Assembly (NCBI GenBank): GCA_025452005.1
Contig: JANWJK010000045.1
Coordinates: 1-64,000, forward strand
Direction of reading: 5' to 3'
Length of the DNA stretch: 64,000 bases
Source: Acetobacteraceae bacterium
Lineage (GTDB): Bacteria > Pseudomonadota > Alphaproteobacteria > Acetobacterales > Acetobacteraceae
Of the stretch, positions 1 through 64,000 are shown one piece after another; position 1 is the first letter of the stretch, and each line of letters opens with the position of its first letter. The notes beneath the pieces were generated by a model, which was not told the DNA's origin, made no database searches, and saw nothing but the letters and a program-made list of their open reading frames with translations. A program made the position numbers and the translations under genes.

Positions 1-1478
1 CCGCGGACGTCGCCACGGTGCTCGACACACGGCAGGTCGTCGAACGCGAGGTGCGGCTCGACCAGAGCGATGCGATCTTCCTGATGCGGCTCCGGCCGTA
101 CCGCACATTAGAGCAATCGGTCGCCGGCGCGGTGATCACCTTCGTGGATGTCACCGCCCGCAAACGATTGCAGGCCGCCGACGAAGCGACACTGCGAGCC
201 GCCAGTCGGACCCTGGAGCGCCGCGTGGCCGACGGGGCAGCGGAACTGCAAGCCGCCAACGTCCGGTTGACGCAGCAGATCGAACAGCGCCAGCGCGCCG
301 AGGACATGTTGCGTCAGTCGCAGAAGCTCGAGGCGGTCGGCAAGCTGACCGGCGGCATCGCGCACGACTTCAACAACCTGTTGGGCGTGATCATCGGCAA
401 TGTCGAGGCTCTGCTGACGACGCTGGAGGACGACCCTGATCGAGCTGAGCTGGGGCACGAGATCCTGAACAGCGCGCTGAGTGGCGCAGAACTGACCCGC
501 CGCCTGCTGGCATTCGCCCGCAAGCAGCCATTGCAGCCGCAGGTCATCGAGCTGAACGCGCTGCTGTCGAGCTATATTGCCTTGGTGACCCGCGCCATCG
601 GCGACGCGATCCGCGTCACGGCGCGGTTGGCGCCGGACATGTGGCTGACTCGCGCCGATCCGTCGCAGGTCGGCGATGCGCTGCTCAATCTGGCACTGAA
701 TGCGCGCGATGCGATGCCGCAGGGCGGCAACCTCACGATCGAGACCGCCAACACGCGTCTGGCTGCGCCGGATGCCGCACGGCATACCGAAATGACGGAG
801 GGCGACTATGTTGTTCTCGCGGTGACCGATACCGGCACCGGCATGCCACCCGACGTGATCGAGCGGGCGACTGAACCATTCTTCACCACCAAGCCGCCGG
901 CGGTCGCCTCAGGCCTTGGGCTCAGCATGATCTACGGCTTTGCCAGGCAGTCGGGCGGCCATCTCACGATCGACAGCGAAGTGGGCGTCGGCACCACGGT
1001 GCGGCTCTATCTGCCACGGGCGTTGGATGATGCCGTTGCGGTGCACGATGCAGGCGAAGCGGAGCATGCCGATCCGCGAGGCAGCGAAGCGATCCTGGTG
1101 ATCGACGATAACCTCATGTTGCGGGCGGCAACGCAACGTAACCTGGTCTCCCTCGGCTACCAGGTGACCACGGCGGAAAGCGGGCCGGCGGCGCTCGCCA
1201 TCCTGCGTGCCGGCATTGAATTCGATCTCCTGTTCACCGACGTCGTAATGCCTGAAGGCATGTCCGGCTACGATCTGGCCAAAGCGGCGCAGGATTTGCG
1301 ACCTGGACTGAAGGTGCTGTTGACCACCGGCTATGACGATCAGCCACCGACAGGCAGTGTTGGAATGCGTGGTGCGCAACGTCTGCTTTACAAGCCGTAT
1401 CGGCGAGCAAGCCTTGCCAGAGCGGTCCGGGCGGTATTGGACGGCGAGCGAGGGACCGGCCTTGGGACAGACAACTGA
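1..1478 (+). CDS. Hybrid sensor histidine kinase with C-terminal receiver domain (5' end probably outside window)
   Basis: PAS-like start, coiled coil, H-box 'GKLTGGIAHDFNNLLG', N/G boxes 'NLALNARDAMP', 'GTGTGMPPDV', receiver 'AILVIDDNLMLR...LLFTDVVMPEGMSG'. Frame is open upstream of the listed ATG at 18. Confidence 0.9.
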   Translation, partial: ADVATVLDTRQVVEREVRLDQSDAIFLMRLRPYRTLEQSVAGAVITFVDVTARKRLQAADEATLRAASRTLERRVADGAAELQAANVRLTQQIEQRQRAEDMLRQSQKLEAVGKLTGGIAHDFNNLLGVIIGNVEALLTTLEDDPDRAELGHEILNSALSGAELTRRLLAFARKQPLQPQVIELNALLSSYIALVTRAIGDAIRVTARLAPDMWLTRADPSQVGDALLNLALNARDAMPQGGNLTIETANTRLAAPDAARHTEMTEGDYVVLAVTDTGTGMPPDVIERATEPFFTTKPPAVASGLGLSMIYGFARQSGGHLTIDSEVGVGTTVRLYLPRALDDAVAVHDAGEAEHADPRGSEAILVIDDNLMLRAATQRNLVSLGYQVTTAESGPAALAILRAGIEFDLLFTDVVMPEGMSGYDLAKAAQDLRPGLKVLLTTGYDDQPPTGSVGMRGAQRLLYKPYRRASLARAVRAVLDGERGTGLGTDN

Positions 1479-2205
1479 TCGCACCCCAGTACTCTGGGCG
1501 GACCTGCGGCGCTTCACGCCGGCGCGCGTGGCGCTGGGCCGCGCCGGCAACGGCCTGCCGACCGCGGCGCATCTCGAGTTCCAGGCCGCACATGCGGCGG
1601 CGCGTGACGCGGTGCATGCCGTGCTTGACGTCTCCGCGTTGCGGGCGGACCTCGACGCGGCCGGATTGGCGAGCATCGCAGTACACAGCAAGGCGCCGGA
1701 TCGACGCACCTATCTGCTGCGGCCCGACCTCGGCCGGCGTCTGCGCGACCGCGGCGCGGTTCCGTCTTGGCCGGGTGCCATGCTGTTCGTGGTGTGCGAC
1801 GGGCTCTCGGCGACCGCGGTGCAGCGTCACGCCGTGGGTCTGCTCCGGCACTTGGTACCCCGCCTGCCCGGGGCAGTGCCGCCCATCGTCGTCGCCGAAC
1901 AGGGCCGCGTCGCCCTCGGCGACGATATAGGCGAGGCGATGGGGGCAGAGGCGGTCGCGGTGCTGATCGGCGAGCGCCCGGGCCTCTCGGCTGCCGACAG
2001 CCTCGGTGTCTACCTCACCTGGCGGCCTCGCCGAGGACGCACTAATGCCGAACGCAACTGCATCTCGAATATCCGTTCCGACGGGCTGCCACCCGAGGCG
2101 GCCGGCGACAAGCTGCTGTGGCTGATCGCGGCGATGCGACGCCTGCGCCTCACCGGCATCGGGTTGAAGGACGAGCAGCCGGATGCATTGCCGGCCCCGG
2201 ATTGA
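1462..2205 (+). CDS. eutC: Ethanolamine ammonia-lyase small subunit
   Basis: 'FTPARVALGRAGNGLPTAAHLEFQAAHAAARDAVHAVLD' and 'RNCISNIRSDGLPPEAAGDKLLWLIAAMRR' are EutC-typical; TTG start proposed, overlapping the upstream kinase. Confidence 0.85.
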   Translation: MGQTTDRTPVLWADLRRFTPARVALGRAGNGLPTAAHLEFQAAHAAARDAVHAVLDVSALRADLDAAGLASIAVHSKAPDRRTYLLRPDLGRRLRDRGAVPSWPGAMLFVVCDGLSATAVQRHAVGLLRHLVPRLPGAVPPIVVAEQGRVALGDDIGEAMGAEAVAVLIGERPGLSAADSLGVYLTWRPRRGRTNAERNCISNIRSDGLPPEAAGDKLLWLIAAMRRLRLTGIGLKDEQPDALPAPD

Positions 2206-2260
2206 CGGATCGCATCGCGACACGAGATGGTTGGGGACAAAAGAGGTTCGGGAGGACATC

Positions 2261-2701
2261 ATGCCGTCAGCAGCCATGCGTGGCTTTCTCGGCTTTATCG
2301 CCGGAGCGATAGCAGTGCTCACCTTTCGTCAGGGAATGATCGAGCTGCTGCACACCCTTGGCTTCGTGTCGTTCACGCCCTATCGCACCAATCCGGTAGC
2401 GCCGTTCGGCGTGCCGGCAATCGTCAGCAACTGCTTCTGGGGCGGATTGTGGGGTGTGGCGTTCGGACTGCTCATGCCGCGGTTCACCTGGCCGATGTGG
2501 CTGTGCGGGCTGATCCTCGGCCTGATAGCGGTCCTGACCGGCTGGTTCATCGTCGCGCCGCTGAAGCACCTTCCGCTCGCCGGTGGCTGGGTGCCGGCGA
2601 ACATGTTGCGGTCGGTGTTGATCAACGGATGCTTCGGTCTCGGCGTCGGGCTGATCCTGCCGTTGCTGATGCCGCGGTCACTGGTGCGAGCGCACACCTG
2701 A
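2261..2701 (+). CDS. Small multi-pass membrane protein, unknown function
   Basis: ORF with several hydrophobic segments; ATG preceded by 'ggagga'. Confidence 0.7.
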   Translation: MPSAAMRGFLGFIAGAIAVLTFRQGMIELLHTLGFVSFTPYRTNPVAPFGVPAIVSNCFWGGLWGVAFGLLMPRFTWPMWLCGLILGLIAVLTGWFIVAPLKHLPLAGGWVPANMLRSVLINGCFGLGVGLILPLLMPRSLVRAHT

Positions 2702-2732
2702 CAGGCACAGTCTTTCCGAGTGAACGTTGGAC

Positions 2733-2819
2733 CTGTCATTGCGAGGAGCGAAGCGACGAAGCAATCTCCATCACGGTGCGCACGGTCATAGGGATTGCTT
2801 CGCTCCGCTAACAATGACA
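2733..2819. repeat. Dispersed palindromic element (family A), ORF-less copy
   Basis: Left arm ctgtcattgcgaggagcgaagcgacgaagcaatctccatc; right arm gggattgcttcgctccgctaacaatgaca. Confidence 0.9.
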
Positions 2820-2837
2820 ACAAAACCGAACCCTCGT

Positions 2838-4040
2838 TCAGCGCTCCCATCGCCCCATCGGCTGCGGCGGATGCGCCTTTATGACAGCCTCGTTCACCTC
2901 CACACCCCACCCGGCACCCGTGGGCAACAACAGCTCTCCGGCCTCGATGATCGGAACAGGTGAGACGAGATCGTCCTTCCAGGGCACATCCTCGATATCG
3001 ATCTCCATCACCCGGAAGTTCGGGATCGCGGCGCACATATGCGCGCTCATCAACGAGCCTAGATGACCGTTGAAGTTGTGCGGCGCCACGTTCACTTCGT
3101 AGGCGTCCGCCATTGCCGCGATCTTCATCGACTCCAGGATGCCGTTCCACGCCACGTCGATGATGGCGACATCGACCGACTGCTGTTCGAAGAACGGCCG
3201 GAACTGCCGCCGCCCGTGCAGCGACTCCAGCGACGCGACCCGCGTGCGCGCCGAGCGGCGGATCGTCGCCAGAGCGGCCGGGTCGTAGCTGTCGATCTCC
3301 AGCCAAACCAGGTCGAACGGCTCCAGCGCCTGCGCCAGCCGGATATATCCCTCAGTCTTGAAGTTGAAATTCAGATCGAGGTGCAATCCGACGCTCGGCC
3401 CCGCACCGTTGCGGAACGCGGTCATCTGCGCCACCAGCCCGTCGACCAGGTCACGGCTGATGTTCAGCTCCGGCCAGCCGGGCCCGTTGAAGCCGGGCAT
3501 GTGCACATAAGGCTCGGGCCCGTCGAAGCGGAAGATGTTGGTCTTCAGCCCCTTGAAGCCGCGTCGCGCCACCTCGGCGCCGGCACGCTCCACGTCATCC
3601 AGCGAGCGGATCGGATCGAATCCGGTCCACTCCTTGATGCGGCTGGCGTGGCTGATGCGCCAGGTGCCGCAATGCGACCAGTAGAGCTGCAAGCGGTCTC
3701 GCACCGGCCCGCCCAGCATCTCGTAAACCGGGATGCCAAGAGCCTTCGCCTTCAGATCGACCAGAGCGTTCTCTATCGCGGCGATCGCCTGCTGCGCTAT
3801 GCCGCCGACCGACTGGCGCGTCACGCCGTGCAGATAGGCGGTGATCTTCTCCACCGGTCGCGGATCCCAGCCGACCAGCCGCGCAGCGAGCTTGCGGATC
3901 ACGCCGGAGAGACCCTCGGACCCATACGACTCCATGAACTCGGACCAGCCCGTCACGCCCTCGTCTGTGCTGATCTTCAGGAACGAGAAGTCGCGCCATC
4001 CCGCGTTGCAGTGCAGATCCTCGATCCTGGTGATGCGCAT
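2838..4040 (-). CDS. Mandelate racemase/muconate lactonizing enzyme (enolase superfamily) protein
   Basis: 'MRITRIEDLHCNAGWRDFSFLKISTDEGVTGWSE', 'ALVDLKAKALGIPVYEMLGG', 'HLDLNFNFKTEGYIRLAQAL', 'APHNFNGHLGSLMSAHMCA'. Confidence 0.9.
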   Translation of the reverse strand: MRITRIEDLHCNAGWRDFSFLKISTDEGVTGWSEFMESYGSEGLSGVIRKLAARLVGWDPRPVEKITAYLHGVTRQSVGGIAQQAIAAIENALVDLKAKALGIPVYEMLGGPVRDRLQLYWSHCGTWRISHASRIKEWTGFDPIRSLDDVERAGAEVARRGFKGLKTNIFRFDGPEPYVHMPGFNGPGWPELNISRDLVDGLVAQMTAFRNGAGPSVGLHLDLNFNFKTEGYIRLAQALEPFDLVWLEIDSYDPAALATIRRSARTRVASLESLHGRRQFRPFFEQQSVDVAIIDVAWNGILESMKIAAMADAYEVNVAPHNFNGHLGSLMSAHMCAAIPNFRVMEIDIEDVPWKDDLVSPVPIIEAGELLLPTGAGWGVEVNEAVIKAHPPQPMGRWER

Positions 4041-4069
4041 GCTCACTCCCTCCCGCGGTCGGGCGAATG

Positions 4070-4729
4070 CTATGCCCGCGACAGGAGCACCGGAAGCCTG
4101 TGCATGCCATCCGCTATCGCATCGGCACCGGCGGCGCGCAGCCGCTCGGCATGGCCGGGCCGGCAGTGCCCGCCCGCGGTGAAGCCGATCACGCGCATGC
4201 CCGCCGCGACCGCGGCCTGGACGCCAGGGACACTGTCCTCGATCACCACGCATACCGGCGGCGCCGCCTGCATCGAGGCGGCGGCGAACAGGAACAGGTC
4301 CGGCGCCGGCTTGCCACGTGCCACCTGCGTCGCGCTGAACACGTGCGGCGCGAACCAGGGCAGCAGGCCGGTCAGCGACAGCGACTGGCGCAGCCGCTCC
4401 GGCGCGCTGCTCGACGCGACACAGCGACGGTACGGCAACGACCGCAGCGCCGCCTCGACGCCCGGCATCGGCGCAAGCTCGGCCTTGAACGCGGCCGCCA
4501 CGCGCAGCCGCAGCGTTTCGGCGAAGTCGGCCGGCAGCACTCGGTCCAGCCGTCGCGCGATGTCTGCGCACATCGCCGCCGCACTGATACCGAGATAGCG
4601 GTCCATGATTTCTTCGGCCGGCATGACGATGCCGATCTCGGCGAGGCAGGCGGAATCCGCCCGGCAGGCGATCGCCTCGCTGTCGATCAGCATACCGTCG
4701 CAATCGAAGATGATCAGCTCGGGTGGCAT
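4070..4729 (-). CDS. HAD-superfamily hydrolase (beta-phosphoglucomutase-like)
   Basis: 'LIIFDCDGMLIDSE', 'SSSAPERL', 'KPAPDLFLFAA', 'VIEDSVPGVQAA'. Confidence 0.9.
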   Translation of the reverse strand: MPPELIIFDCDGMLIDSEAIACRADSACLAEIGIVMPAEEIMDRYLGISAAAMCADIARRLDRVLPADFAETLRLRVAAAFKAELAPMPGVEAALRSLPYRRCVASSSAPERLRQSLSLTGLLPWFAPHVFSATQVARGKPAPDLFLFAAASMQAAPPVCVVIEDSVPGVQAAVAAGMRVIGFTAGGHCRPGHAERLRAAGADAIADGMHRLPVLLSRA

Positions 4730-4803
4730 CACGGCATATATCCATCGACTCGGCGTTTCCGCTATAGGGGCGCGGTCCACATCAGCTCACGGATTCGCCG
4801 ATC

Positions 4804-5586
4804 ATGCGCCCCCTCCAACGACTGGTATTGGTTGCGTCCCTGCTGGTGCTGTGCAGCGCCGCACCGCCACCGCCGCACAACGTACTCGCGGCCACGCCGA
4901 TCTCTCGCATGGACCTGAGCTGGTGGCGCGCCCGCCACGAGGCCAAACTCGAGGAACTGCAAAGCCGCCGGGTCGATCTGATCTTCCTGGGCGATTCTAT
5001 CACCCAGGACTACGAGGTGACAGGCCCACCCGATTGGCGCGACTTCGAGCCGGTCTGGCAACACTTCTACGGCGGGCGCAATGCGGTCAACCTGGGTTTC
5101 AACGGCGACGCGACCTCGCATCTGCTGTGGCGCATCGAGAACGGCGAAGTAGCCGGCATCGCGCCGAAGGTCGCGGTGATCCTGATCGGCGCCAACAATC
5201 TGGGCCGGCTGCATTGGGCGCCGGAGGATACGGTCCAGGGCATCGACGCCATCGTTGCGCAACTGCGCCGCCGCCTGCCGCAGACCAAGCTGCTGCTGCT
5301 GGGCGTGCTGCCGTCGGAACGTTCAGCCTGGGCCACGCAGACAACGCTCACCATCAACCGGGCGCTGGCAGCGCGCTACCGCCGCGGCGATGTCGCCTAT
5401 CTCGATGTCGGTCAGGTGTTCATGCGCAACGGCAAGCTGAACCGCGACCTGTTCTTCGACCCGATGCTGACGCCGCCCGCCGCACCGCTGCATCCCAACG
5501 CGGAAGGCCAGGCGCTGATGGCCCAGGCGATCGAGCCGACGCTTGCCGCGCTGCTCGGCGACAAGGCGCACATCGCGGCCCGGTAG
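4804..5586 (+). CDS. Secreted SGNH/GDSL-type hydrolase
   Basis: N-terminal signal-like segment; 'IFLGDSITQDY', 'NLGFNGDATSHLLWR', 'LIGANNLG', 'PLHPNAEGQALMA'. Confidence 0.85.
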   Translation: MRPLQRLVLVASLLVLCSAAPPPPHNVLAATPISRMDLSWWRARHEAKLEELQSRRVDLIFLGDSITQDYEVTGPPDWRDFEPVWQHFYGGRNAVNLGFNGDATSHLLWRIENGEVAGIAPKVAVILIGANNLGRLHWAPEDTVQGIDAIVAQLRRRLPQTKLLLLGVLPSERSAWATQTTLTINRALAARYRRGDVAYLDVGQVFMRNGKLNRDLFFDPMLTPPAAPLHPNAEGQALMAQAIEPTLAALLGDKAHIAAR

Positions 5587-5607
5587 GCGATACCGCAGGG
5601 TCAGCGT

Positions 5608-6090
5608 CTACCCCAACGCCTCCGCCAGCAGTTCCATCGCTCGCTTCGAGAACGCCCGCATGTTGGCCACGCGATCCGCGCTGCCGGTCTCCAGCGTGAT
5701 GGCACGCGAGAAATTCGGCCCTTCGAGGCCGATGCAGGTGTGCCCCGCCGCGTCGCCATAGCGATTGCCGGTCGGACCCGTGGCTCCGGTTTCGCTCAAG
5801 CCCCAGGTGGAACCGAGCCGGCCGCGCACTGTCGTCGCCAGCAGCGTCGCATACGGCTCGGACGAGGCGCGCATGCCGTTCGGCAGCGGGTTCGGGATCT
5901 CGAGGAATCCCGACCGGGCGTACTGCGTGTAGATCACGCTGCCGCCGCGAAAGTACGCCGACGCGCCAGCCACCGACAGCAGCGCCGCCGAGATCAGCCC
6001 GCCGGTCGATGATTCCGCGATCGCGATGGTATCGCCGCGCGCCTTCAGCCGCGCGCCCAGCTTCTCCGCCAATGGCAGCAGGTCCTGCAT
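5608..6090 (-). CDS. CinA-family protein (nicotinamide-nucleotide amidase)
   Basis: 'IAIAESSTGGLISAALLSVAGASAYFRGGSVIYT', 'GLSETGATGPTGNRYGDAAGHTCIGL'. Confidence 0.85.
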   Translation of the reverse strand: MQDLLPLAEKLGARLKARGDTIAIAESSTGGLISAALLSVAGASAYFRGGSVIYTQYARSGFLEIPNPLPNGMRASSEPYATLLATTVRGRLGSTWGLSETGATGPTGNRYGDAAGHTCIGLEGPNFSRAITLETGSADRVANMRAFSKRAMELLAEALG

Positions 6091-7086
6091 CTAACGTCCT
6101 CCCTTCTCCAGGATTGCCTCGATCACGCGCTGGGTCGCCAGCGCCTCCTCACCGGGAACCGCCGGATCGCGGCCCTGTTCGATCGCGTCGAGGAAGTCGC
6201 TCAGCACCGCGCGGTGTGCCTCATGCGAGAAGCTCATCACGCTGGCGCCGCTGCCGGACCCAGCGTTATCCGCCAGCACCTCCTCGCGTCCATCGACGAA
6301 CGCGAGGCGCAGGCTGCCGCCTTCCAGCCGCGCGGTGCCCTTCGAGCCGATGATGTGCAGCCATTCCGGATTGCCCGGCCAGGCGGCGACCGTGGCGACG
6401 ATGGTGCCGGGCGCACCGTTGCCGAGTCGCACCAGCGCGGACGCGTAATCCTCGGTCTCCATCCGGTGCAGCGCCGTGGTACGCACCTGCGCCGCCTCGA
6501 CGCGTTCGATGCCGACCAGCCAGCGGAACAAATCGAGCGTGTGGATTGCCTGGGTGATCAGCACCCCGCCACCGTCGCGCGCCTTCAGGCCGCGGCCCGG
6601 CTCGTCGTAATAGGATTGCGGTCGCCACCACGGCACCGTCATCGTCGCGGCCTGGATCTCGCCGAGGCCGCCATCTCGCAGCACCTGGTGCAGCCGCAAG
6701 CTGCCGGGACGGAAGCGATGCTGCAGGCAGATGCCGAGACGGCGATGCGCGCGGCGTCCTGCCGCAATCAGTTGCTCGCCGCGCTCGATCGACACCTCGA
6801 GCGGCTTCTCGCACAGCACGTGCCTGCCGGCGGCGAACGCCGCTTCCGCGATGGGCAGGTGCGCGTTCGCCGGCGTCAGCACCATGACCGCATCGACCGC
6901 TGGATCGGCGATGGCGCGTCCGACATCGGTGGTGGTGGGAAAGCCGTAACGGTCGGCGACGTCCTTCAACCGCGCCTCGCTGCTCGCCGCGGCCCATACC
7001 ACGCGCACGCGGTCGGCGAGATCGACCAGGCCGCGCGCGTGCGGCTGCAACGCGTTGCCGAGCCCGATGACGGCGATACCGATCAC
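6091..7086 (-). CDS. Gfo/Idh/MocA-family oxidoreductase
   Basis: 'IGIAVIGLGNALQPHARGL', 'VLTPANAHLPIAEAAFAAGRHVLCEKPL'; GTG start overlaps the upstream stop. Confidence 0.85.
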   Translation of the reverse strand: MIGIAVIGLGNALQPHARGLVDLADRVRVVWAAASSEARLKDVADRYGFPTTTDVGRAIADPAVDAVMVLTPANAHLPIAEAAFAAGRHVLCEKPLEVSIERGEQLIAAGRRAHRRLGICLQHRFRPGSLRLHQVLRDGGLGEIQAATMTVPWWRPQSYYDEPGRGLKARDGGGVLITQAIHTLDLFRWLVGIERVEAAQVRTTALHRMETEDYASALVRLGNGAPGTIVATVAAWPGNPEWLHIIGSKGTARLEGGSLRLAFVDGREEVLADNAGSGSGASVMSFSHEAHRAVLSDFLDAIEQGRDPAVPGEEALATQRVIEAILEKGGR

Positions 7087-8093
7087 GCGCGCTTCGCCGT
7101 ATAGCGGATCGCCTGACGCTGCGCCTGCAACGCCAGTCGGCACACGTTGAAGGTCTGAAGCTGCGGCATCGCCGTCTCGGTGCGGTGCGCGATGTCGTGC
7201 AGGAAGTTCCGGTAGTAGGTCACCGGCAACCCACTGCAATCGACGTAGCGCGTCGCGGTCCTGTTGGCGACGAACATGTGGTCGGTGCCCTCGCGCCCCT
7301 CGATGTCGAGGTTCTTGCGCAGCTCCAGCGTGCCTTCGGTGCCGACGATGAAGAACCGGCCGTCGCCCCAGGTCGGCAGGCCGTCGGGTGTGAACCAGTC
7401 GAGCCGGATGTAGCCACGCACCGACGGTGTGGCCAGAACGAGTTCGGCGAAATCCTCGAACCCCGGCGGCTCGGTGCCGAACGCTCCGACGCTGCACGAC
7501 ACGATCTCGGCATCGTCGGCTCCGGCGAAGGCGAGGAACTGGTCGATCGAATGCACGCCAATGTCGTTGATGATGCCGCCATAGGCGGGCGTGTCGAAGA
7601 ACCACGACGGCCGCAGCGCGCGATTGAGCCGATGCGGGCCGAGCGATGTGGTGTGCACCAGGCGCCCAAGCTCGCCGGAGCGCACGATGCGCAGCGCCTC
7701 CTGCACTGCGGGCGAGGCGAGCCGCCCGAGGCAGACCGACCAGATACGCCCTGTCTCCTGCACCGCGCGCTGGACGGCGGCGAGTTGATCCAGGGTGGTG
7801 ATGCCGGGCTTGTCCACCATCACGTCCTTGCCGCGCTGCATGGCGGCGATCGCCAGATCGGCGCGATCGCTAGGGCGCGCGGCGATCACCACGAAGTCGA
7901 TCGAAGGGTCTTCCAGGAGCCGCTTCGTCTCGGACTCGGGCACGTGCGGGAAGCGCTTGCGGAAGCCGGCGAGCACACGCGGATCGGTGGTATCGGGGTT
8001 GTAGCCGACGCAATCGGCGCCTACATCGAGCAGGTCCTGCGTCAGATCGTAGATATGGCGATGGTCCAGCCCGATCGCGGCGAAGCGCGGCAT
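7083..8093 (-). CDS. Gfo/Idh/MocA-family oxidoreductase
   Basis: 'MPRFAAIGLDHRHIYDL', 'DLAIAAMQRGKDVMVDKPGITTLDQL', 'YGGIINDIGVHSIDQFL'. Confidence 0.85.
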   Translation of the reverse strand: MPRFAAIGLDHRHIYDLTQDLLDVGADCVGYNPDTTDPRVLAGFRKRFPHVPESETKRLLEDPSIDFVVIAARPSDRADLAIAAMQRGKDVMVDKPGITTLDQLAAVQRAVQETGRIWSVCLGRLASPAVQEALRIVRSGELGRLVHTTSLGPHRLNRALRPSWFFDTPAYGGIINDIGVHSIDQFLAFAGADDAEIVSCSVGAFGTEPPGFEDFAELVLATPSVRGYIRLDWFTPDGLPTWGDGRFFIVGTEGTLELRKNLDIEGREGTDHMFVANRTATRYVDCSGLPVTYYRNFLHDIAHRTETAMPQLQTFNVCRLALQAQRQAIRYTAKRA

Positions 8094-8196
8094 GTTCGTC
8101 CCTCCCCGAGGCCGGCGCACGCTCGCACCATCTTCCCCGCCCCGCAACCAAGGTCCACAATGCGGACAGCCGAGAGCACACGAGGGGAGAGACACC

Positions 8197-8943
8197 ATGG
8201 CAGACCGTTTCGCCGTCATCACAGGCGCGGGCACCGGCATCGGACGCGCTTCGGCGCTCGCGTTGATGAACGACGGCTGGTCGGTGGCACTGGCCGGACG
8301 GCGCAAGGAGATGCTGGAAGAGACCGCCGGCATGAAGACCGGTGGCCGTGCGCTGGTGGTGCAGACCGACGTGACGGATCCTGCCCAGGTGGACAACCTG
8401 TTCGCGCAGATCAGGTCGAACTTCGGCCGCATCGATATGCTGTTCAACAACGCCGGCGGCGGCACGCCGACCACGAATTTCGGTGACTTCACCTACGAGA
8501 TGTGGAGCCGCGTCGTGCAGGTGAACCTGAACGCGATGTTCCTCTGCTCCAACGCCGCATTCCGTATGATGCGCGACCAGTCGCCGCGTGGCGGACGCAT
8601 CATCAACAACGGCTCGATCTCGGCGCATGTGCCTCGGGTCGGATCATGCGCCTATACGTCGACCAAGCATGCGGTGACCGGCCTGACCAAGTCGATCGCG
8701 CTCGACGGCCGGCAGTTCGATATCTGCTCGTGCCAGATCGACATCGGCAATGCGGCGACGCCGATGACGGCACGCTCGACCGCGGGGCAGATGCAGCCGC
8801 ACGGGCAGATGATGCAGGAGCCGCGCATGGACGTGAACCATGTCGGCCAGCAGGTACTGTTCATGTCGAACCTGCCGCTGGAATCGAATGTGCAGTTCGT
8901 CACCATCATGGCGACGAAGATGCCATTCATCGGGAGGGGGTAA
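8197..8943 (+). CDS. Short-chain dehydrogenase/reductase
   Basis: 'AVITGAGTGIGRASALAL', 'LFNNAGG', 'GSISAHVPRVGSCAYTSTKHAVTGLTKS'. Confidence 0.9.
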   Translation: MADRFAVITGAGTGIGRASALALMNDGWSVALAGRRKEMLEETAGMKTGGRALVVQTDVTDPAQVDNLFAQIRSNFGRIDMLFNNAGGGTPTTNFGDFTYEMWSRVVQVNLNAMFLCSNAAFRMMRDQSPRGGRIINNGSISAHVPRVGSCAYTSTKHAVTGLTKSIALDGRQFDICSCQIDIGNAATPMTARSTAGQMQPHGQMMQEPRMDVNHVGQQVLFMSNLPLESNVQFVTIMATKMPFIGRG

Positions 8944-8993
8944 GGTGATGCGGCGACGAGGCGAGTGGTCCTCGTCCGCCGCAGGGACGCGAA

Positions 8994-9401
8994 TCAGCTC
9001 TTCGTCAGGCGATAGCTGCGCGCGCACGCTTTGCCTTCTGCTTGCGCTTCCAGAACGTTGCCCGAGATGCGACCGGAGGCCTTCACCTGCGCCTGACGTG
9101 GTCCAACGAAATATGTCTGGCTCCCACTGAACGACCCATCGGGCTGGACCTGGATGTTGACCCCCACATGATGAGCAGCGTCATAAACGATGCTGAACTG
9201 CCCATTCACGACTGTGTAGCTCACCGGGAGGGCTTTGCCGCAAATCGACTCATCGCCGCGCGTGACCGTGGAATCCCCACGGTAAACGCCGTCAAACCCC
9301 GTACTTGCCGCGACTGCGATGCCTGTCAGCGGCGCACAGGCAAAGCCGACAGCGACAATTGTTTGCCGCATTGCACGGGCACTGGACCATAATGTGACCA
9401 C
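8994..9401 (-). CDS. Small secreted protein, unknown function
   Basis: Signal-like N-terminus; 'FDGVYRGDSTVTRG...VVNGQFSIVYD...DGSFSGSQTYFV...ASGRISGNVLEAQAEGKACARSY'. Confidence 0.6.
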   Translation of the reverse strand: MVTLWSSARAMRQTIVAVGFACAPLTGIAVAASTGFDGVYRGDSTVTRGDESICGKALPVSYTVVNGQFSIVYDAAHHVGVNIQVQPDGSFSGSQTYFVGPRQAQVKASGRISGNVLEAQAEGKACARSYRLTKS

Positions 9402-9528
9402 CGCCAGATCCTTCCCAAATTCATAGTGCTACCCCATTAAGTGCATGTTGGATTCGGAATTGCAAGTATTCCGACAGCCATGTTGTCACTGGCATTCCGG
9501 GGTGGGTGAAGGCAAATAGTTCGGGTTC

Positions 9529-9616
9529 CTGTCATTGCGAGGAGCGGAGCGACGCGGCAATCCCCATCGCAGTGCGCCACGCGATGGAGATTGCTTCGCT
9601 TCGCTCGCAATGACAG
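9529..9616. repeat. Dispersed palindromic element (family A), ORF-less copy
   Basis: ctgtcattgcgaggagcggagcgacgcggcaatccccatcg...gcgatggagattgcttcgcttcgctcgcaatgacag. Confidence 0.9.
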
Positions 9617-9638
9617 GAAAAATCCGGTCCTCACGCGT

Positions 9639-10436
9639 TCACCAGCCGAGCATCGAGCGCCAGCTTCGCTCCTCTATCGCATCGAACAGCGCGTCCACCA
9701 ACAGCCCCGGCAGCCGTCGCAGCAGCCCGCGTCGTCGGGGGCGGAATACGCGCGCCCTCGCCTTCTCGCCTCCGTGCCTGCGCACCAGGCTATCGATGTC
9801 GGCGAAACCGTCGATCAGACCAACCTCCAGCGCGCGCTCGCCGAGCATGAAGCTGCCATCGAACAACGCTGCCTCCTCGGCTTTCAGCTTGCCGCCGCGC
9901 CGGGTGCGGACCCAGGCCTTGAAGCGCTCGTGCAGCGCATCCAGCAGCTCCTGCACGAACGCGACATCCTCCGGCTTCTCCGGACTGAACGGATCGAGCC
10001 GCGCCTTGTTGGTCCCGGCGGTGTAGAGCCGCCGCTCCACGCCGAACCGCGCCAGCATGTCGGGGAAGCCGAAGCCACCGCCGCGCACGCCGATCGATCC
10101 GACGATGCTCATGGGGTTCGCGTGGATTTCGTCAGCCGCGCAGGCGAGCCAGTAGCCACCCGACGCGCCGACCTCGCGGATCACCGCATGCACGCTCACT
10201 TTCTGCTCGTCCGCGCGACGGCGGATCAGCGCCGCGATCAGGTCGGATTGCACCGGGGATCCGCCAGGACTTTCGATATCGAGGATCACCGGCCGCCCAC
10301 GCGCGGATCGGAATGCGCGGTCGATCAGCGGCGCCATCGTTCCCATGCTCACCGCACCCGGCCGCGGGGCGATCAATCCATGCATCTCGACCACGTTGAT
10401 GCGCGGCCGGCGCCAGGGCAGCAGACGGAACGGCAT
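9639..10436 (-). CDS. S49-family (SppA/SohB-like) serine peptidase
   Basis: 'ILDIESPGGSPVQSDLI', 'VREVGASGGYWLACAADEIHANPMSIVGSIGV'. Confidence 0.85.
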   Translation of the reverse strand: MPFRLLPWRRPRINVVEMHGLIAPRPGAVSMGTMAPLIDRAFRSARGRPVILDIESPGGSPVQSDLIAALIRRRADEQKVSVHAVIREVGASGGYWLACAADEIHANPMSIVGSIGVRGGGFGFPDMLARFGVERRLYTAGTNKARLDPFSPEKPEDVAFVQELLDALHERFKAWVRTRRGGKLKAEEAALFDGSFMLGERALEVGLIDGFADIDSLVRRHGGEKARARVFRPRRRGLLRRLPGLLVDALFDAIEERSWRSMLGW

Positions 10437-10495
10437 GGTTCCTCCGATCGCTCACGACCATGGCAAGATGGCGGCTCTTGCGCCATACACAACAC

Positions 10496-11374
10496 ATGAT
10501 CGCGCTGCACTTCGCCGGCTATCAGCCCGCCCGTTCGGTCCACACGCGCGCGCTGCACGCGTTGCGGGACAGCCTCGCCCGCCGTTCCGACGGTGCGCTC
10601 GCGATCACCGTGACCGACAGCATCGTCGCCGCAGGCCGCAAGGCCGCCGACCTGCTCACCATGGTGGCGAGCGGCGAACTCGACGGCTGTTACTTCGCCT
10701 CGAGCTATCTCGCCGCCCGCGTTCCGGCGCTTGACGTGTTCGACCAGCCGTTCCACGCCGGCCCACGCGAGGAGGTGTTCGCTGGACTCGACGGCGATGC
10801 CGGCGCAGCACTTGCCGAACGCGTTGCGGTCGCTACGGAGTACCGCGTCCTGGGTTGGTGGGACAACGGCATCCGCCACATCAGCAATGGCGTGCGGCCG
10901 ATCCGCACACCGGCCGACTGCGTCGGCCTGCGGCTTCGCACGCTGGACAATGTGCAGCACAAGGCCGCGTTCCGCCGCCTCGGCTTCGAGCCGATGTTCG
11001 TCGATGTCGCCGATCTGCCGCGAGCGGTGGCAGATGGGACCGTCGATGCGCAGGAGAACCCTCTCACCAACCTGGTGAACTTCAACCTGCAGGCGCATCA
11101 CAAGCACGTCAGCCTGACCGGGCACCTGCTCGGCATCGCCTTGCTGCTGATCAACCGGGCGCGCTACGACTCGCTGCCGGACGAATTGCGCCGCATGCTC
11201 GACGCAGCGGCCGGCGAAAGCGTAACAATCCAACGTGGGATCGCGATTGCCGAAGATGCAGAGTGCCTCAGGTTGCTGGCCGATGCCGGCGTCACCGTCA
11301 TTGGTCCTGATGCGATAGACGTTCAAGCATTCCGAACCGCGGTGGCCACACAAACGCAATCATCCGATGGCTAG
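10496..11374 (+). CDS. DctP-family (TRAP-type) solute-binding protein, no evident signal peptide
   Basis: 'GLRLRTLDNVQHKAAFRRLGFEPMFVDVADLPRAVADGTVDAQENPLTNLVNFNLQAHHKHVSLTGHLL'. Confidence 0.75.
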   Translation: MIALHFAGYQPARSVHTRALHALRDSLARRSDGALAITVTDSIVAAGRKAADLLTMVASGELDGCYFASSYLAARVPALDVFDQPFHAGPREEVFAGLDGDAGAALAERVAVATEYRVLGWWDNGIRHISNGVRPIRTPADCVGLRLRTLDNVQHKAAFRRLGFEPMFVDVADLPRAVADGTVDAQENPLTNLVNFNLQAHHKHVSLTGHLLGIALLLINRARYDSLPDELRRMLDAAAGESVTIQRGIAIAEDAECLRLLADAGVTVIGPDAIDVQAFRTAVATQTQSSDG

Positions 11375-11506
11375 CGTTCATTGACTTCCGGATGCGGCAG
11401 TCCTTTATGCTGCAAGCAGAAATCCACGCGTCGAATGGTGCCGAAATCGATGCCAACCCCGAATCGCCGATCGGACCTTTCCATGCCGCTCGCCGCGTGA
11501 CCTGAT

Positions 11507-12697
11507 ATGCGACTGGTCGTTCTGGACGACGACGAATCGATCGCGCAGTTCATGGCGAATGTGGCGAGCGGGCGCGGCTGGGACGCGCACGCTGTTACGC
11601 ACGAGGACGAATTCCAGGCGTTGGTACGTGCGGCGCCGCCGGAGGCGATCGTCCTGGACCTGCAGCTCGGCGCCAGCGACGGAATCGAGCAACTCCGCTT
11701 CCTGCACAGCCTGGGCTATCGCGGCGCCATCGTGCTGATGAGCGGCTTCGATGGGCGTGTGCTTGCCGCAGCGGAGGCGATCGGCAATTCACTGGGGTTG
11801 ACGATAGTCGCCGTGATCGAGAAGCCGGCACGCGCGGCGCGAGTCCGCGACGTGCTGGCGGCGATCGAGCAAATCCCTGCCGCGACGGTATCGCCCGCCG
11901 CCAGTGCACCTCGGGCGCCCCGATCGGTCTCGCCGAACGACATTGCGGCGGCGATCGATGGCGGGCGGATGGAGCTGCATCTGCAACCGATCGTGTCCGC
12001 TGCCGGACATGCGGTGACGCGCGCCGAGGCACTCATCCGCTGGCGGGATCCGGAGATGGGACTGGTGTCGCCGGAGCAATTCATTCTCGTAGCCGAGCAG
12101 GATGCCGGCGTGATCGACCGGCTGACGATGTGGGTGGCCGAGACCGGCGTCGCGCAGTACCTGAGGCTAGCCGCGCTGGGATCGGCGGTGCAGGTCTGCA
12201 TCAACATCTCGGGTCACAACCTCCGCTCGCTCGACTTCCCGGAACGGATGGCGGCGGTGCTGGCACGCATGTCGGCGCCGCCCGGTGCGATCGGGCTGGA
12301 GGTCACCGAAAGCACCGCGATGCACGATCTCGATACGACAGCCGCGGTGCTGACCAGCCTGCGCCTGAAAGGGTTTCCGATCGCACTCGACGATTTCGGC
12401 ACCGGTCATTCGTCGTTGACCGCGTTGCGGCGGCTGCCATTCTCCGCGATCAAGATCGACAAGTCGTTCGTCGGCGAGCTGGAGACATCGAACGATTCGC
12501 TGATGATCGTGCGCTCGGTGATCCGGCTTGCACACGACATGGGGCTTGCGAGCGTGGCCGAAGGCGTGGGCACCGCCGGTGCGGTGCGCCGATTGACCGA
12601 GCTGGGGATCGACGGCCTGCAGGGCTTCTATTTCAGCGGACCGCTGCCGTTCGAGGGCTTTGCCACGTGGCTGCGCCAGTGGCGCTCCAGGGTCTGA
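11507..12697 (+). CDS. Response regulator with C-terminal EAL domain
   Basis: REC 'LVVLDDDESIAQFM...AIVLDLQLGASDG'; EAL-region motifs 'TRAEALIRWRDPEMG', 'ALDDFGTGHSSLTALRRLPFSAIKIDKSFV', 'VAEGVGTA'. Confidence 0.9.
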   Translation: MRLVVLDDDESIAQFMANVASGRGWDAHAVTHEDEFQALVRAAPPEAIVLDLQLGASDGIEQLRFLHSLGYRGAIVLMSGFDGRVLAAAEAIGNSLGLTIVAVIEKPARAARVRDVLAAIEQIPAATVSPAASAPRAPRSVSPNDIAAAIDGGRMELHLQPIVSAAGHAVTRAEALIRWRDPEMGLVSPEQFILVAEQDAGVIDRLTMWVAETGVAQYLRLAALGSAVQVCINISGHNLRSLDFPERMAAVLARMSAPPGAIGLEVTESTAMHDLDTTAAVLTSLRLKGFPIALDDFGTGHSSLTALRRLPFSAIKIDKSFVGELETSNDSLMIVRSVIRLAHDMGLASVAEGVGTAGAVRRLTELGIDGLQGFYFSGPLPFEGFATWLRQWRSRV

Positions 12698-12721
12698 TCG
12701 CGGCGGCGTCGCCGCACCGGC

Positions 12722-15079
12722 TCAGAACCTGAAGCGCAGTGCGCCGTAGATCACGTGTACCGAATCGTTGGGCACCACCGTACCCGGCAACAGCGCATTG
12801 GCGTACTGCGTCGCGCCCGCGAAGTACATGAAGTCCTTGTAGGTGAACCGTTCGAAGGCGTAACCGAAGAGCACCGTCATGTCCGGGCGGAAGGTGTACT
12901 CGCCGCGCAGGGTGACCACGTTCAAGGTGGACTTCACGTCCGGCAGAGGCTTCCAGACCAAGCTCGGAACCAGGGTCGGTGACGTGGTGGCGACCGACCC
13001 TAGGGCCGGGAAGACGCTGTCGCCGAACGCATAGGCGGTGTCGCCGGACGACAGATTGTAGTCGAAGGTGAACTTGAGGACATTAGGAATGGCCTGCCAG
13101 TCGACCTTCGCTCCGAACGTGTTGACGGAGTCGGTGGTCTGCGCGTTCCAGGGGAACGTGTAACCCCCGGAAAGATAGATGCTGCTCTGGTCATAGAAGA
13201 TCTGCTGGTAGGTGTAGTAGGCATGCGCACTCAGTGAAGGAGTGATCTGCCAGGAGATGTCCGGCCCGACGGAAAGGTTGTGGTTGTTGCGCAGTCCGTA
13301 GGTGCCCTCCGGATAAACGTCCTTGGCGTACTTCACCATCAATGACCCGGTCAGGTCGTTCGTCGGCGAAGCATCGATCGTCCCTTTTACCTCGTCATGC
13401 CTGCGCGACGCCTCGAAGAACATGAAGAACCCCTGGGGGTTGGGTTCGTACGCCGTGCCGCTGATCAGCTCTTGCGAGATACCATTGTCGTAGTTGTGCG
13501 CCGTGCGGTTCTGGTGCGAATAGCTCACGCTGCTGAACACGTCATCGAACAATTGGCTGCGGAGCTTGGCTGTAATTTTGTTCGAGGTGACCAGGGACGT
13601 GTCGGCGAAGGTCCGATTGACGATTTCGAACGTATCGTTCAGCAGGAACTTGGTCTGCGGCAGGATGCGATAGCTGGCCTCCGCCGTGATCGTCTGATGC
13701 TTGTAGCTGTACGGCGCGTTGAAGCAGAGGCCGGTGCCCAGCAGGTTGCAATCGTTGTTTGCGTTATTGCTGGTATTGCTGCGGGTATCCACCTGATAGC
13801 CGTTGCGCGGGCTCTGGTTGTCACGATTGTCGATCGAATAGGACAAACGCAGGTCCAGTTTCGGGATGGGCTGATAGGTCAGAGCGGCGTTGCCGAACAG
13901 CGTCTGTACCAGGCCGTCGAAGCTCGACCTCGGCTCGTGCTGGATGTTGACCGGGTCGCCCGACCCAATCGGGAATGAGTCATTCTGCAACTCCACCCCG
14001 TAGGCGAAGTTGGCATTGAAACGCATCGTCGGGCTGATGTTGTAGCCCACCAAGGCCTTGACCTGATGCGCCGAATTGGACGGCGGGAGCGAGTAGGGGA
14101 TGTAGAGATTGGCGGCCGACGTCCCGAACGTGGTAGTCGGGTTCAGGTTGAACGGGTTCTGCAGGTTGAACTGCGTCATGTTGTCCTTGAAGTTGCTGAA
14201 GGTATAGCCAAGCTGTACCTGCAGCTTTTCGTCGCCGTATGCGGCAAGGACTTCGTATCGATCGGTGTCGTAGTCGATCGGCATGGCGAAGTAGCCGAGG
14301 CCGCTGGTCACTCCTACCGAGGCGGCGGGTGGGATGTTACGTGAGCCACCGGTTCCCGCGGTCGTCAGGGCGACCGTGCCGCCGATTTCTGCCGAATTGG
14401 CCTGATACCCCGTCTTGTGTTCGTGCCGGATCGCTCCGGTGATGGTCCAATCACCCCATTGATACTTGCCGGTACCGGTGAATACGTCGCGCCGGGTGCC
14501 GATGTTGTAGTTGAACAGTCTTGCCGCCAGTGTCGGACTCGGAACCGGCAGCCAGAGCGAGTTGACGGCACCGACGCCCGGGACGAACGGTGTCGCGGGA
14601 TAGAGCAGCGGAATGCTGCCAGGCGGCACGCCGGGAACCGTGGTGCCGTTGTTCGTCCATACGCTATGGAAATTGTTCGTCGCCTCGTACGGGATGCCGT
14701 CATACGAGAAGGTCAGTCCCCAGGTGCCTTGCTGGCCGGCCCTCGCGCTGAATGACCGGTCCCAGAAGCCCAGGTTCGCGCCCTGCACGTCCCAGTAATT
14801 GGTACCGCCGGAGTCCCAGGCATCGCGCTGGCCGAGGTGGAAGTCGCCCAGGCCATAGAACCCGGGAGCCACCGCACCGCTGAATCGGCCGAGATAGTAC
14901 GACCCGTCGCTTTGATACTGGCTGCCGACCGTGACCCAGTTGGTGGGCGGGGGCGCCAGGACCGCCGCTTCCGGCTTCTCGCCGATATCAAAGCCGCTGT
15001 CGCTTTGTGCCAACGCCGGCAGAGGCAGCAGGCACACGACCGCAACACGAACGATGCGGAGGGGAGTGATGCGTGTCAT
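12722..15079 (-). CDS. MtrB/PioB-family outer-membrane beta-barrel protein
   Basis: 785 aa with signal peptide, alternating beta-barrel pattern, C-terminal aromatic 'YGALRFRF', adjacent to decaheme cytochrome. Confidence 0.85.
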   Translation of the reverse strand: MTRITPLRIVRVAVVCLLPLPALAQSDSGFDIGEKPEAAVLAPPPTNWVTVGSQYQSDGSYYLGRFSGAVAPGFYGLGDFHLGQRDAWDSGGTNYWDVQGANLGFWDRSFSARAGQQGTWGLTFSYDGIPYEATNNFHSVWTNNGTTVPGVPPGSIPLLYPATPFVPGVGAVNSLWLPVPSPTLAARLFNYNIGTRRDVFTGTGKYQWGDWTITGAIRHEHKTGYQANSAEIGGTVALTTAGTGGSRNIPPAASVGVTSGLGYFAMPIDYDTDRYEVLAAYGDEKLQVQLGYTFSNFKDNMTQFNLQNPFNLNPTTTFGTSAANLYIPYSLPPSNSAHQVKALVGYNISPTMRFNANFAYGVELQNDSFPIGSGDPVNIQHEPRSSFDGLVQTLFGNAALTYQPIPKLDLRLSYSIDNRDNQSPRNGYQVDTRSNTSNNANNDCNLLGTGLCFNAPYSYKHQTITAEASYRILPQTKFLLNDTFEIVNRTFADTSLVTSNKITAKLRSQLFDDVFSSVSYSHQNRTAHNYDNGISQELISGTAYEPNPQGFFMFFEASRRHDEVKGTIDASPTNDLTGSLMVKYAKDVYPEGTYGLRNNHNLSVGPDISWQITPSLSAHAYYTYQQIFYDQSSIYLSGGYTFPWNAQTTDSVNTFGAKVDWQAIPNVLKFTFDYNLSSGDTAYAFGDSVFPALGSVATTSPTLVPSLVWKPLPDVKSTLNVVTLRGEYTFRPDMTVLFGYAFERFTYKDFMYFAGATQYANALLPGTVVPNDSVHVIYGALRFRF

Positions 15080-15098
15080 GATCCCGTGCTCCGTGGGC

Positions 15099-16043
15099 CT
15101 AGCGTGTGAAGAAAGCGCCGTTGGGGCTGTTCGAGCCGTGGATCTGCGAGTGGCAGTTCACACAGCCTCTGGCCATCATCCGTAGGTTGGCGGCGATCTG
15201 CCCGGGCAGGTTCTGACCGGCCATCGGCTGCGCCTGATGGCCGCTTTCACCGTGGCAGTCCTGGCAGAGATACGGCGCACGCTGGACCAGCAAGGCCGGC
15301 TGGGTGGAGCCGTGCGGCGTGTGGCAGTTCAGGCAGTTCTCGCGCACCGGCTGGTGCTCCCACAGCACCGGGCCGCGCTTCTCCATGTGGCACGTGTAGC
15401 AGGTCTCGTTGACAGTGAATTCCTTCAGCAGCTTCGGACCCGGCGAGCCGTGCGGATTGTGGCAGTCGGCGCAGACCACCAGGCCTTCGCGGATCGGGTG
15501 GTGCGTATACTTGAAAGAGTCGGCCCGCTGTTCCGCATGGCAGGTGAAGCATTTCTGGGGCTGGGTGAACTTCACCAGGATCGGATCCTTGGCGATATGG
15601 ATCGTGTGGCAGGAGTTGCAGGCGAGATCGTTGCGCTGGTGCTGACTGCCCTGCCAGTTCATGCGCAGGCCCGCCTGATGGCAGGTCAGGCATTGCTGCG
15701 TGCGGATCGCGGCGGGCGAGATGTTGGGGCCCTTGAACACGACGTTCGGCGAGTTGGTCCGGCTGGCGACATGCGCTGCACTGGGACCGTGACAACTTTC
15801 GCAGCCCAACTGCCCGAACGGCGCACGCGGATCGCCCTGCGTCGAATGCGGCGTCTGCAGGATCGGCACGACCTTGGCATCCGTGTTGTGGCACTTGAGG
15901 CAGGTCTGCGCTCCGCCGCCGGCAAAGGCGGGGGGTTGTGCGGCCGCCGGGACCGCAGCGTGCGGCGGCTGCGCCAGTGCCGGCACAAGACCCGCGAGCA
16001 TCAGGAAGCCGGAGAGCAGCACCGCGTTGATCATGCTGGGCAT
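15099..16043 (-). CDS. DmsE/MtrA-like periplasmic decaheme c-type cytochrome
   Basis: Signal peptide and ten CXXCH motifs: CLKCH, CESCH, CLTCH, CNSCH, CFTCH, CADCH, CYTCH, CLNCH, CQDCH, CVNCH. Confidence 0.92.
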   Translation of the reverse strand: MPSMINAVLLSGFLMLAGLVPALAQPPHAAVPAAAQPPAFAGGGAQTCLKCHNTDAKVVPILQTPHSTQGDPRAPFGQLGCESCHGPSAAHVASRTNSPNVVFKGPNISPAAIRTQQCLTCHQAGLRMNWQGSQHQRNDLACNSCHTIHIAKDPILVKFTQPQKCFTCHAEQRADSFKYTHHPIREGLVVCADCHNPHGSPGPKLLKEFTVNETCYTCHMEKRGPVLWEHQPVRENCLNCHTPHGSTQPALLVQRAPYLCQDCHGESGHQAQPMAGQNLPGQIAANLRMMARGCVNCHSQIHGSNSPNGAFFTR

Positions 16044-16079
16044 GGAGCGTTCCTAATGTGGAATGTGCGCGGCAGCCCG

Positions 16080-17054
16080 CTATTGGCGGACCGCGACCAG
16101 GTCAGCATTGCCGCTGTTCAGCACCAGCGTTCGCTCGTAGGAGACATAGTGGAAGCGGCGCGCGGCATGGCCGGAGTGGATGGCGAAGCCGATGTGATAG
16201 GTGTTGCCAGGCGCGATGCTGCTGTAGGGCGGGCTCGCATTCAGCGGGCGGCTCAGCGTCACCGACAATGTGCCGCCCGACTGCGTCCCCTCGGCCGTCA
16301 CGATCGAGGGGCCGGCCACATCCCGCTTGTCGAACACCAGTTGGGTCGCCGCCCTGGCCGGCTGCCCGGGATTGAGCAGGGCCTGCCAGTACTCGAGCTG
16401 GTAGCCGTCAGCCCTGAGCTTGGCGAGTTGATCCGGCGCGACCAGGGCATCCCCGCCGCCTTGCCTGGTCAGCTTGGCGCGGGTGCGCGGCAGATACATC
16501 GTGCGCGTCGCGCCCTGGGCACTCGGCATGTTGGTCAGGTCATCGTGGCACGCCGCCCAGCAGCCGCCGCGATTGGCCTCGGACACCTTGCCGTTGTCGA
16601 ACATCACCGTGACCTTGGTGGCATACGCCGGGTCCTGGCGCGCGTCGGGCTGCGCGCCCTCGTTGACGTCCAGGTGCACGTAGAGATTGGTCCCGTCGTT
16701 GGCGACCTTGACCGTCGCCAGGATGGTGCCGGGCTTGCCGGGGATCGGCGTCGGCTCGATCGACGGCTTCTCGCCGGTCTTGAACACACGCGGTTTGCCG
16801 CTAACGATCTGCGGCCCCATGTCCTTTTCTTCACCGATATGACAGGTCGAGCAGTTCTTGCCTTTGCGGAAGTCCTCCGCGCCAGACATGTCGTTGGTCG
16901 TCAGCGCCCACTCCCAGGACGACTGGCCCGGGTAGAACAGAACGACCTCCTTGCCGGGAACGCTCGCCCAGTTGATCCCCGCGCCATGCGCTGCGGGGGA
17001 GGCGAACAGTGCCGCTATTCCTGCGGCGGCGATGGTGCGGAGCGCGGTTGACAT
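16080..17054 (-). CDS. Periplasmic c-type cytochrome with ethylbenzene-dehydrogenase-like heme-binding domain
   Basis: Signal peptide, 'GKNCSTCHIGEEKDMGP', 'GGCWAACHDDLTNMP' (CX3CH), C-terminal 'TYHIGFAIHSGHAARRFHYVSYERTL' as in EB_dh-type domains. Confidence 0.75.
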   Translation of the reverse strand: MSTALRTIAAAGIAALFASPAAHGAGINWASVPGKEVVLFYPGQSSWEWALTTNDMSGAEDFRKGKNCSTCHIGEEKDMGPQIVSGKPRVFKTGEKPSIEPTPIPGKPGTILATVKVANDGTNLYVHLDVNEGAQPDARQDPAYATKVTVMFDNGKVSEANRGGCWAACHDDLTNMPSAQGATRTMYLPRTRAKLTRQGGGDALVAPDQLAKLRADGYQLEYWQALLNPGQPARAATQLVFDKRDVAGPSIVTAEGTQSGGTLSVTLSRPLNASPPYSSIAPGNTYHIGFAIHSGHAARRFHYVSYERTLVLNSGNADLVAVRQ

Positions 17055-17461
17055 GGTGCGGCTCGCTTTCGTGATTTCGTTAGGGAGATGCGGTGGAGCA
17101 GGAAGCGACGGGGCTGCGGCGTGGCGAGTACGGAGGTCCGCCGGCCGCTGAATCGTTGCGGCGGGAGTCGCGTGCTCCATTGCTGCCGTTGTCCCCATGG
17201 CGTCATCCCCGGTCGCGACGGCGGCTGATTGACCGTCCCCGAAGAACGTCAACTCCACCGGCAGCGTATCAATTCCGCTATTATCATGACTCTCGGCGCG
17301 TTGCCTGTAGAGCCAGATTACCGAATTCTAATGATACCAGTTGCGGACAAGTTGTTGAAAGTACATACATTCCGCCCGCCGTGAATGTTACGTTCATTCA
17401 GCGGTAGTACGGCATGATTCGGCTGGTGTGGCGGTCGTGCAACAGAAGCACGACGCTCAGG

Positions 17462-18091
17462 TCAATCGTCGAAGCCCTTGATCTCGTCGACCACCGGCAG
17501 CGTGTGTGCGATGCCCTTGTGGCAGTCGATGCAGGTCTTCTCGCCGGTCAGCAACTGCGCTTGATGGACGCTGGCCGCCTGCGGCTTCTGCTTGGCGAGG
17601 TCCATAGATTCGGGTCTGTGACAAAAGCGACACTCTGCCGAGCGATTCGCCTGCATGCGCGCCCATTCGTGCTGCGCGAGCTCCAGGCGTTTGTTCTGGA
17701 ACTTCTCTCGCGTGTCGAGGACGCCCAACAGGTGTCCCAGCACTTCGGTGGAAGCCTGCATCTTGCGCGCGATCTTCAGCGTCCAGGGATGCGGCACATG
17801 ACAATCGGAGCAGATGGCGCGCACGCCCGAGCGGTTGGCCCAATGGATCGTGCCGTGCAGCTCCTGATAGACGTTGTCACGCATCTCATGGCAACTGATG
17901 CAGAATTCCTCGGTATTGGCGACTTCCATCGCAGTATTGAACGTGCCCCAGAATAGCACGCCGGCAATGAAGCCGCCGACCGTCAGGAACAGCAGGCTGA
18001 AATGCGTGGCCGGCCGGGCAACCGTCCAGGTCCGCAAGCGGCCGAACAGCCTTGACCAGAACCCTTGGCGACGGGCGGGCGCATCGGACAC
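17462..18091 (-). CDS. NapC/NirT/CymA-family membrane-anchored multiheme cytochrome
   Basis: N-terminal TM helix then CISCH, CSDCH, CRFCH, CIDCH. GTG start at 18091 proposed; alternative ATG 18157. Confidence 0.88.
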
Positions 18092-18101
18092 GCCGCAGCC
18101 C

Positions 18102-18389
18102 TTACCACGGTCCGGGCAGTCCGGTGAGCCTGAAATACGTCCAGAATGCGAACCCATAGGCGCCGACGACCGCCACCGTCACGATCGGGCAGACCACGAT
18201 CGCGAGGACGACGAAGCTCGCTGCCTCCCGCCATCGCCGCCGTCCCGCTACTTCGGCCTGACCGCCATCGGTCAGCGTCCATGCCTCCCCCGCCATCTGG
18301 AGGCCGTCTCCCGAGCCGGGGAAATAGGGCGAAGCGGCAGACTGCGGGTCGGATTGGAATCTCGCTCGGTTTCTCGCCGCCAATCGCAT
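18102..18389 (-). CDS. NapE-like small membrane protein
   Basis: C-terminal '[37 protein letters not shown]' is NapE/TorE-like; adjacent to NapC-like gene. Start uncertain. Confidence 0.7.
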
Positions 18390-18569
18390 GGCATCCCCCG
18401 GTGTAGAGTTTGGAGCGGTCAGATTTTGTGGTAACAATTCGCGACTATCACAATGGCGTTATCATTTTGTAGGCCCAATGTATCGGCTTTTGATAGGTCC
18501 AGCTCGCGTGCCTCGGTCGCACATATCGGGATTCATCAAGTAATTTTGGATGATTCGGCATCGTCTCGC

Positions 18570-20063
18570 TCACTTGGCCGCCGCAATGGCGGCCTGATGG
18601 GTGGCGAGCAACATTCCGGCCAACTCGGCAACCCGTGGCTCGGCCTGTCGCTCCTGAAGCGAGCCAAACCCGATGAGCACCGCCTCGCCCGGCGCCCCAC
18701 GCTCGGACGGCGACGCGGCGGCCTCCAGCCCGCAACGCCTGGCGACGCCCGCCACATCGGCGGACGGTCCGAAATCGCTCGGGGGAAACCACGCGAGGTG
18801 AAGGCCGGCGTGCCCGCCCCAGATCAGCGAGGCAGCCCCGAAATGCTGCCGCAGCGCGTCGACCAGCGCAGCGCTGCGGCTGGCATAGGCCTTGTCCAGC
18901 CGGTGGACGTGTCGTGCGTAGCCGCCACCGTTCAACAGTTCGGCCAGCGCGGTCTCCTCCAGCCAGTGCCGGCTGTCGTCGATCAGCGCCCGGGCGGCGA
19001 GTGCCTGGGATATCAGCCGGTGCGGCATGACCATGTAGGCGAGCGTCACCCACGGTCCGAGCGACGCACCGAACCCGCCGATCAGGCACACCGACTCCTG
19101 CCGGTCCAGGCTCATCAACGGCGGCGTATGGACATTGTCGTAACGGAGATCGCCGTCGCAGTCCTCTTCCAACACCAGGGCGTCGGCACGTCCCGCCCAT
19201 TGCAGCAGCGCTGCGCGACGTTCCTCGGCAAGTGCCACGCCGAGTGGCCGCTGATGCACCGGGGTCACGTACAGCAATGCCGCTGGCCCCTCGGGCAGCC
19301 GCTCGGTGCGCAGTCCGCTGGCGTCCACCGGAACGCGGACCACATCGGCGGCCGCCCTGGTCAGGGCGCCCGCGGTCAGCGGATCGCAGGGATCCTCCAC
19401 CACGGCCCGCGCGCCTGGCCGCAACGCCACCTGAAGGGCGACATGCAGCGCCTGCTGGCGTCCGTTCACGATCACCACCTGGTCCGGCGCAATCGCCAGC
19501 CCGCGCGACGTGGACAGCCACGCGGCGATGCCGGTGCGCAGCGCAGGACTGCCGTCCGGCAGCTCGGCGCCGAGCTGCCGGCCGATGCGGTCGAGCGCGC
19601 CACGGATCAGCGTGCGCCAGCGCACCGCGGGGAACAGCGACGGGTCGGCATGACCAACCCCGGCCTCGGTCCAGGCGCGCGGCTGTCGGGCGGGGGGCGC
19701 GAGCGGCGTCTGCCGCTCCGCCAGTCCCGTGCCCTGGTGCAACGACGGGCGAGACACGAAGGTCCCTTTCGCCGGCATCGTCTCGAGGTAGCCTTCGGCG
19801 ATCAGCCGCTCATAGGTCAGCACGACGGTGATACGCGATATAGCGTATTGTTCCGCGAGCATACGGGTGGAAGGCATGCGCGAACCTGGCGCCAGCCGCG
19901 CGGAGGCGATGAGGTCGCGCAATTGGTCGTAGAGCTGCCGCTGCAGCGGCTGATCGCGCGCAAGGCTGAGCGGAAGCCGCACTACGCAGCTCCTGACCGC
20001 GTTGGATGAGCGCGTGACATGCTGCGGCCTGCCGGCATCGACCTGAACTCCCCGAGTGCCCAA
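18570..20063 (-). CDS. MocR-type regulator (GntR wHTH fused to aminotransferase-fold domain), start uncertain
   Basis: '[65 protein letters not shown]' then fold-type-I domain '[14 protein letters not shown]', '[12 protein letters not shown]'. Confidence 0.85.
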
Positions 20064-20244
20064 GTGTCGTCGAAGTCGCTTTTGTCAACCTCGCCAAGTT
20101 CCGCAAAATCGTTCGTATTACGACTTGATCGCCGCGGGCCAGAAATATAGGGTGTTGACAGACTGCCGCGCAGAGACCCATTGGTTTGCCGCCAGATCGC
20201 GGTGGACCGGTCGGTCGCTGGCGCCTCATGAGGGCATACCAAAT

Positions 20245-21462
20245 ATGGTCGCATTTGCTGCCTATTGCCGGCAGTCGCTGGACGCCATCCGCGCACAGGG
20301 GCGTTATCGCGAATTCACCTCGTTGCAGAAGCAGGCCGAGCGTTTTCCGTATTACCGCCGCGGCGACGGCTCCGAGGTCCTGGTCTGGTCCTCCAACGAC
20401 TACCTCGCCATGGGCGGCCACCCCATCGTGGTAGAGGCCGCCTGCCAGGCCGCGCGCACTATGGGCGCCGGTGCCGGCGGCACGCGGAACATCAGCGGCA
20501 CCAGCCCATTGCACGACGCGCTCGAGGCAGAACTCGCTGCGCTGCACGGCAAGGCGGCGGCGCTGTTGTTCACCTCGGGTTTCGTGTCCAACCACGCCAC
20601 GCTCTCGACCGTGCTGAACAGCCAGCCCGCCGGTCCCGGCAATCCATGGCACGTGTACTCAGACGCCAAGAACCACGCGTCGATGATCGCCGGGATCAAG
20701 GGCTCGAAGGGCATCTGCCACATCTTCCGTCACAACGACACGGCGCATCTCGAGGAACTGTTGCGCGCCGCGCCGGCCGGAGCGCCACGACTGATCGCAT
20801 TCGAATCGGTGTATTCGATGGATGCCGACATCGCGCCGATCGAGGCGATCTGCGATATTGCCGAACGTTACAGTGCCGTGACATACCTCGACGAGGTGCA
20901 CGCGGTGGGGATGTACGGCGCGAACGGCGGCGGTGTCTCCGAGCGCGACGGGGTGGCGCATCGCATCGACATCATCGAGGGCACGCTCGCCAAGGCGTTC
21001 GGCTGTCACGGCGGCTATATCGCGGGCGACGCCGATGTCGTCGACTACGTCCGTTCGGTGGCGCCCGGCTTCATCTTCACGACCTCGCTGCCGCCGATGA
21101 CCGCCGCCGCCGCACTGGCCAGCGTGCGCCACGTGAAGGCCGACCACGCGCGGCGCGCCCGGCTGTTCGAGCGCGCCGACGCGCTGAAGCATCGCCTCGA
21201 TGCCGCCGGCCTGCCACGCATCGCGTCGGCCAGCCACATCGTACCGCTGCACGTCGGCGAGGCTGCGCTGTGCAGGGAGGTCAGCCGGCGCCTGCTCGAC
21301 GAGTACGGGATGTATGCCACGCCGATCAATTACCCCACGGTGCCGATCGGCGAGGAACGGCTGCGCTTCACCCCCACGCCGCTGCACACCGACGCCATGA
21401 TGACGGCGCTGGTCGACGCGCTGGGTGCCATCATGGCGCGGGCGCGACGCGCCGCCGCCTGA
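20245..21462 (+). CDS. hemA: 5-aminolevulinate synthase
   Basis: '[14 protein letters not shown]', '[43 protein letters not shown]', '[23 protein letters not shown]', '[14 protein letters not shown]'. Confidence 0.92.
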
Positions 21463-21475
21463 TACACGCCCGGCG

Positions 21476-23464
21476 ATGATCACCGAACTCGGCCACTTCG
21501 CGCTCATCCTCGCGCTCTGCGTCTCGCTGACGCAGTCGCTGGTGCCGCTGATCGGGGCGGCGCGCGGCAACCTCGCGTGGATGGCCGTTGGCCGGAACGC
21601 AGCATTGGTGCAGTTCGCGCTGGTGGCGCTGGCGATGGCGGCGCTGATGCACGCCTACGTCACCTCCGACTTCTCGGTGGTCAACGTCGTGGAGAACAGC
21701 CACACCGACAAACCGTTGCTCTACCGGATCACCGGGGTGTGGGGGAACCACGAAGGATCGATGGTCCTGTGGGTGTTCATGCTCGGCGTATGCAGCGCGG
21801 CGCTGGCTTTGTTCTCCGGCAACCTGCCGCCTGATCTGCGCGCGCGCGTGCTCGCCGTCCAGGGTATGATCGCCACCGGCTTCCTGTTGTTCATCCTGCT
21901 CACCTCCAACCCGTTCCTGCGCACATGGCCGCCGGCGGCGAACGGCCACGGCCTCAATCCCGTGCTGCAAGACCCTGGTCTCGCGTTCCATCCGCCGTTC
22001 CTCTATCTCGGCTATGTCGGCTTCTCGGTCGGCTTCGCGTTTGCGGTCGCCGCGCTGATCGAAGGCCGCGTGGATGCCGCATGGGCGCGCTGGGTCCGGC
22101 CGTGGACGCTCGCCTCCTGGTGCGCCCTGACCATTGGCATCGCGATGGGAAGCTGGTGGGCCTACTACACGCTGGGCTGGGGCGGCTGGTGGTTCTGGGA
22201 CCCGGTGGAGAACGCCTCGTTCATGCCGTGGCTGGTCGGCACTGCGCTGATCCACTCGTCGATCGTGGTGGAGAAGCGCGACACCATGAAGAGCTGGACC
22301 ATCCTGCTGGCCATCATCACATTCTCCCTGTCGCTGGTCGGCACCTTCCTGGTGCGCTCCGGCGTGCTGACGTCGGTGCACTCGTTCGCCACCGATCCGG
22401 CCCGCGGCACCTTCATCCTGCTGCTGCTGGTGGTCGCGATCGGCGGCTCGCTGACGCTCTATGCGGTCCGGGCGCCGTCGCTGAAGGGCGGCGGGCTGTT
22501 CGCACCGGTCTCGCGCGAGGGCGCGCTCGTGCTGAACAATCTGCTGCTGTCCTGCGGCTGCGCCACGGTGCTGCTCGGCACGCTCTATCCGCTGTTCCTG
22601 GACGTGGTGGGCGGGCCGAAACTGTCGGTCGGCTTTCCGTTCTTCAACCGCACCTTCGTTCCGCTGATGGTGCCGATCATCCTGGCGGTCGGCATCGGCC
22701 CGATGCTGTCATGGAAGCGCGGCGATCTGCTTGGCGCGCTGCAGCGCCTGGGAGCGGCGTATGTCGCAGCGGCCGTCGCGGTGATGGTGGCGTTCTATGT
22801 CACGCATGGCGGCCCGATCCTGGCGGTGCTGGGCTTCGGGCTCGCCGCGTGGACCGGTGCCGCCGTGGTGGTGGAATGGGCCGAGCGCGTCCGCCTGTTC
22901 CGCGCCCCGGCCGCCGACAGTCTGCGCCGCGCCATCCATCTGCCACGCGCCGCCTATGGCATGAGCTTCGCGCATTTCGGCCTGGCGGTATCGATCGCCG
23001 GTTTCTCCGCCTCGGCGTTCGATGTCGAGGCGATCGAGACAGTTCGTATCGGCAGCGACCTGAAGGTCGCAGGCTACGTATTGCGTCTCGCCGATGTACA
23101 ACGGTTGCCTGGACCTAATTATATCGCTGACGATGCGACTGTGGAAATCAGCCGCGACGGGGGGTTGGTCGCGGTGGTGCACCCCGAGCGGCGCTTCTTC
23201 CCGCTGCAGCAGCAGACCACGAGCGAGACCGCGATCCGTACCAACCTGCTGTCGGACCTCTATGTCGCGCTGGGTGAAAGCGACGATGCCGGCAACTGGA
23301 CGCTGCGCGCCTACTGGAAGCCGCTGGTGCCGTGGATCTGGATGGGTGCGGTCATCATGGCCTTCGGTGGCATGGTCAGCCTGAGCGACCGGCGCTGGCG
23401 GATCGGCGCTGCGGCGCGTGCCCGCCGCAGCGGCCCCCTGTTGCAACCTGCCGCGGGCGAGTGA
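21476..23464 (+). CDS. ccmF: Cytochrome c heme lyase subunit CcmF
   Basis: 'YRITGVWGNHEGSMVLWV', WWD region 'LGWGGWWFWDPVENASFMPWL', multi-TM. Confidence 0.95.
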   Translation: MITELGHFALILALCVSLTQSLVPLIGAARGNLAWMAVGRNAALVQFALVALAMAALMHAYVTSDFSVVNVVENSHTDKPLLYRITGVWGNHEGSMVLWVFMLGVCSAALALFSGNLPPDLRARVLAVQGMIATGFLLFILLTSNPFLRTWPPAANGHGLNPVLQDPGLAFHPPFLYLGYVGFSVGFAFAVAALIEGRVDAAWARWVRPWTLASWCALTIGIAMGSWWAYYTLGWGGWWFWDPVENASFMPWLVGTALIHSSIVVEKRDTMKSWTILLAIITFSLSLVGTFLVRSGVLTSVHSFATDPARGTFILLLLVVAIGGSLTLYAVRAPSLKGGGLFAPVSREGALVLNNLLLSCGCATVLLGTLYPLFLDVVGGPKLSVGFPFFNRTFVPLMVPIILAVGIGPMLSWKRGDLLGALQRLGAAYVAAAVAVMVAFYVTHGGPILAVLGFGLAAWTGAAVVVEWAERVRLFRAPAADSLRRAIHLPRAAYGMSFAHFGLAVSIAGFSASAFDVEAIETVRIGSDLKVAGYVLRLADVQRLPGPNYIADDATVEISRDGGLVAVVHPERRFFPLQQQTTSETAIRTNLLSDLYVALGESDDAGNWTLRAYWKPLVPWIWMGAVIMAFGGMVSLSDRRWRIGAAARARRSGPLLQPAAGE

Positions 23465-23469
23465 CACCG

Positions 23470-24003
23470 ATGCGCCGTGTGCTGTTCCTGGCGCCGTTGT
23501 TGGTGTTCATGGTGCTCGCCTGGTATTTCGCATCCGCGCTGCGGCCCGACCGCAATCCGCAGGAGCTGCCATCGGCGATGATCGACAAGATGGCGCCGGC
23601 ATTCGACCTCGCAGGCCTGCACGGTGAAGGCGTCGCCCGCGACGCGTTGAAGGGCGCGCCGGTGCTGATCAACTTCTTCGCTTCCTGGTGCGTGCCGTGC
23701 CGCGTGGAGCACCCGCTGCTGATGCGGCTCGCCGAACAGGAGCACGTCGCCATCTACGGCATCGACTACAAGGACAAGCCGGAGGACGCGACGAAACTGC
23801 TGGCGCAATTCGGCGACCCCTACCGGCGGGTTGGCCTGGACCAGGACGGCCGCGTCGGCCTGGACTTCGGCGTCTACGGCGTGCCGGAAACCTACGTCCT
23901 CGATGGCGCGGGAAAGATCCGCAAGCGCTTCGTCGGCCCGCTGACCGCCGCTCAGGTGGACAACGACCTGCTGCCGCTGCTGCACAGTCTGCGCAGGTCA
24001 TGA
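23470..24003 (+). CDS. ccmG: Thiol:disulfide interchange protein CcmG/DsbE
   Basis: 'LINFFASWCVPCRVEHPLL', 'GVYGVPETYVLDGAGKIRKRFVGPLT', N-terminal anchor. Confidence 0.95.
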   Translation: MRRVLFLAPLLVFMVLAWYFASALRPDRNPQELPSAMIDKMAPAFDLAGLHGEGVARDALKGAPVLINFFASWCVPCRVEHPLLMRLAEQEHVAIYGIDYKDKPEDATKLLAQFGDPYRRVGLDQDGRVGLDFGVYGVPETYVLDGAGKIRKRFVGPLTAAQVDNDLLPLLHSLRRS

Positions 24004-24467
24004 GGCGCGTTGCCTTTGCGATCATGCTGTTGCTCGCGCTCGGATTGCGCGCGTTCGCGGTCGAACCGGCCGAGCGGCTGGCTGATCCCGCGCTGGAGTC
24101 ACGCGCGCGGGCAATCAGCGCGACACTGCGGTGCCTGGTCTGCCAGAACGAATCGATCGACGATTCCGGCGCGAGCCTGGCGCACGACATCCGCGTATTG
24201 CTGCGCGAAAGGCTGCTCGCCGGCGACACCGATGTGCAGGCACGTCAGGCGATCGTCGATCGCTATGGCGATTTCGTATTGCTGGACCCGCCTGTGAAGC
24301 CCGCCACCTATCTACTGTGGTTCGGACCCGCCGGGATGCTTCTGGCGAGCCTCGTCGGCACCGTTGTATGGCTGCGCCGCCGTCCGGTTGCGACGCCAAG
24401 CGTTGCGCCGCTGACGCCGCAGGAACAGGTGCGCCTCGAAGGGCTGCTGCGCGAGGCCGATTGCTGA
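24000..24467 (+). CDS. ccmH: Cytochrome c maturation protein CcmH/CycL
   Basis: 'ISATLRCLVCQNESIDDSGASLAHDIRVLLRERL', 'DRYGDFVLLDPPVKPATYLLWFGP'; ATGA overlap with ccmG. Confidence 0.95.
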   Translation: MRRVAFAIMLLLALGLRAFAVEPAERLADPALESRARAISATLRCLVCQNESIDDSGASLAHDIRVLLRERLLAGDTDVQARQAIVDRYGDFVLLDPPVKPATYLLWFGPAGMLLASLVGTVVWLRRRPVATPSVAPLTPQEQVRLEGLLREADC

Positions 24468-25843
24468 TGCTGCTTGTCGTCGTGCTTGCCGTGGTCGCGC
24501 TTGGCGCGCTGGCGCTGGTTTGCCTGCCGCTGCTGCGGGGCGCGCGGGGTGTCGCCGAGCGAGCGCAATTCGACCGTGTCGTCTACCGCGATCAGCTCCG
24601 CGACGTGGAGCGCGACCTCGCGCGTGGCGTGCTGAACCCCAACGAGGCCGAGTCCGCACGGCTGGAGATCCAGCGCAGGCTCCTTGCGGTGGATGAGGTT
24701 TCGCCAGGCAGGAATCTGACGTCGCGCCGCAGCCTGCGTCTCTCAGCCATCGTTGCCCTGGCGACGGCTTGCGGCGCGGGTGGGTTGTACTGGTGGTTCG
24801 GTGCAGCCTCGCTGCCCGACGCGCCCTACGTGATGCGGGTCGCGCAACGGACCGACACGCGGCCGGGCGCTCAGCATCTCGACATGCAGGATGCCGCCTC
24901 GCGGCTCGAGCAGAGGCTCCGCTCGGATCCCTCGAACGCGGAAGGCTGGCTGTTGTACGCGCACACCGTTGCGTCGCTGGGCAATTGGCCGAAGGCAGCC
25001 GATGCGTATCGCCACGCGATCGATCTTGGCCAGAAGGCGCCGGATGTGCTCGCCGGCTATGGCGAGATGCTGGTGCTTGCGGCGGAAGGGATCGTGCCGC
25101 CGGCGGCGCGCGAAGCCTTCGCCACAGCGCTCGCGGCAAATCCGAAGCACGACGTCGCGCGCTATTACCTCGCCCTGGCCGACAGCCAGGCCGGCGACGA
25201 TCCCAAGGCGATCCGTGCATGGCTGGCGCTGGCCGCCGATATTCCCGACGACTCGCCGATGCGCGAGTCGATCTCGCGCGGTATCGCCGCGGCGGCCAAG
25301 GCCGGCAGCCTTGCCGTGCCGCCTCTGCCGAAGGGCACGCCGCCGCCACCCGGCCCCACCGAGGACCAGATGGCCACCGCCGCGCAGATGCCGGAAGCGC
25401 AGCGCAACGAGATGATACGCGGCATGGTGGCGCAGCTCGCCGCGCACCTGGACAGCGAGCCTGGCGATCTGGACGGCTGGCTGCGTCTCGGCCGCTCCTA
25501 TTCGGTACTTGGCGAGACCGACAAGTCGGTCGATGCCTATGCCCATGCACAAAAGCTTCGACCGGACGATGTCGACATCAAGCTGCTGGCGTTCCGGGCG
25601 ATGATCGCCGGGCTGCAGCCGACCGACATCCTGCCGCCGCGGGCCCTGGCGCTGCTGCGAGAGGTCGCGACAACAGCGCCCGACCAGCCGGAGGTGCTCT
25701 GGTATCTTGGGGTCAACGCTGCGCGCGTCGGCCGCCCTGACGAGGCGCGCAGCAACTGGTCGAAGCTGCTGAGCGAACTGCCGCCGGACGGGGAAGACAG
25801 CAAGCTGGTCAAGAGCGCACTGGACTCACTTCCAGGGAAGTGA
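24467..25843 (+). CDS. ccmI: Cytochrome c maturation protein CcmI (TPR)
   Basis: Two N-terminal TM segments, 'DRVVYRDQLRDVERDLARGVL', TPR-like 'GWLLYAHTVASLGNWPKAADAYRHAI'; overlaps ccmH stop. Confidence 0.9.
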   Translation: MLLVVVLAVVALGALALVCLPLLRGARGVAERAQFDRVVYRDQLRDVERDLARGVLNPNEAESARLEIQRRLLAVDEVSPGRNLTSRRSLRLSAIVALATACGAGGLYWWFGAASLPDAPYVMRVAQRTDTRPGAQHLDMQDAASRLEQRLRSDPSNAEGWLLYAHTVASLGNWPKAADAYRHAIDLGQKAPDVLAGYGEMLVLAAEGIVPPAAREAFATALAANPKHDVARYYLALADSQAGDDPKAIRAWLALAADIPDDSPMRESISRGIAAAAKAGSLAVPPLPKGTPPPPGPTEDQMATAAQMPEAQRNEMIRGMVAQLAAHLDSEPGDLDGWLRLGRSYSVLGETDKSVDAYAHAQKLRPDDVDIKLLAFRAMIAGLQPTDILPPRALALLREVATTAPDQPEVLWYLGVNAARVGRPDEARSNWSKLLSELPPDGEDSKLVKSALDSLPGK

Positions 25844-25849
25844 GTCCAG
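25820..25849. terminator. Hairpin at the convergent ccmI/Rieske gene ends
   Basis: ctggactcactt-ccaggg-aagtgagtccag: perfect 12-bp stem, 6-nt loop, spanning the ccmI stop codon; no U-tract. Confidence 0.6.
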
Positions 25850-25858
25850 GTTCGCGCG

Positions 25859-27139
25859 CTACACCGTCTGCAGGATCGCTTCCTGCTTCATCTCCGGCGT
25901 CAGCTCCACGCGCCAGTCCTTGCTGCGCGGCAGCACCGCCTCGTGTGCCCGCAGCCCGTAGTAGCTGGTGCCGGTGCCGTCAGGTGAACCGCCCGCCTCC
26001 ACCGTCTTCACCGCCTGACGCAGCAGCTTGCGCGCCTGGATGATCGCCTTGTCGGCCGGGCCGAGATGCTCCTTCGAACGATCGACGATCCGCCCCATGC
26101 TCTCCTGGAGCGCGCGGTCCTGCGCGTTGATGCCGTCGATGCCTGAGAAGGTCTCGGTCCGCTGCACATCGCGGTCCAGCAGGTAGTCGTTGGAGCGGTT
26201 CGCCTTTGACCGGAACGTCAGCGGATCGACATGCAGCGGTCCGTTGCCGAGCCCGCGCTCGAGCTTGTCCTCTTCAGTCAGCGGTCCGTCGGGACAGTAG
26301 CTCCAGTTGTAGACCATGCAGTTCCCGTCATCCATCGGCACCCAGATGTGGCCGGCATCGAGATCCAGGCCGCTCTCCGAACGCGATGGCCTGATCTGGT
26401 GGAACGGCATGATGAAATGATAGGTGCGGATGTGTACATCGTCGCTGCCATCCAGCGGCCGGATGCCGGCGTACTGGTAGCCGTAGTCGGTGACGTCGAC
26501 GACGAGCTTCGGCGCCTTGCCGCGCACGAACGGGTTGGATGGCTTGATGCCGCCGCGCTTGGAGGCGTCCGTCAGCAGCCGGTGCAGGATCGGTGCGTGA
26601 GAGGTGTCGATGCCGCCTTCCAGCGCCTGTAGCCAGTTGCACTCCTCGATCACCTTGGTGACGTGGCGATTGGCCTCCGGCGCCTGCGTCCAGGCGAATT
26701 TTGGCAGCGGCGGCATCTTCTCCGCTGGGCCGAGATACGCCCATACGATGCCACCGAGCTCGCAGGTCGGATACGCGGTGACCCGCACCTTGTGCTTGAA
26801 GTCGTACTCCTCCGGTTCGTTCATCATGTCGATGCAGGCGCCGGAGACGTCGAACTTCCAGCCATGATAGATGCAGCGCAGGCCACATTCTTCGTTGCGC
26901 CCGAAATACAGCGAGACGCGACGGTGCGGGCAGAATTCCTCGATCAGGCCGATGCGGCCCTCGGTGTCCCTGAACGCCACCAGGTCCTCGCCGAGCAGGC
27001 GGACGCGTGCCGGCGGGCCATCGGGCTCGGCGACTTCGCGCGAGAGCAGCGCGGGAAGCCAGTACATGCGCATCGCGTTGCCCATGGGGGTGCCCTGTCC
27101 CACCCGGGTGACGAGTTCGTTTTCCTCGCGTGACAGCAT
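25859..27139 (-). CDS. Rieske [2Fe-2S] aromatic-ring-hydroxylating oxygenase, large subunit type
   Basis: 'EEFCPHRRVSLYFGRNEECGLRCIYHGWKFDVSG' Rieske motif; 'GIDTSHAPILH' region. Confidence 0.92.
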   Translation of the reverse strand: MLSREENELVTRVGQGTPMGNAMRMYWLPALLSREVAEPDGPPARVRLLGEDLVAFRDTEGRIGLIEEFCPHRRVSLYFGRNEECGLRCIYHGWKFDVSGACIDMMNEPEEYDFKHKVRVTAYPTCELGGIVWAYLGPAEKMPPLPKFAWTQAPEANRHVTKVIEECNWLQALEGGIDTSHAPILHRLLTDASKRGGIKPSNPFVRGKAPKLVVDVTDYGYQYAGIRPLDGSDDVHIRTYHFIMPFHQIRPSRSESGLDLDAGHIWVPMDDGNCMVYNWSYCPDGPLTEEDKLERGLGNGPLHVDPLTFRSKANRSNDYLLDRDVQRTETFSGIDGINAQDRALQESMGRIVDRSKEHLGPADKAIIQARKLLRQAVKTVEAGGSPDGTGTSYYGLRAHEAVLPRSKDWRVELTPEMKQEAILQTV

Positions 27140-27207
27140 CAGCGTGCTCCTTCCCTGAACTACAACCAGCCTAGACCGAGGCTGCCACCGCGACAACGCG
27201 GGTTCCT

Positions 27208-27290
27208 TGTCATTGCGAGGAGCGAAAGCGACGAAGCAATCCCCATGGGGTGAGAACCTTCAGGGGGCTTCGCTTCGCTCGCAATGACAC
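27208..27290. repeat. Dispersed palindromic element (family A), ORF-less copy
   Basis: ttgtcattgcgaggagcgaaagcgacgaagcaatccccatgg...ggggcttcgcttcgctcgcaatgacac. Confidence 0.9.
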
Positions 27291-27317
27291 GAGGCGGGTG
27301 ACCCCATGGCCCAACCG

Positions 27318-28301
27318 TCAGCGCCGCATTGCGTCCCACCACGGACACACGCCGCTCATCCGGTGAAAGTTGCCCTCCATCACCTGCAGCGGCGCGCGTA
27401 TCGCGTCCGGCGCTGCCATGGGAGGCGCGCCGTCGGGCCCCATCGCATCGAACAGGCCGTGATGGCCCCAGAAGCTGGCAACGGATGTCATCTCCTCCGG
27501 CTGCCACGTTGCATCGTCGACCTCCACACCGCCCCAGCCATATTCCACGAGGATGTCCGATGGCGTGTGCATATAGAATGACGTGACCAGGTCGTTCGGA
27601 TGCCGGCCGAGCGTTGCGACGATGCGGTCCTTCTCGCCCTGAGCGATGTCGTAACCCTGCCCGACATCGTCGAACGAATACAGTTCCACCATGAGGTGGT
27701 GCATGCCGGTGTGCGGTGCCTCGAACAGCGCCACGCTGTGATGGCGTGGGTTCGCATGCAGGAAGTACGCGGTGATCGGCTTTCGGATGAAGTCGCTGAT
27801 GCGGAAGCCCAGCAGGTCGCGATAGAACGCCAGCGCCGGTTCGATGCTGGTCACCATCAGCACCGCATGGCCCATGCCGAGCGGCCCGGTGCGGAAGCCG
27901 GAGATGGAGCGGCCGGGACGGAACGGCTCGTCGGCGATCTGCGCCCCGTGGAACGCCTCCAGCCGATTCCCTGACGGATCGGCGAACGAGATCAGGCCGC
28001 TGACGAAGCGCTGATCGGCGAGCGTGCCCGGCTCGCGCTTCACGGCGACGCCAGCCGCTTCAAGGCGCGCGGCAAGCGCATCGAGTGCCCTGGCGTCGGC
28101 AACCTCCCAGCCGAAATAGCGCTGCCCTTCCGGCATGGAGCTATCGATCACCAGCCGCTGCTTGCGATCGTCCATACGGAATGCGCGCACGCCGGCGCCG
28201 CGATCCACCGCCTGCATGCCGAGCCAGTTGGTCGCGTAGTTCGTCCAGTCGTCCAGCTTGCCCGTGCCGATGCCGAGATAGCCGAGTGCCTGGATGCTCA
28301 T
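27318..28301 (-). CDS. VOC-superfamily protein, type I extradiol (BphC-like) dioxygenase-like
   Basis: Two VOC modules; 'GMGHAVLMVTSIEPALAFYRDLLGFRISDF', 'HHSVALFEAPHTGMHHLMVE', 'MHTPSDILVEYGWGG'. Confidence 0.85.
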   Translation of the reverse strand: MSIQALGYLGIGTGKLDDWTNYATNWLGMQAVDRGAGVRAFRMDDRKQRLVIDSSMPEGQRYFGWEVADARALDALAARLEAAGVAVKREPGTLADQRFVSGLISFADPSGNRLEAFHGAQIADEPFRPGRSISGFRTGPLGMGHAVLMVTSIEPALAFYRDLLGFRISDFIRKPITAYFLHANPRHHSVALFEAPHTGMHHLMVELYSFDDVGQGYDIAQGEKDRIVATLGRHPNDLVTSFYMHTPSDILVEYGWGGVEVDDATWQPEEMTSVASFWGHHGLFDAMGPDGAPPMAAPDAIRAPLQVMEGNFHRMSGVCPWWDAMRR

Positions 28302-28328
28302 GTTTGGTACCTCCTGCCAGCGATATTA

Positions 28329-29594
28329 TCACGCCGCGATGCGCGCCGCATCCTGTCCGCTGATCCAGGCGCCCGCGACGGTGCCGGCCATCCCGTTGTG
28401 GCAGGCCTCCCCGGCGAACAGCAGACGACCGTCCGCCAATGGCTGGGCCAGCGCGATGCGCGCATCGGCATCGCCCGGCCGCACGAAGGAATAGGCGCCG
28501 CGCACGAACGGATCGGCGTCCCAGCGCGTGACCAGCGTCTGGCCGCCGCCGAACAGCCGATCCACCCGGCCGCCAAACAGCGCACGCAACTGCCCGAGCG
28601 CGAAATCCACTGCCGCCGCCTCGCCGGCGCGCGCCAGTTCCCAGGCGACCGGGCCGCCGACCCAGCCCTGAACGTAGTCGCGCTTATAGGGCCAGCACTG
28701 AAACCCCATGGTGGGATCGCCGCTGCGCTTCACTTGGCGGTCGACCGAGCAGTGCAGTGGCAGGTCGAGCCGATCCGGTCCAGTGGCACGCAACGCCACC
28801 TTCATCGCCAGCCCCATCGGCAGCGCATGGATCGAGGACAGCACCTCTGGCGGCAAGGGCGGATCGAACGCGATCGCGCCGGCCGCCAGCACGCCGGTGG
28901 AAACGGTAACGATTGCCGAGCGCGCAGTGACCCGGCCACGTAGCGTCTCGACCGACACTCCGGAGCCATTCCAGGACACCTTCGTCACCGGTGTCGCCCA
29001 CCTGATGTCGAGGCCCTCGCCAAGACGACGGGCGACGAAGGCGCCGATGCCGCCCTGCGGCACCAGGTTGCTGCCCGACAGCAGGTTGCGATACCAATCG
29101 CGCAGGCTGAACTCCTCGGCGCCGGCACAGCAGATGATCGGGCCTTCCCATGTCTCGACCGTCACTGCCCACGGATCGTCCGGCATGGACCGCGCCACCT
29201 CCGCCATCGGCACATCGTCGCGCGTGCGCAGGATGTCGGCGGCCCTGTCCTCATAGCGCTGCCAGGCGCCGCCGTAGTCGGCATATTCCTCCGCCGTTGC
29301 CTCGCGCGTGCCGACAAAGGTGCGTTCCACCCGCAGTTCGTCGGAGCGCAGCAACGTGTCGCCCACCGCGCGGGCGATCGGCACCAGCGGGTTGATCTCT
29401 GCGCTGTGCAGCCACACCGCGCCCATGTCGAACCACACCCCGCCAAGCTGTGCGGGATGCGTGGTCCAGGCGCGCCCGCCGATGCGGTCCGACGCCTCCA
29501 GCACGAGCGCGCTGCGGCCGGCGGCGCGCAGGGCCGTCGCTGCGCCCAGCCCGGCCAGGCCGGCGCCGATCACTGCCACATCGACATCTGACAC
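28329..29594 (-). CDS. Flavin-dependent amine oxidase family protein
   Basis: 'VAVIGAGLAGLGAATALRAAGRSALVLEASDRIGGRAWT', C-terminal 'LLFAGEACHNGMAGTVAGAWISGQDAA'. Confidence 0.88.
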   Translation of the reverse strand: MSDVDVAVIGAGLAGLGAATALRAAGRSALVLEASDRIGGRAWTTHPAQLGGVWFDMGAVWLHSAEINPLVPIARAVGDTLLRSDELRVERTFVGTREATAEEYADYGGAWQRYEDRAADILRTRDDVPMAEVARSMPDDPWAVTVETWEGPIICCAGAEEFSLRDWYRNLLSGSNLVPQGGIGAFVARRLGEGLDIRWATPVTKVSWNGSGVSVETLRGRVTARSAIVTVSTGVLAAGAIAFDPPLPPEVLSSIHALPMGLAMKVALRATGPDRLDLPLHCSVDRQVKRSGDPTMGFQCWPYKRDYVQGWVGGPVAWELARAGEAAAVDFALGQLRALFGGRVDRLFGGGQTLVTRWDADPFVRGAYSFVRPGDADARIALAQPLADGRLLFAGEACHNGMAGTVAGAWISGQDAARIAA

Positions 29595-29632
29595 GCCGGC
29601 AACCTATCGTGGCGACAGCAAGGAGGCCAGCC

Positions 29633-30769
29633 ATGCCCGATCACGCCCAAATCGGCGCCGACTCCCTGGTCATCGACATGGCGCGCCGGTTCGCCACCGA
29701 ACGGTTGGCGCCGGGTGCCGCGGCGCGCGAGAAGGCGGGTGCCATCGAGCCGGAGATCATTGCTGAGCTCGGCGAGCTTGGCATCTTCGGTGCGACAACG
29801 CCGGCGCAGTGGGACGGATCGGAGATCGATCCGGTGACCTACGCGCTGCTGCTGGAGGAGATCGCCGCCGGCGACGGCTCGGTGTCCACAATGGTGAGCG
29901 TGCACAACTCTCCCACCTGCATCATCTTCGACCGGTACGGCACCGATGCGCAGAAGGACCGCTGGCTGCGGCCGTTGGCCACCGGCACCGCGGTGGGCTC
30001 GTTCGCGCTGACCGAGCCGCAGGCGGGATCCGATGCGTCGAACCTGCGCACGCGGGCGGTGCGGAAAGGCGACCGGTATGTAATCAACGGGAACAAGCAG
30101 TTCATTTCGTCGGCCAGCGTGCCGGGGAGCACGGTGCTGTTCGCGGTCACCGATCCGTCGGCCGGGCGCAAGGGCATCTCGTGCTTCGTCGTGGACAAGG
30201 CGGCGTCTGGCTACGTGGTGGTGCGCAAGGAGGAGAAGCTGGGGCAGAAGGCGTCGGAAACCTGCGCGCTGGCGTTCGAGGACATGGAGGTGCCGGAGGA
30301 CCAGCGCATCGGCGCCGAGGGCGAAGGCTACAAGATCGCGCTGTCCACGCTGGAGAGCGGTCGTATCGGCATCGCGGCGCAGAGCGTGGGGATGGCCCGG
30401 GCGGCGCTGGACTATGCTGTGCAGTACGCCAAGGAGCGGCAGGCATTCGGCGGGCGGATCATTGATTTCCAGGCGGTGGGCTTCCGGCTGGCCGACGCCA
30501 AGACGAAACTTGAGGCGGCGCGGCAATTGACGCTGCACGCGGCGCGGCTGAAGGCGGAGGGCCAGCCGGCGCTGGAGGCTGCCTGCATGGCGAAGCTGTT
30601 CGCTAGTGAGGCGGCGGAGGCGGTGTGCACCGTGGCGATCCAAACTTTGGGAGGGTATGGGTACCTCGCAGATTATCCGGTGGAACGGATCTACCGCGAC
30701 GTGCGGGTGTGCCAGATCTATGAGGGCACGTCGGATGTGCAGAAGCTGATATTGCAGCGGATGCTGTAG
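29633..30769 (+). CDS. Acyl-CoA dehydrogenase
   Basis: 'FALTEPQAGSDASNLRT', 'YVINGNKQFISSA', 'YAKERQAFGGRIIDFQAV', 'QTLGGYGYLADYPVERIYRDVRVCQIYEGTSDVQ'. Confidence 0.95.
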   Translation: MPDHAQIGADSLVIDMARRFATERLAPGAAAREKAGAIEPEIIAELGELGIFGATTPAQWDGSEIDPVTYALLLEEIAAGDGSVSTMVSVHNSPTCIIFDRYGTDAQKDRWLRPLATGTAVGSFALTEPQAGSDASNLRTRAVRKGDRYVINGNKQFISSASVPGSTVLFAVTDPSAGRKGISCFVVDKAASGYVVVRKEEKLGQKASETCALAFEDMEVPEDQRIGAEGEGYKIALSTLESGRIGIAAQSVGMARAALDYAVQYAKERQAFGGRIIDFQAVGFRLADAKTKLEAARQLTLHAARLKAEGQPALEAACMAKLFASEAAEAVCTVAIQTLGGYGYLADYPVERIYRDVRVCQIYEGTSDVQKLILQRML

Positions 30770-30870
30770 TCATTGTGACTGACGCAAGACAGTCCTCAAT
30801 GCGTCATTAGAAGGCAAGACCGAAGTTGGATCAGGCGCTGGTCGATGCGCTGCCGCGGCCGTGGCGCACG

Positions 30871-31239
30871 CTACACCGAAGCCTTCTCATCTTCGCGCAA
30901 CGCACGCTCCACCGCCTCAGGCTCCCGCGCGATCACTGCCAGGTATGCCAGCATCGCGCTGTCCGGCTGCGTGCGGCCCTGCTCCAGGTCACGCAGCCGC
31001 GCGACATTGATCCGGTACACCTCGGCGAACTGCCGCTGGCACAGTCCGGTGCGCGCGCGCACCGACTGCACCCGTCGCGCCAGACGCACCCGCTCCAGCT
31101 CCTCATCGGTCAAGGGAGGATTGTCGGGATCGGATTCCGCCGCTGCCGTGATCTCCTCGTCCGTCATGGCATCCAGCCGTGCCCGCGCCTCCTTGCTCAT
31201 CTTCGGCGGGTTGTTCGGATCGAGGATAAATCGACGCAT
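30871..31239 (-). CDS. XRE-type helix-turn-helix putative antitoxin
   Basis: 'LARRVQSVRARTGLCQRQFAEVYRINVARLRDLEQGRTQPDSAMLAYLAVIAREPEAVERAL'; downstream of and overlapping BrnT-like ORF. Start may be internal. Confidence 0.75.
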   Translation of the reverse strand: MRRFILDPNNPPKMSKEARARLDAMTDEEITAAAESDPDNPPLTDEELERVRLARRVQSVRARTGLCQRQFAEVYRINVARLRDLEQGRTQPDSAMLAYLAVIAREPEAVERALREDEKASV

Positions 31240-31507
31240 AAACCCTGGTCTCCTTTACGTTGGATCGACGGGCCGAGATGATCCGAACGGCGCCTTTTCG
31301 CTCCGTGTACACCACCGTGAAGAGCTCGCCATCGACGGCTCCGACTGCCTGGCGGCGGAACTCCCCGTCTGCCGCGTGTGAAGCGTCGAAGTCTGCCCGC
31401 GTCTCATCAAAAAACACGCGAACCGCAAATTCGAATTCTACGGCATGTTTGGCGAAGTTGCTCGCAGCCTTGGTGTCATCCCATTTGTATCGCTCATCGT
31501 TACTCAT
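31103..31507 (-). CDS. brnT: BrnT-family toxin with C-terminal extension
   Basis: 'WDDTKAASNFAKHAVEFEFAVRVFFDE...FTVVYTERKGAVRIISARRSNVKETRVY'. Confidence 0.8.
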   Translation of the reverse strand: MSNDERYKWDDTKAASNFAKHAVEFEFAVRVFFDETRADFDASHAADGEFRRQAVGAVDGELFTVVYTERKGAVRIISARRSNVKETRVYASIYPRSEQPAEDEQGGAGTAGCHDGRGDHGSGGIRSRQSSLDR

Positions 31508-31616
31508 GCGGGATTTCCGTATAGCTGTCAACCACCCCTGGCAGCAGCTGTGAGTTCCCTTCCATCCCCGCTGGTGATCTACTTTCCGTTAAACTCGCCC
31601 GGGAGGCAGCCGCGTC

Positions 31617-32858
31617 ATGAAGTTCATGTGGTTCCACCTGATGCCGTACACCGAACTGCCGGACGACTTCCGCGAGAAGCATCCGTCGGTGTGGGTCGAC
31701 ATCCATTCCTCGCTGTTCGACCCGAAGCGCGCGCACCACATGTACAACGACTTCATGGATGAGCTCGAATACGCTGCCTCCTGCGGCTACGACGCGATCT
31801 GCGTCAACGAGCACCATTCCAACGGCTACGGCCTCATGCCCTCGCCCAACCTGATCGCCTCGTCGCTGTCCCGCCGCACCACGAACACGACGATCTGCGT
31901 AATGGGCAACTCGCTGGCGCTGTACAACCCGCCAACCCGTGTGGCGGAAGAGTTCGCGATGATCGACTGCATCTCTGGCGGCCGGCTGATCGCGGGATTT
32001 CCGGTCGGCACGCCGATGGACGACTGCTTCGCCTACGGCCAGAACCCCTCGCAACTGCGCGAGCGCTATTACGAGGCGCACGATCTGGTGATGAAGGCCT
32101 GGCAGCATCCAGACACGTTCGCGTTCAACGGCCGCTACAACCAGCAGCGCTACGTCAACATCTGGCCGCGCCCGGTGCAGCGACCGCATCCGCCGGTGTG
32201 GATACCCGGCGGCGGCTCGATCGAGACCTGGCAGTGGTGCGCCGAGATGGACTACGTCTATTCGTTCCTGTCCTATTTCGGACACAAGGTCGGCCGCGCG
32301 ACCATGGACGGCTATTGGGCGGAGATGGATCGCCTCGGCAAGGACCGCAATCCATATCGCGCCGGCTTCGCCCAGGCGGTCGCCGTGGCGGAGACGCGCG
32401 AGCAGGCAATCGAGATCTACACCGAGGCGGCCGAGTACTTCTTCCTTCGCTGCCTGCACGTCGATCCGCGCTTCGCCGCGCCACCCGGCTATACCACCGA
32501 GGCCACCATGCGCTTCGGCTACACCAGCCAGGTCAGCGCCGCCGCCGCGCGCTCGCAGATGCGGCCGACCGAGATGAAGGAACTGGTGGATGCCGGCTAC
32601 CTGGTGATCGGCTCGCCGGACGAGGTGGTGGAGCAGATCGACGAACTCGCCAACAACCTGCATGTCGGGAACCTGATGCTGCTCATGCAGTTCGGCAACA
32701 TGAGCAAGGAGCTTACCAAGTACAACACGAAGCTGTTCGCCGAACGCGTGATGCCGAAGCTGCACGACAAGTTCGCCGATTACGAACACCGGTGGTGGCC
32801 GAAGCCGATGGACACCGCGCAACGCGCCGAGCTGCCGGCCTATGCACCAGCCCACTAA
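31617..32858 (+). CDS. LLM-class flavin-dependent oxidoreductase (luciferase-like), paralog 1
   Basis: 'VCVNEHHSNGYGLMPSPNLIASSL', 'VAEEFAMIDCISGGRLIAGFPVG'. Confidence 0.88.
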   Translation: MKFMWFHLMPYTELPDDFREKHPSVWVDIHSSLFDPKRAHHMYNDFMDELEYAASCGYDAICVNEHHSNGYGLMPSPNLIASSLSRRTTNTTICVMGNSLALYNPPTRVAEEFAMIDCISGGRLIAGFPVGTPMDDCFAYGQNPSQLRERYYEAHDLVMKAWQHPDTFAFNGRYNQQRYVNIWPRPVQRPHPPVWIPGGGSIETWQWCAEMDYVYSFLSYFGHKVGRATMDGYWAEMDRLGKDRNPYRAGFAQAVAVAETREQAIEIYTEAAEYFFLRCLHVDPRFAAPPGYTTEATMRFGYTSQVSAAAARSQMRPTEMKELVDAGYLVIGSPDEVVEQIDELANNLHVGNLMLLMQFGNMSKELTKYNTKLFAERVMPKLHDKFADYEHRWWPKPMDTAQRAELPAYAPAH

Positions 32859-32866
32859 CTCCACCC

Positions 32867-32966
32867 CTGTCATTGCGACGAGCGAAGAGACGAAGCAATC
32901 CCCATCGAGTTGTGCGCGCACAGTGTGATGGAGATTGCTTCGTCGGCTACGCCTCCGCTCATGACG
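32867..32966. repeat. Dispersed palindromic element (family A), ORF-less diverged copy
   Basis: ctgtcattgcgacgagcgaagagacgaagcaatccccatcg...gatggagattgcttcgtcggctacgcctccgctcatgac. Confidence 0.8.
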
Positions 32967-32985
32967 AATGATGAAGGACCATCCA

Positions 32986-34245
32986 ATGCGCCTGATGTGG
33001 TTCCACCTGATGCCCTACACCGAACTGCCGGCGGGCTTCCGCGACCAGCACCCATCGGTCTGGGTGGACATCCACTCCTCGCTGTTCGATCCGCGTCGCG
33101 CGCACCACATGTACAACGATTTCATGGACGAGCTCGAATACGCCGCCGATTGCGGCTTCGACGCGGTGTGCGTCAACGAGCACCATTCCAACGGCTACGG
33201 CCTGATGCCGTCGCCCAACCTGATCGCCTCGTCGCTCGCGCGACGCACCACCGACACGGCGATCTGTGTCATGGGCAACTCGCTGGCATTGTACAACCCG
33301 CCGACCCGCGTGGCGGAAGAGTTCGCGATGATCGACTGCATCTCCGGCGGCCGTCTGATCGCGGGCTTTCCGGTCGGTTCGCCGATGGACACCTGCTACG
33401 CCTACGGCCAGAACCCGTCGTTGCTGCGTGACCGCTACCACGAGGCGCACGACCTCATCCTGCGCGCCTGGACCGATCGCGACACCTTCGCGTTCAATGG
33501 CCGCTTCAATCAACAGCGCTACGTCAACATCTGGCCTCGACCGGTCCAGGATCCGCATCCGCCGATCTGGGTGCCAGGCGGCGGATCGATCGAGACCTGG
33601 CAGTGGTGCGCCGAAATGGACTACGTGTACTGCTACCTCAGCTATTACGGCTACAAGGTCGGCCGCGACACGATGGACGGTTTCTGGAACGAAATGGCCA
33701 AGCTCGGCAAGGACCGCAATCCCTACCGCGCCGGCTTCCTCCAGTTCGTCGGTGTCGGCGAGAGTCGCCAGCACGCCATGGACCTCTACGGCGAGGCGGC
33801 GGAATACTTCTACGGCAACTGCTTGCACATCGATCCGCGTTTCGCTGTCCCACCCGGCTATGCGACGGAGGCGACACAGCGACTCGGCCTGCAAAGCCAG
33901 GTCGCCAAGGCGGCGTCCTACTCCGACAAGTTCAACAAGCTTGCGCGCGAGATGGATGCCATCGTCGATCTCGGCTACGTCATCATCGGCTCGCCCGACG
34001 AGGTGGCGGAGCAGTTGCGCGAGGTCGCGGTCAACCTGAACGTCGGCAACCTGATGCTGCTTCTGCAGTTCGGCAACATGAGCAAGGAGCTGACAAAGTA
34101 CAACTCACGGCTGTTCGCCGATGCGGTGATGCCTAAACTGAAGCCGCTGTTCAGCGAGTGGCAGCACCGGTGGTGGCCGCAGCCGATGGCGGCCACGCAA
34201 CGCGCCGCGGTTCCCGCCTACGCGCCGCGTCTCGCTGCGGAATAG
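32986..34245 (+). CDS. LLM-class flavin-dependent oxidoreductase, paralog 2
   Basis: Near-colinear with 31617..32858 over full length; same motifs. Alternative start 32968. Confidence 0.88.
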   Translation: MRLMWFHLMPYTELPAGFRDQHPSVWVDIHSSLFDPRRAHHMYNDFMDELEYAADCGFDAVCVNEHHSNGYGLMPSPNLIASSLARRTTDTAICVMGNSLALYNPPTRVAEEFAMIDCISGGRLIAGFPVGSPMDTCYAYGQNPSLLRDRYHEAHDLILRAWTDRDTFAFNGRFNQQRYVNIWPRPVQDPHPPIWVPGGGSIETWQWCAEMDYVYCYLSYYGYKVGRDTMDGFWNEMAKLGKDRNPYRAGFLQFVGVGESRQHAMDLYGEAAEYFYGNCLHIDPRFAVPPGYATEATQRLGLQSQVAKAASYSDKFNKLAREMDAIVDLGYVIIGSPDEVAEQLREVAVNLNVGNLMLLLQFGNMSKELTKYNSRLFADAVMPKLKPLFSEWQHRWWPQPMAATQRAAVPAYAPRLAAE

Positions 34246-35451
34246 ATGCCCGATCTGACAACCCGCTGCTGCATTGCCGGCGGCGGGCCCGCGGGCATGA
34301 TGCTGGGACTGCTGTTGGCGCGCGCCGGCATCGACGTGGTGGTGCTTGAGAAGCATGCCGATTTCCTGCGCGACTTCCGCGGCGACACCGTGCATCCATC
34401 GACCATGCAGGTGATGTTCGAGCTTGGCCTGCTGGATGCGTTTCTCGCCCGGCCGCACAGCGAGGTCCGCGAACTCGCCGCGCAGATCGGTAATGAATCT
34501 GTCCACATTGCCGACTTCTCGCATCTGCCGACCAAGGCGAAGTTCATCACCTTGATGCCGCAATGGGACTTTCTCGACTTCCTGGCCGAGCAGGCGAAGC
34601 GCTACCCGACGTTCCGGCTGCTGATGAGCACCGAGGCCACCGGCCTGATGCGCGAGGGCGACCGCATGGTGGGCGTGACTGCGCAAGGCCCGGACGGCAG
34701 GTTGGAGATCAACGCGCACCTGACCATCGCCGCCGACGGCCGCCATTCGACGCTGCGCGACGGGGCGGGCTTCGAGGTCGTCGAATACGGTGCGCCGATG
34801 GACGTCCTGTGGCTGCGGTTGTCGAAGTCGCCCAGCGATCCCGGGCAGACGCTCGGGCGGGTGGAGGCCGGCCGCATCTTCATCATGATCGACCGCAACG
34901 ACTACTGGCAGTGCGCGTTCGTCATTCCCAAGGGCGGCATCGATGCGGTGCATGCGCGCGGACTGGAGGCGTTCCGCGACGAGATCGTGGGTCTGGCGCC
35001 GTACCTGCGTGATCGGGTGCACGAACTTGCGTCATGGGACGACGTGAAGCTGCTGACCGTGGCGGTCAACCGGTTGAACACCTGGTTCCGCCCGGGGCTG
35101 CTGTGCATCGGTGACGCCGCTCATGCGATGTCGCCGGTCGGCGGCGTGGGGATCAACCTGGCGATCCAGGATGCGGTCGCCGCGGCGAACATCCTGGTGC
35201 CGCGGCTGCGCGAGGGTGGCGCCACCGTCGATGACCTCCGCGCGGTCCAGCGCCGTCGTGAGCCGCCGACGCGCAGGACGCAGGCTGTGCAGGTGGCGAT
35301 CCAGAACCGCATCATCGGCAACGTGCTGGGGCGCGCGACAACGCCGAAGCCGCCGCTCGCGGTGCGTCTGCTGGAATGGTTTCCGGTGCTGCGGCGGCTG
35401 CCCGCACGCATCATCGGCATGGGGTTCCGGCCGGAACACATCCGTCACTGA
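34246..35451 (+). CDS. FAD-dependent monooxygenase (PHBH/UbiH type)
   Basis: 'CCIAGGGPAGMMLGLLLARAGIDVVVLEKH', 'LTIAADGRHSTLRD', 'LLCIGDAAHAMSPVGGVGINLAIQDAV'. Confidence 0.92.
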   Translation: MPDLTTRCCIAGGGPAGMMLGLLLARAGIDVVVLEKHADFLRDFRGDTVHPSTMQVMFELGLLDAFLARPHSEVRELAAQIGNESVHIADFSHLPTKAKFITLMPQWDFLDFLAEQAKRYPTFRLLMSTEATGLMREGDRMVGVTAQGPDGRLEINAHLTIAADGRHSTLRDGAGFEVVEYGAPMDVLWLRLSKSPSDPGQTLGRVEAGRIFIMIDRNDYWQCAFVIPKGGIDAVHARGLEAFRDEIVGLAPYLRDRVHELASWDDVKLLTVAVNRLNTWFRPGLLCIGDAAHAMSPVGGVGINLAIQDAVAAANILVPRLREGGATVDDLRAVQRRREPPTRRTQAVQVAIQNRIIGNVLGRATTPKPPLAVRLLEWFPVLRRLPARIIGMGFRPEHIRH

Positions 35452-35463
35452 TTGCGGCGAATT

Positions 35464-36134
35464 TCAGCGAAACAGGTTGTACTTCACGATGCAATAAATG
35501 GCCCTGAGACCATCCTTCCAACCGATCTTCTTTCCCTGCTGGTAAGTGCGCCCATAATAAGAGATCCCCACCTCGTAGATGCGGCACCCGGTCTTTGCGA
35601 TCTTCGCCGTGATCTCAGGCTCAAAGCCAAACCGGTCTGAATGATCTCACGCCTGAATACCTTGTAGCAGCTTTCCATATCCGTGAGATTCAGATTGGTG
35701 AAGATGTTCGACAGTGTGGTCAGGAATGCATTGCCGAGCCGGTGCCAGTAGTAGAGCACGCGATGCGGCTGGCCGCCCATGAAACGCGAGCCGAAGACGA
35801 CATCGGCCTTGTCGGTGAGAATCGGCTCCACGAGCCTTGGATATTCCGCCGGGTCATATTCAAGATCGGCATCCTGGATGATCACTATGTCTCCCGTCGC
35901 CGCCGCTATGCCGGTACGCAGCGCCGCGCCCTTGCCGCGGTTGACGTCATGATAGAGCACGCGATCGACCAACGGCGCAATTTCTCGTGCGAGAAGTTCG
36001 CGGGTGCCGTCCGTCGAGCAATCGTCAATGATGACGACTTCCTTGTCCGGGTAGGGGGCGGCCTGGACTGCGGATACCAGCCTGGCAATCGTGGCCCGCT
36101 CATTGTAGCAGGGGATTATGATCGAAAGTTTCAC
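35464..36134 (-). pseudogene. Glycosyltransferase family 2 (dolichol-phosphate mannosyltransferase-like), frameshifted near 35636
   Basis: '[20 protein letters not shown]...[18 protein letters not shown]...[15 protein letters not shown]...[15 protein letters not shown]' in one frame; expected tail '[56 protein letters not shown]' in another frame. Confidence 0.8.
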
Positions 36135-36417
36135 CGAGCCAAGGTATTCCTGAATTACTCGACCATTTCGTCCGAAAAGCATCCGATTCGGCGGGGCAGA
36201 CTCGCCCCCTTTGCCAGCATACGTCAAGCTGACAACGTCCCAGGCCCACAATGGCCTTGGCACTCACCGAAATCTGGCAATCCAGAACCGTTTCATCGGA
36301 GCCGCCATCCGCGGCGCAGACACTGAGGTGGTTTCTTGCACTACGGCGAATGCTGGCGCACGTCCTGAAGGACCGCCAATGGTTGAGACGGATGCGATCA
36401 CGAGCTGGAGACGCGGG

Positions 36418-37881
36418 CTATAGCCTTGGCGGGAGCCGGCGGCATGGGTAGGGTGGGAGCCAGCAGGGGTAGCCGACGGCAACGCGCGCCGTCCAACGGA
36501 CCGGTGGCTTGTTCAGTGCGACCGGCGCACCTGGCCACTCCAGAACCCCGACGATGCTGCGCCGTTGCGGCAGCAGGCGTATCCCCTGCAGATCGGACAA
36601 TACGCGAATTCCGAGAAGTCCCATCTCTCCGCGCGCATCTGAGAAGGGCCAGTCGTGCATGTGGGTCTCGTCCCAGTCCATCGGCGGCGCGCTGTACTGG
36701 ATCATCTCCACCTCGTCATCGGGCGCGGCGCGCACTGGCACAATACGAATGGAGAGTATGCCGACGATCACCGCCAACAGAAGCCCATAACGCCATTGCG
36801 GCGAACGCGAGAACCGCAGCACAAACAGCCAGGCAAAAATGCCGAGACCCGGCAAGGTCCATTTCAGGTAATGCACCAAGTGGTAAAGCCAGATGTTGCT
36901 GGGCGACAGATCGACATAGGCAAAGTACAGCGACCAGTGGACGATGATCAGCAATCCCATCAGGATGAGGGCCACCTGCCGGTGGCGCTGCATGACGAGC
37001 AGCACGAGCTCAGCCAGACTCAATACAAACCAAGGAAATGTAGCGAGCAGTCCGAATGTGCCAGGATACCAGGGACGCGGCTCGATCAGCAGCAGATACG
37101 TTTTCCAGCCGAGACGGGAGAACGCAAAGCCTATCGTCTGCTCGTGCAGCACGTACGGTGTGGCATGCATGCCGTAGATGCGCAGATAAAGCGCGCCAAA
37201 CGGCAAGATGACCAGCGCCCCGCCAAGACCGATCCAGCCGAGATGCCGCGCGCGCAGGCCGCCCGTCCGCAATCCTTGAAACAGCATGCACAGCACGACA
37301 ATTGCGGACAACACTGCATCCACCGGTCGCACCAGCGGTATCGATCCGGCGAGCAGCCCGAAGAGCACAAGGCGCCGCGCATGCCAGGCGTCTCGCCCGG
37401 CCAAGAGGCTTGCCGCACTCGACAACAGTAGCCAGATCAAGGCCGCGTTCAGCGAGGACGTCCATGGCTGCGCCCAGGTCTCGCCGATAGATGGATAAGC
37501 GAATGTCGTCAGCAAGAAGATCGGCACCGCGGCGAGCGGACCGACACCGATGCGCCGCGTAAAGCTCAGAAAGCCTGCGTAGGCTGCCAGCAGGCAGATG
37601 AGATCGAGAAAGAAGAAGCCATGCGCCGGCCATATGCGCACGAAAGGTGCAGCAGCCAGCGAATATCCGAGGGGATACCAATGCGCATCCGGCACCAGAT
37701 TGCCAGCCAGCAGGTTGCGCGCGGATGCAATGTACTGGCTCTGGTCCCACCACCCCCACCAACCAGCAGGAGACTCAAGCGAGTTGCCGGGCGCCGTTTC
37801 GTCGCCGAAGTAGTACATCGCATAGAGCAGCGTAAGCGCGTATCCGCCCCAGCGTGCGATCGGCCAAGCGTCCGACTTCAC
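36418..37881 (-). CDS. Multi-pass membrane protein, GT-C/GT39-like
   Basis: About 10 hydrophobic segments; GTG start overlaps the upstream paaK-like stop (GTGA). Confidence 0.65.
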   Translation of the reverse strand: MKSDAWPIARWGGYALTLLYAMYYFGDETAPGNSLESPAGWWGWWDQSQYIASARNLLAGNLVPDAHWYPLGYSLAAAPFVRIWPAHGFFFLDLICLLAAYAGFLSFTRRIGVGPLAAVPIFLLTTFAYPSIGETWAQPWTSSLNAALIWLLLSSAASLLAGRDAWHARRLVLFGLLAGSIPLVRPVDAVLSAIVVLCMLFQGLRTGGLRARHLGWIGLGGALVILPFGALYLRIYGMHATPYVLHEQTIGFAFSRLGWKTYLLLIEPRPWYPGTFGLLATFPWFVLSLAELVLLVMQRHRQVALILMGLLIIVHWSLYFAYVDLSPSNIWLYHLVHYLKWTLPGLGIFAWLFVLRFSRSPQWRYGLLLAVIVGILSIRIVPVRAAPDDEVEMIQYSAPPMDWDETHMHDWPFSDARGEMGLLGIRVLSDLQGIRLLPQRRSIVGVLEWPGAPVALNKPPVRWTARVAVGYPCWLPPYPCRRLPPRL

Positions 37882-39164
37882 GCTGGCCGCCGGTCCACCA
37901 CCCGTCTCGCCTTTCCCACCGATCGTTCGATCGTCGCCGGCGCCTCTACCACGACGCGCGTGGTCAGCCCGATCGTATCCTTGATCCGCGCCACCACTAC
38001 CTTCGCCTCCGCCTCCAGCAGCACGGGGTCGAAATACTCCGGCCGTGCCTCCACGTGCACAGCCACCACATCCATCCGCCCCTCGCGCGTCAGCACGATC
38101 TGGTAATGCCCGCTCAGCACCTCGCTCTTCAGCAACTGCTCCTCGACCTGGGTCGGGAACATGTTGACACCGCGCACGATCACCATGTCGTCCGACCGGC
38201 CTGTGACCTTCTCCATCCGGCGCATCGTCCGCGCCGTGCCAGGCAGCAGCCGCGTCAGGTCGCGCGTGCGGTAGCGCACCACCGGCATGCCTTCCTTGGT
38301 CAGCGAGGTGAACACCAACTCGCCGCGCTCCCCTTCCGCCAGCACGGCGCCGGTCTCCGGATCGATCACCTCGGGATAGAAGTGATCCTCCCAGATGTGC
38401 AGCCCGTCCTTGGTCTCGACGCATTCGTTCGCCACGCCGGGACCCATCACCTCGGAAAGCCCGTAGATGTCCACGGCATCCATCGCGAAGCCCGCCTCGA
38501 TCTCCTGGCGCATTGCGTTCGTCCAGGGTTCGGCACCGAAGATGCCGATCTTCAGCGAGCAGTCGCGGGCATTCAATCCCTGGCGCTGGAACTCGTCGAG
38601 GATCGCCAGCATGTAGCTGGGCGTCACCATGATCACGTCCGGGGAGAAATCGGCGATGAGCTGCACCTGCCGCTCGGTCATGCCGCCTGATACCGGCACC
38701 ACCGTGCAGCCCAACTTCTCCGCGCCGTAATGCGCGCCAAGGCCGCCGGTGAACAGCCCGTAGCCGTAGGCGACATGCACGATCATTCCTGGCCGCCCGC
38801 CGGCGGCATAGATCGAGCGCGCCACCACCTGCGCCCAGGTGTCGATGTCCTTCGCGGTATAGCCGACCACCGTCGGCTTGCCGGTGGTGCCCGATGAAGC
38901 GTGAACACGCGCCAGCTTCTCGCGCGGCACGGCGAACATCCCGAACGGATAGTTCGCGCGCAGGTCCTGCTTGGTGGTGAACGGAAACTTCGCGATGTCG
39001 TCGAGTTCGCGAAAATCTTTCGGATGCACGCCGGCGCGATCGAACGCGGCGCGGTAGTGCGGCACGTTCGCGTAGGCGTGGTGCAGTGTCCACGCCAGCC
39101 GCTCGCATTGCAGCGCAGCGATCTCGTCGCGCGAGGCGGTTTCGATCGCGTCCAACCCAGCCAT
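37878..39164 (-). CDS. paaK: Phenylacetate-CoA ligase family
   Basis: 'FPFTTKQDLRANYPFGMFAVPREKLARVHASSGTTGKPTVVGYT', 'YGLFTGGLGAHYGAEKLGCTVVP'. Confidence 0.9.
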   Translation of the reverse strand: MAGLDAIETASRDEIAALQCERLAWTLHHAYANVPHYRAAFDRAGVHPKDFRELDDIAKFPFTTKQDLRANYPFGMFAVPREKLARVHASSGTTGKPTVVGYTAKDIDTWAQVVARSIYAAGGRPGMIVHVAYGYGLFTGGLGAHYGAEKLGCTVVPVSGGMTERQVQLIADFSPDVIMVTPSYMLAILDEFQRQGLNARDCSLKIGIFGAEPWTNAMRQEIEAGFAMDAVDIYGLSEVMGPGVANECVETKDGLHIWEDHFYPEVIDPETGAVLAEGERGELVFTSLTKEGMPVVRYRTRDLTRLLPGTARTMRRMEKVTGRSDDMVIVRGVNMFPTQVEEQLLKSEVLSGHYQIVLTREGRMDVVAVHVEARPEYFDPVLLEAEAKVVVARIKDTIGLTTRVVVEAPATIERSVGKARRVVDRRPA

Positions 39165-39980
39165 CTATCCCTCCGCCTTGCCGCGCGCAGTGCGCGTATC
39201 GCCACGGAACACCGGCGCCCGCTTCTCCAGGAACCCCTGCACGCCCTCGGCATAGTCGGCGCTTCGCCCAGCGTCGCCTTGCAACTTCTGTTCGAGATCG
39301 AGCTGCGCGTCCAACGTGTTGGTCGCGGACGCGGCGAACATGCGCTTCATCGCCGCCAGCGCCTCGGTCGGCTGCGTTGCGAGATGCGCGGCGAGCTTCT
39401 CGGCCTCCGGCAGAAGCGCCGCGTTATCCAGCACGCGCCAGATCATCCCCCAGGCTTCGGCGCGCTCCGCGTCCACCGTCTCGCCGAGCATCGCCAGCGC
39501 GCGGGCGCGCGCCTCGCCGATCAGCCGCGGCAGAAAGAAGCTCGCGCCCGAGTCCGGCACCAGGCCGATCTTCACGAATGCCTGGATGAAGCGGGCACTG
39601 CGTCCGGCCAATACGATATCGCAGGCCAGCGCGTAGCTCGCCCCGGCCCCGGCGGCCACGCCGTTGACTGCGCACACCACCGGCAGCGCCACCGATCGCA
39701 GCCGGCGCACCACGCGGTGGTGCAGATCGGCGACCTTGGCGAGATCAGGCGGCCCATCGGGACCAGGCACAACCGCCGGCCCAAGCTCCTGCCCCGCGCA
39801 GAAGCCGCGCCCCTCCCCGGTCAGCAGCAGCGCGCGACAGGTGCGGTCCGCCGCCGCATCGTCCAGCGCGGCAAGCAGTGCCGTCAGCATCGCCTCGTTC
39901 GCCGCGTTGAGCTTGTCGGGCCGGTTCAGTACCAGCTTGCGCCAGCCCTCGCGGCGCTCGACGCGGATCTCGTCGCTCAT
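39165..39980 (-). CDS. Enoyl-CoA hydratase/isomerase (PaaG-like)
   Basis: 'LNRPDKLNAANEAMLTALLAAL', 'GRGFCAGQELG', 'AVNGVAAGAGASYALACDIVLAGRSARFIQAFVKIGLVPDSGASFFLPRLIG'. Confidence 0.9.
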   Translation of the reverse strand: MSDEIRVERREGWRKLVLNRPDKLNAANEAMLTALLAALDDAAADRTCRALLLTGEGRGFCAGQELGPAVVPGPDGPPDLAKVADLHHRVVRRLRSVALPVVCAVNGVAAGAGASYALACDIVLAGRSARFIQAFVKIGLVPDSGASFFLPRLIGEARARALAMLGETVDAERAEAWGMIWRVLDNAALLPEAEKLAAHLATQPTEALAAMKRMFAASATNTLDAQLDLEQKLQGDAGRSADYAEGVQGFLEKRAPVFRGDTRTARGKAEG

Positions 39981-40438
39981 GCGCGCCTCCGCCATTCCGA
40001 CCACGATACCCAGCCCAGGTCAGGCCGCGGTGCTTCGTCCAGCATGCTGATGAACTCCAGCGAGTGCCCGTCCGGATCGTCGAAATACACGCTGGCCGCC
40101 GGCATCCAGGTGAGCACGATCGGTTCCTCGATCGGCGTGCCATCTCCCGAACGCGCCGTAATGCCTGCGCGGCGCAACGCGGCAACCGATTCGAACACGT
40201 GCTCCAGCGTGACATCGAACGCGATGTGCAGCCGCAGACGCAGCGGCGAGGTACCGATGGACCACAATCCCAACATGGCCTTGTCGGACGACGGCACCCA
40301 GAAGAACGCGACCTGGCGGGCCGGAATGCGGTGGGCCAGCGGTAGCCCCAGGACGTCGCGGTAGAAGGCGATCGAGCGATCCAGATCGCTCACCGTCAGG
40401 TGCGCCTCGAACAAGCCGCGGATCGGTACGACAGACAT
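39977..40438 (-). CDS. VOC-superfamily (glyoxalase-like) protein
   Basis: 'FEAHLTVSDLDRSIAFYRDVLGLPLAHR', 'YFDDPDGHSLEFISML'. Confidence 0.88.
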   Translation of the reverse strand: MSVVPIRGLFEAHLTVSDLDRSIAFYRDVLGLPLAHRIPARQVAFFWVPSSDKAMLGLWSIGTSPLRLRLHIAFDVTLEHVFESVAALRRAGITARSGDGTPIEEPIVLTWMPAASVYFDDPDGHSLEFISMLDEAPRPDLGWVSWSEWRRRA

Positions 40439-40796
40439 GGATACGCCCTCGCTTCAGGCGGGACGGTAGGGGATGCGGCGAGCGGATGGTAGGGCGGCCG
40501 GGGTGGCGGAATTCCTGTGAATACCATGGATGCAGATGAAGCAATCGGCGACAGTGACACGGTTCCGTGCACTGTGATGGCGGCGATTCTGGCGCGTTGA
40601 GCATCCCCGGCCTTGCTCGTCGGTATGATGCGCAACAATATTCCAAGGTCCGCGGTCAGCCCCGGCACCATCCATTCGTCGTAGCGGCCGCTGCGCAGCT
40701 TCGGTGCTATTTGGCCAACTCCCCGTGCGCGGCTTCGCCTCACATGGCAAGATCGCGGTCGAACGCCTAAGTTCCTTGGACGCTTCACAGCGAGAG

Positions 40797-43700
40797 ATGA
40801 CCCGGATGGACATTGGTCTCGGCCACACGACCACCACGCTGGAGAGTCGCCTCACCGACCTCGACACACCGATCCTGCTGTCCGGCATCCAGGCGCTGGT
40901 GCGCGTACTGCTGGAACAGTCCCGATTGGATCGCGCCGCCGGCCTCAACACCGGCGGTTTCGTTTCCGGCTATCGCGGTTCGCCGCTCGGCGGGCTGGAT
41001 CGGGAGCTTTGGCACCGCCAGACACTGCTGGCCGCGCGAAACATCCACTTCCAGCCGGGCGTCAACGAAGACCTCGCCGCGACCATGCTGTATGGCACGC
41101 AGCAGATCGACGCCTTCCCCGGCAAGCGCGTCGATGGCGTGTTCGGCCTGTGGTACGGCAAAGGCCCTGGTGTCGACCGGGCCGGCGACGCGCTGCACTG
41201 CGGCAATTTTCTCGGCACCGCGAAGCATGGCGGCGTTCTTGCGGTGTCGGGCGATGACCACGGCGCGCATTCCTCGACCTATCCGCACCAGACCGAGCAC
41301 GTCTTCGAGGGCGTGTTCATCCCGGTGCTCAACCCATCGTCGGTACAGGACATTCTCGACCTCGGGCTGGCCGGCATCGCGCTGTCGCGCTTTTCCGGAC
41401 TTTGGATCGCGCTGAAGACCACGGCGGAGACCGCGGAACAGGCTGCCACGCTCATCGTCCCCGCCAGCCGGACCTTCGTCACGCCGGACTTCGCGCTGCC
41501 GCCGCACGGGCTGAACTACGATCCGCACATGCACTTCCCGGCCGAGCGCGCCGAACTGGAACGGCGGGTGGTGCAGGAACGCATTCCGGCTGCGTTGGCC
41601 TGGGCGCGCGCCAACCGGCTGGATCGCCAAATCTTCGGCCGCGACGATGCGCCGATCGGTATCGTGACCGTGGGCCGCGCGCATGCCGACGCGATGCATG
41701 CGCTGCGGATGCTCGATCTGGCAGGCCATGCGCAAATCGCGCTCTACAAGGTGGCGATGACCTGGCCGCTGGAGACCGAAGGCCTGCGCCAGTTCGCCCG
41801 CGGCAAGCGCGCGATCCTGGTGGTGGAGGAGAAGCGCAGCTTCGTCGAGTCGCAGATCCGCGATGCCCTGTACCACCTGCCGGCCGACCAGCGTCCCGAG
41901 GTCAGCGGCAAGACCGGTCCCTCCGGGGCGCCGCTGCTGTCGCCGCTGATGGAGCTGTCGCCCGAGATCGTCGCTACCGGCCTGGCCGCCTTCCTATGCT
42001 CGGCCGGGCTGAACATCGCCGACCCGCCGGCGCCACGCATGCCGCAGCGTCCACCGGGCCTGTTGCGCCGCATTCCCGCGTTCTGCGCCGGTTGCCCGCA
42101 CGGCACCTCGACACGGCTACCCGAGGGCAGCTTCGCCACCGCCGGCATCGGTTGCCACTTCATGGCGCTGGACGAAAGCGATCAGACCCGCACCTTCACC
42201 CAGATGGGGGGCGAGGGCGCGCCGTTCGTCGGCATGGCGCCGTTCACCGACACGCCGCACGTATTCGCCAACATGGGCGATGGCACCTACACGCATTCCG
42301 GCATCATGGCGATCCGCCAGGCAGTCGCGGCCGGCACACGCATGACCTACAAGCTGCTGGTCAACGACGCGGTGGCGATGACCGGCGGGCAGCCGGCGGA
42401 AGGCAATTTTTCCATCGCACAGTACGCCGCGCAGATCGCAGCGGAAGGCGTCGCTCGCATCGCGCTGGTCGCCGACGATGCGGACCGCCTGCCGCCGGCC
42501 TCGGCGCTGCCGGCAGGCACCACGCGTCATGTGCGGACCGAGCTCGATGCGGTGCAGCGCGACTTGCGCGAGTACGACGGAGTCTCCGTGCTGATCTACG
42601 ACCAGGTCTGCGCCACCGAAAAACGCCGCAGGCGCAAGCGCGGCAAGATGGCGCAGCCGGAGCAGAGCGTCGTGATCAACGAGCAGGTCTGCGAGAACTG
42701 CGGCGACTGCTCGGCGCAATCGAGCTGTATCGCAATCGAACCGGTTGAGACATCGCTCGGCCGCAAACGCCGGATCAATCCGACAAGCTGCAACGTCGAT
42801 CTGTCCTGCCTGAAAGGGTTCTGCCCGAGTTTCGTCACCGTCGCCGGCCCGCCGCGTGCGCCCGACGCCGACCCGCATTGGCAGGCACGCGAGGGCGAAC
42901 TGTCGGCGGACCTGAAGCAGCCGGTCATACCCTCCACGGCCAAGCCATGGCGCGCGCTGTTCGCCGGCATCGGCGGCGGTGGCATCGTCACCTCGGGCGC
43001 CATCCTCGCGATGGCGGCGCATCTCGAAGGCAAGGTGGTGCGCACGCTCGACTACACCGGGCTGGCGCAGAAGAACGGCACCGTGGTCGCCCATGTGCAG
43101 ATCGCCGATGAAGAGGCGTCGCTCGATGTCGTGCGGATACCTCTGGGCACCGCCGATGTCATGATCGCCGCCGACCTGGCGGTCGCAGCCGGACCTGGCG
43201 TGCTGGAGCGCAACGCATCGTCCGCCGCGGTGATCGGCAATCTGGACCTCGCCGCCACGGCGGCGTTCAAGCACGACGCCAATCTGCTGATCGACGCGGT
43301 GCTGCACCAACGCACGATCGAACGCGCCACCGACGCTGGCGCGTCCACGTATCTCCACGCGGTCCGTCTGGCCGAGCACCTGTTCGGCAACGCGCAGGCG
43401 ATGAACACGATGCTGCTGGGGCTGGCATGGCAGCGCGGCCTGATACCGGTGGGCGAAGCGGCGATCCTGCGCGCGATCGAGTTGAACGGCGCAGCGGTGT
43501 CGCTCAATCGGCGCGCCTTCCTGTGGGGCCGCATACTTGCGGAGCACCCGGCGCTGGAAGACGACATCCTGGTGCATACGCTGGAGACGCCACCGGCCAC
43601 ACTGGACGCATTGATCGAGGCGCGTGCCACGGCACTGGTGGCATACCAGAACACGGGGCTGGCGAACCGTTACCGGGCGCTGGTCAACGAGGTGATCGCG

Positions 43701-44228
43701 CGCGAAACGCAGGTGCTGGGCGAGGCGGGGCGGCTGTCGCGCGCCGCGGCCGAGGGTCTGTACCGCGTGATGGCCTACAAGGACGAATACGAGGTGGCGC
43801 GGCTGCACGCCGCCGCCAGCTACGGCGAGAAGCCGCGGTTCCATCTGTCGCCGCCGCTCATCGCCGGCATCGACCCGGCCACCGGCCGTCGGCGCAAGAT
43901 CGCGCTCCCGGGATGGCTCGCCCTGCCGCTGTTCCGCGTGCTGCGACATGGGAAGCATCTGCGCGGGACGGCGCTCGATCTGTTCGGTCGCCAGAACGAG
44001 CGGCGGATGGAGCGGTTGCTGATCGATCAGTACATCGGCGACCTTCGCGCCGCGCTGGCCGCGCTGCGACCCGACACGCTGGATGTCGCGGTGGCGATCG
44101 CGCAGTTGCCCGACATGATCCGAGGCTTCGGGCCGGTGAAGGATGCCAACCGGCTCAAGGCGGAGGAGCAGCGTCGCGCGCTGCTGCCGCGCCTTGCCGC
44201 CGCCCCGTTGCCGGTGGCGGCGGAGTAG
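40797..44228 (+). CDS. Indolepyruvate ferredoxin oxidoreductase family protein, fused subunits
   Basis: 'GGFVSGYRGSPLGGLD', 'CAGCPHGTSTRLPEGS', [4Fe-4S] 'CENCGDCSAQSSC', 'IGGGGIVTSGAILAMAAHLEGK'. Confidence 0.9.
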   Translation: MTRMDIGLGHTTTTLESRLTDLDTPILLSGIQALVRVLLEQSRLDRAAGLNTGGFVSGYRGSPLGGLDRELWHRQTLLAARNIHFQPGVNEDLAATMLYGTQQIDAFPGKRVDGVFGLWYGKGPGVDRAGDALHCGNFLGTAKHGGVLAVSGDDHGAHSSTYPHQTEHVFEGVFIPVLNPSSVQDILDLGLAGIALSRFSGLWIALKTTAETAEQAATLIVPASRTFVTPDFALPPHGLNYDPHMHFPAERAELERRVVQERIPAALAWARANRLDRQIFGRDDAPIGIVTVGRAHADAMHALRMLDLAGHAQIALYKVAMTWPLETEGLRQFARGKRAILVVEEKRSFVESQIRDALYHLPADQRPEVSGKTGPSGAPLLSPLMELSPEIVATGLAAFLCSAGLNIADPPAPRMPQRPPGLLRRIPAFCAGCPHGTSTRLPEGSFATAGIGCHFMALDESDQTRTFTQMGGEGAPFVGMAPFTDTPHVFANMGDGTYTHSGIMAIRQAVAAGTRMTYKLLVNDAVAMTGGQPAEGNFSIAQYAAQIAAEGVARIALVADDADRLPPASALPAGTTRHVRTELDAVQRDLREYDGVSVLIYDQVCATEKRRRRKRGKMAQPEQSVVINEQVCENCGDCSAQSSCIAIEPVETSLGRKRRINPTSCNVDLSCLKGFCPSFVTVAGPPRAPDADPHWQAREGELSADLKQPVIPSTAKPWRALFAGIGGGGIVTSGAILAMAAHLEGKVVRTLDYTGLAQKNGTVVAHVQIADEEASLDVVRIPLGTADVMIAADLAVAAGPGVLERNASSAAVIGNLDLAATAAFKHDANLLIDAVLHQRTIERATDAGASTYLHAVRLAEHLFGNAQAMNTMLLGLAWQRGLIPVGEAAILRAIELNGAAVSLNRRAFLWGRILAEHPALEDDILVHTLETPPATLDALIEARATALVAYQNTGLANRYRALVNEVIARETQVLGEAGRLSRAAAEGLYRVMAYKDEYEVARLHAAASYGEKPRFHLSPPLIAGIDPATGRRRKIALPGWLALPLFRVLRHGKHLRGTALDLFGRQNERRMERLLIDQYIGDLRAALAALRPDTLDVAVAIAQLPDMIRGFGPVKDANRLKAEEQRRALLPRLAAAPLPVAAE

Positions 44229-44249
44229 CGCCTTACCCGGGGCGACGCC

Positions 44250-45332
44250 TCAGGTCGGGATGCCGAGCAACCGTGCGGCGGTGCCGCCCAGGATGGCGAT
44301 CCGCTGATCGTCGGTGAGGCCCGGCGTGTTGAGCACGAGATCGACCTCCGTGCTGGTCCACGGGAACGGGTAGTCGGTCCCGATCATGATCCGGTCAGGT
44401 CCGGTCTCGGCGATCAGGTGGCGCAACGCCTCGGGCGTGAAGATGATCGTGTCGAAGTAGAGCTGCCCGTCGCGCAGATATGACGTGGGGTTCTTCTTGG
44501 GCAGCGGTCCGACCCGGTCAGGGAAGCAGCGGATCACCGCGTCGGAACGGTTGGCGTAGGACGGCAGGAAGCCGCCGCCGTGCGCGGCACAGATCTTAAG
44601 GCCGGGGAAGCGGTCGAGCGTGCCTTCGAAGATCAGGTGCGACAACGCAATCGTGGTTTCCAGCGGATTGCCGATCGTGTTGGTCAGCAGGCCGCTGCCC
44701 GCGAGCCGGCCTGAGGGTTCCAGTTCGCGCGTGCCCAGCGGATGCATGAAGACGAGAACGCCGAGTTCCTCGCACTTGGCCCAGAAGGGGTGGAATCGGG
44801 GGTTGGCCAGTTCCTCGCCGGCGACGCTGCCGCCGACGCCGACGCCGCGGAAACCCAAGGTCTTGACCGCATATTCGACCTGCTCGGCTGCCAGCTCGGG
44901 GTGCTGCAGCGCCGCGGTCGCGAAGGCGACGAAGCGGTCGGGGCTGGCGGCGCAGAATTGCACCAGGGTCTCGTTCTGGATCTTTATGAGTTGGGCGGCG
45001 GAGTCGCGGTCGGCGCGATACCAGTAGGGGTTGATGCTCAGCGCCTCGACGTCGATGCCCTGCGCGTCCATCGCCGCGATGCGGGTGCTCGTGTCGTGCA
45101 TGAGCAGGGCCGGCGCTTCGAGCGGATGGTTGATGATCGCGGCGGCGGCCGGGACGATGCAGTGCGCATGGACGTCGATGGTCTTGATGCGCTTGCCGTT
45201 GATGACGGTTTCGCGTCGACGGGGCTGCGGCGGTGTGGCGGGGCTTTGCGATATGCTGCCTATGGCGCAGGGGATGAATGCCAGTGCGGATAGGGTGGTC
45301 GCAAGCAGATCGCCAGTTATCGACATTGCCAT
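44250..45332 (-). CDS. Amidohydrolase (ACMSD-like)
   Basis: 'IDVHAHCIVP', 'GFRGVGVGGSV', 'FPGLKICAAHGGGFLPSYANRSD', 'DRIMIGTDYPFPW'. Confidence 0.88.
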   Translation of the reverse strand: MAMSITGDLLATTLSALAFIPCAIGSISQSPATPPQPRRRETVINGKRIKTIDVHAHCIVPAAAAIINHPLEAPALLMHDTSTRIAAMDAQGIDVEALSINPYWYRADRDSAAQLIKIQNETLVQFCAASPDRFVAFATAALQHPELAAEQVEYAVKTLGFRGVGVGGSVAGEELANPRFHPFWAKCEELGVLVFMHPLGTRELEPSGRLAGSGLLTNTIGNPLETTIALSHLIFEGTLDRFPGLKICAAHGGGFLPSYANRSDAVIRCFPDRVGPLPKKNPTSYLRDGQLYFDTIIFTPEALRHLIAETGPDRIMIGTDYPFPWTSTEVDLVLNTPGLTDDQRIAILGGTAARLLGIPT

Positions 45333-45390
45333 ACTCGTCTCCCTTTCATGTGGTGCGCCACGCCAGACCATCCCACGATGGCGGACGGGC

Positions 45391-48300
45391 TCACGTCAAC
45401 TCGTCCAGCAGCGCCTTCGCCTCTTTCAGATCGGCGGTATCGAAGCCTTCGGTGAACCACCCGTAGACCGGGGCGAGCAGATCGCGGGCTTCGGTGCGCT
45501 TGCTCCGATCGCGCCGCAGACGTGCCAGGCTGATAGCCGCCCGCAGCTCCAGCGACCTGGCGTTCTGCTGGCGGGCCTTCGCCAGAGACCGCGCGAAGCA
45601 GACCTCAACATCCGCGGCCGGCGCGCCTAGCACTCGATACAGCTCGCCTTCGACTCGATCGAGCTCCGCTTCCCACAGATGCTCCTCATGACGAACAACC
45701 AGATCCTTTGCGTCGCTGATCACCTGCAATCCAGCTTCGGCCTGGCCTGATCGAGCATGGGCTTCGGCCAGCATACAGAGGTAGCGGGGTTGGTACCATC
45801 CGACATCAAGCGCGGCGCGATCGGCGGCATTCCTGCGCATGAGCGCGATCCCCGCATCGGCATCACCCTGCTGTGCCATTGCCCAACCGCGGAGGATCAG
45901 GCCGTTCACGCGCCAATATCCCAGACTGTGCCGTTCGGCCAGGTCGATGATCGCATCGGCGTGCGCCTGCACCGTTGCGACCTCGGTGAGGAGTTCTGCC
46001 AGTCCGGCGCCAGCGAAATTGTGCACATGGGCCGTCAGGTTTGCCTGGTCCAATTCCGCCGCACACCGAAACGCCGCCGAGCTGGAACGGCGCGCCTGAT
46101 CGGGAAACCCCAACATCCAGAGGACCGGGGCAAGGTAGGTGAGGGCGGAAACCTGCGGGTCGTGTACATAGTGGACCGGCTGAGGGCGGTGGTGGCTCGC
46201 GTCGTAAAGACGCAAGATCGCCTCGAACTCGGAGCGCGCGTCGCGAAGCGCCCCGTGGTACATAGCCGTGATCGCGGACAGGCGGTGGGCCGCAAGGCGA
46301 AGCACCGGGCTCGACAGGCGCTCGGATACACCGCGAGCCTCATCGGTCACTCGCCGCATGACCTGATAATCGCCGCGCACAAAAGGAAACACGAACTCGC
46401 CGCTGAGCGTAGCGAAGAGAGGTTCCACCTCACCGAGCCGCTCGCAGAGCATGCGCGCTCGGCTGTAGGCGGCACCTGTTTGCGGCGCCGAATAGCCGTG
46501 GACGGCGATCGAGGGCGTGCCGATGGCGAGCTGAAACGCGAGTTCCATCCGGTCCCGCTCAGGGCTTTCCTGAAGTGTCTGTAGCGCGTCCAACCCCCGT
46601 GTCATATGACGGATGGCTTCGAGATTGGCCGAGCGTTCCGTGCCGCGCTCGCCTGCCTTCAACCAATGCTCGATGGCACGCTCGGTCTGTAGCGCCTCCG
46701 CGTAGTGATGCGCCAACAGCTCGGGCTCGCGCGCGACCCGATCAGGAAAGCGCGCTTCGAGGGCCGCGGCGATCCGGGCATGCAGTTGCCGTCGCGGTCC
46801 GCGCAGCAGAGTGCTGTAGGCGGTATCCTGAACCAGCGCGTGTTTGAAAAGGTAGGCGGCCTCCGGCGGTATTCCGCGCTGAAAGACCAGGCCGGCGTCG
46901 ACGAGCCGTTTGAGCGCATCCTGGAGCCTTGCTTCATCGAGTTCGCCGACCGAAGCCGCCAGTTCGTAGGAGAACTCACGGCCGATCGCGGCACCGACCT
47001 GGGCGACCGCTTTCGCTGCCGGGCCGAGCCGGTCGAGCCGCGCCATCAGCGAAGCCTGCAACGTCGCCGGCACGCCCAGCCCGGCCGAGGGCACCGACGC
47101 CACAATCGCCCCGCGGCGCTCGGCACCGGCTTCGAGCACCGCCTTGGTCATCTCCTCGACGAAGAGCGGTACGCCGTCGGTGCGCTCGACGATCTCCGCG
47201 ATGACATCCGGCGGCAGCAAGGCGGCGTTGCCTGCCAGCCGTTGGACCAGCGCCGCGCCATCGCCCCGTGCGAGGCGGTTCAGCGCGATCGCCGTGGCAT
47301 GCGCCTGGCCCAACCAGGGCGGCTGGAACTCGGGACGGAAGGTCGCCGCCATCAGCACGGGCAGACGGTCGATCCGCGCGAAAATAAGGTCGAGGAACTC
47401 CTGCGAGGTCGGATCGATCCAATGCAGATCCTCAAAGATCACCAGCACTGGTTGCGTGCGGGCCAGCCCTTCGAGCTGTCGCAGCAACGCCGCAAAGCTG
47501 CGCTCCTTCTTGCGCTGCGGGCTGAGCTCGAGCGGCGCGAAACGATTGCCACCGGGCACCGACAGCAGTTCGGCGAGCAGGGACACGTCGCCGTTCTCGG
47601 CTGCCGGCCCGAGCAGCGTCGCCAATTTGTCCAGTTTTGCCTCGGGCCCGTCGTCGCGCTCGAACCCGGCGGCGCGTTCGAGCTGAACGATCACCGGATA
47701 GAGCGCGCTGTTCTGGTGATGCGGCGAGCAGAAATAGCGCAGGCGGGTATGCGGCTCGGTTCCGATCCGCTCGGCAAGCGCCGCGGTAAGCCGCGACTTG
47801 CCGATACCCGGTTCGCCGGAAATCAGCACGACGCGTCCCTCGCCGGTCTTCGCCAACTCCCAGCGGCGTCGCAGCAGCTCGACCTCCTCGTCGCGCCCGA
47901 CGAGTGGCGTCTCCTCCGAGCGCAAGGCCTCGAAGCGGCTCAGCATCCCGCTCTCGCCAACGACCCGCCACGCCGATTGCGGCTCGGCGAAGCCGGCAAG
48001 CGCCTGCGGGCCGAGATCGGCGAACTCGAACAGCCCACCGACCTGTCGCCGCGTCGCTTCGCCGATGACCAGCGTGCTCGGCGTGGCGAGGGCCTGTAAC
48101 CGGGCAGCGAGGTTCGGGGTCTCGCCGACGACCCCGCGCTCCTGTGCGGCGCCCTCGCCAAGCAGATCGCCGACCACAGCGAGCCCGGTGGCGATGCCGA
48201 GCCGCACCCGCAGATCCTGCCGCGCGGGCAATCGGCTCACCGCCTCGATCACCGCCAACCCGGCGCGCACCGCCCTCTCGGCATCGTCCTCATGCGCCTG

Positions 48301-48750
48301 CGGGTAGCCGAAATAGATCAACACCCCGTCGCCCATGTACTTCGCGACAAAGCCGTCGAAGCGCCCGACCGCATCGGCCACGGCCCGATGGTAGTCCCCG
48401 ATCAACTCGCGCAGATCCTCTGGATCGAAACGCGTGGACAGCGCCGTCGAGCCGACGAGGTCGCAGAACATCACCGTCAGTTGCCGGCGTTCGGCGTCGG
48501 CTGGCGGAGGTAGGGCGGGAGCGGATATCGCGCTCGTTGCCGATGAAGCCGCATCGCGCGTTGAGGGCTTCCCCCCAAGGGCAGCGATGGCGTTGACGAG
48601 CCTGCGGCGGTGGCCGAAGGAGCTGATGCCCAACTCCTTCAAATCCTCCGCGGTCATCCCGCATAGGATCTCGCCGTCGATGTCATTGTCGCGGAAAAGC
48701 TGGGCGTATTGTTCGAGGCCCAATCCGCGCAACCACGGCGCGACGTCCAT
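45391..48750 (-). CDS. SAM domain - class III adenylate/guanylate cyclase - AAA ATPase - TPR protein
   Basis: SAM-like 'WLRGLGLEQYAQLFRDNDIDGEILCGMTAEDLKELGISSFGHRRRL'; cyclase 'QLTVMFCDLVGSTALSTRFDPEDL'; Walker A 'GEPGIGKSRLTAAL'. Confidence 0.92.
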   Translation of the reverse strand: MDVAPWLRGLGLEQYAQLFRDNDIDGEILCGMTAEDLKELGISSFGHRRRLVNAIAALGGKPSTRDAASSATSAISAPALPPPADAERRQLTVMFCDLVGSTALSTRFDPEDLRELIGDYHRAVADAVGRFDGFVAKYMGDGVLIYFGYPQAHEDDAERAVRAGLAVIEAVSRLPARQDLRVRLGIATGLAVVGDLLGEGAAQERGVVGETPNLAARLQALATPSTLVIGEATRRQVGGLFEFADLGPQALAGFAEPQSAWRVVGESGMLSRFEALRSEETPLVGRDEEVELLRRRWELAKTGEGRVVLISGEPGIGKSRLTAALAERIGTEPHTRLRYFCSPHHQNSALYPVIVQLERAAGFERDDGPEAKLDKLATLLGPAAENGDVSLLAELLSVPGGNRFAPLELSPQRKKERSFAALLRQLEGLARTQPVLVIFEDLHWIDPTSQEFLDLIFARIDRLPVLMAATFRPEFQPPWLGQAHATAIALNRLARGDGAALVQRLAGNAALLPPDVIAEIVERTDGVPLFVEEMTKAVLEAGAERRGAIVASVPSAGLGVPATLQASLMARLDRLGPAAKAVAQVGAAIGREFSYELAASVGELDEARLQDALKRLVDAGLVFQRGIPPEAAYLFKHALVQDTAYSTLLRGPRRQLHARIAAALEARFPDRVAREPELLAHHYAEALQTERAIEHWLKAGERGTERSANLEAIRHMTRGLDALQTLQESPERDRMELAFQLAIGTPSIAVHGYSAPQTGAAYSRARMLCERLGEVEPLFATLSGEFVFPFVRGDYQVMRRVTDEARGVSERLSSPVLRLAAHRLSAITAMYHGALRDARSEFEAILRLYDASHHRPQPVHYVHDPQVSALTYLAPVLWMLGFPDQARRSSSAAFRCAAELDQANLTAHVHNFAGAGLAELLTEVATVQAHADAIIDLAERHSLGYWRVNGLILRGWAMAQQGDADAGIALMRRNAADRAALDVGWYQPRYLCMLAEAHARSGQAEAGLQVISDAKDLVVRHEEHLWEAELDRVEGELYRVLGAPAADVEVCFARSLAKARQQNARSLELRAAISLARLRRDRSKRTEARDLLAPVYGWFTEGFDTADLKEAKALLDELT

Positions 48751-48896
48751 GCAGTGACCCTCGGCTCGGAGGAGCCGTAACCTCTCATGGACGAGGATAT
48801 TCTTCTGCCTGTCCACCTACCAGCGGCAGAACCGATCCGGTTGTGGCGCACCAGTCGAACCGCGATGATCAGACCAACCATGAGCGAGGACGCAGG

Positions 48897-49778
48897 ATGA
48901 GCATATTCCCAGGCTTCACTCTCACCGACATCGAAACCTCGGGCGCCCGCATCCGCCTGCGCCATGGCGGCAACGGTCCACCGTTGCTTTTGCTGCACGG
49001 CAACCCGCTCACGCATGTGTCCTGGCACAAGGTTGCGCCGCGGCTCGCCGAGCACTTCCATGTCGTGGCCGCCGACCTGCGCGGCTACGGCGACAGCTCC
49101 GCACCGCCCGAGGAACCTGGCAGCGTCAACTACTCGTTCCGCGCGATGGCGCAGGACCAGGTAGAGGTGATGGCCGCTCTCGGCCACAGCCGCTTCTTCG
49201 TCGCCGGCCACGACCGCGGTGGGCGCACGACGCATCGCATGTGCCTCGACCACCCGGACAAGGTGATCAAGGCGGCCATCATCGACATCGTGCCCACGCT
49301 CGACATGTGGGCGGCGATGGACAAGGAGGGCGCGATCGGCGGCTGGCACTGGCCGTTCATGGCGCAGCCTGCGGACTTCCCCGAGCGCATGTTGGGCAGC
49401 GTTCCGGCCGACTGGTTCATGCGCAAGAAGCTGCTGAAGCTGACCGCAAACCTCAATCACATTCCGCCGGCGATCTGGGACGAGTATGTCCGCTGCTTCA
49501 ACGAAAAGACGATCCGCGGCTCGTGCGCCGACTATCGCGCCGCCGCGACCATCGACTGCGAACTCGACACCGCGGACCTGCACCGCAGGCTTGCGATGCC
49601 GGTCCTGGTGCTGTGGGGAAACAGCAGCAGCGTAGGCCGGCGTTTCGCCGATCCGCTCGCGCTGTGGCGGCAGCGCGCCGACGACGTGCGCGGCGAGGCG
49701 CTGCCCAGTGGGCACTATGCGAACGAGGAGGCGCCGGAGCAGGTGCTGACGTGGTTCCTGCGGTTCTTCCGCGACTGA
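48897..49778 (+). CDS. Alpha/beta hydrolase, haloacetate dehalogenase-like
   Basis: 'PPLLLLHGNPLTHVSWHKVAPRLAEHFHVVAADLRGYGDS', 'VAGHDRGGRTTHRM'. Confidence 0.85.
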   Translation: MSIFPGFTLTDIETSGARIRLRHGGNGPPLLLLHGNPLTHVSWHKVAPRLAEHFHVVAADLRGYGDSSAPPEEPGSVNYSFRAMAQDQVEVMAALGHSRFFVAGHDRGGRTTHRMCLDHPDKVIKAAIIDIVPTLDMWAAMDKEGAIGGWHWPFMAQPADFPERMLGSVPADWFMRKKLLKLTANLNHIPPAIWDEYVRCFNEKTIRGSCADYRAAATIDCELDTADLHRRLAMPVLVLWGNSSSVGRRFADPLALWRQRADDVRGEALPSGHYANEEAPEQVLTWFLRFFRD

Positions 49779-49830
49779 TGCATCAGGGTGATCGGGTGAA
49801 CGCCCCTGGAAGTGGTGCGCGTGCGGCAAA

Positions 49831-49958
49831 GCAAGGTTCCACACGGAGGTCACCGAGGTTCAAAGCCACTGAGAGCCACCGAGAAAGAAAAAATGGCGCT
49901 CCGCGCGAAGCGCATAGTAATCTCGGTGGCTCTCCGTGATCTCCGTGTGGAACCTTGC
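49831..49958. repeat. Palindromic element, second family (B)
   Basis: gcaaggttccacacggaggtcaccgag...gagagccaccgaga / tctcggtggctctccgtgatctccgtgtggaaccttgc; inner near-palindrome gcgctccgcgcgaagcgc. Confidence 0.85.
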
Positions 49959-50083
49959 TTGCTCGGCTGCCTCGCACGGGGATACCGGGCCGTTCACCCG
50001 ATTCCCCTGACTGATCCATACGGTCGGCTTGTGGGCGCCGAACAAGCTGGGCCATACTTGCGGCATCCACATGCAGGGGTCCG

Positions 50084-50587
50084 ATGTCAGCCGCAGCCCA
50101 GCGTATGAGCGCGCGACCGCCCACGGTCACCGGCATGTTCCGCGCCGGATCGATCGCGATGGCTCTGACGCTGGCGACCGCCGGCTGCGCCGGGCCGATG
50201 GGGACCATACGCCCAGGCCCATCGGTCCCGAGCAACCTGGCACAGTCTGCCGATATCGTGGCACCGCCGGTGACGTCGTTCGACGGGTCGTATCAGACCA
50301 CGATCCGACTCGCCGGTTCGGCGGGTTCCGGTGCAATATTGTCGTGGTGCGAAACGCCCGGCCAACCGACGGTCACGGTGGCAAACGGTCAGTTCACCTA
50401 TGCCGTGCCGCACCCCAATGTGCCCGGCAATCCGACACCGACCTACCCGGCGACGATGGCACAGAACGGCTCGTTTGCCGGTCAGATCACTGGCGGAACG
50501 ATATCCGGCCGCATCGATGGCACACACATCGAAGGAAGTATCGACGGAACAGGGTGTCTCTATGCCTTTGCCGGGGATAGGATATGA
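50084..50587 (+). CDS. Secreted/lipoprotein-like protein, unknown function
   Basis: Signal-like segment 'ALTLATAGCAGPMG'; 'FDGSYQTTIRL...VTVANGQFTYAV...NGSFAGQITGGTISGRIDGTHIEGSIDGTGCLYAF'. Confidence 0.6.
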   Translation: MSAAAQRMSARPPTVTGMFRAGSIAMALTLATAGCAGPMGTIRPGPSVPSNLAQSADIVAPPVTSFDGSYQTTIRLAGSAGSGAILSWCETPGQPTVTVANGQFTYAVPHPNVPGNPTPTYPATMAQNGSFAGQITGGTISGRIDGTHIEGSIDGTGCLYAFAGDRI

Positions 50588-50793
50588 GGCGGGCCATGTG
50601 GCGGCAGAGCGGACCGATCGATGTCAAGTCGCTGGCGACCTTCCTGCTGGTCGGGCTGTTCATCTACTCGGCGTGGCTGACGTCCATCGTGTTCTGCTCG
50701 ACAAACGGCCAGCGCCCGCTGCTGATCGCCGCGGCCGCGTTCTTCCCCGTGGGTGTCGTGCACGGTGTCGGCGTCTGGTTCGGCGGCTGGTAA
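50584..50793 (+). CDS. Small two-TM membrane protein
   Basis: 69 aa, hydrophobic, ATGA overlap with the preceding CDS. Confidence 0.5.
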   Translation: MRRAMWRQSGPIDVKSLATFLLVGLFIYSAWLTSIVFCSTNGQRPLLIAAAAFFPVGVVHGVGVWFGGW

Positions 50794-50806
50794 AGCCGCT
50801 GCCGGC

Positions 50807-51958
50807 TCAGTTCTCCAGGAAGTGCCCGAACGCCCGCAACGGACGGATGTCGTCGCAGACGATCTTGGTGATCGCCAGCATCGGCACCGCCAGGATCGCG
50901 CCGGGCACGCCCCACATCCAATACCAGAACAGCAGCGCCAGAATCACCGCCACCGGGTTGATGGTGAAACGACGCGCCATCAGCATCGGGGTGACCAGTT
51001 CGCCTTCGACGACATGGATCAGGAAATATAGCCCGACCGGCAGCACTGCCCACCATGTCACGCCGAGCGACAATACGCTCGCCATCAGGAAGATCACCAA
51101 GGCGACCATCGGCCCGAGGATCGGCACGAAGTTCACCACGAACGCAACAAGGCCCCACAGCAGCGGATTGGCCACGCCGAATGCCCACATCACCAGCAGC
51201 GTGAGCACGCCGACAATGGCATTGATCAGCGTCACGGTAATCAGATAGGCGGAGATGTTCCGTTCGATATCCAGCGTGATCTCCACCGCCCGGCGCTTCT
51301 CGGCGAAGCCAGGCAGGATCTCGACGAAGCGGCGCAGGAACGTCTCGCCCGACACCAGCAGGTAGAACAGCACCACCAGCGTGGTGAACAGCCCGGCAGC
51401 GACTGTGGTGGTTCCGCTGAACAGCGCACCCATGACGTTGAAGGAGTGCGCGGACGGCGCCTGCGGCACGCCGGGACCGCCGCCGGCGATCCCTTCGAGC
51501 TGGCCGATCATCCATTCCGCCGTTGCTATCGGCCGCGCCAGGAAGGCAAGCCGCTGCTGGATCTGCGGTATCGCCTCCGGCAGTTTGCCGGCCCACGACG
51601 CCGCCGGCCCGGCGACCCCGCTTGCCAGCGCGGCGAGCGACAAAGCGAGCAGCAGGATTGCCAGCACGGCGCTGAGGCCATGCGGCACGCCGAGCCGGTC
51701 GCTCAGGCGGACGAGCGGCTGGAGCAGCAGCTTGAGCACGATCGCCAGCACCACCGGCAGCACGATCGGCGAGGCGACGTAGAGCGCCGCCAGCAGGGCG
51801 AGCAGGAACAGTCCGCCCAGGAAGATCGTGCGTGGCTCGGTGGGGAGCGGCATGTCCTCCGTGTCCAGGGGCCTGGTGGCAGCCGGGGTGGCGTCGCGGA
51901 TGGCCGCCACCGCGTCCTCCAAGGGTTCGCCGGCCAGATCCGCCATCCGTGCGCTCAT
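50807..51958 (-). CDS. AI-2E family (PerM-like) transporter
   Basis: Multi-TM; 'LYVASPIVLPVVLAIVLKLLLQPLVRLSDRLGVPHGLSAVLAI', 'GLVAFVVNFVPILGPMVALVIF'. Confidence 0.88.
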   Translation of the reverse strand: MSARMADLAGEPLEDAVAAIRDATPAATRPLDTEDMPLPTEPRTIFLGGLFLLALLAALYVASPIVLPVVLAIVLKLLLQPLVRLSDRLGVPHGLSAVLAILLLALSLAALASGVAGPAASWAGKLPEAIPQIQQRLAFLARPIATAEWMIGQLEGIAGGGPGVPQAPSAHSFNVMGALFSGTTTVAAGLFTTLVVLFYLLVSGETFLRRFVEILPGFAEKRRAVEITLDIERNISAYLITVTLINAIVGVLTLLVMWAFGVANPLLWGLVAFVVNFVPILGPMVALVIFLMASVLSLGVTWWAVLPVGLYFLIHVVEGELVTPMLMARRFTINPVAVILALLFWYWMWGVPGAILAVPMLAITKIVCDDIRPLRAFGHFLEN

Positions 51959-52012
51959 GCCGACGCTCCCTTGCCACCATTGACCACAACGCCACCACGG
52001 GCCTGCGGTTCG

Positions 52013-52630
52013 TTACGAAACCGGCGCACTCAGCTCGCGCGCCAGCTTCTGCTTCATCGCGGCGGCGAACGCGGCGTAGTCCTGGCAGGTCACCGCGAAG
52101 GCGCCGGGCCCGCCGATCACGTCGCGCGTGTACGACTGCAGCAGATCCGGCTCCTCATGCAGGATGCACAGGCCGTTGATGGTGATCCCTGCCGCCGCCA
52201 TCCGGTCGCGGATCGGCCCAGGCGCGATGCCGTCGTTGGATCTGCCGTCGCCGATCATGTTCACCACCTGCCGTGCCGGCGTGTCGGGAATGTGGCTGAG
52301 CAAGGTCAACGATGCGAGAAGCGCCTCGCCGATCGCAGTCTGCCCGGCCTTCACCACGCGCGGCATGTTGTCCACCGCGTCGGCGAAGGCGCGCGCATCG
52401 GCGTCCGAGGCGATCAGGGTCCAGCCGCTGATCACCTCCTGCGCTCCGACACCCGACCAAAGTAGCAGGGAGCACAGGCTGGCCTTGGCCGGTCCGCCGG
52501 TCAGGCCGGCAATGATCGTGGGCTCGCGCAGGGCGGCTGCCATGCCGCCGGCGATCAGGCCGAACTCTTCGTAGGTGACGCTGGCGGAGCCATCCACCGC
52601 CAGAACCAGTGCAAGATCGACCGCCTCCAT
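52013..52630 (-). CDS. DUF1194-type von Willebrand A-like protein
   Basis: 'VDLALVLAVDGSASVTYEEFGLIAGGMAAALR', 'QVVNMIGDGRSNDGIAPGPIRDRMAAAGITINGLCIL'. Confidence 0.85.
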   Translation of the reverse strand: MEAVDLALVLAVDGSASVTYEEFGLIAGGMAAALREPTIIAGLTGGPAKASLCSLLLWSGVGAQEVISGWTLIASDADARAFADAVDNMPRVVKAGQTAIGEALLASLTLLSHIPDTPARQVVNMIGDGRSNDGIAPGPIRDRMAAAGITINGLCILHEEPDLLQSYTRDVIGGPGAFAVTCQDYAAFAAAMKQKLARELSAPVS

Positions 52631-52696
52631 TCGCGTCCTCTTGAGCGTTTGGCGATTGCGGCGGAGTATCGGCGCCAGATCGAGAGGAGACGAGGG

Positions 52697-53914
52697 ATGC
52701 CGGAGAGCCCCGCCGATAAATCCATGCTGAACCAGGCCCAGACCCGGATGCCGCTGAACGGGCTGAAGGTACTGGACCTGACGTTGGCCCGCGCCGGACC
52801 AACCGCGGTGCGGCATCTCGCCGACTGGGGCGCCGATGTGATCAAGATCGAGCCACCGGCGACCGACGGCGAGGAGATCACCGGCAATCGCCACGGCTTC
52901 GACTTCCAGAACCTGCATCGCAACAAGCGGGCGATGACGATCAACCTGAAGTCGCCGGAAGGCCATGCCGCATTCATGCGCCTGGTGAAGACCGCGGACA
53001 TCGTGGTCGAGAACATGCGCGCACAGGTGAAGCACCGGCTGAAAGTGTCGTACGACGACGTGAAGGCGGTGAACCCGCGCATCGTCTACGGCAGCATCAG
53101 CGGGTTCGGGCAGACCGGACCGTATGGCCATCGCGCCGGGGTCGATCAGATCGCGCAGGGCATGGGCGGGCTGATGTCGATCACCGGCCTGCCGGGCCAG
53201 GGGCCGGTTCGCGTCGGCATCCCGATCGACGACCTGACCGCCGGCAACCTGCTGGCTCTCGGCATCATGATGGCGATCTTCGACCGCGAGCGCACCGGCG
53301 TCGGCCGCTGGGTGACCACGTCGCTGCTCGAGGCGCAGATCTTCATGCTGGACTTCCAGGCCTCGCGCTGGCTGATCGCCAAGGAGGTGGCGCCGCAGGC
53401 CGGCAACGATCATCCGACCGGGATTCCCACCGGCGTGTTCCCGACCTCCGACGGCCACATCAACATCGCCGCCAGTTCGAGCCGCGTGTTCGGCCGCTTC
53501 TGCGACGCGATCGGCAAGTCGGAGTGGAAGGACAAGCCGGAGTGGAAGGACCAGCAGGCACGCAGCAAACACCGCAATGCGATCAACTCGGCGATCGGCG
53601 ACGTGACGAAGCACAAGCCGTCGGAATACTGGATCGAGCTCCTGGAAGGCGCGGGTGTGCCATGCGGGCCGATCTACGCGATCGACCAGGTTTTCGCCGA
53701 TCCACAGGTGCAGCATCTCGGCATGGCGACGAAGATGCACTCGCCGGCGATCGGCGAGGCGGACGTGGTGGCCTCGGCCATCAGCATGACCGGCTTCTCC
53801 AAGGACATCCGCCTGGCGACGCCGGAGATGGGATCGAGCACGGACGAGGTGCTGGCCTCGGTGGGCTACACCAAGGAAGAGATCGCGGATATGCGCAAGA
53901 AGGGAGCGATCTGA
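52697..53914 (+). CDS. CaiB/BaiF family CoA-transferase
   Basis: 'LNGLKVLDLTLARAGPTAVRHLADWGADVIKIEPP', 'SISGFGQTGPYGHRAGVDQIAQGMGGLMSITG'. Confidence 0.93.
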   Translation: MPESPADKSMLNQAQTRMPLNGLKVLDLTLARAGPTAVRHLADWGADVIKIEPPATDGEEITGNRHGFDFQNLHRNKRAMTINLKSPEGHAAFMRLVKTADIVVENMRAQVKHRLKVSYDDVKAVNPRIVYGSISGFGQTGPYGHRAGVDQIAQGMGGLMSITGLPGQGPVRVGIPIDDLTAGNLLALGIMMAIFDRERTGVGRWVTTSLLEAQIFMLDFQASRWLIAKEVAPQAGNDHPTGIPTGVFPTSDGHINIAASSSRVFGRFCDAIGKSEWKDKPEWKDQQARSKHRNAINSAIGDVTKHKPSEYWIELLEGAGVPCGPIYAIDQVFADPQVQHLGMATKMHSPAIGEADVVASAISMTGFSKDIRLATPEMGSSTDEVLASVGYTKEEIADMRKKGAI

Positions 53915-53915
53915 G

Positions 53916-54740
53916 ATGAACGATTTCCCCAGTGGCGGCATCACCCGCGAATACGCGGCCGGGAAGATGCTGGCGGCGAAGGACGATGGCGTCGGGCTGA
54001 TCACGTTCAACCAGCCCGAGAAGCGCAACGCGATGTCGCTCGAGATGTGGACCGGGTTCGGCGAGATCCTCGACGAGTTCCGCGAGGATGACACGGTGCG
54101 CGTGGTGATCCTGACCGGAGCGGGCCAAAAGGCGTTCGTGTCCGGCGCCGACATCAGCCAGTTCGAGAAGCACCGCTCCAATGCCGATGCGCAGCAGGAG
54201 TACGATCGGCTGGCGGGCGTAGGGCGGGCGATATATGCCGCGTTCCCGAAGCCGATCATCGCGCGCATTCGCGGGTTCTGCCTTGGCGGCGGCCTGGCGA
54301 TCGCGATGCAGGCGGACCTGCGGATCGCTGCAGTCGACAGCGAGTTCGGCATTCCGGCAGCCAAGCTTTCGGTCGCGTATGCACCGGATTCGGTGAAGCG
54401 GCTGATCGATCTGGTGGGGCCGGCTCATGCCCGAATGATCCTGTACAGCGCGCGGAGGATCGACGCGACGGAGGCGCAGCGGATCGGGCTGATCAACAAG
54501 ATGGTCGAAGACGAGGATCTGGACGACGAGGTGTTGGATCTCGCGCGGACGATCGCCGACAACGCGCCGTTGTCGGTGGCGGCGTCGAAGCTCACGATCA
54601 ACGAGATGCTGAAGGACGAGAGCCAGCGCGACATGCCGGCGATCAAGCGGATGGCGGATCTGTGCTTCAACAGCGCCGACTTCAAGGAAGGCCGCACGGC
54701 GTTCATGGAAAAGCGGGCGCCGCGCTGGGTGGGAAGGTGA
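53916..54740 (+). CDS. Enoyl-CoA hydratase
   Basis: 'ITFNQPEKRNAMSLEMW', 'KAFVSGADISQFE', 'IRGFCLGGGLAIAMQADLRIAAVDSEFGIPAAKL'. Confidence 0.92.
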   Translation: MNDFPSGGITREYAAGKMLAAKDDGVGLITFNQPEKRNAMSLEMWTGFGEILDEFREDDTVRVVILTGAGQKAFVSGADISQFEKHRSNADAQQEYDRLAGVGRAIYAAFPKPIIARIRGFCLGGGLAIAMQADLRIAAVDSEFGIPAAKLSVAYAPDSVKRLIDLVGPAHARMILYSARRIDATEAQRIGLINKMVEDEDLDDEVLDLARTIADNAPLSVAASKLTINEMLKDESQRDMPAIKRMADLCFNSADFKEGRTAFMEKRAPRWVGR

Positions 54741-55468
54741 CGGAATTTGCCCGGGCTTGCGCCGTTCTCCTGCTGAGCCTCGCAAGCCTCGTCATTGCAC
54801 CCGCGGCACCGGTCCGGGCGCAGGACTATGCGGCAATCGTCGCCGCGCCAGACCGGACCGACGCCGATCGTCAGACCGACAAACGGCGCGATCCGGTCGA
54901 CCTTCTGTCGTTCACCGGCGCCAAACCCGGCTGGACCGTACTCGATATGGGCGCGGGGGCCGGCTACAGCACCGAGCTGATGGCCCGTTCTGTCGGCCCG
55001 AACGGCAGGGTCTACGGACAGGTCGACACGGAATCAGAGAAGCTGCAAGCCAGATCTACAACGCCCGTCATGCGCAACGTCACCGTGCTGGTGCGGCCGT
55101 CCGACGACCCGGTGCCCGCGGACGTGCACGACCTCGATCTGATCACCTTCTTCTTCGCCTATCATGACACGACCTACATGGCGGTCGATCGCGCCAAAAT
55201 GGACAAGGCGCTGTTCGCTGCGTTGAAGCCCGGCGGCTTCCTGGTCATCGCCGACCATTCGGCGCTGCCGGAAGACGGCGCGGCAGTCGGCAAGAAGTAC
55301 CACCGCATAGCCGAGCAGACGTTGCGGGCAGAGATCGAGTCCGCTGGGTTCAAGTTCGTCGCCGACGCCAGTTTCCTGCGCCACCCGGAGGACGCGCGAA
55401 CCGGCATCGTCTTCCGCAATCCCACCCCGGTGGACGAGTTCGTGCTGAAGTTCCAGAAGCCGCAGTGA
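54737..55468 (+). CDS. Predicted exported class I SAM-dependent methyltransferase
   Basis: Signal-like N-terminus; 'VLDMGAGAGYSTELMARSVGPNGRVYGQ', 'LKPGGFLVIADHSA'; GTG start overlapping the upstream stop. Confidence 0.8.
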   Translation: MTEFARACAVLLLSLASLVIAPAAPVRAQDYAAIVAAPDRTDADRQTDKRRDPVDLLSFTGAKPGWTVLDMGAGAGYSTELMARSVGPNGRVYGQVDTESEKLQARSTTPVMRNVTVLVRPSDDPVPADVHDLDLITFFFAYHDTTYMAVDRAKMDKALFAALKPGGFLVIADHSALPEDGAAVGKKYHRIAEQTLRAEIESAGFKFVADASFLRHPEDARTGIVFRNPTPVDEFVLKFQKPQ

Positions 55469-55481
55469 GCCTGTTCGCCGG

Positions 55482-56165
55482 TTAATTGGCGGCGAAGCAG
55501 TAGAACAGGCCGTTGCCGCCGGTGCTCCGCAGATCGTTCTGGCTGCAGCCGCCATCGGGCCCGCGCGAAGGATGCGACGAGTTCCACGACTTCGACGCGG
55601 CGTCGTCGCGCAATCCCTTGCGATCGACATGGCCGACCATCGCCACGCCCTGTGTACTGCTGGTCCAGTTGTGGCAGGTCTTGTCGTCACCGGGCGGAAA
55701 CGCCCGACCGTCCGTCTGCGAGCCGGTCAACGCGTCGTGATAGTTGGGCGTGTAGCCGACACCCGCGATCATGGTTCCCCGCTCGGTCAGCGATATCGGC
55801 ATGCCGAGCTTGTTGTTGTCGCTGTGGAGATCGTCGACGCTCTGCGCGACGACATCGCCTTTGAAATTCTGCCAGGGACCGTGCCCGATGCGGTCGCGCG
55901 CGTTGATCGCCTGCGTGTTGCCGGCCGCCTGGGTGCTGAGATACGCACGCCAGGTTTTGCTGCCCGCACCGGCTCCTTCCGCCAATGCCTGGCACTGACG
56001 GTCCGCACCTTCCAGGCCACCAAGATCGGCGCCCTTGCCGAGCCCGGCGCTGGTGACGAAGAAGGTCATGTTGGGCGATTGCGGCGCCTGCGCCTGACCG
56101 GTCGTCGAACCCAACGACACGAAAACAACAGATGCAACTATTGCGGTGCACTTCATCCTGGACAT
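55482..56165 (-). CDS. Secreted protein, lectin-like, unknown function
   Basis: Signal peptide; 'MTFFVTSAGLGKGADLGGLEGADRQCQALAEGAGAGSKTWRAYLSTQ', conserved-looking C/W/G-rich C-terminus. Confidence 0.6.
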   Translation of the reverse strand: MSRMKCTAIVASVVFVSLGSTTGQAQAPQSPNMTFFVTSAGLGKGADLGGLEGADRQCQALAEGAGAGSKTWRAYLSTQAAGNTQAINARDRIGHGPWQNFKGDVVAQSVDDLHSDNNKLGMPISLTERGTMIAGVGYTPNYHDALTGSQTDGRAFPPGDDKTCHNWTSSTQGVAMVGHVDRKGLRDDAASKSWNSSHPSRGPDGGCSQNDLRSTGGNGLFYCFAAN

Positions 56166-56179
56166 CGTCGCCCTCCTGG

Positions 56180-56953
56180 TTATCCTTTGATTCTGCTGAT
56201 CGCCTGGCTGAATCCGCTGTGTAGCACGTCGCTGTCGCTCGAATACGCCAGTAGCAGCGCTCCGGCTGACTTCCACTGCTGCGCCTGCTCATAGCTGGAG
56301 CACAGCATAGCACAGGTCTTGCCGTGTTTCTTCGCCGCCGCCAGGACAAGGTCCCGCTTCTCGTCCAGCACCCGCGACTGATCCGCTGTCCCGAACACGC
56401 CAAGGTCCTGCGCCAAATCGGCAGGCCCGATCGTCAATGCGTCGATCCCGTCCATGGCCGCGATCGCGTCGAGATCGGCGAACGCAGCTTCGGTCTCGAA
56501 CATCACGGTCACGAACACCTGCCTGTTGGCGAACGCCCGCCGCTCCGCGGCGGTGCCGGTCAGGTCGAAGTCGGTCCCCGGGCTGTGCCCTGCATTGCCC
56601 CGCAATCCAAGCGGCGCATAGCGTGACGCCGCGACAATCTCGGCGGCATGCGCGGCATTCTCCACCTGCGGACAGTGCAGGTTCCACACGCCGCAATCGA
56701 GCAGCCGGGTGATCCACTCCCGGTTGGCCGCGGGCGGCCGCACGGCAATGGGAAAGTTCAACGCCCGCGACAGCAGAGCCATGTTGGCGATGCTCTCCAT
56801 CGAGGCCGCGGTGTGCTCCATGTCGACGCGTGCGAAGTCCAGGCCGGCGGCCTTCAGCAAGGTCAGGATCGCCGGATTGCGCACCAGGTTGACCCAGGTG
56901 CCGATCTGCAGTTCGCCCCGCTCGAGGGCGGCGCGCATCGGGTTGGCTTGCAT
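56180..56953 (-). CDS. HpcH/HpaI aldolase family
   Basis: 'IGTWVNLVRNPAILTLLKAAGLDFARVDMEHTAASMESI', 'VRPPAANREWITRLLDCG', 'IGPADLAQDLGV'. Confidence 0.88.
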   Translation of the reverse strand: MQANPMRAALERGELQIGTWVNLVRNPAILTLLKAAGLDFARVDMEHTAASMESIANMALLSRALNFPIAVRPPAANREWITRLLDCGVWNLHCPQVENAAHAAEIVAASRYAPLGLRGNAGHSPGTDFDLTGTAAERRAFANRQVFVTVMFETEAAFADLDAIAAMDGIDALTIGPADLAQDLGVFGTADQSRVLDEKRDLVLAAAKKHGKTCAMLCSSYEQAQQWKSAGALLLAYSSDSDVLHSGFSQAISRIKG

Positions 56954-56955
56954 TT

Positions 56956-57837
56956 CTATCTCCTTTTGATCGCCGCCGCCCGCGCGATGACGGTTTTCGC
57001 GCGCTGCACCACCGGCACGTCGATCATCGCGCCCTCGAACTGCACCGCGCCGAGACCTTGCGCGAACGCCGCGTCATAGGCCGCGACCATGCGTTCGGCA
57101 CGTTCCACCTCCGCATCGGTGGGAGAGAACTCCTCGTTCAGCACCGGCACCTGAAGCGGGTGGATGGCGCTGGCGCCGACGAAGCCGAACCGCTTCGACC
57201 GCCGGACGATGGCGCGGAATGCCTCCTGGTCGCGGAAGTCGGCGATCGAGCCGATGAACCCGAACGGCAGGATTCCCGCGGCGCGTGCCGCGAACAGCGT
57301 GTGCTGCTTGGGATACAGCAGGCCCTCGGGATCGGGCAGCATGCCCACATCGGCAGTGAAGTCCTCGGTGCCGAGACTGAGCGCCACGACGCGCGGATGT
57401 GACCTGGCGATGGCTTCGATACGGAAGAAACCGGCGGCGGTCTCGACCAGCACGACAAACTGGATCTTGCCCGGTGCGAGGCCGCGTTCGGTTTCCAGCT
57501 CCTCGACGATGTCGGCGACCGATTGGACGTGTTCTGGGCTGTCCACCTTGGTGAGCATCAGTGCGGCGACGCCGGGGATCACCGCGGCCTCCAGGTCGCG
57601 CACCAGAAGCCGCCAGGGACGGTTGACCCGCACCAGCACGTCGCAGCCATTGCGTGCGACCTGCGGTATGGCATCGGCAATCAGCGTTCGTGCGCGTTCC
57701 TTTTCCGACGGTGCGACCGCATCCTCGAGATCGAGGATGATGCCATCGGCTCCACGATCCGCACCGGTGCGCACGAATTTCTCCGCGGTAACCGGCACGA
57801 AAAGGAGCGAACGCCAGGCAGGCAGATCGGTGCGCAT
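56956..57837 (-). CDS. CitE-like CoA-ester lyase (HpcH/HpaI superfamily)
   Basis: 'WRSLLFVPVTAEKFVRTGADRGADGIILDLEDAVAPSEKERAR', 'LSLGTEDFTADVG'. ATG at 57837; upstream codons of the listed ORF derive from the repeat. Confidence 0.9.
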   Translation of the reverse strand: MRTDLPAWRSLLFVPVTAEKFVRTGADRGADGIILDLEDAVAPSEKERARTLIADAIPQVARNGCDVLVRVNRPWRLLVRDLEAAVIPGVAALMLTKVDSPEHVQSVADIVEELETERGLAPGKIQFVVLVETAAGFFRIEAIARSHPRVVALSLGTEDFTADVGMLPDPEGLLYPKQHTLFAARAAGILPFGFIGSIADFRDQEAFRAIVRRSKRFGFVGASAIHPLQVPVLNEEFSPTDAEVERAERMVAAYDAAFAQGLGAVQFEGAMIDVPVVQRAKTVIARAAAIKRR

Positions 57838-57847
57838 GGTTGGTCCC

Positions 57848-58265
57848 CTGTCATTGCGAGGAGCGTAGCGACGAAGCAATCCCCATCATAGTACGCACTG
57901 GTCAAACAGGCGCATAGTCATAACAAATCGTCGAACAGGTCGCGCCAGTCAGGGTTGATGGCGTTGACAAGCGCAATCTTCCTCGCTCGAGAGCCACCCT
58001 TGATCTGCTTCTCTCGCGCAATTGCTGCACGTACATCGCTCGGTTTCCTCGAAGAACACCAATTTGTCGACGTTGTATCGAGTAGTGAAGGTGGATGCTA
58101 TCTTGGTCCGGTGCTCATGGACCCGGCGAACCAGATCGTTCGTCACTCCGACGTAAAGTGCCGTGTGATGGCGGTTCGTCAGGATGTAGACGAAATAGCG
58201 GTGGCCCATCCGAGTGCCTTCACACGATGGGGATTGCTTCGTCGCTACGCTCCTCGCAATGACAG
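57848..58265. mobile_element. Composite element: GIY-YIG gene bounded by perfect 40-bp inverted repeats (family A arms)
   Basis: 57848-57887 ctgtcattgcgaggagcgtagcgacgaagcaatccccatc is the exact reverse complement of 58226-58265. Confidence 0.8.
57918..58209 (-). pseudogene. GIY-YIG nuclease-superfamily protein with 1-nt frameshift near 58038
   Basis: 'MGHRYFVYILTNRHHTALYVGVTNDLVRRVHEHRTKIASTFTTRYNVDKLVFFEETE' then, one base shifted, 'DVRAAIAREKQIKGGSRARKIALVNAINPDWRDLFDDLL*'. Confidence 0.85.
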
Positions 58266-59477
58266 AGCGACGACCCCCTCCGCTGCCAGCGCGGCGATCC
58301 GATCATCGGAATAGCCGATCTCCCGCAATACCTCGCGCGTGTGCTGCCCCAGCGCCGGCGCGGGATGCCTCAGGCGCCCCGGCGTCTCGGACAGCCTTGG
58401 GATCACGTTGTGCATCAGCACCGATCCCGCCTCCTCGTCCGGCGCCTCCACGATCACGCCACGCTCCTGGATGTGCTCGTCCGCCACAAGCTGATCGATC
58501 TCGTACACCGGTGTCGCCGTCACCTCGGCCGCCTGGAACACAGCCATGTTCTGGTCCAGCGTGCGCTCCGCGATGAACGCCGCCACCGCGCCGTCGCACT
58601 CGTCGATATGCCGCACGCGATCCGTATTCGTGCGGAACCGTGGATCGTCGATCATCTCCGGCCGCCCGATGGCGCGGAACACGCGCTCAGCCATCGCCTG
58701 GATCGATGCCGAGATCGCAATGTACCGGCCATCGCTCGTCGCATAGACGTTACGCGGCGACGTGGTCAGCGACCGGCTGCCAGTACGCTGCGGCCGCTCG
58801 CCCGACACACGATGGATCGCCGCATCCGGCCCGAGTATGGAGATGATCGGATCCAGCAGCGGCAGATCGATAACCTGCCCTTTGCCGCCGCGCTCGACGA
58901 CACGCAGCGCGATCATCACCGCATAGGCGCCGTACAGCCCCGACACCATGTCGGCGAGCGCCAGCGGCGGCAGCACCGGCGGACGGTCGCCGAAGCCGTT
59001 CTTCGAGGCAAACCCCGACATCGCCTCCACCAGCGTGCCGAACCCCGGACGGTCGCGATACGGACCGTCCTGCCCGAAGCCGGTGATGCGCACGACGATC
59101 AGGCCGGGATTGCGTGCGTGCAGCACGTCGGGTCCAAGCCCCATTTCCTCCAAGGTGCCCGGACGATAGTTCTCGATCAGTACATGACTCTGCGCAAGCA
59201 GGTCGATCAGCGCCTCGCGTCCAGCAGTCGGCCGCAGGTTCAGCGCCAGACTCTTCTTGTTGCGCGCATAGACTTTCCAATACAGCGACAACCCTTTCAC
59301 GCGCCAGGCACGCAAGGGATCGCCGGTACGCGGATCCTCGATCTTGATCACTTCGGCGCCCTGATCAGCGAGCTGCAGGCTCAGCATATTGCCTGCCACC
59401 AGGCGCGACAGATCGACAACACGGATGCCGTCGAGCGGCGCGCCGGCGTCCGGTTCGAACTCGATGCGAGGGATCAT
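58245..59477 (-). CDS. CaiB/BaiF family CoA-transferase; last codons and stop lie in the repeat arm
   Basis: 'LDGIRVVDLSRLVAGNMLSLQLADQGAEVIKIEDPRTGDPLRAW', 'RITGFGQDGPYRDRPGFGTLVEAMSGFA'; C-terminus '...LSLRGA*' encoded by ctgtcattgcgaggagcgtag. Confidence 0.92.
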   Translation of the reverse strand: MIPRIEFEPDAGAPLDGIRVVDLSRLVAGNMLSLQLADQGAEVIKIEDPRTGDPLRAWRVKGLSLYWKVYARNKKSLALNLRPTAGREALIDLLAQSHVLIENYRPGTLEEMGLGPDVLHARNPGLIVVRITGFGQDGPYRDRPGFGTLVEAMSGFASKNGFGDRPPVLPPLALADMVSGLYGAYAVMIALRVVERGGKGQVIDLPLLDPIISILGPDAAIHRVSGERPQRTGSRSLTTSPRNVYATSDGRYIAISASIQAMAERVFRAIGRPEMIDDPRFRTNTDRVRHIDECDGAVAAFIAERTLDQNMAVFQAAEVTATPVYEIDQLVADEHIQERGVIVEAPDEEAGSVLMHNVIPRLSETPGRLRHPAPALGQHTREVLREIGYSDDRIAALAAEGVVALSLRGA

Positions 59478-59509
59478 TGCACACTCTCTTGGATACGTTA
59501 CTGTGGTTC

Positions 59510-59690
59510 CAGACGTCGGTGGCCCGCAAGGGCTGAAACGGGAAAGCCAGACCCTCGGGTCGAGCCCGAGGGCAAGGCTGCTGCCCCCGCAACTGTGTGT
59601 GGCGAGCCTGGTTCCAGCGTACCATTGCCGCAAGGCGAGAAGGCGGAATCAGACGAGGACCCACGAGCCAGGAGACCGGCCGGCGTCGAG
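59510..59690 (+). promoter_or_regulatory. Cobalamin riboswitch upstream of btuB-like gene
   Basis: 'gggctgaaacgggaaagcc', B12-box-like 'gctgcccccgcaactgt', 'gagccaggagaccggcc', located 5' of a TonB-dependent receptor. Confidence 0.9.
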
Positions 59691-59780
59691 ACTGCGCGCG
59701 TGCCTCGGGCGGGGTGTACCGATGCGGCGGGGGTGAACCCGCAGGCGGGCCGTCGTTCCCTGGACGATGGAGAACCCGCA

Positions 59781-61748
59781 GTGAGCCGGTTCCACTTTTG
59801 CTTGTCCTGGGTCATCGCCTGCGCGGCATTGACCGTCGGTGCAGCGCTCGCCGATGACGCGCAGCCCACCCAGGAGGTCGTCGTCACCGCCACACGCGTC
59901 CCTACGCCGGTGCTCGACATTCCCGCCGGCGTCTCGGTGATCGATCGCCAGACCATCCTGGAGCGCGGCTACACCACGCTGACCGAGGCGCTGGCCGCGG
60001 TTCCTGGCGTGCATGTCAGCCAGTCCGGCGGCCCCGGCGGCAACGCCAGCGTCTTCGTTCGCGGCACCAACTCGAACGCCGTGCTGGTGCTGCGCGATGG
60101 CATGCCGCTGAACGATGCCTCGGACTCCTCCGGCGCGTTCAACTTCGGCGTCGACACGCTGGCAGACGTCGAGCGCATCGAGGTTATCCGCGGCCCGATG
60201 GCGGCGCTCTACGGCTCCGGCGCGATCGGCGGCGTGATCAATCTGATCTCGCGCCAGGGTCATGAACAAGGGTTCCACCTCACCGGCGAACTCGCCGGAG
60301 GCTATCCGCAGCAGATCGAGGGCAACGTCAACGCTTCCGGTATCGAAGGCCCGCTGGACTACTCGGCCACGATCCAAGGGCAGGCGCAGCGCGGCTACGA
60401 TGCCACGCCACAGCGCATGTCGATCTACACCGGCGTGCCGGACCCCTATCACGAGCTGACCGGCACGCTCAATCTCGGCTACACACCAATCGACGGCACG
60501 CGGTTGTCGCTGTTCCTGCGCGCCCGGCGCGCGGTGTTCGGCTTCGACGCCCTGGGCAACCCCACCTTCGACAACAGCAACTCCACGGGCTATGCCGACT
60601 CGCTGCTCGGTCGTATCGGCGTGAGCTCGAAGCTGTTCAACGGCACCTATGAAACCAGCGCCTACCTTGGCCGCCTGCAGGACGACCGGCACTACACCGA
60701 GACATTCAACCCGCTCGATCCCAACCAGCAGACCAACGACTCGCGCTATCACAGCTATCGCACCGACGTGCAGTGGAACAACACGTTGCACCTGTCGGAC
60801 CTGATCGCTGTGCCTGCGCTGTCGGCGACCGACCTCACCTTCGGCTACGAACACATCGCCGACAACATCAATGTGAAGGTGAACCAGTCCTTTTTCGGCT
60901 CGCCGTTCCAGCAGTCGGCGAGGGCCTCGATGACCGACGAGGCGCTGTATGCCGGGTTGCAGACGACAGTGTTGGAGCGCCTGACGGTCACCGGGCAGCT
61001 TCGCCAGGACTGGGTGGCCGGCGACACGCCGTTCACCTGGCGGCTCGGCGCGGTACTCGACGTGCCGGAGGTCGCGACCCGCTTCAAGGCCGCCTATGGC
61101 ACTGCCTTCCGCGCCCCCTCGCTGTTTGACCGCTTCGGCGTCGACTCGTTCGGCTACGTCGGCAATCCCCGCCTGCTGCCGGAAAGCGCGCAGGGCTGGG
61201 AACTGGGCTTCACCACCACGATCGGCCCTGTGACCTTCGGCGCGACATACTTCAACGAGCAGGTGAAAAACCTGATCGTCGCCGTGTTCACCCCGGTCGA
61301 TACCGCGGTGAACGTCGGCTCCGCACACATCCAGGGCGTCGAGACCGAACTCACCCTGCGGCTGGCAGACTGGCTCGCGCTACAGGCCAGCTACACCTAC
61401 ACCGACGCGCAGAACGCCGACACCGGCTCGCGGCTGTTGCGCCGGCCGCAGAACACCGGCGCCTTGGATGCGACGATCACGCCGTTGCCCGGCCTCACCA
61501 TCGCACCCGAACTGCTGATTACCGGCGCGTTCCAAGACTTCCTGGTGGACAACGGCGGCAATGCGACCGGTACCATCATTGCGTCGCCGCACGGGCTGAT
61601 CGCCAACCTCACGATCACCTACGATGTGGCGCCGCGCGTGCAGCTCTTCGCCAGCGGCCGGAATCTGTTCTACTCGCGGTTCGAACCGGTAAACGGCTAC
61701 CAGACGCCGGGCCCTTCGTTTTTCGCCGGCGTGCGCGTGCGGCTATAG
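59781..61748 (+). CDS. btuB: BtuB-like TonB-dependent outer-membrane receptor
   Basis: GTG start, signal peptide, TonB box/plug 'QEVVVTATRVPTPVLDIPAGVSVIDRQ', 'GGNASVFVRGTNSNAVLVLRDGMPLND', barrel, cobalamin riboswitch upstream. Confidence 0.88.
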   Translation: MSRFHFCLSWVIACAALTVGAALADDAQPTQEVVVTATRVPTPVLDIPAGVSVIDRQTILERGYTTLTEALAAVPGVHVSQSGGPGGNASVFVRGTNSNAVLVLRDGMPLNDASDSSGAFNFGVDTLADVERIEVIRGPMAALYGSGAIGGVINLISRQGHEQGFHLTGELAGGYPQQIEGNVNASGIEGPLDYSATIQGQAQRGYDATPQRMSIYTGVPDPYHELTGTLNLGYTPIDGTRLSLFLRARRAVFGFDALGNPTFDNSNSTGYADSLLGRIGVSSKLFNGTYETSAYLGRLQDDRHYTETFNPLDPNQQTNDSRYHSYRTDVQWNNTLHLSDLIAVPALSATDLTFGYEHIADNINVKVNQSFFGSPFQQSARASMTDEALYAGLQTTVLERLTVTGQLRQDWVAGDTPFTWRLGAVLDVPEVATRFKAAYGTAFRAPSLFDRFGVDSFGYVGNPRLLPESAQGWELGFTTTIGPVTFGATYFNEQVKNLIVAVFTPVDTAVNVGSAHIQGVETELTLRLADWLALQASYTYTDAQNADTGSRLLRRPQNTGALDATITPLPGLTIAPELLITGAFQDFLVDNGGNATGTIIASPHGLIANLTITYDVAPRVQLFASGRNLFYSRFEPVNGYQTPGPSFFAGVRVRL

Positions 61749-61832
61749 GGCACCGGAATGTGATGCGGTTTGCCATCGATCCGCCACGCCTCCGCACGAC
61801 ATCGACGGCATTGCAATAATCGAGGTTCGACC

Positions 61833-61910
61833 ATGCGCGGCATCCTGCTTTGGGCCATCGGCATTCCGATACCGGTGATCATTCTGCTGTACCTGTTCCA
61901 CGTCATCTGA
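61833..61910 (+). CDS. 25-aa membrane microprotein
   Basis: ATG...TGA encodes MRGILLWAIGIPIPVIILLYLFHVI; below the ORF-track length cut-off. Confidence 0.65.
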   Translation: MRGILLWAIGIPIPVIILLYLFHVI

Positions 61911-62049
61911 TCGTCGAGCACTATGGGCGGCGGGTCGTACGGCTTCGGCCGGGCATGATCCGCCGCCTACTACTGCAACCAGCCGACTCTGCCGTTAACC
62001 GCGACTTCAGGGCTTTCTGGCAAAGCATGGGCATCGAGGTAAACCGCCC

Positions 62050-64000
62050 ATGTTGTCTCGCTTCGCAAGGCTCGCGGCACTCGTGGGCCATGCCCGCGCC
62101 AGGAATCTGCTCGTTGCCTGCGGCCTTCTGATCGGCCTCGTGCTGGGCGGGACCGCTGCCTGGATCATCGTCGATCTGCATTCGGACCATCTCGCGCACG
62201 AGAAACAGGATCTGACCAATCTTGCGTTCATCCTGTCCGAGGAGATGTCCCATGAGATCCAAGGCATCGACCTGCTTCAGTTGTCGCTGATCGGCCACAT
62301 GCGGCAGCTCGGCATCCAGTCGCCGGAATCGTTCGAATAGGAGATGCGGTCGTTCGAGGTGCACCAGGACCTGAGCAGCCGGATCGCAGGCCTGCCGCAC
62401 ATTGCCGCTCTCTCGCTGCAGGACAGGAACGGCAACCTCATCAACTTCTCGCGCTCCTGGCCGGCCCCGTCGATCAATGTTCGCGACCGGGACTTCACCA
62501 GGGTGCTGCTGGCCGCGAACGCCCCAAAGACATTCATCAGCGAGCCATCGCTCAGCCAGACCACCGGCAAATGGACCATCTATTTCAGCCGCCGATTCGA
62601 GTCATCGGACGGACAGTTGATCGGGATCGTCCTCAGCACGGTGCTGACCGACCATTTCGAACATCTGTTCTCCCAGATCGCGTTGGACGGTGAGGCGTCT
62701 CTCACGCTGTATCGCAGCGACGGCATGCTGCTGGTTCGCCACCCGCAGGTGGTCCCTCAGATCGGCAAGACGTTCAGCCAGACTGGGAACTATAATCGCA
62801 TGCTCGGCGCGCTGGATGGCGGCATCGCCAGGTTCACCAGTACGCTGGATAACAAGGAGCGGCTGGTTGCCGGGCACACCGTCGCCCACTACCCGCTGAT
62901 CGTCACCGCGAGCAGTACCGTCGATGAAGTCCTCGAGCCCTGGCGCGAGGAGGCTGCCGCATTGGGCGTGGTGACCGTCTTCCTCGAGCTTGTCCTGGCC
63001 ATCACGGTTCTGCTCGCGGTCCGCCATCTGCGTGGCTACGAGCTGCTCCAGGCGGCCGAGGCCGCGCAGGCGCGCGCCGAGGAGCACGAGCGTGGCGCCG
63101 TGGCCCTGCAGTTGCAGGGACAGCGCTTCGATATCGCATTGAACAACATGCTGCAGGCCCTGCTGATGTTTGATCATGCAGGGAGATTGCTGGTGGCCAA
63201 CCAGCGCATGTATGGCATGTTCGGCATGCCTGACGGCGCGCTGATGCCTAGCATGACATACCGCGAGGTGACCGATCGTGTCATCGAGGCAGGTCAGGTC
63301 ACCGCCGACGACATGGAGAACATGCGCGGACGCCGCGCGGGACTGATCGCCCGCAACGAGCGGGTTTCCACCATCTGGGAGCTTGCCAGCGGGCGGGTAT
63401 TCAACGTGACCCACCAGCCGATGGACGACGGCTGGCTTGCCACGTTCGAGGACATCACAGAGCGCCGCCGGACCGAAGCAAGAATGGCGCATCTCGCGCA
63501 TCATGACGCGCTGACCGATCTGCCGAACCGTGTGCTGTTCCGCAAGAGATTGGAGGACGCGCTGACTTCCGCGCGGCGCGGTGAAGGCCTTGCGCTGCTG
63601 TGCCTTGACCTCGACCAGTTCAAGGCGGTGAACGACACGCTCGGTCATCCGGTCGGCGATCTGCTGCTGCGGGCGGTGGCGGTGCGGCTGGTGGAGCGCA
63701 CGCGCGAGACGGACATCGTGGCGCGGCTTGGCGGCGACGAATTTGCCGTCGTCCAGTCGATCGACAGGCCGTCCGAGGCGGCCGGGCTCGCCGACCGGTT
63801 GATCGAGATGTTCGACACGCCGTTCGAGGTGGCCGGCCACCAGATCGTGATCGGCACCAGCATCGGCATCGCCTTCGCCCCGCAGGACGGCGTCGATGGC
63901 GACGAACTGCTGAAGAAGGCCGATCTCGCTCTGTATCGGGCGAAGGTGGATGGCCGCGGTATCTGTCGGCTGTTCCATGCCGAAATGGATGCCGAGATGC
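62050..64000 (+). pseudogene. Membrane sensor diguanylate cyclase (PAS-like + GGDEF) interrupted by in-frame TAG at 62338-62340; 3' end outside window
   Basis: TM/sensor region continues in the same frame from 62341 to the window end ('...ERRRTEARMAHLAHHDALTDLPNRVLF...LARLGGDEFAVV...' region) with a single amber stop. Confidence 0.8.

Follow-up and report, generated by a model that had tools for sequence, protein, structure and literature searches.

The regulator encoded between a hemA-ccm cluster and a multiheme cytochrome operon in an Acetobacteraceae genome is probably a natural PLP-independent MocR that controls an extracellular electron-transfer regulon. This is the best reading of the sequence comparisons made around the window, by which we mean the whole 64,000-nucleotide stretch analyzed here (contig JANWJK010000045.1). 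Loss of PLP binding is well supported by the alignments, and the protein is predicted to be unable to form the internal aldimine. The gene and the codons that bear on its PLP site are located as follows.

18570..19982, minus strand: gene of the MocR-type regulator that lacks the PLP lysine (470 aa; begins with GTG, preceded by AGGAG)
19065..19067, minus strand: codon of Ala306, at the PLP-lysine position (GabR K312), from the alignment with GabR
19158..19160, minus strand: codon of Cys275, at the GabR Tyr281 position; not diagnostic, as Cys also occurs in Lys-bearing paralogues
19044..19046, minus strand: codon of Thr313, at the conserved-Arg position (GabR R319), from the comparison of the clade with other MocRs

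The original prediction had placed a MocR-type regulator at 18570-20063. The open reading frame is real and contains the motifs that were quoted. It encodes a GntR winged helix at the N-terminus (Pfam PF00392, E 5e-15, 55.3 bits against a cutoff of 27) and a fold-type-I aminotransferase-like domain at the C-terminus (Pfam PF00155 Aminotran_1_2, E 7e-7, 29.2 bits against a cutoff of 19.7). Its start is, however, most likely GTG 19982 and not TTG 20063, because an aligned ATG (MLIPLKL...) opens nearly all orthologues and AGGAG lies just upstream; the protein then has 470 residues. The closest solved structures in a single-sequence search were PdxR 7pq9 (1e-45) and GabR 4n0b (2e-44), and a profile of the orthologous clade matched GabR 4n0b over its whole length (E 6e-76).

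In an ungapped block, GTFS-K312-SL of GabR aligned with GGFG-A306-SL of the window protein, and EDD-Y281-D aligned with EED-C275-D. Ala thus stands at the PLP-lysine position, as predicted. Four other PLP contacts (GabR Y205, D279, R319, and S311) are all replaced. The only lysines are K72 in the winged helix, K470 at the C-terminus, and K364, which corresponds to GabR position 369 beside a basic patch on the surface of the connecting helix. None of the three aligns with the pocket, which argues against an alternative lysine at the PLP site. The Cys that was predicted in place of the DYD-type Tyr is present, but it carries no weight as a sign of PLP loss, because Lys-bearing MocRs of the same bacterial family commonly have Cys there; a paralogue in the same genome (L002) keeps FSK together with DDCD.

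We compared 16 full-length Acetobacteraceae orthologues with 24 other MocRs. The PLP lysine was found in none of the orthologues and in all 24 other MocRs, and the same was true of the GabR Tyr205 equivalent. The equivalents of Asp279, Arg319, and Ser311 were kept in 4/16, 1/16, and 1/16 orthologues, respectively, versus 24/24 each in the other MocRs. The residue in place of Lys is not a conserved Ala; it varies among Ala, Thr, Gly, Ser, and Leu. The orthologues form one clade on one side of a branch with 100/100 support. They are also clearly set apart in a profile search of Acetobacteraceae genomes, with scores of at least 539 bits against less than 386 for the next match. Across 386 genomes from the class, the best match outside the orthologue set scored 410 bits and had the Lys intact. 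Scans of viral contigs, made to add sequences to the alignment, yielded no relative. As all 16 orthologues lack the Lys and belong to one supported clade, the loss is, on this alignment, clade-wide and not a local mutation, and the view that the internal aldimine cannot form is strengthened.

The clade has remained under purifying selection. Mean pairwise identity was 71% in the winged helix versus 50% and 43% in two parts of the aminotransferase domain. The dN/dS values were 0.14-0.32 in four orthologue pairs. With intact frames, these values and a DNA-binding domain conserved above the rest of the protein indicate that mocR is alive, and a pseudogene reading was ruled out (frames intact, dN/dS <0.33).

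The neighboring genes in the window are listed below.

12722..15079, minus strand: MtrB/PioB outer-membrane porin (PF11854, 3.9e-113), the only one in this assembly
15099..16043, minus strand: decaheme cytochrome of the DmsE/MtrA type (TIGR03508, 302 bits, cutoff 192)
16080..17258, minus strand: EB_dh heme-binding protein (PF09459, 3.5e-26), true start probably at about 17057
17462..18157, minus strand: NapC/NirT-type cytochrome c (Cytochrom_NNT, 2e-71)
20245..21462, plus strand: hemA, 5-aminolevulinate synthase, divergent from mocR (TIGR01821, 541.6 bits)
21425..25843, plus strand: ccmF-ccmG-ccmH-ccmI, cytochrome c maturation

Thus, mocR sits between hemA-ccmFGHI and the napC, EB_dh, decaheme, and MtrB/PioB genes, in the arrangement that had been noticed earlier. 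The same operon of NapC, EB_dh, decaheme (MtrA/DmsE), and MtrB/PioB genes is the usual neighbor of mocR across the orthologues, and ccm genes are frequent. An EB_dh gene occurs in 10/200 genomes of the family, nine of which carry the Lys-less regulator, a raw count uncorrected for the relatedness of the genomes. In orthologous loci, pdx genes were neither neighbors of mocR nor targets of the element described below; cytochrome and MtrB genes took both places.

The empty site has been remodeled in a clade-specific manner.

19458..19460, minus strand: codon of Arg175, at the GabR T181 position; clade-specific, 15/16 (the exception has His)
19383..19385, minus strand: codon of Asp200, at the position of the ring-stacking Tyr (GabR Y205); 13/16 have Asp

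Arg175 lies in what we take, from knowledge of the family, to be the loop that binds the PLP phosphate in fold-type-I enzymes. The residue replaced by Asp200 is the ring-stacking Y205 in GabR (PMC6677901). Trp155 and Trp398 are present in 16/16 clade members, and all four residues are rare or absent in Lys-bearing relatives. AlphaFold2 models of the full protein (5 rows, pLDDT 65, pTM 0.49) and of the aminotransferase domain (4 rows, pLDDT 50) were both too poor to place Arg175 and Asp200, to be superposed, or to judge the pocket or the head-to-tail dimer of the MocR subfamily, and we used only the fold match to GabR/PdxR. We tentatively propose that this MocR lineage exchanged PLP for another ligand or for a built-in plug of Arg175 and Asp200, and became a dedicated regulator of the extracellular electron-transfer conduit in Acetobacteraceae.

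The main rival to the preferred reading takes the first of these two routes. The pocket would be repurposed for a small molecule other than PLP, with Arg175 anchoring an anionic group, and a metabolite linked to respiration or to the conduit would be sensed. Drift alone would not give conservation as high as that of Arg175, Asp200, and the two Trp residues. However, the Arg-Asp pair might just as well serve as a structural plug, and no ligand is indicated, so we regard a new ligand as conceivable but do not favor it. A PLP-blind regulator of the conduit is the simplest reading, and the operator evidence bears on it next.

Comparison of the DNA following mocR across the orthologues yielded the element CTGGTATCATTAAATTCCGGAAAGCTGGGMCTAC and variants one base longer (34-35 bp). 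A CTGG box forms each end; the two boxes point the same way, and their starts are separated by 24 or 25 bp. Two copies were located in the window.

17307..17340, minus strand: predicted operator, strong copy, ahead of the EB_dh, decaheme, and MtrB genes (score 37.9; exact pattern match)
18469..18502, minus strand: a weaker and degenerate copy that lies between mocR and napC; its score of 11.7 falls in the range given by shuffled windows, and it was assigned by position only

The score of 37.9 came from a model built without the window, and the best of 10 shuffled windows scored 12.8. The weak copy occupies the place of the strong copy in the orthologues. In 200 genomes of the family, the exact pattern was found at 12 sites in 9 genomes, all 9 carrying the Lys-less regulator, and in 0/190 genomes without it; these counts, too, take no account of relatedness. 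A reversed-pattern control gave 0 sites in the family genomes. In G163, the tenth genome with the regulator, the copy deviates from the pattern by one base. A clear element was missing in three orthologues (L088, L089, and L091), in which it is diverged or absent near a cytochrome operon that is itself incomplete or absent; the regulon is possibly lost there.

The element was also found away from the regulator gene. In G014, a genome listed with 7% contamination, two elements lie on another contig, each ahead of a decaheme-MtrB operon, and one copy stands before a lactate permease. At L119:4572-12348, two decaheme-MtrB operons lie in tandem and each has an element to itself; the Lys-less mocR of that genome is on another contig. 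MocR operators are typically direct repeats with a TGG core (PMC5320631). We infer that the CTGG element is the predicted operator of the Lys-less MocR, and that the conduit is its predicted regulon, reached in cis and, in a single genome, also in trans. The regulon and the operator are newly proposed here, and the CTGG element is new.

The element might instead belong to a co-occurring factor, such as an alternative sigma factor or activator, with the Lys-less MocR being only a minor local regulator. Element and regulator mostly share neighborhoods, and cis linkage alone could yield much of their correlation. Against this, G014 bears the regulator and has the element before unlinked conduit operons, G076 has an EB_dh-decaheme-MtrB operon with neither regulator nor element, and the repeats are direct repeats of the MocR type. 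We therefore consider a different owner of the element unlikely, and retain the Lys-less MocR as its candidate binding protein.

The original prediction had offered heme or an ALA-pathway intermediate as the ligand, with hemA under control of the regulator. In its favor, hemA is divergent from and adjacent to mocR in four loci (the window, L034, L035, and L039), and the multiheme cytochromes make a demand for heme plausible. In most other orthologous loci, however, hemA is absent from this position and the cytochrome operon is usually adjacent. The strong element lies ahead of the cytochrome genes and not ahead of hemA, and no clade-specific invariant Cys or His was found among the orthologues. 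Sensing of heme or of an ALA intermediate is very improbable on these grounds. No 5-aminolevulinate synthase gene other than the window hemA was found in this 74% complete assembly, so this hemA is probably the housekeeping copy. Least probable of all the readings is an ordinary PdxR-like action through non-covalent PLP or a borrowed Lys, for which the NCBIfam PdxR equivalog model speaks with 324.2 bits against a cutoff of 320, but which is at odds with the positions of K72, K364, and K470 and with the loss of the Asp279, Tyr205, Arg319, and Ser311 equivalents in most or all of the clade.

How a PLP-blind regulator might act can be outlined with lower certainty. As it cannot bind PLP, the protein may be locked in an apo-like state that binds direct repeats, and in such a state its output would depend mainly on its own level. 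Arg175 and Asp200, in place of the phosphate-loop and ring-stacking residues, would either plug the vacated pocket or create a site for a new ligand. The regulated target would be the trans-outer-membrane electron conduit of NapC, the EB_dh-type heme protein, the decaheme MtrA/DmsE, and MtrB/PioB, and the direction of regulation may be either activation or repression. A TTGAY-N4-ATCAA-like box, presumably the site of an FNR/FixK-type regulator, was found upstream of mocR, within the divergent promoter, in nearly all orthologues (L034, L035, L039-L044, and L086-L092). The window itself has no FNR-type box with two or fewer mismatches. The level of the regulator may thus be linked to oxygen in most orthologues, though not through such a box in the window.

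Among known systems, the EnuR K302H mutant of Ruegeria pomeroyi is likewise a MocR without the PLP Lys; it still dimerizes and binds DNA and is a PLP-blind repressor (PMC8739950). It carries a single engineered change, whereas the loss in the window clade is natural and old and is accompanied by the loss of further pocket residues. In Pseudomonas aeruginosa, the K314A substitution in MpaR abolishes activation (PMC10790758), so activator function does not necessarily survive when a MocR loses its Lys. MpaR is similar in that the gene lies beside the respiratory gene it controls, ccoN4, but unlike the window MocR it keeps K314 and Y284, its operator is a short palindrome, and its target is a terminal oxidase subunit (PMC10790758).

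PdxR of Bacillus clausii (PDB 7pq9/7zla) shares the two-domain architecture and gave the best structure match as well as a model score above the cutoff, and its apo form also favors direct repeats (PMC5320631). In PdxR, a Lys holds PLP and the regulated pathway is PLP synthesis, whereas the window protein has lost the PLP contacts and its neighbors are electron-conduit genes. GabR of Bacillus subtilis (PDB 4n0b) is alike in architecture over the full length, and its operator is a direct repeat (PMC5320631), as is the candidate element; its K312, Y205, D279, Y281, and R319 are replaced in the window protein, and there are no GABA genes nearby. The MtrAB/PioAB/DmsEF conduits share the decaheme cytochrome, the MtrB/PioB porin, and the NapC-type protein with the window, which differs in its EB_dh-type heme protein and linked MocR regulator. 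Porin-cytochrome clusters have been reported with passenger genes for maturation or heme supply (PMC8805035).

Dependence on PLP is described for the MocR class as a whole, and this clade is a conserved natural lineage that lacks the cofactor site but has retained the fold, the selection, and a conserved candidate operator. If the reading is correct, the aminotransferase domain would be able to signal, or merely to dimerize, without PLP. For the porin-cytochrome conduits of Acetobacteraceae, the analysis puts forward a candidate regulator together with a candidate operator and regulon; the literature searched contained no regulator for such conduits in this family, and MocR, MtrB, and extracellular electron were not found together in it. 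For the proteins of this clade, the name PdxR from NCBIfam misleads, and automatic annotation would misname the window gene, since the equivalog model scores above its cutoff despite the loss of the PLP site.

Other MocR genes encountered in the comparison have also lost the lysine. A second, separate Lys-less lineage (L068/L069; L093:7082-8524, minus strand) has Met at this position, and genes for GNAT and polysaccharide deacetylase proteins lie close by. Another separate loss was seen in L074, with Glu at the PLP-Lys position. MocR, MOSC, and rubredoxin-like domains occur in one open frame in L074 (370-2889, minus strand), L084 (352-3150, minus strand), and L085 (1447-4110, plus strand); the fusion was identified by Pfam in L047, which is the L074 gene, and by the same sequence pattern in L084 and L085.
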